Positions 1-64,000 of a DNA stretch of 64,000 nt are shown here, one piece after another (the stretch's first letter is position 1; each line of letters begins with the position of its first letter). A model generated the notes under the pieces. The model worked only from the letters and a program-made list of their open reading frames with translations, did not search any database and was not told where the DNA came from. A program made the position numbers and the translations under genes. This DNA is from Teredinibacter franksiae (GTDB taxonomy: Bacteria; Pseudomonadota; Gammaproteobacteria; Pseudomonadales; Cellvibrionaceae), in contig NZ_JACJUV010000001.1 of the NCBI RefSeq assembly GCF_014218805.1, forward strand, positions 3,484,501-3,548,500. The letters run 5' to 3'.

Positions 1-1146
1 CAGGTCGACCGTTACGCTTGCAGAACCTAGGTCCAAGTCGCTACTAAGAAATCCTGTGTGGTCGGCACCGTCTACATAACCATACAATACATAGGAGGCC
101 TCCCAGTTTTGGTACTCTGCACTTGCGCTGGCACCATTGGAGGTAAAGGTGTAAGTACCGTCTCGATCCATTACCAGCGTGCCGTTATAGGCGTTGATGG
201 TTATCTCATCGTCAACGAAGCTGCTATAAACGGTGCTATCGTATTCAACGGACACAATCTCACCGGGTGCCGACACAATGGTGTCTGCAATAACGCTAAT
301 GCCGCCAGTACCGGTGATAACGTTGCCGGTGATGATTTCACCATGCCAGTAATTGGCGCTGTCATCGTTAGCCGTTATTGTTCCCAGCAAGCCCTGCCAG
401 CTGGGGGCAAAAATAGCGGCTGTTTCAATAGTTCCGGTGGTATTTTCTAGGTGCCAATCGCCGCCCAGCTCTGTGTTGCCGGTTGGATCATTGGAAGCGG
501 CAACATCTGCTTGGGTGAAGGTGGCAATGGTTTGGACCAATAGCTGGCCGTTGTTATTTGCAGCTAGGTCGCATCCGTAAAGTAGGATATCGGCGCTTTC
601 GTCTAGTGCATTGTTCCAAGCTTGAAGAGGCTCTTGGTATTGCAGTACGGTTTGGCTGTCGAGGCGGGTAGAACCAATATTCAGTTGGCTTTCGTTACCG
701 TGGCTGAGTACATGTACGCTTTTCACGCCAGCATATTGTGCGAGGATCAGCGACATCTGCTCTATGCCATCGCTGTCTTGCTCTAGAGTGAATACTTTGT
801 AGTCGTTATCGCCATATGAGGCGGTAAGGTCGTCTATTAGTGAGTCGGACTTCTCAACGGAGGGGTCGGTAAAAATAATGTGGCCGGGGTAATGCTCACG
901 CTCGTCGAGTTCTGTGCTCTCTGTAATTAGCGTATCTTCTGCTTTGCTGTCAGCCTCAATGTCGACAGCTTCTGGTAGTTCTAGAACGGAGAGGAGGTCC
1001 ACCTCGGCGGCTTCGCTATTGAGGTCGCTGGCGGCCAGTAGGTCGTCGTCAAGCAACACCATATCGGCAGTCGCGGAGAACATTAGCCGGTCTTCCAGCG
1101 GTTCCGCGATTACTCGTCTTCGATGTCTATTTTTGTGCTCGCGCAT
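1..1146 (-). CDS. Large surface/adhesin protein, LEPR-like motif plus DUF4347 domain (N-terminal part only)
   Basis: An open frame of 382 codons starts at ATG 1146 and runs off the left edge, so only the N-terminus is visible. An in-frame TGA lies just upstream, which fixes ATG 1146 as the first possible start; no good Shine-Dalgarno is seen. The first residues are Arg-rich and followed by EPLEDRLMFSA (residues 15-25), a variant of the LEPR-XLL N-terminal motif of very large repetitive surface proteins; no classical signal peptide is seen. Residues about 85-250 match DUF4347, with VHVLSHG, ADILLYGCDLAA and GGDWHLE. After about residue 270 comes repetitive beta-rich sequence with Asp/Asn/Gly/Thr, like VCBS or cadherin-type repeats. 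Known of the family: giant calcium-dependent adhesins, usually exported by type I-like systems. The three adaptor genes just upstream are probably its export partners (inference). Confidence 0.82.
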   Translation of the reverse strand, partial: MREHKNRHRRRVIAEPLEDRLMFSATADMVLLDDDLLAASDLNSEAAEVDLLSVLELPEAVDIEADSKAEDTLITESTELDEREHYPGHIIFTDPSVEKSDSLIDDLTASYGDNDYKVFTLEQDSDGIEQMSLILAQYAGVKSVHVLSHGNESQLNIGSTRLDSQTVLQYQEPLQAWNNALDESADILLYGCDLAANNNGQLLVQTIATFTQADVAASNDPTGNTELGGDWHLENTTGTIETAAIFAPSWQGLLGTITANDDSANYWHGEIITGNVITGTGGISVIADTIVSAPGEIVSVEYDSTVYSSFVDDEITINAYNGTLVMDRDGTYTFTSNGASASAEYQNWEASYVLYGYVDGADHTGFLSSDLDLGSASVTVDL

Positions 1147-1459
1147 AATTGGTGGTCATTTTCATAGGTAAAACGTGAAAATACTGCTCGCCGGACGCAG
1201 AACCGATATAGAAAACATCTCCTTTGTTGGATATCTGTTCTGGCTTCCCACTCCCGAATAGGGCGCGTAATCTCCCTTACACCTGTGCGAAAAACAATCT
1301 AACATGTCATTGTTGCGCACAAATCCACATAACACTATGTTTTTATAGGTAATATAGCGAATTGTTATTTTTAATTGCTTTTTTAGTTGCTCACACAAAG
1401 TACTGTTTAAACGTTTGAACTTCCGCATGCGCTGATGCCATGGCTTAACCTGAGATTTC
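1147..1459. other. Intergenic region upstream of the adhesin gene
   Basis: About 313 bases separate the adaptor gene from the adhesin start. An 88-codon minus-strand frame at 1162-1428 shows no family resemblance and was not accepted as a gene. The region is AT-rich and could hold the adhesin promoter, but no clear -35/-10 pair was identified. Confidence 0.4.
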
Positions 1460-2299
1460 TTAGCTGCCTAAAAGCGCCGATTGGTTGCGAACGTCGGGAA
1501 AGGATACCTTGCACTTGAGGCCGCTCGGCAGGTCGAGTAAAGGGTTGGGGATGCTAAGGCTCACGCCAAAGGTATTACTGGGGGCGTCTATCACTTTATC
1601 TACTTGATCCACTTTGGCATTGTAAAAGCTGCGGGCAATGTTTAGCTCCGGGGTCACCACCGCATTCATGCCAAGCTTGATTTTGCCGTAGAAGTGAGCA
1701 GGCACGAACACCTCAACCTTTAGTGGGTTGAGTTGTGCAATTTGCAGGATAGGCTCAAAGTAAATGTGTTCTCCAGGTTCCTTGTAGCGTTCTACAACCA
1801 CACCTTCAATTGGGCTGGTAATGGTTTTTTGCGAGAGGTCTGCCAAAGCACGCTTATATTCCATTTCGGCTTGCCGTTTTCTATCCTTTGCTTGCTGTAG
1901 TTGCTGGGCGGCGAGTTCATATTCGGTTTTAACCTTATCCAGCTCGGCGTAGGAGGCCGCTTTTTTATCGTAAAGATCTTGTACGCGTTTAAGGTTTCTT
2001 TGCGCAAATTTGTGCGTAAGCTTCTGTGCATCAACATCACTCGTAAGCTCCGTCTGTAAGCGGCGCAGATCGACAGTAGCTGATTCCAGAGATGCCTCTA
2101 GTCTTGCTAGTACATCGCCCTCGGAAACACTATCGTTTTTAGATACCAGTACTTCGCTGACCACGCCTTCCGCTGAACTGCTGACATCCACCCGTACATG
2201 GGGTTCGATTCGGCAATTGAATGCCACTGGTTCGTTAGGCATTGCAGAAGGTGTCTGCAGTACTAGCGCCAAGAGGACGGCTGTGTGAAGTTTTTTCAT
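1460..2299 (-). CDS. HlyD-family periplasmic adaptor (membrane fusion protein)
   Basis: About 279 residues. The ATG at 2299 is preferred over an upstream TTG at 2326 because it gives a direct signal peptide (MKKLHTAVLLALVLQ, Ala-rich c-region) and follows a short AGAG element. After the signal comes a biotinyl-lipoyl-like half (VDVSSSAEGVVSEVLVSKND), a long alpha-hairpin rich in Gln/Lys/Glu (about residues 70-150), the second lipoyl half (ITSPIEGVVVERYKEPGEHI) and a beta-barrel domain. This is the usual order of RND/type I adaptors, although the protein is short and lacks a long C-terminal domain. It lies about 200 bases downstream of the M50/HlyD gene, on the same strand, and upstream of the surface-protein gene. 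It probably bridges inner-membrane components to an outer-membrane channel; no TolC-like gene or transporter is visible nearby. Confidence 0.85.
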   Translation of the reverse strand: MKKLHTAVLLALVLQTPSAMPNEPVAFNCRIEPHVRVDVSSSAEGVVSEVLVSKNDSVSEGDVLARLEASLESATVDLRRLQTELTSDVDAQKLTHKFAQRNLKRVQDLYDKKAASYAELDKVKTEYELAAQQLQQAKDRKRQAEMEYKRALADLSQKTITSPIEGVVVERYKEPGEHIYFEPILQIAQLNPLKVEVFVPAHFYGKIKLGMNAVVTPELNIARSFYNAKVDQVDKVIDAPSNTFGVSLSIPNPLLDLPSGLKCKVSFPDVRNQSALLGS

Positions 2300-2497
2300 A
2301 TGCTCTATTTTGACTTGTGAAATCAAATACTGTTCAAATAACTTTAGCTTAGTACGCGATATCAGTGCCGATTAGCGAAAATTAATCTTTCTATCGACAA
2401 GGTGTTGTTAAGAGATTCCCTAGAGTACTCTACTTTTTGGCGCGAATTCAAACGTACTGGTGAATTTGTGTTGTGTATCTAGAATCGTAATGGGCGA

Positions 2498-4657
2498 TTA
2501 TTGTGCTTCACTGCGAAGAATTGAAACAAGCGTCTGTTGGAGTGTACGCGTTATTTTTTCGGCTAGTGTTTCTGGTTTGTGAGCAAACTGTACGAAGACT
2601 TTCTCGCCAAAATGTTGCAGGTTACCCACAGCGGGTACATCGATATCCAATAAAAACACCTGTTCGTTGGTGTGCAGCTGGTCTGTATCGGAACTTTTTA
2701 CAACAATACGACCTCCAGCTGAAGTGCCCAATGCGGCGCTCGGCAATGCGTAGGTGCCAGCAGGAACTTGAGTGGTAATGGTGCCTGCGAGTTTTGTTCC
2801 GGGATTGCTACTCAACCGTACCCATACGTTGCGCGTGTCTGCGCGCACGTATTCCACTTCTTCTTGCTTCAATACAGCACGAATTTTGGGTCGTTGTTTA
2901 CTTAGCACTAGGCCAATGATATCGCCTTCACGAATAAAGCTTCCCAGTAATTGATGCTGCCCAATCATTCTGAAAACACCGTCGCTAGGACTGCGAACCA
3001 TTAGGTTGTTAACCCGCTCCTGTAGATACGCAATCTCTAGCTTAATCGATTTAATGTCCTGTTCGAATAACTGAATTTGCGAGCGATCCAGCGACCAGGC
3101 TTGCTCGTAGCGGGACTGGTACTCTTTTAATGTAGCCTGCTGTAGTAAAAGCTCGGCTGTGGTGTCGATGTTTGACAGGTGCAATAAAGTGTCGCCTGCT
3201 TGAACGTTTTCTCCATCTGCTATATTGGCATACACAACCTCACCCGAACTCTCGGCGCGTATTCGCGCCTTCTCGGGTAGCCAGACAATTCCTTCTGCGG
3301 CAGTGTTGTGGGCCGTAGGGATAAAAAATATCGACGCAGAAACCAGTGCTACGCTAGCAAACGATAGTGTTAACGCCCGAGTTCTACCCTGTTGCAGTTC
3401 TTTACTAGACGCTAGATAGGCCGCGTATTTTAATAGTGGTAGTAACAGCTGAAAAATTAGTAGCCAAGCGGCTAAAAACAAACCAAAAGAAGGGAAGTGC
3501 TGGGCGACAACCAGTACGATAGTTGTGAGAACCACTAAACGATACAAAAAGGCGGCGACGCCGTATAGCGTAAGGCCCAGGCTTTCTTTTTTGGTGACGG
3601 CAATAGACTGTTGTTCGTGTAGTCCATAACCATAGCGTTTTATGAGATAGCGCAATTGTAATAGTGCGCGCGTTGCAAGGTTGGGTTGATCGGCTGCATC
3701 ACACAATATGTGGTAGCCATCAAAACGCATAAGTGGATTGCCGTTGAAAAATAGGGTGGATACACTACCGATTAAGACAATGTTGAAAAGAATATTACTG
3801 AGTAACCCTTCTTCAATATGTAGCCAAAAAATTAAGGCGATGGCGGCCAGTAGTAATTCAACTGCCATACCTGCGGCGCTGACCATGAGTCGTTGAGATT
3901 TGCTGGGGAAACCGGTTGCTGCCGTAGCATCGACATAAGGAAAAGGTGTCGCCAAAATAAAAACAATGCCGAATTCTGTAACATGCCCCCCCCATACGGT
4001 GGTGAATAAACCATGGCCGAGTTCGTGCAGCGCTTTAAGCAGTGGGTAGGTGAGCCACAGTAGTAATAAATTTTCGGGTGCGAGTATGCTGGTTAATTGG
4101 GTTGCTGATATTTGCGACCAGTTACTCGCTGCAAGTACGAGTGCGTAGATGATTGTTGCCAGCCACAGAATTCCGGCAAGAGGGGATGTTATCCACCTGA
4201 ATGCGGGGGCAATGGTTTCCAGGAAATTGCCAGGTTTCAGTAGCGGAATACGCCAGGCGTAGGGGCTTTTAATGATTTGATGCCAAAAACGCTGTTTACG
4301 CTTTTGGCTGCGGTCAAAGAGATGCGCAGTTTGTGGTGGAAAATCGCATATCAGTAAATCGGCAACGTAAAGATATTGGAGTAAATCGACGAGATCTTCC
4401 TGCGTTGGGATGTCGTCTAGTGTTTGGCGCAGGCTCGATTGCGAGGCGTTTTGTAGTATTTGTTCGAGCGTATTGCGCCCGTTCATGAAGCCGAGCAGTT
4501 GGTACGCTAGCCGATTAAAACGGTGAAATTTTCCGTTGGCGGTGTCTTCGAGTACGTACCAAGCTTCCTTTCCGTACTGTCGTGGCTGAATACGAACATG
4601 ATAAGGTAAAGACGGTTTTAATTTGTTCAGGCGTTGCCATAAAGAGGGACTGGACAT
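2498..4657 (-). CDS. Site-2 (M50) metalloprotease fused to a HlyD-like adaptor, with PqqD-like N-terminus
   Basis: 719 residues. Residues about 20-105 resemble a PqqD-like peptide-binding domain (YVLEDTANGKFHRFNRLAY). Then come membrane helices carrying the zinc motif HELGH (H211, E212, H215) and the second M50 signature NGNPLMRFDGYH (305-316), both intact. Further helices run to about residue 450, followed by a HlyD-type segment (ESSGEVVYANIADGENVQAG; VRSPSDGVFRMIGQHQLLG; beta barrel to the end). M50 enzymes cut proteins within or near the membrane, and PqqD-like domains bind leader peptides. Here both are joined to an export adaptor, which suggests recognition, processing and export of a substrate (inference). 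It starts 3 bases after the GAF-HlyD gene, so the two are probably co-transcribed. Confidence 0.85.
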   Translation of the reverse strand: MSSPSLWQRLNKLKPSLPYHVRIQPRQYGKEAWYVLEDTANGKFHRFNRLAYQLLGFMNGRNTLEQILQNASQSSLRQTLDDIPTQEDLVDLLQYLYVADLLICDFPPQTAHLFDRSQKRKQRFWHQIIKSPYAWRIPLLKPGNFLETIAPAFRWITSPLAGILWLATIIYALVLAASNWSQISATQLTSILAPENLLLLWLTYPLLKALHELGHGLFTTVWGGHVTEFGIVFILATPFPYVDATAATGFPSKSQRLMVSAAGMAVELLLAAIALIFWLHIEEGLLSNILFNIVLIGSVSTLFFNGNPLMRFDGYHILCDAADQPNLATRALLQLRYLIKRYGYGLHEQQSIAVTKKESLGLTLYGVAAFLYRLVVLTTIVLVVAQHFPSFGLFLAAWLLIFQLLLPLLKYAAYLASSKELQQGRTRALTLSFASVALVSASIFFIPTAHNTAAEGIVWLPEKARIRAESSGEVVYANIADGENVQAGDTLLHLSNIDTTAELLLQQATLKEYQSRYEQAWSLDRSQIQLFEQDIKSIKLEIAYLQERVNNLMVRSPSDGVFRMIGQHQLLGSFIREGDIIGLVLSKQRPKIRAVLKQEEVEYVRADTRNVWVRLSSNPGTKLAGTITTQVPAGTYALPSAALGTSAGGRIVVKSSDTDQLHTNEQVFLLDIDVPAVGNLQHFGEKVFVQFAHKPETLAEKITRTLQQTLVSILRSEAQ

Positions 4658-4660
4658 AGG

Positions 4661-6517
4661 CTAAAACCAAAAGGCCAGTCGCAACCAGTTCCATATGTCG
4701 TGGAACCAAATCCAACCGAGTGCGCGTCGTTCAATAAAGATTTTTGCCGACCCGGTCATTCCGGGGCGTAATTGTTGTGACAGTTCGGTTGAATTACTGC
4801 TGGGTTGTGTAGACGATTGTTCCACTCGTTTCTCGGATACAGAAAAATTAGCCTCTACTCGAAAAAAATTTCTGCCCTCGCTACCTTCGCTGAGTGGAGT
4901 CATTTGTTCTACTTCAATTTCAAACGGCTTTCCTGGTAGGCTTTTTAGTGTGAGCTTGCCTTGCTGCAGGGGTTGAATAAAACGGATATCTTTTTCGTCA
5001 ACATAGAGGGTAACCCTGTAGCTGTTGCTGTCGGCAATTTCAAACAGTACTTCGCCTTGCTCCAGAGGCGCACCGAGTGACTGACTGATGTCTTCCGAAA
5101 CTACAATACCGCTAATGGGTGACTTAAGCTGTATACGCTCCAGCTTTTGCTCAATAAGTCTTAGCTCGATACGGCTTTGTTCAACTTGTGCGTTGACAAT
5201 GGCAGCCTGTGCTCGATTGCCGTTCGCGAGCGCGTTGTCGTATTCAAGTCGAAATTGTTGTAGTTGGCTGGACAGTTTTCGGCGTTCCAAGTTGAGTTCT
5301 TCATCGCGCAGGCTCGCAAGCAGCTGACCTTCTTTTACCAGCTCTCCAGGGCGAGCGTAGATGTTCCCCAAAAAGCCTTCGTAGGGTGAAACCAGTAAAT
5401 GCCTATTGGTGCTTTCAACAGTGGCTTTATTGGAGATATTGAAATCGCTCGGTAGAAATAATGCGACTATAAATATCAGACTGCTTGCCAGCAACAGCCG
5501 CTCAACAGGGTGTTGGGCGCCAAAAATACGACTTATACCGTTGAGGAATCGTGTGCGAATAAACTGTGCGAGACTCAGGTGTGCCTTTTGTTTTATATGG
5601 AAAATGGTTGCGAGCGAGCGAGCGCTATTTTCGATGAATGCATGTATGTTTTCGTTTAGCGCTTGAGCTTTGGTGTGCTCTATGGTGATTGCGCCGGTGA
5701 TAGCGTTTTCTGTGCGTAGCAAAAAAGTATGGCAGGACTGGAGTTTGTGACTCTTAAGCAGGCGCTGGTGGTTCAGCCGAATAATGGAGGTGGCTGTTTG
5801 CTCTTCGGAGCGCTGTGGAAAGTTAATGGCTTGACGTTGCTCCCAAGACTCCTGCATTGCTCCCAAAATATTTTGCATGGCCAGTGTTCGTGGGTCGAAA
5901 TTCGCCGAGAAGGACACCGCAGCCAATTTAATTTTGTTTCCGCGTTTAAGACCAATACTTACGCGCTCCAGATCAAAGTGAGATGCCAGGAAGTTGGCGA
6001 TGGAAATAGCCGTTTCCTCTGGTGAGGGTTCTCGCAGGGCAATACTGAGCAGGTTCAGTGCCTGGCTGGGGTTGCTGCTGCTCTCGGGGGTATTGAGCGC
6101 AAGGTTTGGCGCGCTGTCGGTAAGTGCGCGAGCAATATAGGTATCGTATTCGAAAAGAATAAATTGCAGCCAGTTTAAACCCCAGTCGAGTAGTCGAATG
6201 ACGGCTTTCATGGTTGTGCTGTCGTGGCGATTTAAACGAACAACCAGCGTTCCCCAAAACTGATTTTTCACTTTTACCGGGTAGCCAAGAAAAACCTCAC
6301 CGTTGTGGGGTTTGGATATATGTAAGCGTTGTTGGCTGATAACTTTTTTAGCGGTATCAATAGCGTGGTTTTCGGTTTCGCAGGAGTCGGGCCATACGGC
6401 AAGCACGGTGTTATTGGTGTCTGATTCCTGCTGTGCCAGCAAGCCATAGTTGCAGTTGTGGATCATTTGGCACTGTAGTTGAAGCCAGTGTTTCAGGAGA
6501 GGGCTTAGGGCATGCAT
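4661..6517 (-). CDS. GAF-like domain plus HlyD-like membrane fusion protein
   Basis: 618 residues. The cytoplasmic N-terminal half (about 1-335) has two weak GAF-like stretches, the clearer at about 155-305 (ISIANFLASHFDLERVSIGL). One membrane helix follows at about 339-356 (LLLASSLIFIVALFLP). The periplasmic half has lipoyl-like segments (LLVSPYEGFLGNIYARPGEL and LKSPISGIVVSEDIS) flanking a coiled-coil hairpin, then a beta-barrel domain. The topology matches inner-membrane adaptors but with a possible sensory domain attached. It is the first gene of the adaptor set and sits 3 bases before the M50/HlyD gene. A ligand-gated role is only inferred from the GAF-like fold. Confidence 0.78.
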   Translation of the reverse strand: MHALSPLLKHWLQLQCQMIHNCNYGLLAQQESDTNNTVLAVWPDSCETENHAIDTAKKVISQQRLHISKPHNGEVFLGYPVKVKNQFWGTLVVRLNRHDSTTMKAVIRLLDWGLNWLQFILFEYDTYIARALTDSAPNLALNTPESSSNPSQALNLLSIALREPSPEETAISIANFLASHFDLERVSIGLKRGNKIKLAAVSFSANFDPRTLAMQNILGAMQESWEQRQAINFPQRSEEQTATSIIRLNHQRLLKSHKLQSCHTFLLRTENAITGAITIEHTKAQALNENIHAFIENSARSLATIFHIKQKAHLSLAQFIRTRFLNGISRIFGAQHPVERLLLASSLIFIVALFLPSDFNISNKATVESTNRHLLVSPYEGFLGNIYARPGELVKEGQLLASLRDEELNLERRKLSSQLQQFRLEYDNALANGNRAQAAIVNAQVEQSRIELRLIEQKLERIQLKSPISGIVVSEDISQSLGAPLEQGEVLFEIADSNSYRVTLYVDEKDIRFIQPLQQGKLTLKSLPGKPFEIEVEQMTPLSEGSEGRNFFRVEANFSVSEKRVEQSSTQPSSNSTELSQQLRPGMTGSAKIFIERRALGWIWFHDIWNWLRLAFWF

Positions 6518-6588
6518 AGATAAGTGCGAACCTTATTGAACGTTTTTTGTGGCGAGCCCTTTGACGTCTACATCAAATAGTCCGAAGG

Positions 6589-7755
6589 TTAACTGGCGAT
6601 GGGTTCGGAACCCAAAACCGCTTCCATTACTTGGAGCTTTCCTTGCCGAACAATTTCAATTGAAACTTTGTCTCCAGGGCGAGACTCTCCAATTTCCTGC
6701 TGTCCCCAGCGGCCATCGCCCACCATCTGATTGTTGATGCGAGTAATAACATCACCAGGCCGAAGGCCCGCTTTGTCGGCTGGCCCACCGCTGTACACAT
6801 GGGTAATCAGAACGCCATTGGTGGAGCGGAGCTTGAAGGATTGCGCCAGCTGAGGCGACAAAGATTGGGCTTCGACTCCCAGCCAGCCTCTTACAACACG
6901 GCCGAATTCAACAATATCGTTTAGTGTTTGGATGGCGGTATCGGCGGGAATGGCGAAGCCAATGCCTCCGGCATATCCGTTCTGGTCGAGGTTAGCGGTG
7001 TTTATACCCAGCAGGTTGCCGTGGACGTCTATTAAGGCTCCGCCAGAATTTCCTGGGTTAATGGCTGCATCGGTCTGAATAAAATTTTCAAAGTCGGCAA
7101 TGTTAAAGCCGCGCCGTCGGGTTGCACTGACGATCCCTTGGGTAACGGTTTGCCCCATACCAAAAGCGTTACCTATAGCTAAAACAACGTCGCCCACCAT
7201 GGTGGTATCGGGTGAGCCAATTGGGATGGGGGTAAGGTTGTCGAGTTCTATTTTGAGAACCGCGAGGTCGCTTTTACTGTTTGCGCCTTTTAGCTCGGCT
7301 CTTGCTTCACGGCCATCAGACAGCGCAACCACAATTTCATCTACGCCTTTAATTACGTGGTTGTTGGTGAGTATATAGCCCTCTTTACTGACGATAACGC
7401 CAGATCCTCGCGCCGACTGCATACGTTTTTGCCGGGGGATGTCTGAGTTATTAAAGTAATGGCGGAACAAAGGGTCATCAAATAAAGGGTGGCGGCGAAT
7501 ATTCACCTGCTTAAGTGTGTAGATGTTAACAACTGCAGGAGCTGCTCGTGCAACCGCCCGAGCATAGGATACTGGCCCACCCCAACTCTCCCCTTCATAG
7601 GGGGAAAGGCCGCGAAGGGGAGCATTCCCTGCTGGTGCAACCATCATTGAGGCATTTTTTAGCTGGGGAAATGCTACCAAACCTACGAGTGCCACCAGTA
7701 GCCCAATGACAACCGGCCAGCGGGTATAAGTGATGATTTTGTAGATGGTATCCAT
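6589..7755 (-). CDS. degS: Membrane-anchored DegS/AlgW-type serine protease
   Basis: 388 residues: one N-terminal membrane anchor (about 13-30), a trypsin-like protease domain and one C-terminal PDZ domain (about 285-380). The catalytic triad is complete: H133 in LTNNHVIKG, D163 in KSDLAVLKIE, S237 in NPGNSGGALID. A single PDZ and a membrane anchor distinguish it from the two-PDZ, secreted DegP/DegQ. DegS/AlgW cleaves the anti-sigma factor RseA/MucA in the periplasm when misfolded outer-membrane proteins bind the PDZ, starting the sigma-E envelope stress response. Its position next to zapG and zapE is the common gammaproteobacterial order. The loop before the protease core (residues about 85-115) is Arg- and Phe-rich. 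Confidence 0.93.
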   Translation of the reverse strand: MDTIYKIITYTRWPVVIGLLVALVGLVAFPQLKNASMMVAPAGNAPLRGLSPYEGESWGGPVSYARAVARAAPAVVNIYTLKQVNIRRHPLFDDPLFRHYFNNSDIPRQKRMQSARGSGVIVSKEGYILTNNHVIKGVDEIVVALSDGREARAELKGANSKSDLAVLKIELDNLTPIPIGSPDTTMVGDVVLAIGNAFGMGQTVTQGIVSATRRRGFNIADFENFIQTDAAINPGNSGGALIDVHGNLLGINTANLDQNGYAGGIGFAIPADTAIQTLNDIVEFGRVVRGWLGVEAQSLSPQLAQSFKLRSTNGVLITHVYSGGPADKAGLRPGDVITRINNQMVGDGRWGQQEIGESRPGDKVSIEIVRQGKLQVMEAVLGSEPIAS

Positions 7756-7822
7756 TCTGCGTTCCTGTCGTTGTTATTCGCAGTGGTCCGCTACGGGGTT
7801 AACGCGTCAGTTGTGGGCGCTG

Positions 7823-7849
7823 AAAAAAGGCAGCACAGTGTAGGCTGCC
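7823..7849 (-). terminator. Rho-independent terminator after zapG
   Basis: Read on the minus strand, a GGCAGC stem (7849-7844) with an 8-9 base loop pairs with GCTGCC (7834-7829) and is followed by six T. It lies about 50 bases past the zapG stop and would separate zapG transcripts from degS. Confidence 0.75.
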
Positions 7850-7895
7850 CAAAATATCTACAGTTGGCCCCGGCAGCCTGAAATTGTTACCAGTA

Positions 7896-8384
7896 CTAGC
7901 TGCCGGTTTTACTTGGTTGGTAGTTCTCGGGAGGTGCGTCTTCGTCCGATTTATCGTCGTCTAGGCCATACTCCTCACTTAGGGTGCCGGTTTGCCCAGG
8001 GGTTTTGGGTGCCCAGTCGCGAGGTGGCTCTGGCTGTAAGTCACTAATGGCTTCGCCGCCCTCAATGCCTAGTGTGCCTTCCCCCGCCTCGAGAATTTGT
8101 TTGCTAATGTCGGGGTTAGTGAGCTTGATGGCGCCTCGAGCAAGGTGTTCGTGCACGTCTTTGTAGTTTTGCGTAAGACTGTTAACAAGTTTGGATGTTT
8201 CGGCAAAATGCTGCGCAACTTCTTGTTGATATTGATTGAGCTCCTGCCGTGTTAGCTGCAGGCTTTGTTCCAGCTCTTTCTGTTGCCCCGCAGGAGCGAA
8301 TGAGCGTGTAAGAATTGCGCCTACCAGCCCGCCAAGGACAAATAGTATTGCGCCAACCATTGAAAGGATTTCAAGCGAAAACAA
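7896..8384 (-). CDS. zapG: ZapG/YhcB family inner-membrane protein (DUF1043)
   Basis: 162 residues. It has an N-terminal membrane helix (about 9-27), a Gln/Glu-rich coiled coil (about 33-75) and the conserved segment YKDVHEHLARGAIKL (about 93-107). The acidic, Pro-rich tail is likely disordered. The family is known from Escherichia coli YhcB, which links cell division, envelope synthesis and cell width. It is divergent from zapE, another division gene, with degS downstream. Confidence 0.9.
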   Translation of the reverse strand: MFSLEILSMVGAILFVLGGLVGAILTRSFAPAGQQKELEQSLQLTRQELNQYQQEVAQHFAETSKLVNSLTQNYKDVHEHLARGAIKLTNPDISKQILEAGEGTLGIEGGEAISDLQPEPPRDWAPKTPGQTGTLSEEYGLDDDKSDEDAPPENYQPSKTGS

Positions 8385-8549
8385 GGTTTACCTCCAATTA
8401 AAATGCTGATCCCTGTAATCGTGAATAATACACCAGAATGTGTCGCGTGGTCCGAACAAGACGCACAAACGTTGGTTCGGCTTCATTGTCGCTAAAATTC
8501 AGGTAAAGTGTGCGCCCTAATTTGAGTAGCCTATCGATTGTCTTTAGCC

Positions 8550-9668
8550 ATGAATGTTTCACCAAAAAGCCGCTATGAGTCGGACTTAGCGAAAGATGGA
8601 TTCGTAGTAGACGCGGCCCAAGAGCGGGCGGTTGACCATTTGCAGGCTTTGTATGAGAGCCTGCTGGAAACCCATGGTGATTCACCCTGGGGGGCGCGCA
8701 GTTGGTATAAAAAGCTAAAGAGGGTGTTGGGCGGTTCGCGGTCGAGGGTCAAAGGCCTTTATATTTGGGGGGGTGTTGGTCGAGGGAAGACCTACCTCAT
8801 GGATGTTTTTTTCGATTGCCTGCCCTTTGATGCCAAGATGCGAACCCATTTCCATCGCTTTATGCGGCGGGTGCATAGCGAGCTTACCTCTCTGCAAGAT
8901 CAACAAAACCCACTAGATGTTGTTGCCGAAAGGCTGGCCAAAGAAGCTCGCGTTATTTGTTTCGATGAATTCTTTGTGGTCGACATTACCGACGCGATGA
9001 TTCTCGCTAATTTACTCGAAGGTTTGTTCGCCCGCGGCGTGGTGCTGGTGACAACCTCCAATAGTGAGCCCGACGGACTTTACGGCAATGGCTTACAGCG
9101 TGTGAGGTTTTTGCCCGCGATTGCGCTTTTAAATAAGCACTGCGATATTCTGAATGTTGATGGCGGCGTTGATTATCGGTTGCGAGCGCTAGAGCAGGCG
9201 GCGCTTTACTATGTTGGCAGCAGCGAGGCAGTAGAGCGTCAACTTAATGAGTGCTTTCACAGTTTGCTGCCCGACCAGAGTGCGGTTGATGAGCGGGTTG
9301 ATCTGGAAATAGAGGGTCGCATTATTCAGGCAACTCATGTGGCCGAGGACGTAGCCTGGTTTAGCTTTGCTGCACTATGTGACGGGCCTAGGTCGCAGAA
9401 CGACTACATTGAGCTGGCCCGTGAATATCATGCGGTCATTGTTCAGGGGGTACCGAAGTTTACGGGTCAGAACGATGATCAGGCTAGGCGTTTCATCTAT
9501 TTGGTTGATGAATTCTACGACCGCAACGTTAAGCTTATCCTCTCCGCCGAGGCGGCGATTCATCAATTGTATCAAGGCACTCAGCTGGCATTCGAGTTCG
9601 AGCGAACGGTGAGCCGAGTACAGGAAATGCAAAGCCACGAGTATCTGGCGAGCCCCCACAAACCTTGA
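8550..9668 (+). CDS. zapE: Cell division ATPase ZapE (AFG1-like)
   Basis: About 372 residues. ATG 8550 is preferred over an in-frame TTG at 8538. Walker A is GGVGRGKTYLMDVFF and Walker B is VICFDEFFVVD, followed by the AFG1-type TSNSEPDGLYGNGLQR and FLPAI segment that binds and orients the ATPase. The family is a P-loop ATPase that associates with the FtsZ ring late in constriction. Length is normal. It reads divergently from zapG and precedes the rplM-rpsI operon, as in many gammaproteobacteria. Confidence 0.95.
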   Translation: MNVSPKSRYESDLAKDGFVVDAAQERAVDHLQALYESLLETHGDSPWGARSWYKKLKRVLGGSRSRVKGLYIWGGVGRGKTYLMDVFFDCLPFDAKMRTHFHRFMRRVHSELTSLQDQQNPLDVVAERLAKEARVICFDEFFVVDITDAMILANLLEGLFARGVVLVTTSNSEPDGLYGNGLQRVRFLPAIALLNKHCDILNVDGGVDYRLRALEQAALYYVGSSEAVERQLNECFHSLLPDQSAVDERVDLEIEGRIIQATHVAEDVAWFSFAALCDGPRSQNDYIELAREYHAVIVQGVPKFTGQNDDQARRFIYLVDEFYDRNVKLILSAEAAIHQLYQGTQLAFEFERTVSRVQEMQSHEYLASPHKP

Positions 9669-9692
9669 ACCTTGCCAGCCTCAATTCGCTGC

Positions 9693-9721
9693 TTGAATAT
9701 TGTGCAGCCTTTCTGTAGAAT
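9693..9721 (+). promoter_or_regulatory. Sigma-70-type promoter for rplM-rpsI
   Basis: TTGAAT at 9693-9698 and TAGAAT at 9716-9721 are separated by 17 bases. Transcription would begin about 9728, giving a leader of about 90 bases before rplM. A leader of this length could carry L13 autoregulation, but no structure was verified. Confidence 0.6.
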
Positions 9722-9818
9722 CCGCGCTCCTTTCGCCGGGGCCCTGCCTGTATTGGGTAGTGTAGTTTCGGCTCAGAGTATTTTCTTTTAAAACCCGTAC
9801 CTTCGCAGGGCAGATAAC

Positions 9819-10247
9819 ATGAAGACTATTAGTGCCAAACCTGAAACAGTTCAACGCGACTGGTACATCGTAGATGCTGACGGCAAAACTCTCGGCCGCA
9901 TGGCTGCAGAGATTGCTCACCGCTTGCGCGGTAAGCATAAGCCCGAGTATACGCCGCACGTGGACACCGGTGATTACATAGTTGTAGTCAATGCCGAAAA
10001 AGTTCATGTTACCGGTAAGAAGGCATCGGACAAGATGTACCAACACCACACCGGTTATATCGGTGGCCTGAAATCTATCAGCTTTGAAAAGCTGATTGCC
10101 AAAGCTCCAGAGCGTACCATCGAGTCTGCCGTAAAAGGCATGCTGCCGAAAGGCCCCCTCGGTCGTGCAATGTTTAAAAAACTGAAGGTTTACGCCGGCG
10201 AAACGCATCCTCATGCCGCCCAGCAGCCTCAAGAACTCAACATATAA
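9819..10247 (+). CDS. rplM: 50S ribosomal protein L13
   Basis: 142 residues, the standard length. The family segments [36 protein letters not shown] and [20 protein letters not shown] are all present. L13 is an early-assembling large-subunit protein. It is followed after 13 bases by rpsI, the usual two-gene operon. Confidence 0.98.
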
Positions 10248-10260
10248 CTAGGAGCTTACA

Positions 10261-10653
10261 ATGGCAGCTGAACAATATTACGGTACGGGTCGACGCAAAA
10301 CTTCGACTGCGCGCGTTTTCATTACAAGCGGCAGCGGTATCATTACTGTTAATGATCAACCTGTGGATCAGTACTTTGGCCGTGAAGTGGCTCGCATGAT
10401 TGTGCGTCAGCCTCTGGAAGCCACGGATAACGCTGAAAGGTTTGATGTGAAAGTAACCGTCAAAGGCGGCGGTAGCTTCGGTCAGGCTGGCGCTATTCGA
10501 CACGGCTTAACCCGTGCATTAATGGCTTACGACGAAGCCCTGCGCCCAACACTCCGCGCCGCCGGTTATGTTACCCGCGATGCTCGTGAGGTTGAACGTA
10601 AGAAGGTTGGTCTGCGTAAAGCGCGTAAGAAGCCACAATTCTCCAAACGTTAA
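10261..10653 (+). CDS. rpsI: 30S ribosomal protein S9
   Basis: 130 residues. It starts with [15 protein letters not shown] and ends with the basic tail [17 protein letters not shown] that reaches the tRNA in the P site. It is preceded by an AGGAG Shine-Dalgarno. It is the last gene of the rplM operon, with a terminator about 40 bases downstream. Confidence 0.98.
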
Positions 10654-10692
10654 TCTGTCGGCCTATTTGGCTACAGTGGTTGGTTGGAAGAG

Positions 10693-10723
10693 CGCCCATA
10701 CCCTATCGGTTTGGGCGTTTTTT
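10693..10723 (+). terminator. Rho-independent terminator after rpsI
   Basis: CGCCCATACC (10693-10702), a 5-base loop, then GGTTTGGGCG (one mismatch in the stem) and six T. Confidence 0.85.
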
Positions 10724-10730
10724 ATGTACA

Positions 10731-10800
10731 GGATGTACGGTATCCGGCGGGTGCCGGACGCACAGGAGCCGGGGTCGGATGTACGGTATCCGGCGGGTGC
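10731..10800. repeat. Two direct copies of a 24-bp sequence
   Basis: The 24 bases at 10731-10754 are repeated exactly at 10777-10800 (period 46). They begin GGATGTACGG and end CGGCGGGTGC. They lie just past the rpsI terminator. Confidence 0.85.
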
Positions 10801-11169
10801 GGGGCACACAGAGTTAGAAGTGTACTCCCCGTGTTCTGTGGGCTTAAGCGTCGCCTTACCTTGTCTCTTCTAGCGAATTTCTTTACCATAACGCCACATT
10901 TTGTGGGGGCGATGCTTCTGTCGACGGTGTGTTTGAGCTTAAAGGTGTTTATCGTTCCTAACTGTTCGACGGGGATTAACCAGGGTTTGGTGCAGCTCCC
11001 CAACTATAATAATCAGTGTGAAGTTGGCGTGTTGCCGGCTGTTTAGATGTTTACTCAATACGACTCGCCCGCCACAGGGGAAAGGTCTTATTGAAATACA
11101 TTCGAGAATTCATTAGCTAAATTAAAATTTTGGCCTTAATAAGCCTCATTTGTAGGGGAGAAAAACGTC
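10801..11169. other. Intergenic region before petA
   Basis: About 370 bases after the direct repeats without a convincing gene; frames here have no family resemblance. The last 100 bases are AT-rich and probably hold the petA promoter. A GGGGAG Shine-Dalgarno ends it. Confidence 0.4.
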
Positions 11170-11769
11170 GTGAGTAATGACGGTGTGAACGAAGGGCGCC
11201 GCCGCGTGTTGACCGCCCTGACGTCTGTTGTGGGCGCTGCCGGTGTTGTGGGTGTAGCTGTTCCATTTGTGGGTTCTTGGAACCCCAGCGCTAAGGCGAA
11301 AGCTGCCGGCGCACCAGTGGAAGTCAATATCTCCAAGTTGGAGCCAGGCCAAATGATGACAGTAGAGTGGAGGGGCAAACCCGTATATGTTTTGCGCCGT
11401 ACTCCTGAGGCTTTGGCGAGCCTAGAGACTGTAGAGTCACGCTTACGTGACCCCAGCTCAGAAGATTCTACTCAGCCTGAATATGTAAAAAACCGGGTTC
11501 GCTCTGTTGAAGGTAAGGAAGAGATCGCCGTATTGCTGGGGTTGTGTACACACCTCGGCTGCGCGCCAACCTACCGACCAGAAGTTGGTGCGGAAGACCT
11601 CGGTGGCGCCGAGTGGATTGGCGGCTTTTTCTGCCGTTGCCATGGTTCCAAATTTGATCTTGCTGGCCGCGTTTTTTCAGGTGTGCCCGCGCCCATCAAT
11701 TTGGAAATTCCCCCCTATAAATACTTAAGCGACACACAGTTGCTTATCGGCGAAGACCAGGAGGCGTAA
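11170..11769 (+). CDS. petA: Ubiquinol-cytochrome c reductase, Rieske iron-sulfur subunit
   Basis: 199 residues from a GTG start, chosen because GGGGAG lies about 10 bases upstream. The N-terminus has RRR before a hydrophobic helix (about 13-36), a Tat-dependent anchor. The 2Fe-2S ligands are in CTHLGC and CRCHGSKFD; the second motif has Arg where Pro is common. The subunit carries electrons from ubiquinol at the Qo site to cytochrome c1 on the periplasmic side. It ends 2 bases before the cytochrome b/c1 gene. Confidence 0.97.
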   Translation: MSNDGVNEGRRRVLTALTSVVGAAGVVGVAVPFVGSWNPSAKAKAAGAPVEVNISKLEPGQMMTVEWRGKPVYVLRRTPEALASLETVESRLRDPSSEDSTQPEYVKNRVRSVEGKEEIAVLLGLCTHLGCAPTYRPEVGAEDLGGAEWIGGFFCRCHGSKFDLAGRVFSGVPAPINLEIPPYKYLSDTQLLIGEDQEA

Positions 11770-11771
11770 AG

Positions 11772-13823
11772 ATGATTAACTGGCTGACTGGCTTGTGGAA
11801 CTGGATTGATGCTCGCTTACCCGTGCAGCGCGCATGGGATACCCATATGGGTAAATACTATGCACCCAAGAACTTCAACTTCTGGTATTTCTTTGGTGTA
11901 ATTTCTCTGCTGATTCTGGTGAACCAGCTACTTACGGGGGTGTGGCTTACTATGAGCTACACACCAACAGCTGAAGGTGCATTCGCCTCGGTTGAGTACA
12001 TTATGCGCGATGTGCCCTACGGTTGGTTAATCCGCTATATGCATTCAACGGGTGCCTCTGCGTTCTTCTTGGTTGTATACCTGCATATGTTTCGTGGCCT
12101 CATGTATGGGTCCTATAAAAATCCACGCGAACTGGTGTGGATCTTCGGTATGGTGATTTACGTTGCCCTTATGGCCGAAGCGTTCCTTGGTTATGTACTG
12201 CCTTGGGGACAAATGTCCTACTGGGGTGCGCAGGTTATTGTGAACCTGTTTGGTGCCATTCCTTGGGTTGGTGAAGACCTTGTTCAGTGGATTCGAGGGG
12301 ACTACCTTATTTCTGGTGCTACCCTTAACCGCTTCTTTGCTTTGCATGTTGTGGCTGTTCCTATTGTGCTGCTGGCGCTGGTGGTGTTGCACCTTCTAGC
12401 TCTACACGAAGTAGGTTCCAACAATCCAGACGGCGTTGAAATTAAAAAGCACAAAGACGAAAACGGTGTTCCCTTAGATGGTGTACCTTTCCACCCTTAC
12501 TATACCGTTCACGATCTGGTGGGTATTACCGTCTTCCTGTTTGCTTTCTGTGGCATTCTTTTCTTTGCTCCCGAGTTGAATGGTTTCTTTCTTGAGCACG
12601 CTAACTTTGAACAGGCTAACTCCCTGAAAACGCCAGAGCATATTGCACCTGTATGGTACTTCACGCCGTTCTATGCCATTTTGCGAGCCGTTACCTTTGA
12701 TTTGGGTGGGGTTTTTACCGCCAAGCTTCTCGGCTTTATTACCATGGCGCTGGCTATTGTTGTGCTGTTCTTCCTTCCTTGGTTGGATCGCAGTCCGGTT
12801 AAATCTATCCGCTACAAAGGCAATTTCAGTCGTGTTGCATTGATAGTGTTTGCTGCAGCGTTTGTTGTGCTTGGCTATCTTGGGCTTAATTCACCTTCAC
12901 CCGCTCGAACGGCTTTGGCTCAAATTTGTACCGTTGTTTACTTCTTGTATTTCATCGGATTGCCGTTTTGGACCAAAATGGAGAAAACTCTTCCAGAGCC
13001 CGAGCGCGTTCAGAAGAAAGGTTTGGGGATGCCCCTAGTTTTAGGCGGCCTGGCACTTTTCCTTGTGTTGGTTGTTGTTCCCATTAAGGCCGTTGGTGCT
13101 ACTGGCGGTGCATGTGGAGCAGTACCTTGCGACCATTTTGAGGCAGATCTGAGCGACAAAGAGTCGCTGCAGAGCGGAGCCAAGCTGTTTGTGAACTACT
13201 GCATGGGCTGTCACTCCGCATCCTACTCGCGCTATGAGCGGGTAGCCGATGATCTGGAAATTCCACATGATTTGATGCTTGAAAATTTAGTGCTTACCGA
13301 TCAAAAGATTGGTGAGCTAATGAGTATTTCCATGGCGCAGGCAAAATCGAAAGAGTGGCTGGGCGCTACACCGCCAGACCTCACGCTGGTAACGCGAGCG
13401 CGTTCACCTGAGTGGGTGCATACTTTTTTGCGCAGTTTCTACCAAGACGATAGCCGTCCAACCGGTGTGAACAACAAGGTCTTCGAGAGCGTGGGCATGC
13501 CTCACGTACTGCTAGAGCTTCAGGGTTTGCCTGAGTGCGCTGCTGGCGAAAAGTTAGATAGCCATGGCCATGTCGAGCGCAACGCGATGGGTGAGCCGCT
13601 GATGACCTCTTGCGGCAGACTCAAAATAGGTGACGTGAAAGGCCGTATGACACCCGCAGAGTACGACACGGCTGTGCATGATCTTGTGAACTTCATGACT
13701 TACATGTCTGAGCCTGTGGCCGACTCGCGTAAGCGAGTGGGTATTTATGTCTTTCTTTTCCTTGCTGTACTGCTAGTGTTTACGTTGCTACTGAACCGTG
13801 AATACTGGAAAGATGTGCATTAA
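11772..13823 (+). CDS. Fused cytochrome b / cytochrome c1 of the bc1 complex
   Basis: 683 residues in a single frame. Residues 1 to about 415 are cytochrome b, with paired haem-ligand histidines in the HSTGASAFFLVVYLH and LHVVAVPIVLLALVVLH helices. The Qo motif is PVWY rather than PEWY, a variant I recall from other proteobacteria. After KKGLGMPL comes a hydrophobic, signal-peptide-like segment (about 420-443) ending VGA, then cytochrome c1 with the haem c motif CMGCH (C477, C480, H481), a Met-containing axial-ligand region and a C-terminal anchor (IYVFLFLAVLLVFTLLL). In most gammaproteobacteria these are two genes, petB and petC. A single b/c1 frame cleaved at the internal signal is known from Bradyrhizobium fbcH; the same processing is likely here (inference). 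It follows petA by 2 bases and precedes sspA. Confidence 0.93.
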   Translation: MINWLTGLWNWIDARLPVQRAWDTHMGKYYAPKNFNFWYFFGVISLLILVNQLLTGVWLTMSYTPTAEGAFASVEYIMRDVPYGWLIRYMHSTGASAFFLVVYLHMFRGLMYGSYKNPRELVWIFGMVIYVALMAEAFLGYVLPWGQMSYWGAQVIVNLFGAIPWVGEDLVQWIRGDYLISGATLNRFFALHVVAVPIVLLALVVLHLLALHEVGSNNPDGVEIKKHKDENGVPLDGVPFHPYYTVHDLVGITVFLFAFCGILFFAPELNGFFLEHANFEQANSLKTPEHIAPVWYFTPFYAILRAVTFDLGGVFTAKLLGFITMALAIVVLFFLPWLDRSPVKSIRYKGNFSRVALIVFAAAFVVLGYLGLNSPSPARTALAQICTVVYFLYFIGLPFWTKMEKTLPEPERVQKKGLGMPLVLGGLALFLVLVVVPIKAVGATGGACGAVPCDHFEADLSDKESLQSGAKLFVNYCMGCHSASYSRYERVADDLEIPHDLMLENLVLTDQKIGELMSISMAQAKSKEWLGATPPDLTLVTRARSPEWVHTFLRSFYQDDSRPTGVNNKVFESVGMPHVLLELQGLPECAAGEKLDSHGHVERNAMGEPLMTSCGRLKIGDVKGRMTPAEYDTAVHDLVNFMTYMSEPVADSRKRVGIYVFLFLAVLLVFTLLLNREYWKDVH

Positions 13824-13899
13824 ATAAGCTGTTTTTGTACCTCGGGGGTTTGTTTGCTTCGGGGTTAATTTTTGAGTTAATAGATTTCGGGGATAAAAA

Positions 13900-14541
13900 A
13901 TGGGAGTTGTAACCAAGCGCTCATCCATGACCTACTTTTCTGACGGTAAAGATCACTACAGCCATCGAGTACGTATTGTGCTGGCTGAGAAGGGGGTTAC
14001 GGTTGATGTTGTCGAAGTCGATCCAGCCGATATTCCCACGGAACTCAGTGAGATTAATCCCTACAATTCTTTACCAACACTGGTCGATCGTGAGTTAACG
14101 CTCTACGAAACCAGTGTGATGATGGAATATTTAGATGAGCGTTTTCCTCACCCTCCGCTGCTGCCTGTGTACCCGGTAGCCAGGGCCGAAAGTCGTCAGT
14201 TTATTCATCGCATAGAGAATGATTGGTGCCCGCTTGTTGCAACTTTAGCTAAACCCTCCAGTAAAGAGGCCAGTGCTACTGCAGCCAAGGAGCTTAAAGA
14301 CAGCTTGGTGGCGATTGCCCCCATTTTTGGTGAAAAGCCCTTTTTTATGAGCGAGGAATTCACTCTCGTCGATTGCTGCCTGGCTCCAATCCTTTGGCGT
14401 TTGGACGCCTACGGTGTTCAATTGCCCAAAACGCGTCAGGTCGTGCCTTTACTGGAATACATGGATCGCATGTTCCGCAGAGAATCTTTCCAGGAAAGTT
14501 TGACTGAATATGAGCGCGAAATGCGCCCGGAATTTGGTTAA
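13900..14541 (+). CDS. sspA: Stringent starvation protein A
   Basis: 213 residues with a GST fold: thioredoxin-like N-terminus ([39 protein letters not shown]) and helical C-terminal domain. The Cys-Pro of true thioredoxins is absent, as expected for SspA. The family binds RNA polymerase and alters sigma-70 transcription under starvation and acid stress. It is next to sspB, the canonical pair, after the bc1 genes. Confidence 0.95.
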
Positions 14542-14561
14542 TATAACTGCGTTTCTGAACA

Positions 14562-14578
14562 GGGAGGCGATGCCTCCC
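14562..14578 (+). other. Hairpin between sspA and sspB
   Basis: GGGAGGC, loop GAT, GCCTCCC: a perfect 7-bp stem with a 3-base loop and no following T-run. It could be an attenuator or processing/stability element in an sspAB transcript. Confidence 0.5.
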
Positions 14579-14638
14579 TACACTTAAGATGCTCCGCCTT
14601 GGAGTCTCATCAGCGAAATAATATACAGAGCTACGCCA

Positions 14639-15043
14639 ATGGCGATGACTTCGAGTAGGCCCTATCTTATACGCGCGTTATATGAGTGGATCGTAGATAA
14701 CGATTACACACCTCATGTTGTTGTAAACGCTCTTGCTGGCGGAGTTGAAGTACCTCAAAAGTACGTGAACAAAGAAGGTCAAATTGTGTTGAACATTGCC
14801 CCCAGAGCCGTTGCTAGCCTGGAGGTTGGGAACAAGGCTGTGGTCTTTAATGCGCGCTTTGGCGGCATTCCTACCGATATCTACGTACCTTGCCATGCTG
14901 TTTTGGGTATATATGCCCGTGAAAACGGACAGGGCATGATGTTCGATAGCGAGACTACACCCGAAGAGCCAGACCCTAAATCGCCCGATGGCGAAGATAA
15001 CGGTACCAGTCAGCGCCGCCCAAGCCTTAGAGTGGTTAAGTAG
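14639..15043 (+). CDS. sspB: ClpXP specificity-enhancing factor SspB
   Basis: 134 residues; ATG 14639 or ATG 14645 could be used. The conserved core SSRPYLIRALYEWIVDN, HVVVNA, VPQKYVNKEGQIVLNIAP and the ARFGGIPTDIYVP segment are present. The acidic, Pro-rich tail ends in RRPSLRVVK, the type of ClpX-binding tail peptide known in the family. SspB delivers SsrA-tagged proteins and the anti-sigma fragment RseA to ClpXP; the latter ties functionally to degS in the same window. Confidence 0.95.
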   Translation: MAMTSSRPYLIRALYEWIVDNDYTPHVVVNALAGGVEVPQKYVNKEGQIVLNIAPRAVASLEVGNKAVVFNARFGGIPTDIYVPCHAVLGIYARENGQGMMFDSETTPEEPDPKSPDGEDNGTSQRRPSLRVVK

Positions 15044-15225
15044 GCCTCCGCAGTTTCCCTAAAACTCCACGGAAACACGGCGATTGATTTCAAAAGCGAT
15101 GGACTTTTAACTTTCATATTTCGAATAATTCTTAATATGGTCTGTAAAGGGTCTTCACTCCTCGGGTGCTTCCCATACAATTAGGGTGCGCCCATAAAAA
15201 ATTATAATGATTGAGAGGAGGTCTC

Positions 15226-15840
15226 ATGGCACTTTTGCAGCACGCCTTTGGCATAATGACAAACCCGTCGGCTGAATGGGTTTCGGTTAGAGACGATAAA
15301 AGTTCATTCAAGCAGGTCTTCCTGAGTCACGTACCGTTTCTGGCTCTTATTCCTTCGCTATCTGCCTTTTACGGTGTTACACAGGTTGGTTGGGTCGTTG
15401 GCGATAATGTTACTCGTCTGTCTACAAATTCGGCACTGTCTTTATGCGCACTCACCTATGTGGCGCTATTGGTTGGGGTGTTTGTTCTTGGTGAGTTCGC
15501 AAACTGGATGTCCCGAACCTACGGTGTCGCGGAGTCAGAAGAGCGTCGTCACCACGCGGGTACGGCACTGGCTGTATGTGCCACAACGCCAATGTTTCTA
15601 GCGGGACTGTTTCTAGTTGTCCCTTCTATTTGGGTGAATACGCTGGCAATGATTGCCGCTGGCAGCTATGCGGTATATTTGATTTATGAAGGTATGCCAA
15701 TTCTCATGAATATTGATAAAAACCGGGCTTTCATGTATTCCTCATCCGTTATCACGGTGGGTTTGGTGTTAATGGTATCAGCCATGATTGGTACGGTTTT
15801 GGTTTGGGGAATGGGTATTGGCCCCGTGTATATTGACTAA
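15226..15840 (+). CDS. Yip1-family integral membrane protein
   Basis: 204 residues from ATG 15226, chosen for the GAGAGGAGG Shine-Dalgarno directly upstream. Five or so membrane helices follow a short N-terminal amphipathic part (FGIMTNPSAEWVSVRDDKSS). This N-terminal pattern and helix arrangement match bacterial Yip1-domain proteins of unknown function. A terminator follows 28 bases after the stop. Confidence 0.75.
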   Translation: MALLQHAFGIMTNPSAEWVSVRDDKSSFKQVFLSHVPFLALIPSLSAFYGVTQVGWVVGDNVTRLSTNSALSLCALTYVALLVGVFVLGEFANWMSRTYGVAESEERRHHAGTALAVCATTPMFLAGLFLVVPSIWVNTLAMIAAGSYAVYLIYEGMPILMNIDKNRAFMYSSSVITVGLVLMVSAMIGTVLVWGMGIGPVYID

Positions 15841-15867
15841 ACGGCTTTTTCCCCGCAATTAAATCTG

Positions 15868-15893
15868 AAAACGGCGCAGTAGCGCCGTTTTTT
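15868..15893 (+). terminator. Rho-independent terminator
   Basis: AAACGGCGC, loop AGTA, GCGCCGTTT, then T-run. It ends the Yip1-family transcript. Confidence 0.88.
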
Positions 15894-15978
15894 GTTTGTC
15901 TTTACCTATACTTGCCATGTGAGTTCCCGTATATTTTTTATGGAAATGGGTGAGTTTAAAGTTTTGGATGAATTGATT

Positions 15979-16545
15979 ATGTCGGATGCAAAACGTAGAT
16001 CCCTAGGGTTTCCCTCGATCCTAGATTTTGAAGCATCTGGCTTTGGTGTCGAAAGCTACCCCATTGAAGTGGGAGTTGTTGTTAGCTCCGGCGAACGCTA
16101 TTGCGCGCTGATTTGCCCCCATCGCGAATGGCACCACTGGAGTAAAGACGCGCATCAGTTACATGGGATAGACCGCAGTACATTGGTGGAATTAGGGAAA
16201 CCGGTGGCGCAGGTCTGTACCGACCTCAATGCATTATTGAAAGAGAGTACGGTTTATAGTGACGGATGGACCCAAGATCAACCTTGGTTGATTACCTTGT
16301 ACCATGCCGCGGCGATGGTACCGACGTTTAGGCTTAGCCCCATTGAAGGGATTGCAACGGAGCAGCAGCTAATGTGCTGGGACGACACAAAACAGCAAGT
16401 ACAAAGGAATATGGGTGTGCTTCGTCATAGAGCCAGTAGCGACGCACTGATTATCCAGCAAACATTTATTGAATCACGCCGAGAGGCTGAGTCAATCGCA
16501 GCCGAGGCCGCTAGTAGCCTAGGCCCGTTACGCAGCTCAGTTTAA
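15979..16545 (+). CDS. DEDD 3'-5' exonuclease-like protein
   Basis: About 188 residues from ATG 15979. The longer frame begins at 15892, inside the preceding terminator, so a downstream start is needed; ATG 15940 and 15946 are alternatives. The first exonuclease motif is ILDFEASGFG, with the D-E pair. The last is HRASSDALI, with the H-x4-D spacing of DEDDh enzymes. The middle YSDGWTQDQPW may hold the second Asp. It is divergent from epsilon subunits and RNase T. It converges with the M48 gene, 6 bases away. Confidence 0.7.
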   Translation: MSDAKRRSLGFPSILDFEASGFGVESYPIEVGVVVSSGERYCALICPHREWHHWSKDAHQLHGIDRSTLVELGKPVAQVCTDLNALLKESTVYSDGWTQDQPWLITLYHAAAMVPTFRLSPIEGIATEQQLMCWDDTKQQVQRNMGVLRHRASSDALIIQQTFIESRREAESIAAEAASSLGPLRSSV

Positions 16546-16551
16546 ATCCCC

Positions 16552-18510
16552 TCAGCTTAAGTTCAATGGCGGTACCGGGCAGTCGAGAGAATCGGCTATT
16601 GCCCTGAACAGTTCGGCTTCTACCGGTGTTACAACGCTATCGGCATTAATCACTTCTACCAACGCCTTGAGCAACACTGGCTTTTGCAGCACTTTCAGGT
16701 TTGATAGCTTTTCAATGGCTGTATCAATTTCTGGGAACGCAAAACCGCTGGCGGAAAGCGTAAATTTCACACCTTTAAAACCGAGGTTTTCAATGCCCTT
16801 TTGAAAGGCGCCGCCGGGCGAACGGCTTTTCCCTGCCTGTACTACCAAGCTAAACAGCAAGCTTATTTCTTGGGGTAAGTCGCGTAAGCGGTATTTAGAT
16901 TCGGTAACCCTGGCTTCTGAATTTTGCGTAACAATACGGTATACACACCACTCGAAAAGGCTGACCTGATTATCGGCTTTGATTAGCGCTGACAAGTTGT
17001 TTTTAAACACTTGATATTGGCCTGCCGATAATAATTTTAGCGCGGGAATGCTCATTTCGATTAACGCAATGTGGTGCTCACGTGGAAGTTGGTTTACGTC
17101 GCGATATAAGTTCTGCATCACCTTAAATGTTGCGGGGTGTGCCGCATCTTTTAGCGCGCGCGCTTGAATTGTGCGTATTTCTTTTTGCGAATCTAAAAGT
17201 AAGCAGTATATGAGCGCGCGTGCGCTAAAGGGTTGGTGTGCGGCATCGCGCAGGGTTTGGGGAATTGATGCGAGCAGCGCGTGAGCATGTTCAAGGTGGT
17301 TCTGTTGTGGTTCGCCAATGGTTTCGATACTGCTAGCGTTGAGGCTGACAGAGCCTGCGGCGGCAAATGCTGACGCGCCAGGGATGTTTGTTGCGTTTGT
17401 GGAGTGTGTTTTAAGGCTAGAGGGGAGGGCCTGCTCAGCGTGAATATAGCCACCGTTCCAGTTGGGTAGGACTTTTCTTATGCGTTCGTGCAACGGCGGG
17501 TGGGTGGCCATCAGCGCGTTAAACGATGTTTTGATACCCTGGCCAAAAAACATATGGCTGAACTGTGACGCCGCTCCGTTGGAAATGAGAGAGCCCTGGT
17601 CAAAGCCGCCAATTTTTTTCAGGGCATTGCCAATGCCTTCGGGGTTTCGTGTGAATTGCACGGCAGACGCATCGGCTAAGAATTCACGTTGTCGGCTAAC
17701 GGCCGCCTTTATAATATTGCCGAAAAAAGTGCCGCCAAAACCGATGGCGACAAGGGCGAAACCCAGCCCCATTTGCGCGCCGCGACTTTTAGAGTTTGAG
17801 CCGCCGGAATAACGTCGTCTATATCCGTAGCCATAGTGATAACCGCCGGACCCACGCAGAATAAAATAGCCAAGTAAGCCTATTACCAATATGCCGTGTA
17901 GTATTGCGATCAGGCGCATATTCAGGCGCATATCACCGTTATGGATGTGGCTAAACTCGTGAGCTATGACGCCTTGCAGTTCGTCGCGGTTCAATAAATT
18001 GACACAACCACGTGTTACGCCAATCACCGCGTCACGCCGGGATAAACCGGCGGCGAATGCATTGATACCGTTGTCTTCTATAATGTAAACCGGCGGCACC
18101 GGGTTCCCGGAAGCGATAGCCATTTCTTCTACAATATTCAGTACCTTGGCTTCTTCGCCCTCTGCGCCATCGTAGTTAAGCAGTTTTCCACCCAAAGCTT
18201 CGGCAACTTTGCGGCCACCGCCGCTAAGTTGGACATATTTGAAAACCGTTCCCATGCCTACGACGAACACCACACCAAGCGAGACCCAGAGGGCTAGCTT
18301 GGTTTGTACAAATTGAAGCATATGTTCCGGCAGTGACAGCTGTTGGGCTTGAACCGCCGATACACTGGTGCTGTGGAGACCAACGTAATAGAGAAATAGG
18401 CCTATGGCTGCAATGGTGATGGCGACAAGGCTGAGTACAGCGAGGCTGAGTAATACCACCAGCAGTGTTGTTTTATGCTTGGCGGTATCTTGATGCTTGA
18501 AAAAGTTCAC
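16552..18510 (-). CDS. M48-family membrane metalloprotease with long C-terminal extension
   Basis: 652 residues. Two N-terminal membrane helices (about 15-42 and 72-92) precede an HtpX/STE24-like domain with HEFSH, then two more helices flanking a Gly/Tyr/Arg-rich loop (SGGYHYGYGYRRRY) and the downstream EFLADASAVQFTRNPEGI segment with the third zinc ligand Glu. The last 300 or so residues are helical and look TerB-like (IKADNQVSLFEWCVYRIV; INADSVVTPVEAELFRAIAD). HtpX-type enzymes clear damaged membrane proteins. Typical HtpX is about 290 residues, so the extension more than doubles it. lemA lies 13 bases upstream, a frequent pairing. Confidence 0.85.
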   Translation of the reverse strand: MNFFKHQDTAKHKTTLLVVLLSLAVLSLVAITIAAIGLFLYYVGLHSTSVSAVQAQQLSLPEHMLQFVQTKLALWVSLGVVFVVGMGTVFKYVQLSGGGRKVAEALGGKLLNYDGAEGEEAKVLNIVEEMAIASGNPVPPVYIIEDNGINAFAAGLSRRDAVIGVTRGCVNLLNRDELQGVIAHEFSHIHNGDMRLNMRLIAILHGILVIGLLGYFILRGSGGYHYGYGYRRRYSGGSNSKSRGAQMGLGFALVAIGFGGTFFGNIIKAAVSRQREFLADASAVQFTRNPEGIGNALKKIGGFDQGSLISNGAASQFSHMFFGQGIKTSFNALMATHPPLHERIRKVLPNWNGGYIHAEQALPSSLKTHSTNATNIPGASAFAAAGSVSLNASSIETIGEPQQNHLEHAHALLASIPQTLRDAAHQPFSARALIYCLLLDSQKEIRTIQARALKDAAHPATFKVMQNLYRDVNQLPREHHIALIEMSIPALKLLSAGQYQVFKNNLSALIKADNQVSLFEWCVYRIVTQNSEARVTESKYRLRDLPQEISLLFSLVVQAGKSRSPGGAFQKGIENLGFKGVKFTLSASGFAFPEIDTAIEKLSNLKVLQKPVLLKALVEVINADSVVTPVEAELFRAIADSLDCPVPPLNLS

Positions 18511-18523
18511 AGGCTAATAATAC

Positions 18524-19120
18524 TTAAAATGAAACTTTTGGGGCAGCTTGAATCGCTGCGCTGTCTTCAAATTCCAATAGCTCAGCATCTTTTGGGTGGC
18601 CAAACATGTTGGCGAAAAACACCGGCGGAAAGCTCTGTCGAAAGGTGTTGTATTCGGTCACAGAATCGTTGAAGGCCTGGCGAGCGAAAGCTACACGATT
18701 TTCGGTAGAGGTTAGTTCCTCTGTCAGTTGTGCCATGTTGGCGCTGGCTTTTAAATCGGGGTAGGCCTCCATAACCACATTCAGGCGTCCCATGGCGCTG
18801 CTGAGCATACCCTCTGCACCGGCGAGCTCTTGCATGGCGGCGGCGTCACCGGGGTTTTGGGAAGCAGCTTTTAGGCCAGCGAGAGCTGTATTGCGAGCAG
18901 AAATAACCGCTTCCAGCGTTTCCCGCTCGTGAGAAAGGTAGCCTTTAGCGACCTCAACGAGATTGGGGATAAGGTCGTAGCGACGTTTTAACTGCGTTTC
19001 GATCTGTGCAAAAGCGTTTTGATATCGATTTTTAAAGCTCACCAGTTTGTTGTAAATCGAAATAACGTAAAAAACAATACCAGCGAGAATTACCAGTGTG
19101 ACAATGGTGGATACGGACAT
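18524..19120 (-). CDS. lemA: LemA family protein
   Basis: 198 residues. It has one N-terminal membrane helix (about 5-23), then the family sequence YNKLVSFKNRYQNAFAQIET and LKRRYDLIPNLVEVAKGY, a helical bundle, and FPPVFFANMFGH near the end. LemA proteins are membrane-tethered coiled-coil proteins of unclear function, often paired with M48 proteases or TPM-domain proteins. Here it is directly upstream of the M48 gene in one transcription unit. Confidence 0.92.
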   Translation of the reverse strand: MSVSTIVTLVILAGIVFYVISIYNKLVSFKNRYQNAFAQIETQLKRRYDLIPNLVEVAKGYLSHERETLEAVISARNTALAGLKAASQNPGDAAAMQELAGAEGMLSSAMGRLNVVMEAYPDLKASANMAQLTEELTSTENRVAFARQAFNDSVTEYNTFRQSFPPVFFANMFGHPKDAELLEFEDSAAIQAAPKVSF

Positions 19121-19456
19121 AAATAGCGCTCCTGCATTTTAGTTGGCCCCAGTCTAGCGAGCACACGAGTGAATGCCAAGTAACGTCATACATTTGGCTG
19201 TGTCGCAGAATACATTATACGAATGCTAGGCTTCTCACGCTGCGTGCGGGTTATCGGCTTTAGGGTTGACCGGCCCGATTACACCATTAAGTTGCATTGT
19301 ATGCCAATATTTATGGTTGTACTTCATTTGACAAATAACTTGGTAAACCTTGGGTGTATGCTAGAGGTTCCGAGGGGTTATAAACCGTGTTTGGAACTGC
19401 TGTGTTTTGTAGTTTTTCGGTTTACGTTGACTAAATACTCATAGGGAGGCTTTACC
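19121..19456. other. Divergent intergenic region lemA / thiolase
   Basis: About 336 bases with no convincing gene. A TTGACA at 19329 has no -10 at suitable spacing, though TATGCT lies further on. GGGAGG before the thiolase start is its Shine-Dalgarno. Confidence 0.35.
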
Positions 19457-20635
19457 ATGAGTGAGGCTATCGTAGTTGTTGGTTTCGCAAGAACGGCAAT
19501 GGGTGGTATGCAGGGAGCATTTTCAGACGTTTCGGCTCCCGAACTGGGTGGTTCAGCCATTGCTGGCGCTATCCAAAACGCGGGGATGCAGGCCGACCAA
19601 GTTGATGAGGTGCTAATGGGGTGCGTGCTCTCAGCAGGATTGGGGCAGGCTCCCGCAAGGCAGGCATCGCTTGCCGCGGGGGTTGCGCGTAAAACTCCCA
19701 CTACCACTTTGAATAAAGTGTGTGGGTCGGGGCTGAAAACCGTGATTATGGCGCACAATGCGCTGCAGTCGGGGTATGTTAATGTGATTGTTGCCGGCGG
19801 AATGGAAAATATGACGCGTGCACCCTATATGCTCGACAGAGCCCGCGGAGGTTATCGGCTTGGGCACGGCGAGATATACGACCATATGTTCCTAGACGGG
19901 TTACAGGATGCCTACAGTAATGACTTAATGGGCAACTACGCTGAAGCAACAGCTGAAAAATACGGTTTTACCCGAGAGGCGCAAGATGCTTTTGCCATTG
20001 AGTCGCTCACTCGTGCAAGTAAGGCCATTGCTGAAGGTAAGTTTGAGCGGGAAATAACACCGGTTACGGTAAAAACTCGCAGGGGCGAAACCATTATTAC
20101 CGTTGACGAGCAGCCCGGCAATGCGCGGCCGGACAAAATCCCTAGCCTGCGGCCGGCATTTAAAAAAGATGGAACGGTTACGGCGGCTAACTCTAGTTCT
20201 ATTTCCGACGGTGCAGCGGCGCTGGTGTTAATGCGTGAATCCGACGCGCTGGCGAAAAAGCTTCAACCCATTGCGCGTATTGTGGGTTGCAGTGAGCATG
20301 CGCAAGATCCCGAGTGGTTCACCACAGCACCGGTTGGGGCGGTGAAAAAACTGTTGGAGAAAAATAATTGGTCGGTTGCCGATATCGACTTGTTTGAAGT
20401 TAATGAAGCCTTTGCGGTTGTAACAATGGCTGCGATGGAAGAGTTGGGGCTGGATAGCCGCAAGGTTAATGTTCACGGCGGTGCCTGCGCTTTGGGGCAC
20501 CCATTAGGCGCTTCGGGCGCGCGAGTATTGGTTACTCTGCTAGGCGCACTGCAGACCTACGGAAAAAAACGCGGTGTTGCCACTTTGTGTATTGGTGGAG
20601 GTGAAGGAATAGCGGTTGGTGTAGAAATGATCTAA
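19457..20635 (+). CDS. Acetyl-CoA C-acetyltransferase (thiolase)
   Basis: 392 residues, normal for biosynthetic thiolases. The nucleophile C89 sits in NKVCGSGLKT, the catalytic His in CALGHPLGASG and the second Cys in CIGGGEG. It condenses two acetyl-CoA to acetoacetyl-CoA, or the reverse, for polyhydroxyalkanoate or ketone metabolism; no partner genes (phaB, atoD) are adjacent, so the exact pathway is open. It is preceded by AGGGAGG and converges with dolP. Confidence 0.95.
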   Translation: MSEAIVVVGFARTAMGGMQGAFSDVSAPELGGSAIAGAIQNAGMQADQVDEVLMGCVLSAGLGQAPARQASLAAGVARKTPTTTLNKVCGSGLKTVIMAHNALQSGYVNVIVAGGMENMTRAPYMLDRARGGYRLGHGEIYDHMFLDGLQDAYSNDLMGNYAEATAEKYGFTREAQDAFAIESLTRASKAIAEGKFEREITPVTVKTRRGETIITVDEQPGNARPDKIPSLRPAFKKDGTVTAANSSSISDGAAALVLMRESDALAKKLQPIARIVGCSEHAQDPEWFTTAPVGAVKKLLEKNNWSVADIDLFEVNEAFAVVTMAAMEELGLDSRKVNVHGGACALGHPLGASGARVLVTLLGALQTYGKKRGVATLCIGGGEGIAVGVEMI

Positions 20636-20645
20636 ACCGGACTGC

Positions 20646-21221
20646 TTACTCGATGTACTCAATGGCGCGTATAACTTTTTTAATGCCGCTGGTGCTGGCA
20701 ACAACATCTGTCATTTTGTCCGCTTGTACCAGTGTCATTATCCCCATTAGAAACACAATTTCATCTTCTACAATCACCTTGACTCTACTCGCGTCAATAT
20801 CGCGGTGGGACATAAGTTTACTGTTGATCTTCAGTTCTAGGTATTCGTCGTTGGTGCGGGAGAAAAAATCGGATTTTTCCCGCGCCTGCAGTTCGTTGTA
20901 AACCTGTCGTACTCGCGCTACTTTGCGCGCTGTTTTCCCTGCCAGTTCGTAGCCCTCTTTTGTGGGTACTTCTCCTGTTAGCAAAACTATCTGGTTAAAG
21001 CTGTACACATTTATGTGGGCTTTATCGAGCTCTGGGCTGGCTTTACGAATATTAACCGCGACAATGGTGCTCAAGCTGGAGTCGTCAATTTTGTCTCCCA
21101 TAGAGCGCTTCCCTGGGTCAGTGTTAATTGGCCCGTTGGTGGTAGCATCTACAATGGAAACGCACCCAGAGATAATTGCCGGCAGCGTGGCAAGGGTAAG
21201 TAATACCAACAGCTTTTTCAT
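20646..21221 (-). CDS. dolP: BON-domain outer-membrane lipoprotein DolP/YraP-like
   Basis: 191 residues. The lipoprotein signal ends in ISGC (Cys about 20). Two BON domains follow: about 45-115 (IVAVNIRKASPELDKAHINV, VLLTGEVPTKEGYELAGK) and about 122-190 (YLELKINSKLMSHRDIDASR, IVFLMGIMTLVQADKMTDVV). DolP supports outer-membrane integrity and the BAM complex. It is the last gene of the lpoA-yraN-diaA-dolP block and starts next to the diaA stop codon. Confidence 0.92.
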   Translation of the reverse strand: MKKLLVLLTLATLPAIISGCVSIVDATTNGPINTDPGKRSMGDKIDDSSLSTIVAVNIRKASPELDKAHINVYSFNQIVLLTGEVPTKEGYELAGKTARKVARVRQVYNELQAREKSDFFSRTNDEYLELKINSKLMSHRDIDASRVKVIVEDEIVFLMGIMTLVQADKMTDVVASTSGIKKVIRAIEYIE

Positions 21222-21806
21222 TTATTCAATCCCGAACAGCTTGTTATCAATTAAGTCGCAAAGGCAAAAGATAGTGAGCAAGTGAATTTCGTGTATACGA
21301 CCACGGGAATTTATTGCGGCACAAATCTCTATATCGTTGACATCAAGTAGTGCAGAAATATCCCCACCGTCGCGCCCAGTAAGCGCGACAACCTGCATAT
21401 TTCGATCGTGGGCAGCGGAAACGGCTGCAATCAGGTTGCTCGAATTACCGCTGGTGCTCAGACTAACCAGAATGTCACCCTCGTGGCCGAGGGCACGAAT
21501 AGGTTTGGCGTAAATTTCGGCGTAATTGTAGTCGGCGGCAATGGCGGTATAAGTGGAAACCGCGCTGCCTAGCCATATGGCCGGTAAGCTGGGGCGCTCT
21601 TTCTCGTAACGGTCGAGTAGTGAAGAGGTGAAAATTTGGGCGAGCGCAGACGAGGTGCCATTGCCGCATATCATAATTTTTTTATCGTTGAGAAGGGCGT
21701 TTACCATAATGTCGCTGGCCTGCTCGATCATGGGGGCGAGCTCTTCTCCCACCTGCATTTTGGCTTCGACACTGCTCTGGAATAAATTATATATACGTTG
21801 GTTCAT
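21222..21806 (-). CDS. diaA: SIS-domain protein DiaA
   Basis: 194 residues. SIS domain with ICGNGTSSALAQIFTSSLL and ILVSLSTSGNSSNLIAAVSA. It resembles phosphoheptose isomerase GmhA, but context between yraN and dolP assigns it to DiaA, which binds DnaA and promotes assembly on oriC. The C-terminus ends ICDLIDNKLFG-like, as in DiaA. Confidence 0.9.
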   Translation of the reverse strand: MNQRIYNLFQSSVEAKMQVGEELAPMIEQASDIMVNALLNDKKIMICGNGTSSALAQIFTSSLLDRYEKERPSLPAIWLGSAVSTYTAIAADYNYAEIYAKPIRALGHEGDILVSLSTSGNSSNLIAAVSAAHDRNMQVVALTGRDGGDISALLDVNDIEICAAINSRGRIHEIHLLTIFCLCDLIDNKLFGIE

Positions 21807-21830
21807 TAAGTTGCGCTACTGGGAGTGAGA

Positions 21831-22193
21831 TTAGAATGCGTCTTGAATCCAGGACATTTCGTGGCCGTCTATCCCTACAACATCAAAGCGCAACGGCATA
21901 TTAGCAGAATGACCTTTTTCTAGTAGATAGGTTTGCGCAGCACTTACCACTTTTTTCTGTTTGCTCTTTGTTACTGTTTCGACGGCGCTACCAAAAGCAT
22001 CGGACTTGCGCATGCGCACCTCGACAAAAACCAATGTTTCAGCGTGCTTAAGAATAAGGTCGATTTCGCCGGTTTTACAGCGATAGTTGCGACAAACCAG
22101 TGTCAATCCCTGCTTTTTCAGGTAGGTGAGCGCCGCATCCTCGGCAGCGTCACCAGATGACTTTTGCTTTCGGGTAAAAAGCTTAAGTGTCAT
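21831..22193 (-). CDS. yraN: YraN/UPF0102 endonuclease-fold protein
   Basis: 120 residues from ATG 22193, which overlaps the end of lpoA; a GTG at 22199 is the alternative. It shows the restriction-endonuclease-like core: E near GDAAEDAALTYLKKQG, then YRCKTGEIDLILKHAETLVFVEVRMRK, i.e. the E...D...ExK pattern. The function of the family is not established. Translational coupling to lpoA is likely. Confidence 0.92.
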   Translation of the reverse strand: MTLKLFTRKQKSSGDAAEDAALTYLKKQGLTLVCRNYRCKTGEIDLILKHAETLVFVEVRMRKSDAFGSAVETVTKSKQKKVVSAAQTYLLEKGHSANMPLRFDVVGIDGHEMSWIQDAF

Positions 22194-24075
22194 CAGCACT
22201 GAGAACGGTGGGCATGGGGTAGGCTCTGCCGCGTATAAATTGTGCCCAGGTTTGTTCGCGAATAACGCGCTGTTGGTCGTCTAAGCTGAGTTTGCCGGTG
22301 TTGCCGTAGTAATGAGCGTTGCGGACTTGCACCAATTGGCGTAGACGAGGGTACAGTTGAAAGGCATCAACGCCGAGGGCGTATAGGGGTTGATAAGATG
22401 ACGCGCCGTTGGCAAAACTATCGATAGACTGTTTTTCGGGTAGCTGCGCGTTAAAAAACCAAGGCAGAGTGGCAAAGCGAATGCCGTTCATGTCTCGGTC
22501 GGCGTTGCTGTCTATTTCACCGTTATAAATGTGGCTGGTGGAATATACAGGAATCTGACCGGCGTAGTGAAAGGCGAGAATGGGTTTTATCTGCCGTGCT
22601 TGGGTAGGGTGAGCAACTAAAAATATAAGGTCTACGTCTTTGCGGGGACGGGGTTCGGATTCGACTTTTTGCCCAAGAATTTGTCGTATACGGCGCGCGC
22701 GTTGTTGGCTAGCCTCCACACTCATGGCATCGCGAACAAGGTTGGAATAGTTTCCTATACCTTTAAAACGGAAATCACCGACTAATCGCCCGCCGTTTGC
22801 TTCCCAGCTAGCGGTAAATGTAGCCGCTGCACGATCGCCCCAGCTACTGGCGGGGGCCAGGATCATCGCCCTGCGGTGACCGTCGCGCCAAGCGCGTTCG
22901 GCGACTTGAGAGGCTTCATCCTCCACACCTAGACCAAACTGAAACAATTGGGCAGTAATTCCCACTGGATTTTCAGCGTAGTTGAGAGCCAGAGTGGGCA
23001 CAGGTAATTGCTCGCGCAGCGCCAGTTCGTCGATTTGGGCTTTATCTAAGGGGCCTATTACAGCCTGGGCGCCTTCCAGTATTGCCTGATCGTAAAGGAT
23101 GTTGATATCACGGTCATTGGTGTCGTAAAAGCGCAGGTTGGGTACTTGATCGTCACTTTCGGATAGGCGGTAAAACGCGGCCATTAAACCATCGCGTATG
23201 GCTTGTGATGGCTTGGCCAGCTTTCCGCTGGTGGGTAGAAGTACGGCGACTTGAGTAGCTTGCTCTTCTACGAGCTGTTTAAGCAGTTGTAAATCGGCCG
23301 GCAAGCGCAAGCTCGCGGGGTGTTCTGGCCAGCGCAGGGCCCAGTCTTCCACGCTTTGCAATTGCAGACGCATATTGGTTTGGTTGTTTTTACTGAGTGC
23401 CGCTAGGGTGTACCAACCCTGCTCCAATGGGTTGCTCTGCATTTGTGCTTCCATCTGCAGATCTTGGTGGGGTAGCTCCATAAGTGCCAGCCAGATTAAG
23501 TCCTGATTCAAGTCTCGTGCTTCCTGCTGAGCGAGGTTATGGCGTTCGAACACAGCGTCGATTGCGAGTCGTTCTGCTACACAATCGCGAAATTCGGCCA
23601 AGTCACAGAGGAGATTTGCACGTAGCTCCCGTGCAATAATTTGTCGCTCAGGTTCAATAGTGGCAAGAATGTCGATAAAACGGGGTTGCCACAGGTAGCG
23701 TTTGGAGACAAAGTGTTCGCCCTCGGCTAAAGCAACCTGTGCCGACAGCAGCGAGTATGTGAAATAATGTCTATCGTTTAGGCCGCTGGCGAAAAGTGTA
23801 GCAAGCGTATTGCGTGCCCAGTCGAGTTCGTCCGTTAGGTACATGGAGGCCGATGCCTCCAGTAGTAGCGCTGCGCGTTCTTCCCCCACTGTGCTCTCGG
23901 CTTCGGTCAGAAGCTTGCTAATATCTTCGGTTGAGAGTGCTGTAGTTGTTTCTGCCGTATCCTCCTTCACCGAGGCCGGGCCGCAGCCGCTAAGTGTGAG
24001 TGCGCCACACAGTACTAGGCCTAGGCCCATTAATTTGACAGACAATATAGATCTCAAAACAAAAAGCCTGAACAC
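22183..24075 (-). CDS. lpoA: Penicillin-binding protein activator LpoA
   Basis: About 630 residues. GTG 24075 is preferred (GGGGGA 5 bases upstream); TTG 24087 or ATG 24030 are alternatives. The signal ends LTLSGC, a lipobox. An N-terminal TPR-like helical half (to about 260) precedes a periplasmic-binding-protein-like half that starts AVLLPTSGKLAKPSQAIRDG and contains AQAVIGPLDKAQ and DLIFLVAHPTQARQIKP. LpoA is an outer-membrane lipoprotein that reaches through the peptidoglycan to activate PBP1a. It is divergent from rsmI, the standard arrangement. Confidence 0.94.
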   Translation of the reverse strand: MFRLFVLRSILSVKLMGLGLVLCGALTLSGCGPASVKEDTAETTTALSTEDISKLLTEAESTVGEERAALLLEASASMYLTDELDWARNTLATLFASGLNDRHYFTYSLLSAQVALAEGEHFVSKRYLWQPRFIDILATIEPERQIIARELRANLLCDLAEFRDCVAERLAIDAVFERHNLAQQEARDLNQDLIWLALMELPHQDLQMEAQMQSNPLEQGWYTLAALSKNNQTNMRLQLQSVEDWALRWPEHPASLRLPADLQLLKQLVEEQATQVAVLLPTSGKLAKPSQAIRDGLMAAFYRLSESDDQVPNLRFYDTNDRDINILYDQAILEGAQAVIGPLDKAQIDELALREQLPVPTLALNYAENPVGITAQLFQFGLGVEDEASQVAERAWRDGHRRAMILAPASSWGDRAAATFTASWEANGGRLVGDFRFKGIGNYSNLVRDAMSVEASQQRARRIRQILGQKVESEPRPRKDVDLIFLVAHPTQARQIKPILAFHYAGQIPVYSTSHIYNGEIDSNADRDMNGIRFATLPWFFNAQLPEKQSIDSFANGASSYQPLYALGVDAFQLYPRLRQLVQVRNAHYYGNTGKLSLDDQQRVIREQTWAQFIRGRAYPMPTVLSADDT

Positions 24076-24117
24076 AGATTCCCCCAACGCATTAGCCTAA
24101 AGGCCGAAATATAACAA

Positions 24118-24969
24118 ATGAGCAGCATGAACGCGCTATACATAGTCGCAACTCCCATAGGCAATCTTGATGATATCACCCAGCGGGCCCTGGCTACCTT
24201 ACAAAAGGCAGACATTATAGCGGCAGAAGATACTAGACACAGCGCCAAGCTTACTCAGCATTTTGGTATTACTACACCCCTGATCGCCTATCACGACCAC
24301 AGTAACGAGAGCCAGACATTACGCTTGCTAGACAGGTTGAGCAAGGGTGAGAGCATAGCGCTGATTTCTGATGCGGGTACACCTCTAATCTCCGACCCCG
24401 GATACCGGTTGGTGAAGCTGGCGCGTGAAAAAGGTATCGCAGTCGTGCCCATTCCGGGTGCCTGTGCACTTGTTGCGGCTTTAAGTGCAGCGGGCTTACC
24501 CTCAGACCGCTTTTCCTTTGAAGGATTTCTACCTGCAAAAAATGTCGGGCGTAACACGCGCCTAGAAGCGCTGGCGACCGATACCCGCACGCTAGTGTTC
24601 TATGAATCACCTCACCGTATTGTCGAGTCTCTGCAAGCCATGGCACAGGTATTTGGGTGCGACCGTCAGGTAGTGCTTGCACGTGAAATTACCAAAGCCT
24701 ACGAGACCTTCCTCTCGGCTACCTTCTCGGAATTACAAGGGATGATGGCAGCCGATGCAAACCAGCTGCGTGGAGAAATGGTGGTAATGGTTCAGGGTTA
24801 TGTGGCGCCGGAACAAAATGACGAGGCACTAGAACCCGAGGTGCAACATACCATGCAGGTATTAATGGCAGAATTACCGGTTAAGCAGGCTGCCGCGCTT
24901 GCCTCTAAATTAACAGGGATAAAAAAGAACAAATTGTATAAGTGGGCGTTGGGTAAAAAAGCTGAGTAA
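24118..24969 (+). CDS. rsmI: 16S rRNA (cytidine-1402-2'-O)-methyltransferase RsmI
   Basis: 283 residues; ATG 24127 is an alternative start. It contains LYIVATPIGNLDDITQRAL, AEDTRHSAKL, ALISDAGTPLISDPGYRLV, PIPGACALVAALSAAGLPSD and FYESPHRIVESL, all typical tetrapyrrole-methylase-fold RsmI segments, plus the C-terminal helical domain. It methylates the ribose of C1402 in the ribosomal P site using S-adenosylmethionine. Confidence 0.97.
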   Translation: MSSMNALYIVATPIGNLDDITQRALATLQKADIIAAEDTRHSAKLTQHFGITTPLIAYHDHSNESQTLRLLDRLSKGESIALISDAGTPLISDPGYRLVKLAREKGIAVVPIPGACALVAALSAAGLPSDRFSFEGFLPAKNVGRNTRLEALATDTRTLVFYESPHRIVESLQAMAQVFGCDRQVVLAREITKAYETFLSATFSELQGMMAADANQLRGEMVVMVQGYVAPEQNDEALEPEVQHTMQVLMAELPVKQAAALASKLTGIKKNKLYKWALGKKAE

Positions 24970-25083
24970 ATAATTGTTTTTGACGCTGCGTTGTTCGCTG
25001 AATCTACCGGTAATAGAGGGAGGCTATTCTATTTTTTGCCCGTTACATTATTTGATATTTGCCGAGCTTTCCAAACCTAACGG

Positions 25084-25986
25084 CTACCGCTCCAATGAAT
25101 GCAAGACTTTAGCTGCCGCAGCGGTTCTATTGTCCACTTCTAATTTTTTGTATACCTGCTCTAGGTGCTTGTTTACCGTGCGTGGGCTAGTGCCTAGTAT
25201 CAGCCCTATGTCGCGGTTAGTTTTACCGTGAGTGAGCCAGCGGAGAACCTCCGATTCGCGAGCCGTGAGGTTGAAATTTTCGCACAACATCAGGATTTCG
25301 TTCGGTTTACTTTTGTCGATGATACGCAGCAAGACTTCATCGGGGCCGCTATTGCCAACGTATACTAATCTTATTGATCTGTTTGGAAACTCTAGGTCTA
25401 TGCCCATACCAATATTGGGATTATGCTGTAGCCAAACTACCAATTCATGCTCAAGTTCTTGCTTGAGCCAGTTATTGTTGTCGGCAGCGTCGAAAATTTT
25501 ATGAACCTGAGGTGTGGTCCATAGGAGTTGGCCGCGATTGTTTACGGCGAACACGCATTGGCCCGCAGTGTCTAATGCGGTTTGTGCACTGCGGGTTAGG
25601 CGCGAATTCGCTAGATGTACGCGAATTCGCGCAATTAGTTCGTTGGTAACGATGGGTTTGGTTATATAATCCGTACCTCCACATTCGAAACCTTTTAGGA
25701 CGTTTTCTGATTCTTTCAGACCAGTCATAAATATAACCGGAATGGCTTGTAGTTCTCTGTCCGCTTTTAGCGTGCGGCAGACCTCAAAGCCATCTATTTC
25801 TGGCATTACCGCATCAAGTAAAATAATGTCGGGGTTCATGCGCCGTGCAATTCTAATTGCCTGGTCACCTTCCAGTGCTACCAGTGTCGACATGCCAGCA
25901 CGTTCAAGTGTATCGTTTAGCATGCCGACGGTTTCCGGTGAATCATCAACAACCAATACCAGTGGACTGTCCTTTGTGACGTTCAT
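25084..25986 (-). CDS. Response regulator with REC and LuxR-type HTH domains
   Basis: 300 residues. Receiver domain 8-125 with D14/D15, phosphoacceptor D58 (ILLDAVMPEIDGFEV) and K109-region TKPI. A PAS-like linker follows at about 135-225 (QCVFAVNNRGQLLWTTPQV). The C-terminal HTH (about 235-300) has LTARESEVLRWLTHGKTNRD and GTSPRTVNKHLEQVYKKL. Its ATG overlaps the stop of the hybrid kinase gene (ATGA), so the two are translationally coupled and form a phosphorelay. Its likely targets are the divergent urt/fmd genes (inference). Confidence 0.93.
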   Translation of the reverse strand: MNVTKDSPLVLVVDDSPETVGMLNDTLERAGMSTLVALEGDQAIRIARRMNPDIILLDAVMPEIDGFEVCRTLKADRELQAIPVIFMTGLKESENVLKGFECGGTDYITKPIVTNELIARIRVHLANSRLTRSAQTALDTAGQCVFAVNNRGQLLWTTPQVHKIFDAADNNNWLKQELEHELVVWLQHNPNIGMGIDLEFPNRSIRLVYVGNSGPDEVLLRIIDKSKPNEILMLCENFNLTARESEVLRWLTHGKTNRDIGLILGTSPRTVNKHLEQVYKKLEVDNRTAAAAKVLHSLER

Positions 25987-28900
25987 TGACCTAAGACCTG
26001 TGGAACTTCTTTTAGAGTGTTTGGCTGATACTTCAGCGCTATAATTGCGTCAAATTGAACACCGTAAATAAGTTGTTTAAGATGCTGGATGAATGCCTTA
26101 CTTGCCAGTTGTTTCTCCTCAATGTCGCCAATCAATTTTTTTAGCCCTGACAAGTTACCTATTTCGGCAAGTCTAGAAAATTTCTCAACAATTTCGTTAT
26201 CGGGTAGCTGATCTGCGCTGCACCTCAGTGCTAAAGATTGATGTTGAAAATTTGGGGTGGAAACTAGTGGCTGATAGTCCCATTGCAACTTTAAATGCAA
26301 GCAGAGTTTGTCAAGCAGGCCCTGCATTTTTATAGGTTTTACTAGGTAATCGCTGTATGGCACTTTAGGGGCATCGGCGCTCGGTTTCTTATCGTTATTT
26401 TCGCGTACAACGGCAGATATCATTACGATGGGCACATTGTATTGACGCGCACGCAGTTGTTCGGCGAGTTCCAAACCACTGATTGTGGGCATAGAAATAT
26501 CTAGCAGGAAGATATCGGGCAGGGAATCGTTACACGTTTTTAGGCAGGCTTCGGCGCTGGGTGATTCTAGAACAATAAACCCGAGGGGTGACAGCATGTC
26601 ACTGAGCAGCCCGCGATGAGAGGCATCGTCATCGACTACTAGGATAGTCTTTCGGGCGCCCTTGTATCCGTAAACCCGATGATTGGCCAGTTGTGCGCTA
26701 TGGGCTTTGACTACTTGAGAAAGCATAAGCCAGACTTTAAAAGTACACCCACCTTCAGGATTGTTCTTAACCTCAATATCTCCGCCCATAATATCAACAA
26801 GCAAGCGTGAAATTGTTAGACCTAAACCGGTGCCCGGCACTATCGGTACTCCTGGTCGACGCACGCGTTCAAAGGGCTTGAAAATGCGTTCAAGTTCCTC
26901 TTCCGGAATACCAACACCAGAATCGCTAATCGTAAACTCGGCAACCTGGGTGCGGTACTTCAATGAGACGTGTACATGGCCATGCTGCGTAAATTTGATA
27001 GCATTGGATATTAGGTTGATAAGAATCTGGCGTAAGCGTTTTTCGTCGGTGGTAACGTATTCTGGTAATGGTGTGATTTGATTGTATTTAAACGAAAGCC
27101 CCTTTTTTTCGGCTTGTAGTTGAAACATATAAACGACTTGGTCCATCAGGTCTGCTATGCGCACTTGGTCACGATGGATATCTAGCCTTCCTGCTTCTAT
27201 TTTAGAAATATCCAGCAGGCCCTCAATTAAATCGGACAGGTGTTCGCCGCTACGCCGAATAACCGACAACTGATAGCGTTTTTCTTCGCTTACGGTTTGG
27301 TCATTTTCCAAAAGTTGCGCATAGCCCAGAATGGAGTTTAGCGGGGAACGTAGTTCGTGGCTTATACCACTAAGATAGCGGCTCTTGGCGCTGTTCGCCG
27401 CTTCGGCCTTTTCTTTAGCCGCTTGTAATTCGAGGTCGGTTTTTTCGTGTGCTACGATTTCGTCGCGAAGCAGCCGATTCTGACGTTGAGATTCGTCTTG
27501 GGCGACCAATCGACTTTCGTGGGCCAATACGTATAGCCAAGTAATTACGCCGGCGACTATCATCAGAATAAAAAATACTTTCCATAGCATGGTTTCCATC
27601 AGCTGATCGGTTTCGGCGATGCCGACGATGCTATTACTGTAAACGAGCGTAAGTAGAATGCCCGTTATCCCTGCAATTAGCATAAGCAGAAGCCCGAAAT
27701 GTACCAGTCGTGAACTGAGGTATGCGGTCAATTTTTTGGGGAGGAAACTATTGAAGAATTCAACAATCATGTCGGGCAGTTTTTTCACTGGCTTACATAA
27801 GTCATTACAACGTGAATCAAGTGAGCAACAAAGTGAACAGATAGGGCCAGAGTAGGCAGGACATTGGGCAATGTCTTCCAGTTCATAACTGTTCTGACAA
27901 ATACAGCAGCTGGAGGATTGCTGCGCGGAATCTATCGTGTCGATGAGTTCTATATGATCGCGGGCAATATAGAATTTACTACGTGTAATGACGGCAATAG
28001 CGGGCGCAAGAAAAAAGGCAGTACCCAGCGAAATAAAGTGGGCTAGGGCCTTGGCAGATTCGCCGAATAAATCAAGGTAGCACAATATGCCCACCAATGA
28101 TGCGACAAACATTGAACCAACGCCGACCGGGTTAATGTCGTGAAGATAAGCTCGCCTAAATTCTATGGAGCGTGGACTTAAACCCAGAGGTTTATTTACG
28201 ATTAAATCGGCTACCAGTGCACCTACCCAGGCAACGGCGACGATCGCATATACACCTAAAGTATTTTCGAACGCGTGATAAACGCCCAATTCCATTAGTA
28301 GTAATGCGATGGTCACATTAAAAAAAAGCCACACAACGCGACCGGGATGACTGTGAGTTAATCGTGAGAAGAAGTTGGACCAAGCAATAGAGCCTGCGTA
28401 GGCATTTGTGACATTAATTTTTAGTTGAGACAAAATAACAAAAATGCCAGCTAGTAGCAAAGCCGTGTCGGGGTTTTTAACAACGTAGCTGAATGCCATT
28501 ATATACATACGTGTGGGGTCAGACGCATGCTGCGGACTTGCACCGTATTCCAGTGCAAGAACAGCTAACAGCGATCCGGCGAATATTTTCAATATTCCAA
28601 CGATAATCCATGCGGGGCCCGCCGATAGGAGCGCGACCCACCAGCGGACACGGTTTTTCTTTGTTTTTGGTGGCAGAAAGCGAAGGTAGTCTACCTGTTC
28701 GCCAATTTGAGCTATGAGTGAAAACATTACCGCTGAGGCTGCGCCAAAGTAAATAATATTCACATTATTGCTGTTGTTTACCGCGTGCTGATCTAGGCCT
28801 GGAAATTCTGTCCAACGGTTAATAATTGAAGTTTCTTGAATAAATAGAAAAACAAACGGGGTCAGTTGAAGAACTACCCACAAAGGCTGTGTCCAAACCT

Positions 28901-29423
28901 GGAAACGGCTGATAAGTGTAATGCCATGGATAACAAGAGGCAAGGCCACTAGTGAGCACAATATATACCCTATCGCCAGAGGTATGGAAAACAGCAGCTC
29001 TAGCGCCATTGCCATAATTGCGGCTTCAAGCGCAAAAAAAATAAAAGTAAAAGAGGCGTAAATTAACGAGGTGGCGGTTGAACCGATATAGCCGAAACCT
29101 GCGCCGCGGGTGAGTAAGTCAATATCCACCCCATAACGGGCGGCGTAATAGCAAATGGGGATGCCCGCAAGAAGAATAAGAAAGCCAACCACAAGAATAG
29201 CAACCGCAGCGTTGTTAAAACCATAGCTAAGAGTTATGGCCCCACCAATAGCCTCCAGTGCAAGAAACGAAATTGCACCCAGCGCAGTAACGGCTACGCG
29301 TGAAGCGCTCCAGCGTCGTGCGCTCTTTGCTGTAAAGCGCAAAGCATAGTCTTCCAATGTTTGGTTGTTCACCCACTGATTGTATTTTCTTCGAACGCGA
29401 AATATTTCTTGGGTGGGATTCAT
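25983..29423 (-). CDS. Hybrid histidine kinase with NCS1 permease-like sensor domain
   Basis: 1146 residues. Residues about 1-480 form an NCS1 (cytosine/purine/allantoin) transporter-like region with about 12 membrane helices and the family-like GAGFGYIGSTATSLIY and ILSQLKINVTNAYAGSIAWS segments. A Cys-rich cluster (about 503-545) comes next, then two more helices, a coiled coil, HisKA with H689 (SGISHELRSPLNSILGYAQ), HATPase (NLISNAIKFT, DSGVGIPEEE, GTGLGLTIS) and a receiver with D975 (DIFLLDISMP). The C-terminus is possibly HPt-like but no clear phospho-His was found. It resembles the transporter-kinase design of CbrA, but with a different transporter family. The solute it binds is probably related to the amide transported by the divergent ABC genes (inference). 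Confidence 0.92.
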   Translation of the reverse strand: MNPTQEIFRVRRKYNQWVNNQTLEDYALRFTAKSARRWSASRVAVTALGAISFLALEAIGGAITLSYGFNNAAVAILVVGFLILLAGIPICYYAARYGVDIDLLTRGAGFGYIGSTATSLIYASFTFIFFALEAAIMAMALELLFSIPLAIGYILCSLVALPLVIHGITLISRFQVWTQPLWVVLQLTPFVFLFIQETSIINRWTEFPGLDQHAVNNSNNVNIIYFGAASAVMFSLIAQIGEQVDYLRFLPPKTKKNRVRWWVALLSAGPAWIIVGILKIFAGSLLAVLALEYGASPQHASDPTRMYIMAFSYVVKNPDTALLLAGIFVILSQLKINVTNAYAGSIAWSNFFSRLTHSHPGRVVWLFFNVTIALLLMELGVYHAFENTLGVYAIVAVAWVGALVADLIVNKPLGLSPRSIEFRRAYLHDINPVGVGSMFVASLVGILCYLDLFGESAKALAHFISLGTAFFLAPAIAVITRSKFYIARDHIELIDTIDSAQQSSSCCICQNSYELEDIAQCPAYSGPICSLCCSLDSRCNDLCKPVKKLPDMIVEFFNSFLPKKLTAYLSSRLVHFGLLLMLIAGITGILLTLVYSNSIVGIAETDQLMETMLWKVFFILMIVAGVITWLYVLAHESRLVAQDESQRQNRLLRDEIVAHEKTDLELQAAKEKAEAANSAKSRYLSGISHELRSPLNSILGYAQLLENDQTVSEEKRYQLSVIRRSGEHLSDLIEGLLDISKIEAGRLDIHRDQVRIADLMDQVVYMFQLQAEKKGLSFKYNQITPLPEYVTTDEKRLRQILINLISNAIKFTQHGHVHVSLKYRTQVAEFTISDSGVGIPEEELERIFKPFERVRRPGVPIVPGTGLGLTISRLLVDIMGGDIEVKNNPEGGCTFKVWLMLSQVVKAHSAQLANHRVYGYKGARKTILVVDDDASHRGLLSDMLSPLGFIVLESPSAEACLKTCNDSLPDIFLLDISMPTISGLELAEQLRARQYNVPIVMISAVVRENNDKKPSADAPKVPYSDYLVKPIKMQGLLDKLCLHLKLQWDYQPLVSTPNFQHQSLALRCSADQLPDNEIVEKFSRLAEIGNLSGLKKLIGDIEEKQLASKAFIQHLKQLIYGVQFDAIIALKYQPNTLKEVPQVLGQ

Positions 29424-29756
29424 TTCTTACTGCTCACATTTAAATACCAATTTAGTGCGCATGCACCATGTTGACGCCAATTTTTCTGGAAAGGCACCCC
29501 CAATCGCCCTTGTAGCAAGAAAAGAAACCGTCGTGCCTGTCGGGCTGCAAACATCGAGCCGCACACTTATTCATATCGTTTGTTGCATACGGGTGACCGT
29601 AACACCCTGATGAATAGCGCTGATATGCGTTAAATGACGTAGGTGTGTGCGTAGGTTGGCGAATAGGGTTCGTGGTGGATTTCCCAGATAATTCGTGCTG
29701 TAAGACATTCATCTGCGATCCAAGTGTGGATCACCCCCTAAAAGCGAGAAGACACT
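29424..29756. promoter_or_regulatory. Divergent control region between the kinase gene and urtA-like gene
   Basis: 333 bases between divergent genes; must contain both promoters. A short inverted repeat GATCC-N6-GGATC at 29717-29732 lies about 25 bases before the urtA-like start and could sequester its ribosome binding site. No sigma-54 site with exact GG-N10-GC spacing was found. Confidence 0.5.
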
Positions 29757-31010
29757 ATGAGTACTCACTATCTTTCCAAAAACAGAGTCGCGCGTATGCT
29801 GCGTCGAAATTTCTCGGCCGCGTTGGGTGTGGGCGCTGTTGCGTTATTACTAGCGACAAACCCATCGGTGGCTGCAGTCAATACCACGGGTTTAGCGGTA
29901 ACCGATACTGAAGTGACGGTTGGTATATTGCACTCAGTTACCGGCACCATGTCTATCAGTGAAACCGGATCGGTACAGGCAGAAAAGTTGGCCATTGAGC
30001 AAATCAATGCCACGGGCGGCGTACTCGGTCGAAAAATTAAGTTTATTCAGGAGGATGGCGCAAGTGACTGGCCAACCTTTGCCGAGAAATCGAAAAAGCT
30101 TTTAGTAAAAGATAGGGTGGCCGCCGTATTTGGGTGTTGGACATCGGCCTCGCGTAAAGCGGTACTACCCGTATTCGAGCAGTACAACGGCATGCTGTAT
30201 TACCCGACTTTTTATGAGGGGTTGGAGCAATCGCCCAATGTGATTTACACAGGCCAGGAAGCTACACAGCAAATTATTGCGGGTATCGACTGGGTTGTAA
30301 AAGAAAAAGGTGCGAAGAAATTCTTTTTGCTGGGTTCCGACTATATATGGCCGAGAACATCTAACAAGATTGCTCGAAAGCATATCGAGAAGATTGGATT
30401 AAAGGTGGTGGGGGAGGAATACTACCCTCTAGGTCACACGCAATTCAATTCTGTAATCAATAAAATGAAATTGAAAAAGCCGGATGTTATATACGCAATT
30501 GTCGTTGGTGGTTCAAATGTCGCTTTTTACAAGCAGTTAAAGGCGGCGGGAATTGATATGACAAAAGAGAAGCCCGCACTACTTACTATCTCTGTTACCG
30601 AAGACGAGATTAGAGGTATAGGTGGGGAAAATATTGAAGGTGCTTATGCGGCGATGAAATATTTTCAGAGCCTAGATAACCCAAACAATAAGGCGTTTGT
30701 AAAGGCGTTTAAAGAAATGTGGGGAGAAGATATTGTTATTGGTGATGTAACCCAAGCCGCCTACCTGGGACCATGGTTGTGGAAGGCCGCAGTTGAAAAA
30801 GCGGGTTCATTTGATATTGACAAAATTCGGGCCGCATCTCCGGGTATTGAGCTAACAACCGCACCAGAGGGTTACGTGAAAATTCACCCCAATCACCACC
30901 TCTGGTCCAAAACTCGTGTAGGTCTTGCGCAACCCGATGGTCAATACAAGGTGGTATATGAAACCGACGAACTAATGGAACCAGACCCCTTTCCAAAAGG
31001 TTATCAATAA
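29757..31010 (+). CDS. urtA: Urea/short-chain amide ABC transporter, substrate-binding protein (UrtA/FmdD-like)
   Basis: 417 residues. N-terminal signal peptide (NFSAALGVGAVALLLATNP) ending near SVAA. Family segments include VGILHSVTGTMSISETG, KLAIEQINATGGVLGRKI, VAAVFGCWTSASRKAVLPVF, LYYPTFYEGLEQSPNVIYTG and the terminal KTRVGLAQPDGQY. The YPTFYEGLE segment is typical of urea-type binding proteins. Given the formamidase five genes on, the ligand may be formamide or acetamide instead of urea. First gene of the transport operon. Confidence 0.92.
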   Translation: MSTHYLSKNRVARMLRRNFSAALGVGAVALLLATNPSVAAVNTTGLAVTDTEVTVGILHSVTGTMSISETGSVQAEKLAIEQINATGGVLGRKIKFIQEDGASDWPTFAEKSKKLLVKDRVAAVFGCWTSASRKAVLPVFEQYNGMLYYPTFYEGLEQSPNVIYTGQEATQQIIAGIDWVVKEKGAKKFFLLGSDYIWPRTSNKIARKHIEKIGLKVVGEEYYPLGHTQFNSVINKMKLKKPDVIYAIVVGGSNVAFYKQLKAAGIDMTKEKPALLTISVTEDEIRGIGGENIEGAYAAMKYFQSLDNPNNKAFVKAFKEMWGEDIVIGDVTQAAYLGPWLWKAAVEKAGSFDIDKIRAASPGIELTTAPEGYVKIHPNHHLWSKTRVGLAQPDGQYKVVYETDELMEPDPFPKGYQ

Positions 31011-31135
31011 GCCGGAAAATCTTAAAAGCGCGTGGGGTTTGTAGAGGGCTCCACTCGTTTGAAATACCTGTAATCACAATCGATTTTATACATGTATTAG
31101 GGTGTAAAACCGGAAGCTAGCGAGAGGAGCAGCGC

Positions 31136-32062
31136 ATGTTCTCTGAGTATTCTACGGCAGAATTGATGTCGATATTTGCCATGCAAGGGTTTGCCGGCCT
31201 TATCTTGTTTTCGGTATTCGTATTAATGGCACTTGGCTTAGCCATTATCTTTGGACAGATGGGTGTTATCAATATGGCGCATGGAGAGTTTATGATTCTC
31301 GGTGCATATGTTACTTACCTAATTTCCAATTTGTTTTCTGAATACATGCCGGCTCTGTTCAGCATGTACTTTTTCTTGGCAATGATTGTGGCCTTTTTTG
31401 TCGCCGGAGGGCTAGGTGCATTTGTAGAGTGGGCGATGATTCGACACCTATACAAAAGACCTCTCGATACCTTATTGGCAACCTGGGGTTTAAGCCTGAT
31501 ATTACAGCAATTTTATCGTACGGTATTTGGCGCGCGGGAGGTGGGGGTTAGTCTGCCAGATTGGCTAATGGGATCCATCCCCCTTACTGATGTCATCGAC
31601 ATACCCATAAACGGTTTGTTTGTAATGGCTTTAACGCTGGTCATTTCCGTGAGCGTGTATTTGTTGATGTTTAAATCGAATTGGGGGGTGCAGGTTCGTG
31701 CTGTAGTGCAAAACCGGCCTATGGCCGGCGCAGTGGGCATCAATACCGAAAAATCTGATCGAGTAACCTTTGCACTTGGTTGCGGTATCGCTGGGGTCGC
31801 AGGCTCTGCCTTTACTATGATCGGCTCTACAGGGCCAACAGCCGGTCAGCTCTATATTGTTGATACTTTTTTGGTTGTAGTTTTTGGTGGCGCACAGAGT
31901 TTGCTGGGCACAATTGCTTCGGCATTCACCATTTCTCAGGCGCAGTCTAGTATGGAATTCTTTCTGAGTGGATCAATGGCGAAAGTATTAACGCTGTTGG
32001 TGGTGGTTGGCATTCTGATGTTGCGCCCCCAAGGTTTGTTTGCATTGAAAATTCGCCACTGA
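31136..32062 (+). CDS. urtB: ABC transporter permease UrtB-like
   Basis: 308 residues, about 8 membrane helices. It begins with FAMQGFAGLILFSVFVLMAL and has QMGVINMAHGEFMILGAY, the branched-chain/urea permease signature, plus the EAA-like loop VQNRPMAGAVGINTEKSDRV. GAGAGGAG Shine-Dalgarno. Forms the membrane channel with the next gene. Confidence 0.93.
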   Translation: MFSEYSTAELMSIFAMQGFAGLILFSVFVLMALGLAIIFGQMGVINMAHGEFMILGAYVTYLISNLFSEYMPALFSMYFFLAMIVAFFVAGGLGAFVEWAMIRHLYKRPLDTLLATWGLSLILQQFYRTVFGAREVGVSLPDWLMGSIPLTDVIDIPINGLFVMALTLVISVSVYLLMFKSNWGVQVRAVVQNRPMAGAVGINTEKSDRVTFALGCGIAGVAGSAFTMIGSTGPTAGQLYIVDTFLVVVFGGAQSLLGTIASAFTISQAQSSMEFFLSGSMAKVLTLLVVVGILMLRPQGLFALKIRH

Positions 32063-32077
32063 ACGGAGAGCTGGACT

Positions 32078-33229
32078 ATGTCGATTAAAGCAGTAACGGC
32101 CTTTATGCCAAAACAGGATTTGGTGGGTTTTATAGTTTTGGCAGTCATTATTTTCGTCGTAATGCCTCTGGCAATGGATATTTTTCGATTAAATCTTGTA
32201 GGAAAATATTTGACCTATGCATTTGTCGCAGTGGGCCTAGTTTTATGCTGGGGTTACGGGGGTATTCTCAGTCTGGGACAGGGTATTTTTTTCGGTCTTG
32301 GTGGATATTGTATGGCGATGTTTTTAAAGCTAGAAGCCTCGACGCCCGAGGCTACGGCTATCCAATCTACACCAGGTATTCCAGATTTCATGGACTGGAA
32401 TCAACTAACAGAGTTGCCTTGGTTCTGGGAACCCTTCCACAGTTTCTCTTTTGCAGTAATTGCAGTGATAGTAGTGCCGTCTATTTTTGCCTATATCGTT
32501 GGTGTGGCCATGTTTAAGCGCCGTGTGGGAGGTGTCTATTTTGCAATTATTACTCAGGCAGTGGCTTCAATTCTAACCATTCTGATTATTGGTCAACAAG
32601 GTTACACGGGTGGTGTTAATGGCATCACGGATTTGCGCACCTTACTCGAGTGGGATATTCGCAGTGATTCGGCGAAATATATTCTCTATTTTGTTAATGG
32701 GATTTTGCTGTTTGCCTGCTTGCTGTGCGCGCAGTTTGTGCGCAAGAGCAAATTGGGCCGTATTTTGCTGGCGATGCGTGAGCGCGAAGATCGCGTGCGG
32801 TTTACCGGTTACGATGTTTCCGATTTCAAAATATTTGTTTTTTGTTTAGGCGCGGCGTTTTCGGCTATTGGCGGCGCTATGTTCACACTACAGGTGGGTT
32901 TCATGTCGCCATCATTTGTCGGCATAGTACCGTCCATCGAGATGGTGATTTTCTGTGCGGTGGGTGGCCGCCATTCAATTATTGGGGCGGTCTATGGAAC
33001 TCTGCTGGTTAACTGGGCGAAGACAACTTTCTCTGAATCTTTACCAGAACTTTGGTTGTTCGCAATGGGAGCATTGTTTATTGGAGTGGTGATGGCATTT
33101 CCATCGGGCCTAGCAGGTGTTTACAAAATGCATATAGAGCCTCGCATACAGAAAGCCATGAAAAAGATACGTGATGATTATGAAAATTCACGTGCTGTAA
33201 AGTCTGAGCAGTTAGGCGCAATAGAGTAG
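32078..33229 (+). CDS. urtC: ABC transporter permease UrtC-like
   Basis: 383 residues, about 9-10 helices. Family segments: LCWGYGGILSLGQGIFFGLG, RVGGVYFAIITQAVASILT, MREREDRVRFTGYDVSDFKI and CAVGGRHSIIGAVYG. LivM-like partner of the preceding permease, starting 15 bases after it. The C-terminal tail is cytoplasmic and charged. Confidence 0.93.
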   Translation: MSIKAVTAFMPKQDLVGFIVLAVIIFVVMPLAMDIFRLNLVGKYLTYAFVAVGLVLCWGYGGILSLGQGIFFGLGGYCMAMFLKLEASTPEATAIQSTPGIPDFMDWNQLTELPWFWEPFHSFSFAVIAVIVVPSIFAYIVGVAMFKRRVGGVYFAIITQAVASILTILIIGQQGYTGGVNGITDLRTLLEWDIRSDSAKYILYFVNGILLFACLLCAQFVRKSKLGRILLAMREREDRVRFTGYDVSDFKIFVFCLGAAFSAIGGAMFTLQVGFMSPSFVGIVPSIEMVIFCAVGGRHSIIGAVYGTLLVNWAKTTFSESLPELWLFAMGALFIGVVMAFPSGLAGVYKMHIEPRIQKAMKKIRDDYENSRAVKSEQLGAIE

Positions 33230-33238
33230 GAGGGTAAA

Positions 33239-33985
33239 ATGAAAAAAGAAAATGATTTTGTCTTGTCTGTGGAGGATTTAACCGTTTCTTTTGATGGATT
33301 TAAAGCCGTAAATGATCTCTCCTTCTACGTTGAGGAAAACGAAATTCGAGTTATTATTGGGCCCAACGGTGCGGGAAAAACTACGGTTTTAGATTTGATT
33401 TGCGGGAAAACGAAAGCTACAGACGGGTCTATTAAGTTCCGAGGGAAAGAGCTTACGAAAATGTCAGAACATGCCATTGTTCATGCTGGCATTGGGCGTA
33501 AATTCCAGAACCCGTCGATTTATGAAGATCTCACGGTATTTGAAAACTTAGAAATCTCTTTCCCTCGTGGACACACCGTTTTTGGTGCTCTAGCTTTCAA
33601 ACGCGATGCCGAAGTGACGGCCTCTGTAGAGGAAGTGGCCGAAACTATATTTTTGTCTGAACATCTAAACAACACAGCGGGACTTTTAAGCCATGGGCAA
33701 AAACAGTGGTTAGAAATTGGTATGTTGTTGATCCAGAAACCTGACCTGCTAATGCTGGACGAGCCTGTAGCTGGTATGTCTGTGGCTGAGCGAAAGCAAA
33801 CGGCCGATCTACTTAACCGTATCATCAAGGACCGCTCAGTGATAGTAATCGAGCACGATATGCAATTTGTTGAAGATATCGCTCACCGAGTAACGGTAAT
33901 GCATCAAGGTAAAGTGTTGTCAGAAGGTTCTATGGATCGTGTTAAAAAAGATCCAAAGGTTATTGAAGTGTATCTCGGACATTAA
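33239..33985 (+). CDS. urtD: ABC transporter ATP-binding protein UrtD-like
   Basis: 248 residues. Walker A GPNGAGKTTVLDL, signature LSHGQKQWLEIG, Walker B DLLMLDEPVAG, switch His in IEHDMQFV. The signature has H-G in place of the usual S-G-G, as in other UrtD/LivG-type proteins. Strong AGGAGGG Shine-Dalgarno. One of two ATPases of the importer. Confidence 0.94.
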   Translation: MKKENDFVLSVEDLTVSFDGFKAVNDLSFYVEENEIRVIIGPNGAGKTTVLDLICGKTKATDGSIKFRGKELTKMSEHAIVHAGIGRKFQNPSIYEDLTVFENLEISFPRGHTVFGALAFKRDAEVTASVEEVAETIFLSEHLNNTAGLLSHGQKQWLEIGMLLIQKPDLLMLDEPVAGMSVAERKQTADLLNRIIKDRSVIVIEHDMQFVEDIAHRVTVMHQGKVLSEGSMDRVKKDPKVIEVYLGH

Positions 33986-34014
33986 TGTAGTGAGACAGCA
34001 GCGAGGATGAGCAC

Positions 34015-34704
34015 ATGTTTGAAGTTTTAGATCATACGGTTGGTTACGGGCAGAGTGAAGTTATTAGCAAGATGAATTTCGATATAAAGAAAAACGAAAT
34101 TGTCGCCATAGTGGGTCGCAATGGCATGGGAAAGACAACATTAATGAAATCGCTTATAGGCATGATTCCAAGTGTTTCGGGTGAGATTAAGCTTGGAGGG
34201 AAAAACTTGGAAGGCTTGAAAAGCTATGAACGGGTAGCCTCAGGAGTTGCTTTTGTTCCACAGGGGCGAATGATTTTTTCTACGATGACGGTCAGCGAAA
34301 ATATTAAAACCGGCCTTACAAGCGTAAAAGACAAAGATATTCCAGAGTATTTGTACGAATTATTTCCGGTTCTAAAAGAGATGAAGTTTCGTCGTGGCGG
34401 CAACTTGTCGGGCGGACAGCAGCAGCAGTTGGCCATTGCTAGGGCTCTAGCAAGTAAGCCAGATTTATTGCTTTTGGATGAGCCAACAGAAGGTATTCAG
34501 CCTTCAATTATTCACGATATGGCCAGAAACCTGAAACGTATTCGTGATGAAATTGGCTTGTCGATTATTGTTTCCGAACAGGTGCTTAGTTTTGCTTTGG
34601 ATATTGCTGATCGAATATTTGTAATTGAGAAAGGGGAAATTGTTCGTGAAGAAGACCGAGCTTCGGTCGACGAAAAAAAAATAGCGGCCTATTTGTCTGT
34701 GTAA
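34015..34704 (+). CDS. urtE: ABC transporter ATP-binding protein UrtE-like
   Basis: 229 residues. Walker A GRNGMGKTTLMKS, Q-loop PQGRMIF, signature LSGGQQQQLAIARAL, Walker B LLLLDEPTEG. LivF-like partner of UrtD; the GMGKTT form and NLSGGQQQQL are usual for UrtE. It ends about 60 bases before the amidase gene. Confidence 0.94.
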   Translation: MFEVLDHTVGYGQSEVISKMNFDIKKNEIVAIVGRNGMGKTTLMKSLIGMIPSVSGEIKLGGKNLEGLKSYERVASGVAFVPQGRMIFSTMTVSENIKTGLTSVKDKDIPEYLYELFPVLKEMKFRRGGNLSGGQQQQLAIARALASKPDLLLLDEPTEGIQPSIIHDMARNLKRIRDEIGLSIIVSEQVLSFALDIADRIFVIEKGEIVREEDRASVDEKKIAAYLSV

Positions 34705-34765
34705 ATGGGCCTCTAAGCGGCGTTAATAATATTGCATTTTTATCAATCGATAACTGGAGTACACC

Positions 34766-35998
34766 ATGACCGAAACGATAATCAAAATTGATTTGAATTC
34801 TTCCCCTTACGACAACGAGAAGATCCACAACCGTTGGCATCCGGATATACCGATGTGTGCGATGGTTAAACCTGGGGATGACTTTATTGTGGAGTGCCAC
34901 GATTGGACAGGAGGCCAGATTAAAGATAATGACGATGCTTCCGATGTGCGTGATGTGGATTTAACCCAGGTACATTTTCTTTCTGGGCCTGTGGGTGTGG
35001 AAGGCGCAGAGCCAGGCGATTTACTTGTAGTGGATATTCTTGATATTGGCACATTTCGCGAAAGCGAATGGGGATTTAACGGATTTTTCTCGAAAAAGAA
35101 TGGTGGTGGGTTTTTAACCGAACACTTCCCCGAAGCGCAAAAATCTATTTGGGACATAAGCGGAATGTTCACTAGCTCTCGGCACATACCGAGTGTTGAG
35201 TTCGCCGGATTGGTTCATCCGGGTTTAATTGGCTGTCTCCCTTCAAAAGAAATGTTAGAGGAATGGAACACCCGCGAAAAAGAACTCTACGATACCGAGC
35301 CAGACCGTATGCCGGCACTCGCTACGCTGCCCTATGCGGACACCGCACACATGGGCACTATGAAGTCGGAGGAAGCCAAAGAAGCCGCAGCGGAAGCTGC
35401 GCGAACCGTACCCCCTCGGGAGCACGGGGGCAACTGCGATATCAAAGATTTGTCGCGGGGGTCGAAGGTCTATTTCCCTGTGTACGTTAAAGACGGTGGC
35501 CTAAGTGTGGGCGACCTGCACTTCAGCCAGGGTGACGGGGAAATCACTTTCTGTGGTGCTATCGAAATGGCCGGGTGGATTCACATGCGCGTGAATCTGA
35601 TAAAAGACGGTATCGCCAAATACGGAGTCAAGAACCCCATTTTTAAACCAAGCCCTATTACCCCAACCTACAATGACTACCTTATCTTCGAGGGTATTTC
35701 TGTTGATGAGCAGGGCAAACAGCACTATCTGGATGTACACATTGCGTATCGTCAGGCCTGCCTGAATGCAATTGAATACATGAGTAAATTCGGTTACTCA
35801 AAAGCGCAGGCCTACACTATATTGGGGACCGCGCCGGTGCAAGGGCATATCAGCGGGGTGGTAGATATACCCAATGCCTGCGCCACAGTATGGGTGCCCA
35901 CAGAAATATTTGACTTCGATATTCAGCCCGGGGCTGATGGGCCAACCAAAGAGCTGGATGGCTCCGTTGATGTTCCTCTCGCGCCTGATTTGGACTAA
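34766..35998 (+). CDS. fmdA: Formamidase/acetamidase (FmdA_AmdA family)
   Basis: 410 residues, the length of Methylophilus-type formamidase. Family segments: RWHPDIPMCAMVKPGDDFIV, ECHDWTGGQIKDNDDASDV, HFLSGPVGVEGAEPGDLLVV, HPGLIGCLPS, PPREHGGNCDIKDLSRGSKV and GDLHFSQGDGEITFCGAIEM. It hydrolyses formamide or a short amide to ammonia and the acid in the cytoplasm. It follows the five transporter genes, so import and hydrolysis are linked. The residues do not by themselves show whether formamide or acetamide is preferred. GGAG Shine-Dalgarno. Confidence 0.95.
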   Translation: MTETIIKIDLNSSPYDNEKIHNRWHPDIPMCAMVKPGDDFIVECHDWTGGQIKDNDDASDVRDVDLTQVHFLSGPVGVEGAEPGDLLVVDILDIGTFRESEWGFNGFFSKKNGGGFLTEHFPEAQKSIWDISGMFTSSRHIPSVEFAGLVHPGLIGCLPSKEMLEEWNTREKELYDTEPDRMPALATLPYADTAHMGTMKSEEAKEAAAEAARTVPPREHGGNCDIKDLSRGSKVYFPVYVKDGGLSVGDLHFSQGDGEITFCGAIEMAGWIHMRVNLIKDGIAKYGVKNPIFKPSPITPTYNDYLIFEGISVDEQGKQHYLDVHIAYRQACLNAIEYMSKFGYSKAQAYTILGTAPVQGHISGVVDIPNACATVWVPTEIFDFDIQPGADGPTKELDGSVDVPLAPDLD

Positions 35999-36079
35999 TC
36001 GAAACCCGCGTTCTATGCACAGGGACGTACTAGGGCGGGTGTAATCGAACCGTAATGAATAATTAGTGAGGTAGTTTCT

Positions 36080-36433
36080 ATGCCTGTTTATGATTACAAG
36101 TGTGCTGAGCACGGAGTCTTCCACGAACTCGCAACACTCAACGATGCAGCAAAGCCGGCGGCATGCCCCACCTGCAAGGGGCTATCAGGCCGGGTTATTA
36201 TGGTAGCCCCCGAATTTTTGGGTATGGATCCGCATAAACGAAAGGCCGAAAGCACTAATGAAAAATCACAGCATCAGCCGGAATTTTCAACGGTAGATCG
36301 GCGGCAGCAAGATCATCACCATAAAAATGGCTGTGGTTGCGATAAACGCAAGCCAGGGAAATCAAAATTAATGTACACCGCAAATGGAGAGAAAATGTTT
36401 CCCTCTGCACGGCCGTGGATGATTAGTCACTAG
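36080..36433 (+). CDS. fmdB: FmdB-family zinc ribbon protein
   Basis: 117 residues. The N-terminus MPVYDYKCAEHGVF with CPTCKG at 29-34 is the FmdB zinc ribbon, with Cys-x2-His in place of the usual first Cys-x2-Cys. The C-terminal half is His/Cys-rich (HHHKNGCGCDK) and unlike short FmdB proteins. FmdB was described as a regulator of the formamidase genes in Methylophilus; its position here after fmdA agrees. Followed by a strong terminator. Confidence 0.88.
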   Translation: MPVYDYKCAEHGVFHELATLNDAAKPAACPTCKGLSGRVIMVAPEFLGMDPHKRKAESTNEKSQHQPEFSTVDRRQQDHHHKNGCGCDKRKPGKSKLMYTANGEKMFPSARPWMISH

Positions 36434-36482
36434 GCGTTGTATATCCGCTATGTTGGGTCGCGTGCTTTAAAGAGTATCTTTG

Positions 36483-36518
36483 GACGCTTTCAATAGGTAT
36501 TGGAAGCGTCTTTTTTTT
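36483..36518 (+). terminator. Rho-independent terminator of the urt-fmd operon
   Basis: GACGCTTTCAATA, a 2-base loop, TATTGGAAGCGTC (one G-T pair), followed by eight T. Confidence 0.9.
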
Positions 36519-37037
36519 ATTTGATGCTCGTTAGGTTTTGACTAGATGCACACATCCTGGTGTGGACTATTTATTAGAGGGCTTTCGCCTTAGGCGCAAA
36601 TGGCTAATGCCGGAGCTATATAGATAAGGAGGCGTTACAATCGCTATTAAAGGCCGACTAAACGACCTCGATCTATAATCTCCTTCGAATTATTTCGGTA
36701 CAGCGCTGAAAAAAGAACGCTTTTAGTAATCGGCCAAATTTCATTACCTGATATGTCAATCCTGTATAGCTTATAGCACCTCGCTTTTTGGGTGACGCCT
36801 ATCCACTACGCCAGCAGCCTAAGGTTTAAGCGGACACCGGATGCGGTGAGCTACTCGCGGGCCTCGAGATGATAGTGCGGGCGTTTTTCAGCCATTCTGC
36901 GTTGCCCCCCCTGGAAAATCGCAATCTTTCTATGCAAACTTGAAAGTTGGGTGAGCATAGCGTGTATCGCAATAGATAATAAGCATTAATAAATGGTAAT
37001 AAGTCATAGAAATTCTAGTTAAATAGGGCGATTCTAT
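36519..37037. other. Intergenic region, no gene recognised
   Basis: About 520 bases between the fmd terminator and the glycosidase pseudogene. No convincing frame, RNA gene or repeat was seen. The last 90 bases are AT-rich and may be the former promoter of the pseudogene. Confidence 0.4.
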
Positions 37038-38047
37038 ATGCGATATAGGGTGTTGTTAGCCGTTTTTGTTGTGGGGTATGTGCCTGTGAGGGGGATTCGG
37101 TTACTGAGCAATCCTTGAAAGTGGCTCCCCAGCCACTATACCGCGATCACAAATATGATGGCGCAGCAGATCCGGTGGTTATCTGGAACAGCGTTGAAAA
37201 TAAATGGTTTATGTTTTACACCAACCGCCGTGCCAACGTGCCCGGTTTAACCGGTGTTGATTGGGTGCACGGAACGCCCATTGGCATTACTGAATCAGAA
37301 AATGGTGTTACCCGGCAATTCCGGGCGGATGCCAACATTGATTATGCTGTAGATAAACCTATCTGGTGGGCACCGGATGTTTTTTACGGCCGCGGTGAAT
37401 ACCTTATGTATTGAACGGTGGTACCAGGCATATTCGATAACTGGAAACACCCGCGTTACATAATTCATCTGACCAGCCAAAACCTGTTGGACTGGCAGTA
37501 TCAGAGCAGATTATCGCTCAATACAGAGAAAGTCATTGATGCCGATGTCGTTAAAGTCTCCGGAGGTAAGCATCGTCTGTATTACAGCTATGAGCCCGAC
37601 GGTAAGTCCATTTACTACGCCGAAAGTTTGGACCTGTATTCATGGCAAGATAAAGGCAAGGTAAACGTCGATAGCCGTGGGGAAGGGCCGGTGGTGTTCC
37701 AGTGGCAGGGTTATTGGTGGATGATCGTCGATGCTTGGAAGGGCTTAGCGGTATTCCGCTCAGAAGACATGGAGCGTTGGCAAATTCAACCAGACCGGTT
37801 GTTAGAAGCTCCCGGTACTGGCATTGACGATGGTGTGAAGGGCGGGCACCCCGATGTGTATGTGAGTAACGGTCGGGCTTATCTATTTTATTTTACCCAC
37901 CCAGGCCGTACCAAGGAAAACGGGCATTTAGACAATAGTGAAACGCGTAGAAGCTCTATTCAATTGAGTGAGTTGAAATTTGTAAATGATTGGTTGGTTA
38001 CAGATCGGAATGAGCCCGTATATTTACAGTTGGTGGCTCAAAAATAG
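37038..38047 (+). pseudogene. GH43/GH117-like glycosidase, broken by a frameshift and an in-frame stop
   Basis: ATG 37038 opens a lipoprotein-like signal (MRYRVLLAVFVVG), but that frame ends at a TGA after 26 codons. In the next frame the sequence continues CACEGDSVTEQSLKVAPQ, so a frameshift near 37070-37078 (one base lost or two gained) separates signal and mature protein. The mature part continues with DGAADPVVIWNS, WFMFYTNRRANVPGL and WWAPDVFYGRGEYLMY, then an in-frame TGA at 37412-37414, then VVPGIFDNWKHPRYIIHLTS and onward in the same frame to 38047. The blade-like repeats and Asp-Pro-Val motif suggest a five-bladed beta-propeller glycosidase. The stop may replace Leu (TTA to TGA). No ATG or GTG restores the mature frame upstream. 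Confidence 0.8.
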
Positions 38048-38171
38048 ACCGTGCTGATGGCTTCGGCTGCGCGCTCAGTAGAGGATGAGCGGGGGTTTTG
38101 CAAGACAAAACGAATGGAAATTAACGAATGGACATTATTGCCCTTTAAGGATTTTTTACGTGAGGCGAGTT

Positions 38172-39089
38172 ATGGATAAGCGATTGGTGGTAATGCTTGG
38201 AGCTACATTCACAATGATGTTGGCGGGGCCTGTATTTGGGTGGCATATTGCCAATGATTGTGAAGGCGAGACGTTAGGCGGGCGCCCCGCGGACATAGAG
38301 GGGGTTTTCTGGGGTGCAGAAACGACCCTTAGCAACGAGCAAGTCAGTACGGGCGCACAAAGCTGTAAGTTTGAAATTGCTGCGGGTTCAGAAGGTTGGC
38401 CATCCGAGGGTGGGCCTTTAGAGTGGGGGGCAATATTTTCATTTTTGGAGGATGTAAACGTTGGGCAAGAAGTGTGGCTTCGCTTCGACCTTTTTATTCC
38501 AGCCGGGTTTGATATTTGGACGAATACTGGAATGCTAAAATTTATTCGATTAGGAACGCGAATCGATACGCGGTCCACGGGTGCAATGGATATTTTGATG
38601 GGAGTTCCATCAGCGTCTCTTTGGAGCGCGGATTTAGAAAGGGATGTGAAGCCGCCGTTTGTTGCGAGTTTTGAGGGTGCGCCAAAATTAAAAATGGTTG
38701 GCTCAAGGCCGAGAAACGACGTGAAAACAGGCGTGTGGGAAACCTATGAGGTGTATGCAAAGATAGGCGTGAGCGGTGAGGCTGATGGCGGGCAGTCTAT
38801 TGTTCGGGTTTGGAAAAATAATACTTTAATCGCTAATTTGGCCAATCAAATAACCGCTGTAGATGAAACCGGTAGAATGACTGGGCTCTATCTCTTCACC
38901 TATTGGAACGGCACAGCAAGGTCAGATCAACACGCTTATATGGACAACCTTTTCATTACCAACGAAAAGCCAGCGAATATAGATGAAAATGGAAACGCCT
39001 TTATTGGTGGAGAAACCTATGTAAAGGAATCTCAAAATAGTCAGATTTCAGTTATTACGGCGCCCAAAATGACGCAACTGGCGAAATAG
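38172..39089 (+). CDS. Secreted jelly-roll protein, possible polysaccharide lyase
   Basis: 305 residues from ATG 38172, chosen because the longer frame from 38085 puts about 29 charged residues before a clear signal peptide (KRLVVMLGATFTMMLAGPVF) and GAGG precedes ATG 38172. Beta-rich mature part with QEVWLRFDLFIPAGFDIWTN, MLKFIRLGTR, WETYEVYAKIGVSG and DQHAYMDNLFITNE. This resembles concanavalin-A-like jelly-roll lyases (heparinase I/alginate-lyase type), but no family was assigned. It sits next to the broken glycosidase and may belong to the same degradation cluster. Confidence 0.65.
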   Translation: MDKRLVVMLGATFTMMLAGPVFGWHIANDCEGETLGGRPADIEGVFWGAETTLSNEQVSTGAQSCKFEIAAGSEGWPSEGGPLEWGAIFSFLEDVNVGQEVWLRFDLFIPAGFDIWTNTGMLKFIRLGTRIDTRSTGAMDILMGVPSASLWSADLERDVKPPFVASFEGAPKLKMVGSRPRNDVKTGVWETYEVYAKIGVSGEADGGQSIVRVWKNNTLIANLANQITAVDETGRMTGLYLFTYWNGTARSDQHAYMDNLFITNEKPANIDENGNAFIGGETYVKESQNSQISVITAPKMTQLAK

Positions 39090-39833
39090 GATGAACTTTG
39101 TTATTGCGCTAACACCATGGTCACCTCTATTAGTTGATTTTGGGCTTTCCAGGCCGCGCAGAGTCCAAAAGTAATGTTTAGAGGTGCCCCTATTGTTCGC
39201 GCTGTTTTTAAACGTTTGGACTGTACCAACTGACCGATAAGCCTGGTATATGCCTAGAGTATTACCTTCTTTGCAAGCCGTTGTTTATTGTGACGCGCTG
39301 CCCCTTTCGAAACTTTCATCAGAGTACATGACTCTCTTGCTGGGCTGGCTAGAGGCGCTCATGCCACATTCTGGTTTTCTAAGCGGTTTTTCTTTTCCTA
39401 CACAGGAAAGCTTGGAGCGGTCTATAACGCCTGAGCGCTATCGCTTGTAATTGCACACTTTATAGGCGCAAACAAGTGGGCGCTTGATCTTGGCGCGCAG
39501 AGTTTAGTTTGACCGTATCCTCGTTGAAATTCATTCGGTTTGGTTTTTTCTAGCATCGGTAACAACGCGTTTATTCAGTATTAAAGTAGGCTTGTTCATT
39601 GTGATTATTACCTTAGTTCAATGGCGCTGCTGGTGTATGGTGCGCGGAGCTGGAGTTGACCTTTTATGTTTACGTTTAAAATAACGCCATAACTATAGGC
39701 TCTTGCGTCGTAAGCGATGTGCGTTTAATCATGATTCACAATAGAGTCCATACAGCCTCTGGTGTGGCTAATTTGTTAAGCCATAAGCTTGCTAGGAATG
39801 CTTTTATTCATGGAATTAATAAGGATATTAATT
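39090..39833. other. Intergenic region, no gene accepted
   Basis: About 740 bases. A 66-codon plus frame at 39250-39450 shows no family resemblance or clear ribosome binding site. The last part, with AAGGAT before ATG 39834, is the leader of the next gene. No repeat or RNA recognised. Confidence 0.4.
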
Positions 39834-42680
39834 ATGAAGAACCGAAGATGTCATTTTTTAAGTTTAGCCTCGGTCGTCTTTCTCAGTATTTTTGCGCCGT
39901 TAAGCGCCAACGCTGGTGACGGCAGTATTGATTCATCAACGGGAAATATGGAATTTGAAGTCAATTTTCGTTATCCGCCTAGTACGTCTCAAATAACCGA
40001 TGCAAAAAAATCATTGACGCTAATGAGTCAAATGATCTGTGATGCCACCGACGGGCAAGTTCAAGTCACGGATATTCGCCTTACGGGCGGAGCGGTAGAA
40101 GAAGATAAAGCCGCTTTTTGGTATTACTCCGGCCCCTTTCGTTCGGGAGGGAGCATATTTTCTGATGGTAGCAGTTTGACGCGTCTGGGGAGCCATTTGT
40201 CGCTTTCGGATAGTGCGCAATTTAGAGCCGATGTACTTGCCCATGAAATGGGCCATCATGCCTTTGGTTTGGGGGAGCAATACGACGAGCAGAGTCGCTT
40301 TGGGGGGCCCTGTGGCATTGGCAGAGGCTTCGAGGCGGCGAATCTAGGGGAGAGGGATCATTCCTTAATGCAGCAATCTGGCTCGGCAGTCTGTGTGGGG
40401 GGCGCGGATGATGGCGACTTTTGTCGTTGGGATTCCGAGTGTGGCAGCAACAATTGCCAGCCCGAACTCATGAGTGAATTTAGCGTGGTGTCTAATCATG
40501 ACTTGTTACAGGGAAATAGTACTGAAGCATCGTGCACCGATAGTTTTTATACCGGCGGCTATAACACGATCACCAGCCGTTGGGAATCCACTATGCAAAC
40601 CTTGTGGCACGGAGGCGATTCGGACTGGGAAACGTTGGTAGAGAATTATTCCTTTATTACGGCGCCCGCCGGAAAACCAATAGAGGCTCCTCAGGCAAAC
40701 TGTTTTATTGCCCCAACCTTTGATGAGGATATCAGCGGTAGTGATCAAGTGTTACTGGTTATCGATCGGTCCGACAGTATGTCTTGGTCTAGCCGTGATG
40801 ATATTGTCGAAGTGTGTGATAACGGTTCAGATGATGACGGTGACGGCGATGTTGATGAGGCTGAATGTGCTGAATCCCGTATTAGCTTTGTGGCTGGTGC
40901 TGGCCGTGCGTTTATCGATTTACAGCGTAACGCAGGTATCGAAGTAGGCTTGCAGCAATTTAACTCAAACAACAATATTGTTCGGTCTATCGCAGCTCTG
41001 GATAGCAGTAATTCCAATGCGTTCAAGACGGATATAGACAACTTGAATCCATCCGGAACAACGGCGATTGGTAGCGCGCTAGAAGATTCTCTCGTACATT
41101 TCAATTCTGTTGCCGCAGCTGGTCGTTCGCAAACCGCTTTCTTACTCACAGATGGTTACAGTAATAGTGGGCCAGATCCAGAAAGTAAAGTTCAGGACCT
41201 GAAAGATGCCGACATTCGCATGTTTACAATACCCGCTGGCAGTGCAGCAGACGTTGAAGGTTTATCTGAATTGGCCGCTGGTACCGGCGCATATATGATT
41301 GCCGCAGATCCGATAGATGAGCTAACGGCTATTTATGCAGAACTTGCTGGCCAGTATTCGGGGGCAGGGCTAATTCTACCGCGTACGCCTTTTACGCTGT
41401 TGGGTAACGACAAGTACTGGGAGGAAGACTGTAAGAAAACCCAATACTGTGACAGGGAAAACTTCCAGGAACAGGAAAAAGCAAGGTTGGGCTCGGCAAT
41501 AGCCAGAGGTGGCAAGGCCGATGCTCAGCAAGCGTTCGAGCTAATAGTGGAAAAAAATGCCGATGCCCTAGTGGCGTTTATTTCTGGTCGCAACCAACAT
41601 ATGAATACCTGGAGCCTTAATTTAGAGCTACACAGTCCAGATGGGTCTGTATTCAAAAACGGTTCGCCAGAATTTGTATACGATCCCTATTATATTTTCT
41701 TTCGTATACCTAACCCAGCGGCTGGTAGCTGGAAGTTGATCGCTGAAGCGTCTAGTGCAAGCGTGCAGGAGTCCATTGTGCTGAGCTTTGTTGAAAACCC
41801 AAAGCCAAAGCTATTGGCTGACGTACGGCCTCGAATAGTGGACCCTTCAACACCGGTTAGTATTTCAGCGTCACCTATTTATGCTATCGATATTGAAGGC
41901 GGCATTAGCCTGAAGGGTAAGGTAACCCGGCCAGACGGCAGTGTGAAATCAATCTCCTTGGTTCATGACAAAATGGGTGGTACATGGACGGCGGACTTCA
42001 ACGATTATGTTGGCAATGGCGTTTATGAAGTTACCCTCGACCTAAATGTAAATGCTGGTGCGAAAACCATGCTTGGAGAATCAATATTTGATGGTCCGGA
42101 ACGCATGCCAATTGATGTTGTACCCTTTGTTCGCAGTAAAACGCTCAGCTTTCATGTTATTAAGGGCTCATATCCCGAGTGTAAAAATGATGACTGTGAT
42201 GGCGATGGTATTCCAAATAAGCGTGAGTGTGGGTTTGATATGGATAAAGACGGCGTGCCTAATGTTTGGGATACAGATTCTGATAACGACGAAATACCCG
42301 ACAGTGTAGAGCTTTTATGGGACAAGAATAAGAATGGTATTCCCGATTCGTGTGATAACGAGAAAGGCAAATACGATGATCTTATTCAACAGCTGAAACT
42401 ACTCTTCCTTTTAGAATCGCGCGCATTAGACAGTGTTTGCGATAAGCAATTTAAATTGGCGATTCAGCAGGTGGAGCAATCAATTACAACCTTAAAAGAG
42501 TTGATTGAGATCAGTGGCGACGCAGCCGATGAATTGATGCGCCTTTATGAGCATCAAAGTAAGCTTTATGAGGTGCTGCAGAGTGGCAAATTACAGTGCG
42601 AGGAAGTGGTTAAGGTTCGGAAGGAGCTGGAAGAAATTTCTCGATCTATTCTAGCGGTACTTGAAAAACTGAATCAGTAA
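39834..42680 (+). CDS. Secreted CLCA-like metalloprotease/VWA protein with TSP3 repeats
   Basis: 948 residues from ATG 39834 (AAGGAT 8-9 bases upstream; signal peptide ending SANA). The metalloprotease-like domain carries HEMGHHAFGLGEQYDE: H137, E138, H141, then E148 where eukaryotic CLCA proteins have the third ligand Asp. A Cys-rich part follows. The VWA domain (about 300-500) has MIDAS residues D311, S313, S315, then a MopE-like acidic Cys-flanked insert (about 328-346), and LLTDGYSNSGPDPES. Beta-sandwich domains precede calcium-binding TSP3-type repeats (about 784-840: DCDGDGIPN, DMDKDGVPN, DKNKNGIPD) and a helical C-terminus (about 845-948). The order protease-VWA-beta sandwich is that of CLCA self-cleaving proteins. 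Function in this bacterium is unknown; extracellular. Confidence 0.8.
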   Translation: MKNRRCHFLSLASVVFLSIFAPLSANAGDGSIDSSTGNMEFEVNFRYPPSTSQITDAKKSLTLMSQMICDATDGQVQVTDIRLTGGAVEEDKAAFWYYSGPFRSGGSIFSDGSSLTRLGSHLSLSDSAQFRADVLAHEMGHHAFGLGEQYDEQSRFGGPCGIGRGFEAANLGERDHSLMQQSGSAVCVGGADDGDFCRWDSECGSNNCQPELMSEFSVVSNHDLLQGNSTEASCTDSFYTGGYNTITSRWESTMQTLWHGGDSDWETLVENYSFITAPAGKPIEAPQANCFIAPTFDEDISGSDQVLLVIDRSDSMSWSSRDDIVEVCDNGSDDDGDGDVDEAECAESRISFVAGAGRAFIDLQRNAGIEVGLQQFNSNNNIVRSIAALDSSNSNAFKTDIDNLNPSGTTAIGSALEDSLVHFNSVAAAGRSQTAFLLTDGYSNSGPDPESKVQDLKDADIRMFTIPAGSAADVEGLSELAAGTGAYMIAADPIDELTAIYAELAGQYSGAGLILPRTPFTLLGNDKYWEEDCKKTQYCDRENFQEQEKARLGSAIARGGKADAQQAFELIVEKNADALVAFISGRNQHMNTWSLNLELHSPDGSVFKNGSPEFVYDPYYIFFRIPNPAAGSWKLIAEASSASVQESIVLSFVENPKPKLLADVRPRIVDPSTPVSISASPIYAIDIEGGISLKGKVTRPDGSVKSISLVHDKMGGTWTADFNDYVGNGVYEVTLDLNVNAGAKTMLGESIFDGPERMPIDVVPFVRSKTLSFHVIKGSYPECKNDDCDGDGIPNKRECGFDMDKDGVPNVWDTDSDNDEIPDSVELLWDKNKNGIPDSCDNEKGKYDDLIQQLKLLFLLESRALDSVCDKQFKLAIQQVEQSITTLKELIEISGDAADELMRLYEHQSKLYEVLQSGKLQCEEVVKVRKELEEISRSILAVLEKLNQ

Positions 42681-42702
42681 GCGATTATGGCATAGTCCTA
42701 CG

Positions 42703-42723
42703 GCGGCCCTAGTAAAGGGCCGC
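42703..42723 (+). terminator. Hairpin after the CLCA-like gene
   Basis: GCGGCCCT, loop of 5, AGGGCCGC: perfect 8-bp stem 22 bases past the stop. The tail is A-rich rather than T-rich, so termination by this element alone is uncertain. Confidence 0.5.
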
Positions 42724-42865
42724 TATTAAAACGGACCCTAATCGGGCACATCCGCAGAAGTGCTCCCCCCCCAAACTATCTTTCGCGTTTAGCAATACCT
42801 TTACCCGTTACGGTAATGTAACGAATACCATATCGCGGAATAGCCGGGTGGAAGCGGTAGTTACA

Positions 42866-42891
42866 TAAAAAAATCCCGCCATAAAAGCGGG
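42866..42891 (-). terminator. Rho-independent terminator of the GH9 gene
   Basis: On the minus strand CCCGC, loop TTTTATG, GCGGG and a run of A-T7. It lies just past the GH9 stop. Confidence 0.78.
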
Positions 42892-42921
42892 GTTGTGACT
42901 AACGAAGTTTACTTTTATTGG

Positions 42922-45501
42922 CTAACGTTCAGCACAGAAACCGACAGATGTATCGATTTCTCCCGGTTGTAGTTGCGAATTCCAGCTCACGCCCCTAACA
43001 TTCAGCAAATTACCGGTTTGGCCCCATTCACCATTCCAAAGATTGGTTAGGGTGCCTTCAATTGTTACTGTTACATCCCAGGTCATTACGGCTGAATCAG
43101 TATTGGCCAGTCTTAAAGTGCCGCAGTAACCTGCTCCCCAATCATTGTTCACATCTACCGTTGCCAGTAGCTTGCCGGCTTCAGCAGGTGAGCTAGAAGT
43201 GCTGCTCGAAGAAAGCGAGGTGCTGGAAGAGCTACTAGAGCTACTAGAGCTACTAGAGCTACTAGAGCTACTAGAGCTACTAGAACTGCTGGGTGGAATG
43301 GAACTTGAGCTTGAGGAAAGGGAGCTTGAGTTGGGCACACTGCTGCTAGAAGTGGAACTGCTTGAAAAGCTCGAAGGCTCTTCGCCCCACACCAAATCAC
43401 CACTTTCGTTATATAGCGTAATGTTGTGTGCGAGTTCAAATGAATCGCTGTTTAACCCCGTGAACGATGGGTCATTGGTGTAGTCCCATCCGCCCTTTAC
43501 GTAGTCACCAACAAAAATTTCCATTGTGGCGGTTCTCTCTGAATCACCGACTGGCGAGAGCGTTCCGGCAACACCCTCAATAAAATATAAGCCTGGTACA
43601 GTTCCCCACTTTTGTAGTGAAATTTGGTTTTTATTCGAAGAGTCATAGTACGCGGAAAGCACTAAGTTATTAATATCGTAGCCAGCCGTTTCCTCATCAC
43701 TTAAATCCATAAAGTAACGGAAGCTTGCGTTAACCACTTCTCTTGGGGGGTAGGCTGTTGCGTTGTTCATTTTAATATTCAGCAGTGAACCAGATTGACG
43801 ATCGTCACCATTAGGGTAGCCAACTTTTGCCGTCACATAGGCCTCTGGTGTGGAACGATCTTCTGGTTGTGGAAAGTCGGCCAGAGCGGTGCCGCCGTGT
43901 ATGCCTACCAAGCCGGCTAAGGCGCCGGTGAGACCTGCATTCATATCGGTTGCAACTTCTGTCATGGGAAAGTCCGCACGATCTGTTGAAAAACTATCGT
44001 CGTCGCCGGGACCGCCTGCTATTGCACCATAAAGAATATGGCGAGGCTTTTCTGGGTCGTTTATATCATTGCGGTTACTGCCATGAGAGGCCCTGTGGTG
44101 CGCGGCCAACTGCCATTGTTCACCATAGCCCACAAGGTAGCTCAAATTGTGAGGGTTATCACCCATAATATAATTCAATTGGCGGGTAGCAAAGCTCGCT
44201 AATTGACTCTGAAAAGCTGGATTTTTTGTGTGGTCAGCGAGGTAGTTGCGATGTACCAGTGCTACCATGGAGGCCATTGCCGCAGCGCGCGCCGAAGCGA
44301 AGCCGTCCAAGTAGATCATGCCTCCCGGCGTGTAGCGCTTATTGTTGAGAAGCTCGTTCAGGTAATTGGTGCAATGTAACTCGTAGTCATAAAAACCATC
44401 GTAGCGCTCTGCGTCGGTGATCATTGTATCGTTTGCGTATTCGGGCAGCGCGGCAATATCTTCCATCAAGTAGTACACGGCATTGCGAATATCATCCCAG
44501 GCGGGATACCAGGCGAAGTGACCGGTATTCTCGGCAATTAGAGTGTAGTCCTCTTCGGCCTTGTGTAAATACTCAGGGTTTTTGGTGGCAATATACAGCC
44601 AGCCTGCCGCCCAAGGGATTTCGTCTTTGGCTCCAGAGCTGGAGTTGTAGTAGCTCATGGCATAGTTGTAGCCTTCGTTATCAATCATAGAGTTGGTGTA
44701 AGTACCGGGGTTAGGGTCTTTGCCTCCGTGGTCGAAATCTTTTGTTTGATAAGCAAAATCAAAAAGTTGTTCGGCATGCCTCAATAGTTCTTTTGCGTAA
44801 ATAGCATCCTGAGGGTTATTAACGCTATTCTTGTCAAAAATAAGGGATGCAATGGTAAGTGCCGCGGCTGTCTGGCCAACTAAATCCGCTCCGGGATTTT
44901 CGATTGTGAGTTTTATCGCTGGGCGATAGGTGTCCGCGCCGTGGAGTTTTTTCAGTTCGAGCGCTTGGGTCTCAGGTGCAGCCCAAAGGGAGTGATCAAT
45001 TACGCCGTCCCCCACTTGCCCGTAAAATTCATTTTCTGCTACATGAGCTTTTAGAAAATAGTCACTCACCCAACGTATGTTGTCCAGAACATAGGGTAAT
45101 TGGCCACTTGCTTCATAGGCGTCCCAAAATTCAAGGACACCCCAGCCCATAATGCTGCTGGAAAAAGCCATCGGCAGGCCGAACTTTACATGATCACCGG
45201 CGTCGTGCCAGCCTCCAGTTAAATCCAGGTTGATAAACTCACCAAATTGGTTGTACTGACCATCGTCCAAGTAAGAATCGCCGCGCCACTCTACTCTGTT
45301 AGGTAGAAAACCTGCGTGAAGATCTGTTGCAAGGAAGTCGTTTTCTTCATCCGGTAGCGCACCAGATCGCTGAGCTTCGTAGAAGTAAATTGATTTTTGT
45401 AGCGCTTCTACATAGTTGTACTCTGCGGCGTTGGTGGATACGGTGATAAGTGCAAAAGCGGCCATAGTCAGTGGGGTGATTGTTTTTTTTAAACGAGACA
45501 T
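42922..45501 (-). CDS. Secreted GH9 cellulase with CBM3c-like and CBM2 modules
   Basis: 859 residues from ATG 45501, chosen for GGAGGAGAC just upstream and the signal peptide (MSRLKKTITPLTMAAFAL...STNA). The GH9 domain (about 25-545) has LTGGWHDAGDHVKFGLPM near residue 97, HHRASHG near 468 and the acid-bearing TEVATDMNAGLTGALAGL. A CBM3c-like module (about 550-700) follows, then a poly-Ser linker of about 50-60 residues and a C-terminal CBM2 (WGAGYCGTLRLANTD to GFCAER, with the terminal Cys pair). GH9-CBM3c enzymes are processive endoglucanases acting on cellulose outside the cell. Poly-Ser linkers are typical of Saccharophagus, Cellvibrio and Teredinibacter. Confidence 0.95.
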   Translation of the reverse strand: MSRLKKTITPLTMAAFALITVSTNAAEYNYVEALQKSIYFYEAQRSGALPDEENDFLATDLHAGFLPNRVEWRGDSYLDDGQYNQFGEFINLDLTGGWHDAGDHVKFGLPMAFSSSIMGWGVLEFWDAYEASGQLPYVLDNIRWVSDYFLKAHVAENEFYGQVGDGVIDHSLWAAPETQALELKKLHGADTYRPAIKLTIENPGADLVGQTAAALTIASLIFDKNSVNNPQDAIYAKELLRHAEQLFDFAYQTKDFDHGGKDPNPGTYTNSMIDNEGYNYAMSYYNSSSGAKDEIPWAAGWLYIATKNPEYLHKAEEDYTLIAENTGHFAWYPAWDDIRNAVYYLMEDIAALPEYANDTMITDAERYDGFYDYELHCTNYLNELLNNKRYTPGGMIYLDGFASARAAAMASMVALVHRNYLADHTKNPAFQSQLASFATRQLNYIMGDNPHNLSYLVGYGEQWQLAAHHRASHGSNRNDINDPEKPRHILYGAIAGGPGDDDSFSTDRADFPMTEVATDMNAGLTGALAGLVGIHGGTALADFPQPEDRSTPEAYVTAKVGYPNGDDRQSGSLLNIKMNNATAYPPREVVNASFRYFMDLSDEETAGYDINNLVLSAYYDSSNKNQISLQKWGTVPGLYFIEGVAGTLSPVGDSERTATMEIFVGDYVKGGWDYTNDPSFTGLNSDSFELAHNITLYNESGDLVWGEEPSSFSSSSTSSSSVPNSSSLSSSSSSIPPSSSSSSSSSSSSSSSSSSSSSSSTSLSSSSTSSSPAEAGKLLATVDVNNDWGAGYCGTLRLANTDSAVMTWDVTVTIEGTLTNLWNGEWGQTGNLLNVRGVSWNSQLQPGEIDTSVGFCAER
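43231..43284 (-). repeat. 9-bp minisatellite in the GH9 Ser linker
   Basis: Six perfect tandem copies of GCTACTAGA (plus strand), encoding Ser-Ser-Ser on the minus strand. Neighbouring linker codons are mixed Ser codons, so the perfect array is distinct. Each unit keeps the frame. Confidence 0.92.
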
Positions 45502-46059
45502 AGTCTCCTCCGTTATATTCGCGAAAAGCAACTCGTTACCAGCAGGTGTATCGCAGCATTTATTATTGAGGTGATGATGTTTTTCAAAAAAGTGAAGCTA
45601 GTACAGCTGTTGCGGGAGCCTAATCTAGCCGCCGTAGAAAGTAAAAGTTGAAAGTTTGGGCCTTGTACGTGGCGCACCAAAAAATTTGATTTCGATTAAA
45701 TTTTGGCTTGAATAAAGCAATGGTAGCTCGCAGACAATTCTTATAAATGGTGTTGATAGTACGAGGTAATAATTATTTTGTTTCGTTGGCGCTGAGGGAA
45801 TGCGGAAATATAATTGGGCGGTTTTTACACTTTTTTTTAGGGCGCTCGCGTACACAGGTGTGATTATTTAGAGTTGCCAAAGTGCAGATTACTAGTAGCA
45901 TCTCCAGTTATCGTATTTTCTATGCTTTAGTGGTTTCGGTGACTGTTTTTGTAAGAATCTGTTGTCCAGAACTATATTGCTTCCGCGGTCGAAATGAGAA
46001 ATCTTGATATTCTACTAATTTATCAGCTTACTTGAATACGGTATAAAAAATGTTTGCCA
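45502..46059. other. Intergenic region upstream of GH9
   Basis: About 560 bases between the GH9 start and the M23-type gene stop; must hold the GH9 promoter. No operator or -35/-10 pair was convincing. A 76-codon minus frame at 45625-45855 was not accepted. Confidence 0.4.
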
Positions 46060-46668
46060 TCACTTTACTTCTACAAAATTCCAATCAAAACGGGAGCAGT
46101 ATCCATTATTGCTGTCAAAACTGGATTGACTGTCTGGGGGAGATGTTTTAGTGCTGATAAGGGCTCCTGGCGAAACACTGGAATCAGTACCCCCGCGAAT
46201 AATTCCACCGTTGGTTCCGCTGCGGAATGTGGGCGAATAGGCGTAACAAATTAGGTCCGTATCAAATTCAATGTGTAGATGGGCGCCAAAGCTTTTGCCG
46301 CCGGTGTTCCCGTAGAAACCAATGGTAGTGTCTTTATCGACCATCTGAGACTTGGCTATAGAGATGCTCTTTAAATGCCACATGCGGCAAACAACACTAA
46401 TCACACTGCCTGCTACTAAGCGTCCCCATGATTTTTGCACTTTAACATTGTTGTAGCGAATGATTATTGTGTTTCCCGTGTTAACATCTGGCCCAGCTTC
46501 CAATACATTCCCCGTGCCAAGTGAGTAGAGGCGTGTATTGCTCCTAGCTAGATCTGTATAATCGCAGCCGTAGTGCGAAAAACCGTTTTCCCGTAGATAC
46601 CTAGCATCCTTGTAGCCAGCGGTGCAGCGCATTGAATTAATCGGCTGAACTAAATTTTGTTCACTCAT
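46060..46668 (-). CDS. M23-type (LytM-like) peptidase without visible signal peptide
   Basis: 202 residues. LytM-like signature: HYGCDYTD (H-x3-D) near residue 32, GNTIIIRYNN, MWHLKSI, and GAHLHIEFD near residue 130 (H-x-H). These are the zinc ligands of peptidoglycan endopeptidases. The N-terminus (MSEQNLVQPINSM) has no signal or membrane segment, and the C-terminus is low-complexity Ser/Thr-rich. It may be exported by a signal-independent route or act after lysis, as with phage-type enzymes. Isolated gene; surrounding gaps are long. Confidence 0.72.
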   Translation of the reverse strand: MSEQNLVQPINSMRCTAGYKDARYLRENGFSHYGCDYTDLARSNTRLYSLGTGNVLEAGPDVNTGNTIIIRYNNVKVQKSWGRLVAGSVISVVCRMWHLKSISIAKSQMVDKDTTIGFYGNTGGKSFGAHLHIEFDTDLICYAYSPTFRSGTNGGIIRGGTDSSVSPGALISTKTSPPDSQSSFDSNNGYCSRFDWNFVEVK

Positions 46669-47412
46669 GATCAGTCCTTGTTGCTATTTTTTGCGGAAGT
46701 GTAATAAAAGCTTTTCTACGGCATGGAGGGAGTTTTATCAATGAATCATGTTAACTATTTGACGCATGACAAATGAGGTTTTTAATTATATCGTTTTGGT
46801 GTTTTATAGGCTGGTCTGTAGTCAAGCGATATTTCTATGGCTGCACTTTGGGTTTTCTCTAAGACTGTTATTTCTATGCTGCCGATATCAGTGAGGTATC
46901 CATTGTTTGCCGCTGGTAACTTCGTCAGAAACCTGAAAAATAATGCTCGTTAGTATTTTAGTTCTAATGGGGGGAAACACTGGCCGATATTCTTTATCCA
47001 TCGATATTTGGTTTTCGATATCGATCTGGTGTTTGGGGATATTTTAATTGCTAGCGTTGATACTGTGTACAATGTTGTGCCCAGTATTTAAGTTGATCGA
47101 GGATGAAACTAAAAGCACCCGTTTGTTTGGTGCTATTGAAGTTGGTGTGGGTGTTGAAATTAATTGTCCTGGTGTTGTCTATGGTGATGGCTATTGCCTA
47201 GCTAATGTCGATTGGTTGAATGAAAGCGAGTAAAGATCGTTTGTGTTTCTGCTCTTGCTTGGAAATTTCGTGTGGCAACATAGTTGCGTTGCTCAGCGAG
47301 AGCCGTATCACATGGCTGTGATCAGCCAAGTAGAAAACGAAATATTTAATACTAACGCCTTCTGAACCATAGGTGTGGTTGTGCCGATTCGCTGGCGGGC
47401 AACTAACGCTGG
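46669..47412. other. Intergenic region, no gene accepted
   Basis: About 740 bases. A 61-codon plus frame at 47048-47233 starts with a hydrophobic stretch but has no family resemblance and no clear Shine-Dalgarno; it could be a remnant. No RNA gene or repeat was recognised. Confidence 0.4.
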
Positions 47413-47946
47413 TTACCCCTCAAATTGCGGTAGGCTATTCAAGAATTTTTTACCAGCACCAGATATCCATAAGCTACCGTTCTTAAACTTTGCCGCAAAG
47501 GCAAGCCGGCCAAATAGCGCGGAAATAACGATAACGAGTACCAGCGTGATAGATACACCGATTAATGCGCCGTTGTCGGTTGCCGCGCCCATAAAGATAC
47601 CGGCTGTTGTTAATGCAACTAAGACCCACTGAAAGGCAATAAACATCTTTCTCTTTTTAATGTGTTTGTCACAGAGCGGCAGTTCGATTTTAAACTTCTT
47701 TTGAAAGATCAGTGCAAGAATAATCGTTAAAAGCAGGGCCACCAATATAGTGAGGTATATCCAAGGGTTTAAATAGGTTAGCTTAACTTTCTTTTTGTTT
47801 TGTGTGTCATCGTTACATTTAAAGCAGCGGGATGGCAACGTATCCTCTGGGGCCATAACAATATAGCGCCCTTTGCGTTTAATATCGCCGGGAGTAGAGT
47901 CGACCAGCTTGGCCTCCGGAGGGGTGTAAGCGGAATCGGTGGTCAT
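47413..47946 (-). CDS. Hypothetical membrane protein, four helices, Cys motif
   Basis: 177 residues. A soluble N-terminus (about 1-55) contains RCFKCN, a C-x2-C, and a C-H pair follows in LPLCDKH (about residue 91), which together may bind a metal. Membrane segments lie at about 62-82, 103-119 and 124-146. I do not recognise a named family. Codon use looks genuine and the stop is followed by nothing coding. Confidence 0.6.
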   Translation of the reverse strand: MTTDSAYTPPEAKLVDSTPGDIKRKGRYIVMAPEDTLPSRCFKCNDDTQNKKKVKLTYLNPWIYLTILVALLLTIILALIFQKKFKIELPLCDKHIKKRKMFIAFQWVLVALTTAGIFMGAATDNGALIGVSITLVLVIVISALFGRLAFAAKFKNGSLWISGAGKKFLNSLPQFEG

Positions 47947-48393
47947 CTGGGTATCCTTATGCTTTATATCAGTCGATTAAGTAATCATATATTGTTGAGA
48001 GTCGATTTGTAGCCTGTACGCGGGTTTTATTGTGTTATTTGACTTTTTTGATCTGTTATACCGTTACGCTTACCTCAGAAGGCCGAGCCTAGCCGGATCG
48101 TAGGGTGTTTCCCAGGTACGTTTCCATGATGAGTTTACATGTGTGGATGGCCCTGTAAATCGGCTCTCTAGGCTGTCCATATGGCGTCCTCACAGCTCCG
48201 GCATTGGCTTTTCATATGCTTGATTCAGTAGCCCTAGCCTTTTTGATTATGCGGGGGGGGGTTGGTGCTGTATGTTTTTTGCGCAAAAACTCGACAAATG
48301 CCCCTTAAGTCTCTATAGTGCGCGCCCCTTGTGCCTATCGAAAAACACACGTTATTCGCTTCGCTCCCCCTATTTTGTATTTGGACACTTTCA
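47947..48393. other. Intergenic region before the ABC-F gene
   Basis: About 450 bases. It holds a 9-G homopolymer at 48253-48261, no accepted gene and no clear promoter motif. Both neighbours (divergent) may have promoters here. Confidence 0.4.
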
Positions 48394-50004
48394 TTGATTA
48401 CTACAGCAAACATCACCATGCAATTCGGCGCAGCGCCGTTGTTCGAAAATATTTCCGTTAAGTTCGGAGCAGGAAAACGCTACGGGCTTATTGGCGCTAA
48501 CGGCTCTGGCAAGTCCACGTTTATGAAAATTCTTAGTGGTGAGTTAGCGCCCACTTCCGGCACGGTATCGTTTGAGCCGGGTGTGAAAGTCGGCACACTT
48601 AGCCAGGACCAGTTCGCGTTCGAGCAATACAGCGTGATAGATGCCGTGATTCAGGGCGATGTTGAGCTGTGGAAAGTAAAACAGGAGCGTGAGCGTATTT
48701 ATAGCCTGCCTGAAATGAGCGAAGAAGAGGGCATGCTGGTGGCCGGTCTAGAAAGCGAATTTGCAGAAATGGACGGTTACAGCGCAGAAAGCCGCGCGGG
48801 AGACATACTTTTGGAGGCCGGTATTGCCGAGCAATATCACTTTGGCCCTATGTCGGAAGTAGCCCCAGGCTACAAGGTTCGTGTGTTACTAGCACAAGCC
48901 TTGTTTTCCAACCCTGATATTCTGCTGCTAGACGAGCCCACAAACAACCTAGATATTCACACCATCGGTTGGCTGGGCACGGTGCTTAATGAGCGCAAAT
49001 GTACCATGATCATTATTTCGCACGACCGTCACTTTTTAAATTCGGTGTGTACCCACATGGCAGACATAGATTACGGGGATTTGCGTATATACCCCGGTAA
49101 CTATGAAGCCTTTATTCAGGCTTCTACGCTCATTCAAGAGCAGCTGCACACCGAAAACGCCAAGAAATCGGTCGAAATGGAAGAGCTGCAGTCGTTTGTG
49201 AACCGTTTCTCCGCCAACGCATCGAAGGCAAAACAGGCCAGCTCACGGGCCAAGCGCTTAGAGAAAATTTCACTAAACGAAATTAAGTCCTCTAGCCGAC
49301 AGTCGCCCTATATTAGCTATCAGCAGTGCAAAAAACTGCACCGCCAAGCATTAGTGCTGGAAGATTTGGCGCACGGCTACGACGGCGAAGCGCTGTTTAG
49401 TAAGGGCAATATTATCCTGGAAGCCGGTGCACGCCTTGCTGTTATTGGCGAAAATGGTGCTGGAAAGTCCACTTTTTTACGCTGTCTTATTAGCGAAATA
49501 CAAGCTAACAACGGTGTTGTTAAATGGGCAGAAAATGCCACACTCGGCTATTGCCCACAAGATAGTACAGGGGATTTTGATTGCGATTCCACGTTGTTTG
49601 AATGGATGTCGCAATGGCGCCAGCCCAAACATGACGACTTGGCCGTACGCGGCATGCTGGGACGCCTACTGTTTACCTCTGACGATGCTAATAAAAAAGT
49701 GCGCGTGTGCTCCGGGGGCGAAAAAAATCGCTTACTCTTTGGCAAGTTGATGATGATGGATACCAATGTCCTGGTAATGGATGAACCCACCAACCACTTA
49801 GACATGGAGTCGATTGAAGCGCTGAATACGGCGCTTAAAAAATACGACGGCACCATAATTTTCGTTAGCCATGACAGAGAGTTCGTATCGTCGCTGGCTA
49901 CGCGTGTTATCGAGATTAAAGATCAGCAAGTGCTAGATTATCAGGGCAACTACAATGAGTACCTTGCCCACAAAAATAAAGAAAAGGAGCAGGCGGCGGC
50001 TTAA
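48394..50004 (+). CDS. ybiT: ABC-F ATPase YbiT
   Basis: 536 residues from TTG 48394. The longer frame from 48331 adds 21 residues not found in the family; starting at TTG gives [20 protein letters not shown], which matches the YbiT N-terminus. Two ABC domains: Walker [13 protein letters not shown] and [12 protein letters not shown], signatures near [15 protein letters not shown] and [14 protein letters not shown], Walker [12 protein letters not shown] and [10 protein letters not shown]. The inter-domain linker contains [19 protein letters not shown] proteins are soluble and act on the ribosome; YbiT's exact role is not settled. Confidence 0.9.
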
Positions 50005-50657
50005 GGCCTCTTATCTACTTTAAACAACTGAGCAAGCGCCAAAATTTTTAGATCGGGCGCTTGTGTGCCGTTCTGTCCATTCCGGGCGAACGTTTATGTT
50101 TTAACACGCGCCCATGCGTATTGCCCTTAGGGCAATTAAAAATCACGCCTGTATCATTCCTTCTTTACTCGAAATCGCCGGGCCCATGAGCGTTCGCCTG
50201 CACTAATGGTGCACCCCTTTATACCCATGCCCACGCCTAAGTTGTACCTATTCGTGCGCCGCCCCAAGAAACCCCCTTTGCCCGTCATTCATTCTATAGA
50301 GCTAGTTGCGGTATCAATATGTGTGCCGTCATTTGATATGATATATCAATGGAGCTAAGCCTAGTACCTGTTGTGATAATTCGCACAAAGTTTAGTTTGA
50401 AATTAACGAGACTATTTTTATTTGGTAATAATAGTTTGTTTTTAAATGCGGGTGAGAAAACACATAGTGTTTTTATTAACGCGAAATAAATAGGCCTGTT
50501 TTTCGTTATTTTTAGAAACTATATATAGGCGCGAGGTTGTTATGTATAAATGATTGAAGACAAGAAGACCGTTGCTCTGATTAAATCACCCAACCTCTAA
50601 TGTAGAAGGTTTTCTCAAGTACCATAGCCCCAATAAATAGCGTAAAAGGAGTTTACG
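50005..50657. other. Intergenic region after ybiT
   Basis: About 650 bases. A hairpin CAAGCGCC (50033-50040) / GGCGCTTG (50056-50063), with a 15-base loop and no T-run, may end ybiT. An inverted repeat TTGATAT-GAT-ATATCAA lies at 50333-50349, a possible operator. AAAAGGAG precedes the next gene. Otherwise nothing was recognised. Confidence 0.45.
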
Positions 50658-52418
50658 ATGATTATTTCAGAAGACCAGTTTCGGCTCAGGCAGCGTTTCG
50701 AAGATATTGAGCTGGGTAGAGTTATCCCTCAGTTCTTTTTAAGGCCATGCCGCCTAAAAATACTAATGGTGGTAGACGGGTTTCCAGGAAGTTTTTTGAA
50801 TGTTTCCTATAGCCATTCCTATTTTGGCTTATCCGCTGTGTTAGATACGCTGCGCGATAACCCTGAACACTTTGTAAAATTTGATGTGACGCGCGCACAC
50901 AGGCAAACGGATACCTTCAAGCCGAACCCTGCTACAGATCCAGATTTGCACGATAAGTACGGTCCGCATTTCGAAAATTTTCGTTTTGATCAGCCGGGTT
51001 TCAATGTTGACGAATACGATCAGATTTGGTTTTTCGGTGCGCGAGGGAACCCATTGGATAGCCAGCGTCTATCGATCGATGAGCTGGAGGTAGTATCGCG
51101 TTGGATGGATGCCGGTGGTGGTGTTTTTGCTACGGGTGATCACGCTGACTTGGGTGCATCATTGTGTTCGGGTATACCTCGGGTGCGCAGTATGCGTAAA
51201 TGGACAGCAGCACAATCGGTACCCTCCGGAAGTGGAGTGAATCGTCACGACACCTTGGATAAAGGTGACAATTCGGTCTACACCTTCGACGATGAGTCGG
51301 ACACCACCCCTATGACGATAACCTACAAAAAATATGCGCTAAATTCTTTTTCCCCGTTCGTAAGGCGACACCAACCTCATGCGCTCCTGTGTGGGCAAAA
51401 AGGTGTCATCGATATACTGCCTGATCACCCACATGAAGGCGAGGTGATCGATACCGCCGGCATAAACTTGTCCGCAAGCTTTAGCTTTAATGGCTATAGC
51501 AACGACGAATTTCCAAGCGCTACTGTTTCGGGGCCAAAGCCAGAGGTTGTTGCTTGGGCGCATGTTAAATCAGACCACACAGCCGTATCCGATCTAAACA
51601 AAGGCTTTGTTAACGCAAAAACGTTCGGCGCTATCGGTGCATATGATGGTCAAGACGTGGATATAGGGCGAGTGGCTGTCGATTCAACCTGGCACCATTG
51701 GTTTGATGTGAATTTAACCGGGCGTCCTCAATCAAGGTTGGACAGCCCACCTAACAATGCTTCAAACCCAAAAACGGAGGGTTTCTTATATGATGCAGCA
51801 GGGCAGGCGGAGTATAGGCGCATTCAAAATTACTTCCGTAATGTGGGTATGTGGTTGGCCGATAAACCTAAGCAGCGTTGTATGTTTATACGTGCACTAT
51901 GGGGAAGCCTGATTCGCTATCCTCTCGTAGAAGAAATCCATTCGCGGTTGACTATTTGGCAGTTGGGAGAGCTAGCACGAGACGCTATTGGTAGAACCTC
52001 CAGTAAATGTACCCTAAACCGTTGGGTTATCGATTTATTTCCTGTCGAAGTATTAGATCCTTGGCGTAAATTCGAACTGCCGGATGACTTTCCTGGCCCC
52101 TGCCTAACCTGTCCGCCGCTGGAGTCGCTGGAGATATTTACGCTAGGTGGCATTATGCAAAATATTGTTGAAGTCACCGATATCAAGTCAAACGCAAGGC
52201 TTGAGGAGGTTGACGAAAAGCTATTGTCAGAGGCATTGGTGAAGGGGGCTGAAACGGGTTTACAGTTATTTGTGGAAAACTTTAAGCAAAGCATCAGTTT
52301 GAGCGAGAAATTTGTATCAGATATTGGTGCGGCAGCAAAAGACCTACCAAAAGCCTCGTGCTTTGAAGCACAGTCCCGTCCTGTTAGCTGTAAGAAGAAA
52401 ACCACAGAGCTAGCCTAG
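50658..52418 (+). CDS. Orphan protein with class I glutamine amidotransferase-like (ThuA-like) N-terminal domain
   Basis: 586 residues, strong AAAAGGAG upstream. The N-terminus reads KILMVVDGFPGSFLN, then YDQIWFFGARGNPLDS and SRWMDAGGGVFATGDHADLG, resembling the Rossmann-like core of GATase1/ThuA proteins. A later stretch has VVAWAHVK and GRVAVDSTWHHWFDVNL, as in ThuA-like proteins. The C-terminal 200 residues (after about 400) are helical with CLTCPP and no recognised domain. No signal peptide. I do not know its function. Confidence 0.6.
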   Translation: MIISEDQFRLRQRFEDIELGRVIPQFFLRPCRLKILMVVDGFPGSFLNVSYSHSYFGLSAVLDTLRDNPEHFVKFDVTRAHRQTDTFKPNPATDPDLHDKYGPHFENFRFDQPGFNVDEYDQIWFFGARGNPLDSQRLSIDELEVVSRWMDAGGGVFATGDHADLGASLCSGIPRVRSMRKWTAAQSVPSGSGVNRHDTLDKGDNSVYTFDDESDTTPMTITYKKYALNSFSPFVRRHQPHALLCGQKGVIDILPDHPHEGEVIDTAGINLSASFSFNGYSNDEFPSATVSGPKPEVVAWAHVKSDHTAVSDLNKGFVNAKTFGAIGAYDGQDVDIGRVAVDSTWHHWFDVNLTGRPQSRLDSPPNNASNPKTEGFLYDAAGQAEYRRIQNYFRNVGMWLADKPKQRCMFIRALWGSLIRYPLVEEIHSRLTIWQLGELARDAIGRTSSKCTLNRWVIDLFPVEVLDPWRKFELPDDFPGPCLTCPPLESLEIFTLGGIMQNIVEVTDIKSNARLEEVDEKLLSEALVKGAETGLQLFVENFKQSISLSEKFVSDIGAAAKDLPKASCFEAQSRPVSCKKKTTELA

Positions 52419-52438
52419 GTTTGACACATTGGCATTCA

Positions 52439-52466
52439 ATGCTGCAGGCTTTATGGCCTGCAGCAT
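52439..52466 (+). terminator. Strong hairpin after the 586-residue gene
   Basis: ATGCTGCAGGC, loop TTTATG, GCCTGCAGCAT: a perfect 11-bp stem 20 bases past the stop, without a following T-run. Probable terminator or 3' stabiliser. Confidence 0.6.
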
Positions 52467-53080
52467 GCTTGCTGTGCATATTATTGGCGACATTGCCCGC
52501 ACCGACTTAGCGGGCTTTCATACATCCGGGTGTTTCCATATGGGAGGTACTGGGTGCCCAGGATCTGTGCAATCTGTTACCTATATAGTTACCGCTTGCG
52601 AGAAATGTAAGCGGCGACCCTGCGTTTAGTTATACCCACATTTTTGGCGCAGGAAAGCTTTAGGCTTGCTACAGATGGTTGAGCAGGACTAGTCACGAAT
52701 GGTTAAGCTTGTGGATGATGAATACATAAATCGAGTTTATCGGATATGATCAGGGCTAACTTTGGAGATTGAAAGTAAGGTTGGCGACATACTTGCCAAA
52801 GGTTAGCTAAAGCGTTAAAAGCGCTTTTCAAAAATTAGTAAAATAAGCGGATGTCCGGTCGCTAGCCCTCTAGTTCCAGTCAGGGTTCATTGTATTGCAA
52901 AACCGCGCGTAACCAAGTAATACTATGACCCTATAATAGCCGTCTACTTTTTCGACGCGTATGTGATCAACTGGATTGCCATAATAAACGTGGTTACATG
53001 CTCGATAGTAGTTAGTTGGGCGAAAGCCTCATTAAGTAGAATAGTGGTTGGCAGAGAAGCAATAAAAAATGAGAGTGTGA
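52467..53080. other. Intergenic region, no gene accepted
   Basis: About 610 bases. A 66-codon frame at 52429-52629 starts inside the hairpin arm and was rejected. A 12-base palindrome AAAAGCGCTTTT lies at 52817-52828. No RNA gene was recognised. Confidence 0.4.
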
Positions 53081-53479
53081 ATGGCAAAGGCACAAAGTAA
53101 AACACAGAAAAAAATTGAGAATAGTATTAGAAGCGTACTCGTCGATGTGTGTGAGCAGAGTTTAAAAGATGTGGATGGCTTTCAGTGGATCACTCATCAG
53201 GTAAATTTTACGGATTTTCCCGCTAGCTTAATGATCACAGTAGCCTTTGATAATGATGCAGATTGTGAACGGCCCGAATGTAGTGGGGGCGCACCTAATA
53301 TCAGGAAGTTAATCCAAGCCAAATTGCTAAGAATTGGCGTGAAGCTTAAGGGGGTTAATAACCAAATTTTATTTGATTCCGAAGAGTCGTGCGAGAGAGA
53401 TCATGATGGCGACTGGCAGGTGAGGCTTGACGCCAGAAAGGGGCGGTCTATTCCAAGAAATCGTCCAGATCATGCTTGA
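53081..53479 (+). CDS. Hypothetical cytoplasmic protein
   Basis: 132 residues, lysine-rich N-terminus (AKAQSKTQKKIENSIRS), mixed alpha/beta, an acidic Cys-containing segment (DNDADCERPECSGG) and C-terminal SCERDHDGDWQVRL. No signal peptide or membrane segment. The sequence looks genuinely coding; family unknown. GAGAG about 8 bases upstream of ATG 53081. Confidence 0.6.
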   Translation: MAKAQSKTQKKIENSIRSVLVDVCEQSLKDVDGFQWITHQVNFTDFPASLMITVAFDNDADCERPECSGGAPNIRKLIQAKLLRIGVKLKGVNNQILFDSEESCERDHDGDWQVRLDARKGRSIPRNRPDHA

Positions 53480-53742
53480 TAAAATCCACCTATAAAAATA
53501 TTTTGTAATGGATGAGTCCAGTCTTTTTGGCTGATCTACATGGAGAGTTTTACTGAGTGCCCACCTACAGGTTCGTGCTCCCATGTTAGTCGAGCCTTCT
53601 TTTGGCTTAAGAAGCGCACCCTGTGCGCCCACAGACATGGCGTTTAGGGATTGTAAGTTGTGTGGTTATTTAATGCAGATAGCGAGTAGCTCCTCCCCGC
53701 TATATAAATATTTTATCGATTAGGGCGTGAGTAGTGTGCCGC

Positions 53743-55026
53743 TTACATTATTTGAAAGACGAGCGGTATACCGGGTAGAACGTCGTATGTCAGGTAGGCA
53801 CTCCAGCCTGACATGAGTTTGCGAAATCCGGATAGAGATTTACCCGAGATGCGAATGTTGGTTTGCATATGCTGGGTAACGTACTCGCCAGCAGGGACCC
53901 GTATATGCGATATAGCCATATAGGCAATTTCTCTGTCTTCCTGCTTAAGGATAATAAATGAATCTTCCAGCTCGAAATCGTAAATCGTAGGGTTTAGGAC
54001 CTGCAAGGGGAAGTTGATGGATATTTCCCCTTGCTCTTTAAGCAGTGACATCATTGAATCCATTTTTACATCAACTTCGCTCCAACCAATGGCGTATTCC
54101 ATTTTAAGCGCTTGGGATTTATGGTGAATACTTACAAAAATGCTGCTGTGAAAAATAACACCTAGGCTAAAGAGTACGCCAATGACCAAATAGGTGTATT
54201 GTCTAAGCCTTGGTGTTAAGGGTTTTATGTTTTTAGCTTGTGGCAAAATAGCGCTTGCCAAATAGGTGCCTGATGCAATAGCAAAACTTAAGACGAATAA
54301 ATTCAAAGCAAATATATAGGCTGAAACCTCGATTAGAGTAAGCTCGTTTTGGTTCAGCCAATACTTTCCTATATAAAGTGCAGGCAGTGTGAAAATCGCG
54401 CCCCAAAAAACGGTGAATAAAAAGTGTTTGAGCAGCAGGCGTAAAACAGCGTTGTACTTAATGCCATGGCGCTGGAGTGTTGGGGTAATAAAGTCAATAC
54501 TAAAAGTGAAGGCCAAAAAAAGTATGCTTAATACTTCCGCTATTACTCTTGTGTAGGTGTATGGGTAATAGCCAATGGCGAGAATAATCATCTGTGAGAT
54601 GACATACAGCAGTATAAGTTTGGATTCTTCAGTGGCCTGCATCCATAAAGGCAGCTCTTTTCCTTGCCCATTTGGAAATCCTTGTGATTTCTCATAGGCA
54701 GCAGAACATTTTTCTTTTATTGGAAAGAGCAACAGCGATGCCATAACAAGGGAGCCGCCCGAAACCAACCCCGCCAGCACAACTTTAGACTGCGACGAAA
54801 AGAAAAAATCGACAATAATATCGGCTGCTCGGTGCCACGAACTTGGGAATAAATAGCTCAGTACCGCCTGATAAATTGCCTGCTGATGTTTCACTCCAAG
54901 AAAAGCGCAGGTGCCAAATATGACAAGGCCTGAAAAGAAGTAGAGCAAAAGAAAACGCGATGATTGCTTTGAGTGCAAAAAATTGGCTTTGCTAATGCTT
55001 GTGAGGACTAATGTGAGTTTGTACAC
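53743..55026 (-). CDS. Hypothetical multi-pass membrane protein
   Basis: 427 residues with about 8 predicted membrane helices (clear at residues about 26-44, 86-105, 134-152, 160-178, 199-220, 232-256, 278-298) and a soluble C-terminal part (about 305-427) that is beta-rich and probably periplasmic. I do not recognise a family. It lies upstream of intergenic sequence and the cheY-like gene on the same strand. Confidence 0.55.
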   Translation of the reverse strand: MYKLTLVLTSISKANFLHSKQSSRFLLLYFFSGLVIFGTCAFLGVKHQQAIYQAVLSYLFPSSWHRAADIIVDFFFSSQSKVVLAGLVSGGSLVMASLLLFPIKEKCSAAYEKSQGFPNGQGKELPLWMQATEESKLILLYVISQMIILAIGYYPYTYTRVIAEVLSILFLAFTFSIDFITPTLQRHGIKYNAVLRLLLKHFLFTVFWGAIFTLPALYIGKYWLNQNELTLIEVSAYIFALNLFVLSFAIASGTYLASAILPQAKNIKPLTPRLRQYTYLVIGVLFSLGVIFHSSIFVSIHHKSQALKMEYAIGWSEVDVKMDSMMSLLKEQGEISINFPLQVLNPTIYDFELEDSFIILKQEDREIAYMAISHIRVPAGEYVTQHMQTNIRISGKSLSGFRKLMSGWSAYLTYDVLPGIPLVFQIM

Positions 55027-55185
55027 TACTTAAAATGCCCGCGTGTATGAGTTTTGGAAATGCTACCACAAGGTGACATTGCTTTTGTTGTCTTCTTTAG
55101 CCGTGGGCTGAATGCAATGTAAGGCCTGCCCTTTGGTGATCACGCGTACCTTTGCCCTAAGTTGTTGCCCGTATGATATCGCTAA

Positions 55186-55593
55186 TTATGGAAGTTTTAC
55201 TTTACGAAGTAGCTTTATAAAACGATATTCCAGTTCTTTTGGTTGAAAGGGTTTCGATAAATAGTCACTTACACCAGCCTCTAACGCATTAACCACTCTT
55301 TCTTTTTCGGTTGTGGCGGTTAGCATGAGAAACGGAATGTGACAGTAATTTTCAGCGTTCCTGACGAGTTTAAGCAGCTCCAAACCGGATACTTTTGGCA
55401 TGTCCCAGTCGCAAATTATTATGTCTATACGAGTACTTTTCATTATCTTCCATGCCTCGTCGCCGTTGGGGGCAATATGAATTTTCTGAACCCCAATGTC
55501 CTTAAGGCACGAATTTACTACGCTGCGTATAGATTCCATATCATCTACAACTAGCACGTTGATCGTTTGAAATATTCTATCCATCTTATCCAT
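55186..55593 (-). CDS. Single-domain response regulator (CheY-like)
   Basis: 135 residues, receiver only: D17/D18, phosphoacceptor D62 (IIICDWDMPKVSGLELL), T-region MLTATTE and K-region LSKPFQPKELEYR. The N-terminal MDKMDRIFQTI is an alternative-start region (ATG 55584). GTAGGG precedes ATG 55593. No kinase gene is adjacent; it may receive phosphate from an unlinked kinase. A small ORF with a signal-like sequence lies 21 bases upstream. Confidence 0.88.
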   Translation of the reverse strand: MDKMDRIFQTINVLVVDDMESIRSVVNSCLKDIGVQKIHIAPNGDEAWKIMKSTRIDIIICDWDMPKVSGLELLKLVRNAENYCHIPFLMLTATTEKERVVNALEAGVSDYLSKPFQPKELEYRFIKLLRKVKLP

Positions 55594-55614
55594 AAACTAC
55601 CCTACCATGAAGGC

Positions 55615-55698
55615 TTAGTGTCGCCAGAAGAGACTGCTGGGATTAGCTATAGTCGATAGGGGAATAATAAGCGATGCAACCAATAAAATGTATTTCAT
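55615..55698 (-). CDS. Small 27-residue peptide, mostly a signal-like segment
   Basis: MKYILLVASLIIPLSTIANPSSL... (27 codons) with AAGGA seven bases before its ATG at 55698. The hydrophobic stretch ends STIA, a likely signal peptidase site, leaving about nine residues. It is 21 bases upstream of the cheY-like gene. It could be a real small secreted or membrane peptide, or the remnant N-terminus of a lost exported protein. Confidence 0.4.
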   Translation of the reverse strand: MKYILLVASLIIPLSTIANPSSLFWRH

Positions 55699-56142
55699 GC
55701 GCGATTCCTTTTTGAGTTGTAATAATCATATATGCGTCGAGGAGGATATTTGTTCGTGATCATTGGGAATTACGGTCTTCCGGCCCACTACCTCCGATAG
55801 TTGTCACGAAGACTCTATTCCAAATTCACCTCCATTGCGCGTATATGAAAAACGAAAAGTGTTATGTTAGCCCGTTATACAATATAAGGCCAAGTAGGTG
55901 GCTACGCTGACGTATATCAAGACCTGCTTAAGCGCAGAAAAGGTTGAGGCCATGTCGGCAGTTGAAGGTAAAACGGAAGGTTAGGCGTGTGCCAAAACAA
56001 ATGAATTTCCGCCTCGGTAACGGCTCTTACATTACTCTATTAAGTTGAATCTATTTAACCGTGCGCGGGAATGACTAAGCCGCAGGGATGGCGGAGTCGA
56101 GGTCATAGAAAGAAGGAGGGCAGTGATGACAAAAAACGAAAA
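55699..56142. other. Intergenic region between cheY-like gene and ubiB
   Basis: About 440 bases with no convincing gene, RNA or repeat. The promoter of the small ORF and cheY-like gene should be here. Confidence 0.4.
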
Positions 56143-57780
56143 TCATCTCACCACTAATGCCGCTACCCCGATACCCATTAACACAAGGGCCTCTATAGAA
56201 ACCGAAGCCAAAGCCGGAACCCCGCCAACGGCCATTAAAGACCCAGCACCCAAGCACCCAAGCCCAGCGAGCCGGGCAAACAGGCCTCCAGCCCGCTTGC
56301 GAGAGCGGCCTTGAGCGGTCTTCAAGGCCACGCTGGCGGCTTTAAGCTCCGGTGCAACCTTTGCTAATTCTTTAACTTCAGAAATGGTATCAAAAATTAA
56401 ATGCGGTACCTGTGGAAACTTTTCCATCCATTCAGGTGCGTGGTACTTAAAATCTTGCCACAGGGTTTTAGGGTGAAAACGCTCACGCACCCAGCGTTCC
56501 AAGTAGGGGTGAGCGGTATCCCACAGGTCTAGTTCGGGGTACAGCTGGCGACCCAACCCTTCTATATTCAATAAAGTCTTTTGCAGCAGTACCAATTGTG
56601 GTTGTACCGGCATTTGGTAGCGTTGGGCGGTTTTAAATAAAGATATGAGTGCTTCGCCGAAGGAAATTTCAACCAGTGGTTTTTCGAATATGGGTTCGCA
56701 TACGGAGCGTATAGCCGATTCAAAACCGGCGATGGAGGTGTTGCGCGGTACCCAGCCGCTGAGTACGTGTAACTCGGCTACTTGGCGGTAGTCGCGGCGA
56801 AACATGGCGAGCAGATTGCGGGCGAGGTAGTACTGGTCTTCGCGGGTGAGGGTGCCCACTATGGCCATGTCTACGGCCATGTAGCTGGGGTTTTGTGGGT
56901 TTTCTTTGGAAACGAATACGTTGCCGGGGTGCATGTCGGCGTGAAAAAAGTTGTGCTCAAACACCTGGGTAAAAAAAACTTCTACACCGCGTTCGGCTAG
57001 CAGCTTCAGGTTGTAGTCGTGTTTTTTTAGGTTTTCAACGTCAGTTACGGCGTGGCCGTATATGCGCTCCAGTACCAGTACGTTGCCGGTGCTGTAGTCC
57101 CAGTGTACTTCGGGTATATACAGCATGTTGGATTTTTCGAAGTTACGCCGCAGTTGCGAGGCGTTGGCACCTTCGCGGGCGAGGTCTAGTTCGTCGAATA
57201 TGGTTTCTCGGTAATCGTCTACCACCTGCACGGGGCGCAGTCGTTTGCCTTCGCTGGTGAACTTTTCGACCAGTTGGGCAATAAAGCGTAGTAGCTGGGT
57301 GTCTTTTTCAATGATAGGTTCGAGGTTGGGGCGAACCACTTTTACTACCACGTTTTCGCCGCTGTGCAATACGGCTGTGTGCACTTGTGCCACCGAGGCG
57401 GAGGCCAGTGGTTGTTTGTCGAATTCTTTGAACAGGTTGTCGACGGTGTCTTTAAGTTCGCGCTCAACAATATCAATAAAGGTGTTGCTATCGAAGGGGG
57501 CCACGTTGTCTTGCAGGTGGTCTAGCTCTTCGACTATGTCGGGCGGTAATAAATCGGGGCGGGTGGACAGTAGTTGTCCGAATTTTACAAAAATAGGACC
57601 CAACTCTTCGCACGCGTGGCGAATACGTTTGCCGCGATTTTCTTTTGGGGTGGGGTAGAGTTTATAAAGTAACAGCAGGAGTTTGAGTGTGCGTGGGCTG
57701 TAGTCGGGGTGCACGAGCTCGTCTAGCCGGTAAAGGCCAATGGTGTGCAGTATTTTGAGTAGTCGAAAAAATTTTCCCAC
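56143..57780 (-). CDS. ubiB: UbiB, ubiquinone biosynthesis kinase-like protein
   Basis: 545 residues from GTG 57780 (AAAGG about 8 bases upstream). Family motifs: ELGPIFVKFGQLLSTRPDLL (KxGQ), Ala/Ser loop ASASVAQVH, catalytic-type HADMHPGNVF, and two C-terminal membrane helices (about 500-545). UbiB is an atypical kinase/ATPase needed for aerobic ubiquinone synthesis. Last gene of the ubiE-ubiJ-ubiB set, all minus strand. Confidence 0.96.
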   Translation of the reverse strand: MGKFFRLLKILHTIGLYRLDELVHPDYSPRTLKLLLLLYKLYPTPKENRGKRIRHACEELGPIFVKFGQLLSTRPDLLPPDIVEELDHLQDNVAPFDSNTFIDIVERELKDTVDNLFKEFDKQPLASASVAQVHTAVLHSGENVVVKVVRPNLEPIIEKDTQLLRFIAQLVEKFTSEGKRLRPVQVVDDYRETIFDELDLAREGANASQLRRNFEKSNMLYIPEVHWDYSTGNVLVLERIYGHAVTDVENLKKHDYNLKLLAERGVEVFFTQVFEHNFFHADMHPGNVFVSKENPQNPSYMAVDMAIVGTLTREDQYYLARNLLAMFRRDYRQVAELHVLSGWVPRNTSIAGFESAIRSVCEPIFEKPLVEISFGEALISLFKTAQRYQMPVQPQLVLLQKTLLNIEGLGRQLYPELDLWDTAHPYLERWVRERFHPKTLWQDFKYHAPEWMEKFPQVPHLIFDTISEVKELAKVAPELKAASVALKTAQGRSRKRAGGLFARLAGLGCLGAGSLMAVGGVPALASVSIEALVLMGIGVAALVVR

Positions 57781-57849
57781 GGTGCCTTTTACCTGTTGTT
57801 ACCTATTTTTATCTGGATTTTCTGGGGCTGTGTGTTTTTTGTTTTTGGT

Positions 57850-58494
57850 TTATTGCTGTTTTTTAACGGCGCCAAGGTGATTTATTTTGGCTTCCAGTCG
57901 GTCTGTTTGCTGGCGTATGCGGTCTACCGCTTCGCTGTAGTTGTTGAGTTCCGTTTGGGCGGGTATGGCCCGCAACTCTTCGGTGAGGAATTCATTGATA
58001 AAGCGCGGTGCGCGTTGGCTTCTACTGCGAAGCCAGTCGAGCGCTGCGTTGCCCGCCAGTGCCAGTTGATGTGCGGGCAGGTCGCCAATGACTGATGAGA
58101 GCGCGTCTTCCCAGTCGATATCTACATCGTTAAAAATATATTGGTATTGCTCTAGGAGGCCAACGTGCCCAGAAACCGTCACGCCACTGTTGGCTAGGCT
58201 GGAGTTTGAGCTGAATACCAGCCCGATAACGCTCAATAGTTTACCTTCGAGTGTTGTGGTGGCTTCTAATTCCGGGTGGGCGCTGAGCTGCAGTTGGTCT
58301 TCGGCAACGGAGAGTTGCAGGAAAAGCGCTGGCTGGCTGGTGTGGATGTTTAGGTGCTTACCGGAGAGCGCGCGGAGTTTGGTGCGCGTACCTGGGTCGT
58401 AGGTTAGTGCGGCATTAATGGCCGCTTCCAGCGACATCGCCATTGCCGTCGCTAGGGTTGGATCTTGAGTGTCAGCTAACACTATTTGAACCAT
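57850..58494 (-). CDS. ubiJ: UbiJ, ubiquinone biosynthesis accessory factor
   Basis: 214 residues: an SCP2-type lipid-binding N-terminal domain (MSLEAAINAALTYDPGTRTK, LQLSVAEDQLQLSAHPELEA) and a helical C-terminus with a coiled coil (SEAVDRIRQQTDRLEAKINH). UbiJ binds ubiquinone intermediates in the soluble Ubi complex. Between ubiE and ubiB, its usual place. Confidence 0.92.
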   Translation of the reverse strand: MVQIVLADTQDPTLATAMAMSLEAAINAALTYDPGTRTKLRALSGKHLNIHTSQPALFLQLSVAEDQLQLSAHPELEATTTLEGKLLSVIGLVFSSNSSLANSGVTVSGHVGLLEQYQYIFNDVDIDWEDALSSVIGDLPAHQLALAGNAALDWLRSRSQRAPRFINEFLTEELRAIPAQTELNNYSEAVDRIRQQTDRLEAKINHLGAVKKQQ

Positions 58495-58682
58495 CTTTGT
58501 TGAAGGTTAAGGTGGGCAACAGCTGATACCGGTGCGGGCTTGCGCTGAAATAGTACGGCTAGTGGTTGCATGTTGTTCTCTTCGATGGGTAAAACCCCTT
58601 CCTTTGCTTTTGAGTTAGCACTACTTCTGTCGCTCGCTCAATCACATCACTATAGGAAAAATAAGGCGAGTGCTGGTAGGCC

Positions 58683-59432
58683 CTAGGCTTTTATGCCTTT
58701 GTGCAGAGCAACTACGCCGCCGGTCATGTTGTAGTACTTACATTCGGCAAACCCGGTGTTCTCCATCATGCCTTTAAGGGTGTCTTGATCGGGGTGCATA
58801 CGAATACTTTCGGCCAAGTAGCGGTAGCTCTCGGCATCGCTGGTAACTAGCTTACCCATGAGTGGCAGCAGCCTGAATGAATAGGTGTCGTAGGCTTTTT
58901 CTAACAGCTTATTTTGCGGTTTGGAAAACTCTAGCACCAGCAGGCGCCCGCCGGGTTTGAGTACACGTAGCATGGCCGCCAATGCGAGGTCTTTGTCGGT
59001 AACGTTGCGCAGGCCAAAGGCAATGGTGATGCAGTCGAAGCTGTTGTCGGGGAAGGGTAAATACTGGGCGTCGGCCTGAGTGTACTGTACATTGCCGACA
59101 ATACCTTTGTCGGTCAGTTTATCGCGCCCTACTTTGAGCATGGAATCGTTAATATCAGCCAGTACTACTTTACCTTCTGGGCCTACAATGCGGGCGAATT
59201 TGGCGGTTAGGTCGCCAGTGCCGCCGGCTATGTCGAGTACGGTGTTACCGGTGCGCACGCCCGAGAGTTCAATGGTGAACTTCTTCCATACACGGTGAAT
59301 GCCGCCAGACATCAGGTCGTTCATTAAATCGTAACGGAAGGCCACTGAGTGGAATACATCCGCTACGCGGTCTGCCTTCTCTTCCTTGCGGACCGTTTGG
59401 TATCCAAAATGTGTGGTATTATCGTCTGCCAT
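58683..59432 (-). CDS. ubiE: UbiE, demethoxyubiquinol/demethylmenaquinol C-methyltransferase
   Basis: 249 residues. SAM-binding [19 protein letters not shown], and the UbiE-typical [15 protein letters not shown] and ALHKGIK end. GAGAGGA precedes the ATG. It methylates the C5 position in ubiquinone synthesis. About 190 bases upstream of ubiJ. Confidence 0.97.
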
Positions 59433-59549
59433 TTTTTTGTCCTCTCAAGGCCCGCAATTGTAGCGCAAAATGTAGGTTTGCTGGTGTTTTCTGTGCAGGG
59501 TTGAATTAATAGAGGTGGCCCTCCCTATGCCTATCACTCACTGTTCCGT

Positions 59550-60725
59550 ATGAAATCTCTATTTGCTCGATTCCGAGTTTTAGGCCACGCCCTCGATAGT
59601 TTCTGGCATCGCAATCGCTGCTTATTGAATGTGCGCGGCTACTGGCGCTATCGCAAGTGGAAACAGCAACAGTGCTGGGTACTGGCAGCTGACAAGCCGC
59701 TGGTTATCTTCGATTTTTCTGACAGCCTGATTGATGGTCCTCAGGGGCGGCGTTTCTATACCCTGTTTATGTTTTTTGTGCGCGCGGGCTATTTTCCTGT
59801 GTTGGTGGATAACTACCGTTTTCTCTCAACGATTAAGAAGCGCCACAAGGCTTTTTGTTTGGATGAAAGTTTTGCGTTGTCTCCTGCGAAGCGAAAAACG
59901 CATTTACCCTATGTTCTGGTTACCGATTTTGCCCGGCCACGTCTATTTACCAAGCATGTAAACGCTGAGCAAAAAGTTGTACAGCTGGATTTTCGCTCAG
60001 ATTACTCTCCAGCCGAGGAGGGTTTTCCTATGCCGTTTCCTATGTTTTCGGGTATCTATCGCTCTGGTCAAGATAGCGATGCGCTGCTGAGTAACTTGCG
60101 TAAGCAAAAGCGAGATTGGTCGGTGTTTTTTGGCGGTGATGCGGCGTTGGGGAAATACAGTAAAAACACCATTGTTGATATTTATAAAAAAATACCCCGT
60201 GCGACAGCCTTGGCTTGTTTACGGGAAAATTTGCCGAGTGAATTCTGGGTAGAGCCTAAGTCCCAGCCGGAACTCGAGGCTAATATGCAGTTAGGTGTAG
60301 ACGGCGTGCTCTGCGTCAGTACCCGTTACTGTAAGCTGGCTGTCCATGACTGGTTAAATACGGTTGCTCGTACGCGATTTTTCCTTGCACTGCCTGGTGT
60401 GCGTTACCCTATGTCGCACAATTTAATTGAAGCGATGGCTGTGGGAACGGTACCTATTACCGAATATCCAGAGTTGTTTTTCCCTTCGTTGCAGCATGGT
60501 AAAAACTGTTTGGTGTATAGCAGTGAGCAATCACTGGTTGAGGTGGTACAGCAGGCTAATGTAATGACGGAGGGCGAGTGGGCTGAACTTGCCAGTGGGG
60601 CGGTTGAATATTATCAGCAGTATTTACACCCGGTAACGACAATTGAGCGACTGTTGCACGGTGAGAATAAGGTTGTGCGGTTGCGGTTGTTGCCATTTTT
60701 AAAAGCGGGCGGGGGGTTTGCTTAA
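59550..60725 (+). CDS. Putative glycosyltransferase (GT-B/exostosin-like)
   Basis: 391 residues, no signal peptide, Arg/Trp-rich N-terminus. The C-terminal part (FLALPGVRYPMSHNLIEAMA, VGTVPITEYPELFFP, HGKNCLVYS) has the acceptor/donor-binding pattern of GT-B or exostosin-like transferases. The N-terminal half has KPLVIFDFSDSLID and VDNYRFLS. Substrate unknown; possibly envelope polysaccharide. It is divergent from ubiE and converges with the DUF971 gene. Confidence 0.62.
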   Translation: MKSLFARFRVLGHALDSFWHRNRCLLNVRGYWRYRKWKQQQCWVLAADKPLVIFDFSDSLIDGPQGRRFYTLFMFFVRAGYFPVLVDNYRFLSTIKKRHKAFCLDESFALSPAKRKTHLPYVLVTDFARPRLFTKHVNAEQKVVQLDFRSDYSPAEEGFPMPFPMFSGIYRSGQDSDALLSNLRKQKRDWSVFFGGDAALGKYSKNTIVDIYKKIPRATALACLRENLPSEFWVEPKSQPELEANMQLGVDGVLCVSTRYCKLAVHDWLNTVARTRFFLALPGVRYPMSHNLIEAMAVGTVPITEYPELFFPSLQHGKNCLVYSSEQSLVEVVQQANVMTEGEWAELASGAVEYYQQYLHPVTTIERLLHGENKVVRLRLLPFLKAGGGFA

Positions 60726-60747
60726 AATTTTGTGATTTCAGCTTACG

Positions 60748-61116
60748 TTATTTTGGGTCAATCCATTTCACGGAGCTAATCTGAGATTCTTCCACCTTTT
60801 GTAAATACTCCGCCCACTTCTGTTCTTGTTGGGTGCCTAGCTCGTACAAATATTGCCAGGCGTATATGCCAGAGTCATGACCATCACTGAAGATTAATTT
60901 AATGGCGTAATGGCCTTGTGGCTCTATTCCTGTAATGGCAACATTTTGTTTGTTTAGCTGTAAAACCTCTTCGCCGGGGCCATGGCCTTTTACTTCTGCG
61001 GAGGGTGAGTAAACCCGTAAATATTCGGCGGGCAACTGAAAAGTCTCGTTATCAAACGAGACTTCTAGTAAGCAGGATTTACGGTGGAGCTTTATGGCGC
61101 TAGGTGTTTTGCTCAT
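60748..61116 (-). CDS. DUF971 domain protein
   Basis: 122 residues. The family core PSAIKLHRKSCLLEVSFDNE, LPAEYLRVYSPSAEVKGHG, and HYAIKLIFSDGHDSGIYAW is present. The domain also occurs at the N-terminus of gamma-butyrobetaine hydroxylases; stand-alone copies accompany hslVU in many gammaproteobacteria. Function unclear. It begins 6 bases after the hslU stop. Confidence 0.92.
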   Translation of the reverse strand: MSKTPSAIKLHRKSCLLEVSFDNETFQLPAEYLRVYSPSAEVKGHGPGEEVLQLNKQNVAITGIEPQGHYAIKLIFSDGHDSGIYAWQYLYELGTQQEQKWAEYLQKVEESQISSVKWIDPK

Positions 61117-61122
61117 GGGCTT

Positions 61123-62439
61123 CTACAGAATATACCGACTCAAGTCTTCATTCTTGGCGAGTTCGCCCAGTTGTTCATCAACGAATGCCGCGTCTATGGT
61201 TATGTTGGTGTCGGCAGCGTCGGTTTCAAACGAGATGTCTTCCAGTAATTTCTCTAGTACCGTATGCAGGCGGCGGGCGCCAATATTTTCGGTGCTTTCG
61301 TTTACGTGGTAGGCGGTTTCGGCAATTCGGCGAATGCCATCTTCAGAGAAGCTGATATTGGAGCCCTCGGTGGCCAGTAGCGCCTGGTGCTGCTCGGTTA
61401 GAGAAGCGTCTGGTTCGGTAAGAATGCGTTCAAAATCTTCGGGCGTGAGGGCTTCCAGTTCTACCCGTATGGGCAACCGACCTTGTAATTCAGGAATAAG
61501 GTCTGAGGGTTTTGAAACGTGGAACGCACCGGAGGCAATAAACAGAATATGGTCGGTTTTTATCATGCCGTGCTTGGTGCTTACCGTGCAGCCTTCGATT
61601 AAGGGCAGTAGGTCGCGTTGTACACCTTCGCGCGATACATCGGCTCCCGAGGCGCCTTCACGCTTGGCCACTTTATCGATTTCATCCAGAAATACGATGC
61701 CAGTCTGTTCGGCGGCTTCTATAGCCTGCGTTTTTAGTTCTTCTTCATTAACCAGTTTTGCGGCTTCTTCATCGGTAAGTTTTTTGAATGCTTTTTTTAC
61801 TGGCACTTTTACTTTTTTAGTTTTGCCGGTATTGAGGTTAGAAAACATGTTTTGTAGCTGGCTGGTCATGTCTTCCATGCCGGGTGGCGACATGATTTCT
61901 ACACCAACAGAGGCCGTAGAAACATCTATTTCAATTTCTTTGTCGTCTAGCTCGCCTTCGCGCAGTTTTTTGCGGAATATTTGTCGTGTACTGGATTCGT
62001 GGGTTTGCTCTTCGCCAGTACGAGCCGGGGCCAGAAGGGCATCTAAAATGCGTTCCTCAGCGGCTTCCATGGCACGGTGTTGGCACTTGGTCATTTCCTG
62101 TTCGCGGAAAAGTTTAATGGAGCGGTCTACTAAATCGCGAATAATGGATTCCACATCCCGCCCAACATAGCCGACTTCGGTAAATTTGGTCGCTTCAACT
62201 TTAATGAACGGGGCGTTTGCGAGCTTAGCTAGGCGGCGAGCAATTTCTGTTTTACCGACGCCGGTGGGGCCAATCATTAAAATATTTTTGGGCGTAATTT
62301 CGTTGCGTAATTCTTCGTTCAGCTGCATGCGCCGCCAACGGTTACGCAAAGCGATGGCAACAGCTTTTTTTGCTGCGCCTTGGCCAACAATATGTTTGTC
62401 CAGCTCGTGGACGATTTCGCGGGGAGTCATTTGAGACAT
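61123..62439 (-). CDS. hslU: HslU, ATPase subunit of HslUV protease
   Basis: 438 residues. Starts [20 protein letters not shown]; Walker [15 protein letters not shown]; Walker [10 protein letters not shown]; arginine-finger region [14 protein letters not shown]-terminal [20 protein letters not shown], the tail that docks into HslV. The I-domain (about 110-240) is complete. It unfolds substrates for HslV. Confidence 0.97.
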
Positions 62440-62487
62440 GGAATAACCTTAATGCGTCTGAGTGGCACTGGAGTGGAGCTGAGCCAC

Positions 62488-63027
62488 TCAGTACTCCAAT
62501 TGTTCGATGGTGAAATTGTGGTTGGTGTACACGCAAATATCGCCTGCAATGGCCAGGCCTTTTTCAACAATTTCAGCAGCAGAGAGTTCGGTGTTGCCAA
62601 GTAGGGCTCGCGCTGCAGACTGGGCAAAGGCACCGCCGGAGCCAATAGCGATTAAATCCTCTTCTGGCTGGATAACGTCTCCGTTACCGGTAATGATCAG
62701 TGAGGCGTCTTTGTCTGCGACGGCTAGCAGCGCTTCTAGCTTGCGCAGAGCGCGGTCGGTACGCCAGTCTTTTGCCAGCTCAACGGCGGCACGAACCAGC
62801 TGGCCCCCGTGGCTTTCGAGTTTTGTTTCGAAGCGTTCAAATAGGGTAAAGGCGTCTGCAGTGCCGCCGGCAAATCCAGCCAGTACTTGGTCTTTGTAAA
62901 GGCGTCGCACCTTGCGTGCGTTACCTTTCATTATGGTGTTGCCGAGGGAAACCTGACCGTCACCGCCGATAACAACCTGGTTGCCTCGACGTACGGAGAG
63001 GATAGTGGTTCCGCGATACTGTTCCAC
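62488..63027 (-). CDS. hslV: HslV, peptidase subunit of HslUV protease
   Basis: 179 residues from GTG 63027. Short propeptide MEQYRG then [19 protein letters not shown]; the catalytic nucleophile is T7 after processing. [14 protein letters not shown] and [15 protein letters not shown] are family segments. Forms the double-ring threonine protease with HslU, which follows after 48 bases. Confidence 0.97.
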
Positions 63028-63096
63028 TGGAAGTCCTTAAATCAATTCGGTAAGAACCTGAGAGGTGGGGGCTAGTCGGGGTTTTTCAAGTTGCGA

Positions 63097-63642
63097 TTAT
63101 TCCGCTGTTCGTTTGAGAACCAGCGCTTCGTAACGGTTAGCGACCAGCGTTGCGCGGGCTGTTTCGCGCTGTGAGCGTGATAGGAACGGACCCACCAAAA
63201 CGCGGTGCCAGGTTTCGCCGTTGCGAATACGTGCTTTTTCGATTTGTGCCTCAAGATTGAGCAGGATTAGCTCAACTTTTAGCTGTTCGGCATCGTCGGC
63301 GTTTTTAAATGATGCGACCTGCAGAATGTATTCCTCTGCTGGGCTTTGCTCCGGAGATTTGCTGGAGCTGGGCTCTTCTTCCATGAAGTCTGGAATATTG
63401 ACCTTGGTTTCTTTAAGGATATCGTAAAAATCGAATCGAGGCTGGGTTGTCTCGGGCTCTTTGGTTTTTTTCTTTGGGGTTTGGCTGGTAGCTGTGGTGT
63501 CCCGTTTAGCTATTTTCTGTACGGGGTCCATTTCAGATAAGCGCATGAGGAACATGACAAATGCTCCGAGTATACAGCCGGTAAAAAGCCATACCCATGC
63601 GGGTACGCGCGGTTCGTTTTGCTTGGTGGTGCGCTTGGGCAT
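63097..63642 (-). CDS. SPOR-domain membrane protein (FtsN-like)
   Basis: 181 residues: short basic cytoplasmic start (MPKRTTKQNEPRVPAWVW), one membrane helix (about 16-33), a low-complexity charged linker and C-terminal SPOR domain (about 105-180: YILQVASFKNADDAEQLKVE, ARIRNGETWHRVLVGPF). SPOR domains bind denuded septal peptidoglycan. Located just before hslV, as in pseudomonads where an argS neighbour is usual; the next gene here is different. Confidence 0.9.
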   Translation of the reverse strand: MPKRTTKQNEPRVPAWVWLFTGCILGAFVMFLMRLSEMDPVQKIAKRDTTATSQTPKKKTKEPETTQPRFDFYDILKETKVNIPDFMEEEPSSSKSPEQSPAEEYILQVASFKNADDAEQLKVELILLNLEAQIEKARIRNGETWHRVLVGPFLSRSQRETARATLVANRYEALVLKRTAE

Positions 63643-63810
63643 GGTTTTAGAGTACAGCGTTTGTATTGTTGTGGTGTGTTAGTTGGCGCGTGAGAATGAG
63701 AGCGGCTCTCTGCGTGTTATATGTGGCTAGGTTTTCGGGTGCATTAAGGGGCAGCTTACTTCCCTAGCCATTGATAAATGCGTGAAGGACGTGCTGCAGC
63801 GGATAAAATA
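63643..63810. other. Intergenic region upstream of the SPOR gene
   Basis: About 170 bases, no gene; likely promoter of the SPOR-hslVU transcript. No motif was convincing. Confidence 0.3.
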
Positions 63811-63838
63811 CTGGCGTAGAGGGTTAATTCTACGCCAG
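63811..63838 (-). terminator. Hairpin terminator of the partial gene
   Basis: CTGGCGTAGA, 8-base loop, TCTACGCCAG: a perfect 10-bp stem about 15 bases past the stop at 63854, with TATTTTAT following on the minus strand. Confidence 0.75.
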
Positions 63839-63853
63839 CGGGTCGCGTTTTAG

Positions 63854-64000
63854 CTAGCGCAAACCGTTGTCGCAGCCTGAATCGCTTACCCAGTTATTTT
63901 TGGGTATCACGACACCTTGTAAGTCGTTATCCACAACAATATCGAATACATGCCAGCATTCACTTACGGTGCCTCCACGTGGGGAGAAAACAAAGCTATT
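63854..64000 (-). CDS. C-terminal 48 residues of an unrecognised protein (runs off the right edge)
   Basis: An open frame enters at 64000 and ends TAG at 63854. It holds two Cys (C15 and C43 of the fragment), SECWHVFDIVVD and IPKNNWVSDSGCDNGLR. A Cys pair near the end is common in type IV pilin-like proteins, but the identity cannot be decided from this fragment. A terminator hairpin follows, supporting a real gene end. Confidence 0.55.
   Translation of the reverse strand, partial: NSFVFSPRGGTVSECWHVFDIVVDNDLQGVVIPKNNWVSDSGCDNGLR

Follow-up and report, generated by a model that had tools for sequence, protein, structure and literature searches.

Giant repeat adhesins, such as those of the LapA type, are classic substrates of type I secretion. 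Loci that encode a secondary SecA_DEAD protein together with Peptidase_M50, GAF-HlyD and HlyD proteins were described by Kamneva, Poudel and Ward (2015; PMC4452313), who called their role completely unknown, proposed a SecA-type ATPase instead of an ABC ATPase and suggested that the M50 protein could be an inner-membrane pore. The terms LEPR, PqqD, adhesin, giant, DUF4347 and cadherin are absent from the main text of that paper, and Kamneva is not cited in the first 300,000 characters of a 2021 review (PMC8277102). No paper tying LEPR proteins to M50/SecA loci appeared among the literature matches listed, which covered few subscription papers and no preprints.

The Teredinibacter franksiae locus analysed here shares with the loci of PMC4452313 an M50-HlyD fusion, a GAF-HlyD fusion, a further HlyD protein in the cluster and the lack of an ABC gene, and differs in that its genome has no secondary SecA and its putative substrate is encoded inside the cluster. 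No secondary SecA_DEAD protein was found in the genome, and the locus is accordingly classed as a variant of the 2015 locus that lacks SecA; it is not classed as a type I system. The machine itself, given the 2015 description, is therefore not new; as far as the literature listings show, the additions to it are a candidate substrate class, a PqqD-like part and a SecA-less variant with an in-cluster substrate. The four genes probably constitute a single unit for export: a type-I-like, ABC-free secretion module plus the giant substrate that belongs to it.

Layout of the four-gene locus

The window is the whole 64,000-nucleotide stretch that was analysed (contig positions C1:3484501-3548500), taken from a 5.4-Mb genome with a completeness rating of 100 percent. 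The features of the locus are as follows, in window positions.

6517-4661, minus strand: GAF-HlyD fusion, 618 aa (GAF 23.9 bits, HlyD_D23 57.9 bits), first in transcription order
4661..6517, minus strand: internal parts of the GAF-HlyD fusion, with GAF at residues 166-303, one predicted membrane helix at 341-359 and an HlyD-type part at about 364-599
4657-2498, minus strand: PqqD-like, M50 protease and HlyD adaptor fusion (M50-HlyD), 719 aa, second in transcription order
4373..4633, minus strand: PqqD-like domain of M50-HlyD, about residues 9-95 (approximate)
4013..4027, minus strand: M50 zinc motif HELGH, residues 211-215
3719..3721, minus strand: Asp313 of NGNPLMRFDGYH, presumed third zinc ligand
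2561..3316, minus strand: periplasmic HlyD/MacA-like adaptor part of M50-HlyD, about residues 448-699
2326-1460, minus strand: HlyD/RND-type adaptor, 288 aa from TTG (TIGR01730 122.5 bits), third in transcription order
1..1146, minus strand: 5' part of the giant adhesin-like gene, continuing beyond the window to C1:3471850, fourth in transcription order
1114-1146, minus strand: Arg/Lys/His-rich residues 1-11 of the giant, preceding the LEPR-like motif
1072..1104, minus strand: LEPR-like motif EPLEDRLMFSA, residues 15-25
400..879, minus strand: DUF4347 domain, residues 90-249, a predicted cysteine peptidase
691-693, minus strand: DUF4347 His152, invariant in 42/42 long distinct sequences
562-564, minus strand: DUF4347 Cys195, invariant in 42/42 long distinct sequences

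The initial annotation had seen three HlyD-type adaptors in a row upstream of a giant surface protein, one of them fused to a GAF-like domain; coordinates and domains bear this out, with NCBIfam and Pfam models placing adaptor domains in all three proteins and GAF in the first. The free adaptor more likely starts at the ATG at 2297-2299, which opens a signal-peptide-like beginning, than at the TTG (judged by eye). A PAS-GGDEF gene comes after the giant frame. The same genome carries a second, paralogous set in identical gene order (C1:230000-249000), which includes a GAF-HlyD, an M50-HlyD that is 52 percent identical to the window copy, an adaptor and a giant of 2876 aa that carries KRRIIAEPLESRLLFSA close to its start. 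The last frame of this second set looks by eye like the PAS-GGDEF gene. A giant with a LEPR front end thus lies beside each copy of the module, which suggests what the machine exports.

The M50-HlyD fusion matches the NCBIfam daptide HExxH protease model NF041824 (E 1.4e-38; 133 bits, cut-off 300), the YydH/LiaK model NF058609 (E 1.4e-07, under cut-off) and HlyD_3 (E 3.3e-06). The daptide and YydH/LiaK proteases of peptide maturation are homologous to this membrane protease; unlike them, the window M50 is fused to PqqD-like and HlyD parts, and it scores below the family cut-offs. HExxH and the presumed third-ligand Asp lie in membrane helices, as expected of an M50 site-2 protease, while the Pfam Peptidase_M50 score of 23.4 bits falls under the 27.2 cut-off. 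No exception to HExxH (HELGH here) or to the Asp of NPLxRFDGY occurs in sets of 22 and of 42 sequences that extend to identities as low as 17 percent. A PqqD domain is not reported by Pfam for the fusion; a profile of 42 sequences matches the solved PqqD 3g2b at positions 9-95 (E 0.0044), and the domain coordinates are approximate because profile positions were used. The PqqD-like domain and intact M50 that had initially been read in one adaptor are both recovered. It is only the strict conservation of HExxH and Asp313 that speaks for proteolysis. The M50 site may trim the LEPR end of the giant, and the PqqD-like domain may be what recognises the LEPR segment.

The giant protein and its two ends

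The full frame of the giant is 4598 aa (C1:3471850-3485646), lies mostly outside the window, begins RRRVIAEPLEDRLMFSA and carries DUF4347 (165.8 bits; PF14252 gathering score 24.6) and about 27-28 cadherin-like repeats; frames of giant proteins with LEPR reach 14112 aa. The Arg-rich start and EPLEDRLMFSA motif noted in the first reading are confirmed, although the motif scores 11.1 or 14.1 bits against the LEPR-XLL domain NF012209, under its 17-bit cut-off. The paralogous giant scores 14.4 bits, and the window motif looks alike to those of relatives that score above the cut-off. NF012209, for which the domain output gives no export route, describes N-terminal motifs of this type in large proteins, as in the window giant. 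The consensus of 45 distinct motif frames (L256 doubtful) is E-x-L-E-P-R-[LVI]-L-[LF]-S-A-D, after a mostly net-positive stretch. The best 12-residue mean hydropathy is -0.86 to 2.05 in LEPR N-termini versus 1.46 to 2.69 in signal peptides, ranges that overlap.

DUF4347 is predicted to be a cysteine peptidase. It has a His/Cys dyad in the same fold as Tce1/TcdB-type cysteine peptidases; the fold match is clear, the sequence match is weak (E 0.031), and Pfam Peptidase_C80 is matched at E 0.2 only. Tce1 of P. aeruginosa (9qpe) is a T6SS cargo whose peptidase activity is called putative (PMC13323088), whereas DUF4347 of the window, likewise of predicted activity, lies close to the start of a giant surface protein.

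Both giants have 0 GGxGxD (no RTX repeat) and instead a C-terminal membrane helix. A C-terminal anchor motif, composed from a few known tails, occurs in 9 of 3232 frames scanned, all of them in a module or at most 20 kb from one; eight of the nine bear the LEPR motif in the same frame, and P0121, retrieved by its C-terminus alone, has both ends. The anchor is not general, being present in 1/14 tails of LEPR giants elsewhere. Such tails suggest that the adhesin may be anchored by its C-terminus, and DUF4347 may release it.

DUF4347 proteins provide a natural contrast. The domain occurs at 27 places in 20 of 58 related genomes, 12 with LEPR-type and 15 with Sec-type N-termini (types assigned by reading). 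An M50 gene lies within 20 kb of 11 of the 12 LEPR-type giants (0.6-14.1 kb away), the twelfth (G021) having its M50 on another contig, and of 0/15 Sec-type giants, four of which come from genomes where the module accompanies a different, LEPR-bearing giant. One passenger domain is thus combined with either of two N-termini, and the module goes with just one of these. This comparison supports the view that the LEPR end replaces a normal signal peptide on the same type of DUF4347 protein.

Co-occurrence of LEPR proteins and the module

Of the 58 relatives, 20 have a match to the M50 fusion at E<=1e-10 (19 at E<=1e-20), and 16, all among those 20, have a match to GAF-HlyD; in G050, a second match is the HlyD part of the M50 gene itself. 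Profiles for GAF, SecA, adaptor and TolC were self-built from 4-10 sequences. With these, a GAF-HlyD-type gene lies beside M50 in 20/20 of the relatives' loci, 10 of which had helped to build the GAF profile. The wider set of named loci, none of which entered that profile, comprises the best 80 of 561 and includes Gamma-, Alpha-, Beta- and Deltaproteobacteria, Nitrospiraceae, Phycisphaerae and others. Of these best 80, 75 contain a GAF-HlyD type, 61 a SecA-like gene, 58 a free adaptor and five a TolC-like gene; complete SecA-like frames usually span about 660-750 aa. Cellvibrio mixtus (L134), for example, combines GAF-HlyD, M50 and the adaptor with a LEPR giant, and SecA-like genes occur in Marinobacterium (L151) and Neptuniibacter (L146). 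A LEPR gene, sought with a widened motif, is present in 17 of the same 80 loci (a narrower motif had counted 12), namely in 10 of 19 without SecA and 7 of 61 with SecA, so that 54 of the 61 SecA-containing loci are without one in the locus.

The initial annotation had proposed a search of genomes for co-occurrence of the LEPR-like N-terminus and the adaptor genes, and the two are not independent. In 369 Gammaproteobacteria, M50 is present in 31/33 LEPR genomes versus 25/336 without LEPR (p 2e-27, relatedness ignored), and the 31 span 23 families. This strict rule, set after the data were seen, takes LEPR at >=17 bits without neighbours in a frame of >=500 aa and M50 at E<=1e-50, and it excludes eight of 64 M50 genomes, whose matches were partial, distant or confined to HlyD. 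A looser rule (LEPR E<=0.05, no frame rule) gives M50 in 35/51 versus 21/318. The two exceptions are G269, with LEPR in a 7373-aa frame and no M50 in the stretches read, and G133, whose LEPR lies on a contig of 3 kb in an assembly contaminated to 7 percent. Module genomes without a LEPR match under the strict rule number 25 of 56, and some of these may bear a LEPRxxxDGA variant.

Other samples show the same association. M50 (E<=1e-20) is found in 7/7 LEPR genomes and 12/51 others among the 58 relatives, a sample that has G000 and G055 in common with the 369 genomes. In the window's genus (8 genomes), M50, GAF-HlyD and LEPR-type giants occur in G000, G006 and G007; the other five have no M50, no GAF-HlyD and no NF012209 match better than E 1. 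Among 239 Alphaproteobacteria (M50-bearing centre excluded), M50 is present in 4/5 LEPR genomes versus 6/234 without; the fifth, M50-negative LEPR genome reflects an internal chance match, and no LEPR match is seen in 6 of the 10 M50-bearing genomes. M50 genomes reached through named loci (38 chosen from the 80, with a LEPR gene seen beforehand in L150, L178 and L182) have LEPR above cut-off in 32/37, many in frames of 5,000-13,000 aa. A dedicated partnership of module and LEPR giant is well supported by these gene distributions; the LEPR proteins, giant surface proteins, are likely the substrate class of the M50 module, and the LEPR front end appears to be its address label.

Transport genes, competing explanations and a proposed route

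The initial annotation had also seen no ABC ATPase or TolC-like gene beside the adaptors and had pointed to the sequence left of the window as the place to look. A motif scan that took in the window and the 40 kb on its left agrees, with no type I ABC gene detected. Walker A and LSGGQ-type signatures coincide there in two frames only, one about 35 kb left of the window, presumably LptB-like, and the other an ABC ATPase at 33994-34704. The module locus has no TolC gene, and the three TolC-like frames of the genome are all unlinked to it. For SecA the genome offers only a frame of 927 aa and, at 27 bits, a weakly matching one of 761 aa. A second SecA with a strong match in a full frame occurs in four of the 58 relatives (G018, G021, G034 and G039), each time beside M50, and in G036 two pieces of SecA lie at the termini of other contigs. 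In the one SecA-like protein tested (L067), the domains identified are DEAD, preprotein cross-linking and P-loop. LapA-type secretion of giant adhesins shares with this locus its adaptors, a probable TolC, a giant repeat protein and a GGDEF neighbour; unlike that system, no ABC gene is seen here, RTX repeats are missing and the candidate address is N-terminal instead of C-terminal. The initially proposed export and processing system is supported in part: a dedicated link of LEPR proteins to the PqqD-M50-HlyD/GAF-HlyD pair stands, by co-occurrence and by the lack of an ABC/TolC pair beside the adhesin. The initial annotation did not note the 2015 publication of the module, its second copy in the genome, the peptidase prediction for DUF4347, the C-terminal anchor or the TolC-like genes of some related loci.

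Export of the giant by SecYEG/SecA, with the LEPR end as an atypical Sec signal and the module acting later in processing, release or quality control, is unlikely. While a canonical-length SecA alone is present in the genome, LEPR segments contain a weakly hydrophobic stretch that overlaps signal peptides in hydropathy, and the C-terminal anchor fits a Sec stop-transfer, none of the 15 Sec-type DUF4347 giants has the module nearby, and most related modules (61 of the best 80 of 561) bring a SecA-like gene of their own. That the M50 part is an inner-membrane pore only, its protease site not used on the substrate, is very unlikely: the invariance of HExxH and Asp313 at such low identity would be unexpected for a pure pore, even though the fusion has seven hydropathy peaks, no ABC gene lies on the window side within the scanned region and a pore role had been suggested in PMC4452313.

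A standard type I system encoded elsewhere, with the cluster as a regulatory or efflux neighbour, would suit a giant that matches NF045619 and TIGR03660 and belongs to a classic group of type I substrates, in a genome with three TolC-like frames and with an ABC scan that covered 40 kb to the left and the window. Set against the absence of RTX repeats in both giants, their C-terminal membrane helices and the strong association of LEPR with the module across genomes, this explanation is highly improbable.

In the preferred reading, an ABC-free export unit, the PqqD-like domain of M50-HlyD, of the leader-peptide-binding type, would recognise the basic LEPR-type N-terminus in the cytoplasm. Translocation would be driven by a SecA-type ATPase, dedicated in 61 of the best 80 related loci; as a dedicated one is absent here, housekeeping SecA or another source would have to serve. 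M50-HlyD, GAF-HlyD and the free adaptor would form an inner-membrane and periplasmic conduit leading to an unlinked TolC, and the LEPR leader would be cut off at the membrane by the M50 site; the N-terminal cut may fall after SA. Transfer may then be stopped by the charged tail and the conserved C-terminal helix, leaving the adhesin of this subtype held in the inner membrane; the exported chain may be processed by the DUF4347 peptidase close to its N-terminus, and GAF and the adjacent PAS-GGDEF protein may provide regulation.

It is possible, though less likely than not, that such loci represent a distinct diderm secretion class, in which a SecA-type motor, dedicated or borrowed, replaces the ABC transporter, an N-terminal LEPR leader is recognised by a PqqD-like domain and cleaved by the site-2 protease fused to it, the inner-membrane proteins incorporate HlyD parts and TolC lies outside. 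As the substrate of the SecA-less subtype has both a leader and a C-terminal anchor, the adhesin would remain inserted across the envelope until its release by a peptidase. For a widespread, conserved module published in 2015 with no substrate named in the main text of that paper, the LEPR link points to a substrate class that can be tested, and offers candidates for the address signal and for the domain that recognises it. If true, an ABC-free secretion route for giant proteins would become directly testable, and a purpose would be suggested for the LEPR-XLL domain of NCBI.

Genes flanking the module and the adhesin

Directly upstream of the module (the genes for the GAF-HlyD protein, the PqqD-like/M50-HlyD fusion and the free adaptor) lies a protease gene:

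Window 6589-7755, minus strand, as the module: DegS/HtrA-like protease gene

Such a neighbour, judged by eye, is likewise present at loci L063 and L064. A PAS protein follows the adhesin or the module on the window side (genome C1:3470267-3471838) and at L067 and L099, with GGDEF as the partner domain in the first two and a histidine kinase in L099.

Other gene sets and giants

The T. franksiae genome carries a diverged second copy of the gene set (L006, C1:230000-249000), the 2876-aa giant of which appears strongly repetitive by eye. The third DUF4347 giant of this genome (L083, C3:128000-144462; about 3521 aa) starts with an N-terminus of the Sec type, its end looks beta-barrel-like by eye, and it is without the module. 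Sec-type DUF4347 giants are immediately preceded by a sulfotransferase-like gene at eight loci (L084, L085, L086, L088, L090, L092, L093 and L094), of which L086 is the one where the resemblance was tested (PF13469); L086 also has a gene with a phage tail collar domain close by.

In the gammaproteobacterial genome G269, a LEPR giant lies in a 7373-aa frame (L214, contig C57), and no M50 module was matched in this genome.

Motif variants and C-terminal features of LEPR giants

The motif variant LEPRxxxDGA/DAA, which scores weakly against NF012209, occurs at L078, L080 and L257, and is accompanied by TolC-like genes at L078 and L080. At L080 the neighbour of a LEPRVMLDGA giant is the following:

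L080:6489-9287: TolC-family lipoprotein-like protein, 932 aa, extended at its C-terminus by a region that matches cadherin/He_PIG repeats

Close to the C-terminus, three LEPR giants (L258, L264 and L266) have an HExGHxxGxxH metalloprotease-like motif. The tails of four others (L260, L261, L262 and L263) share a short GW-type motif (e.g., GFSGWAVMK) followed by a basic end, and this motif is possibly a further C-terminal signature.
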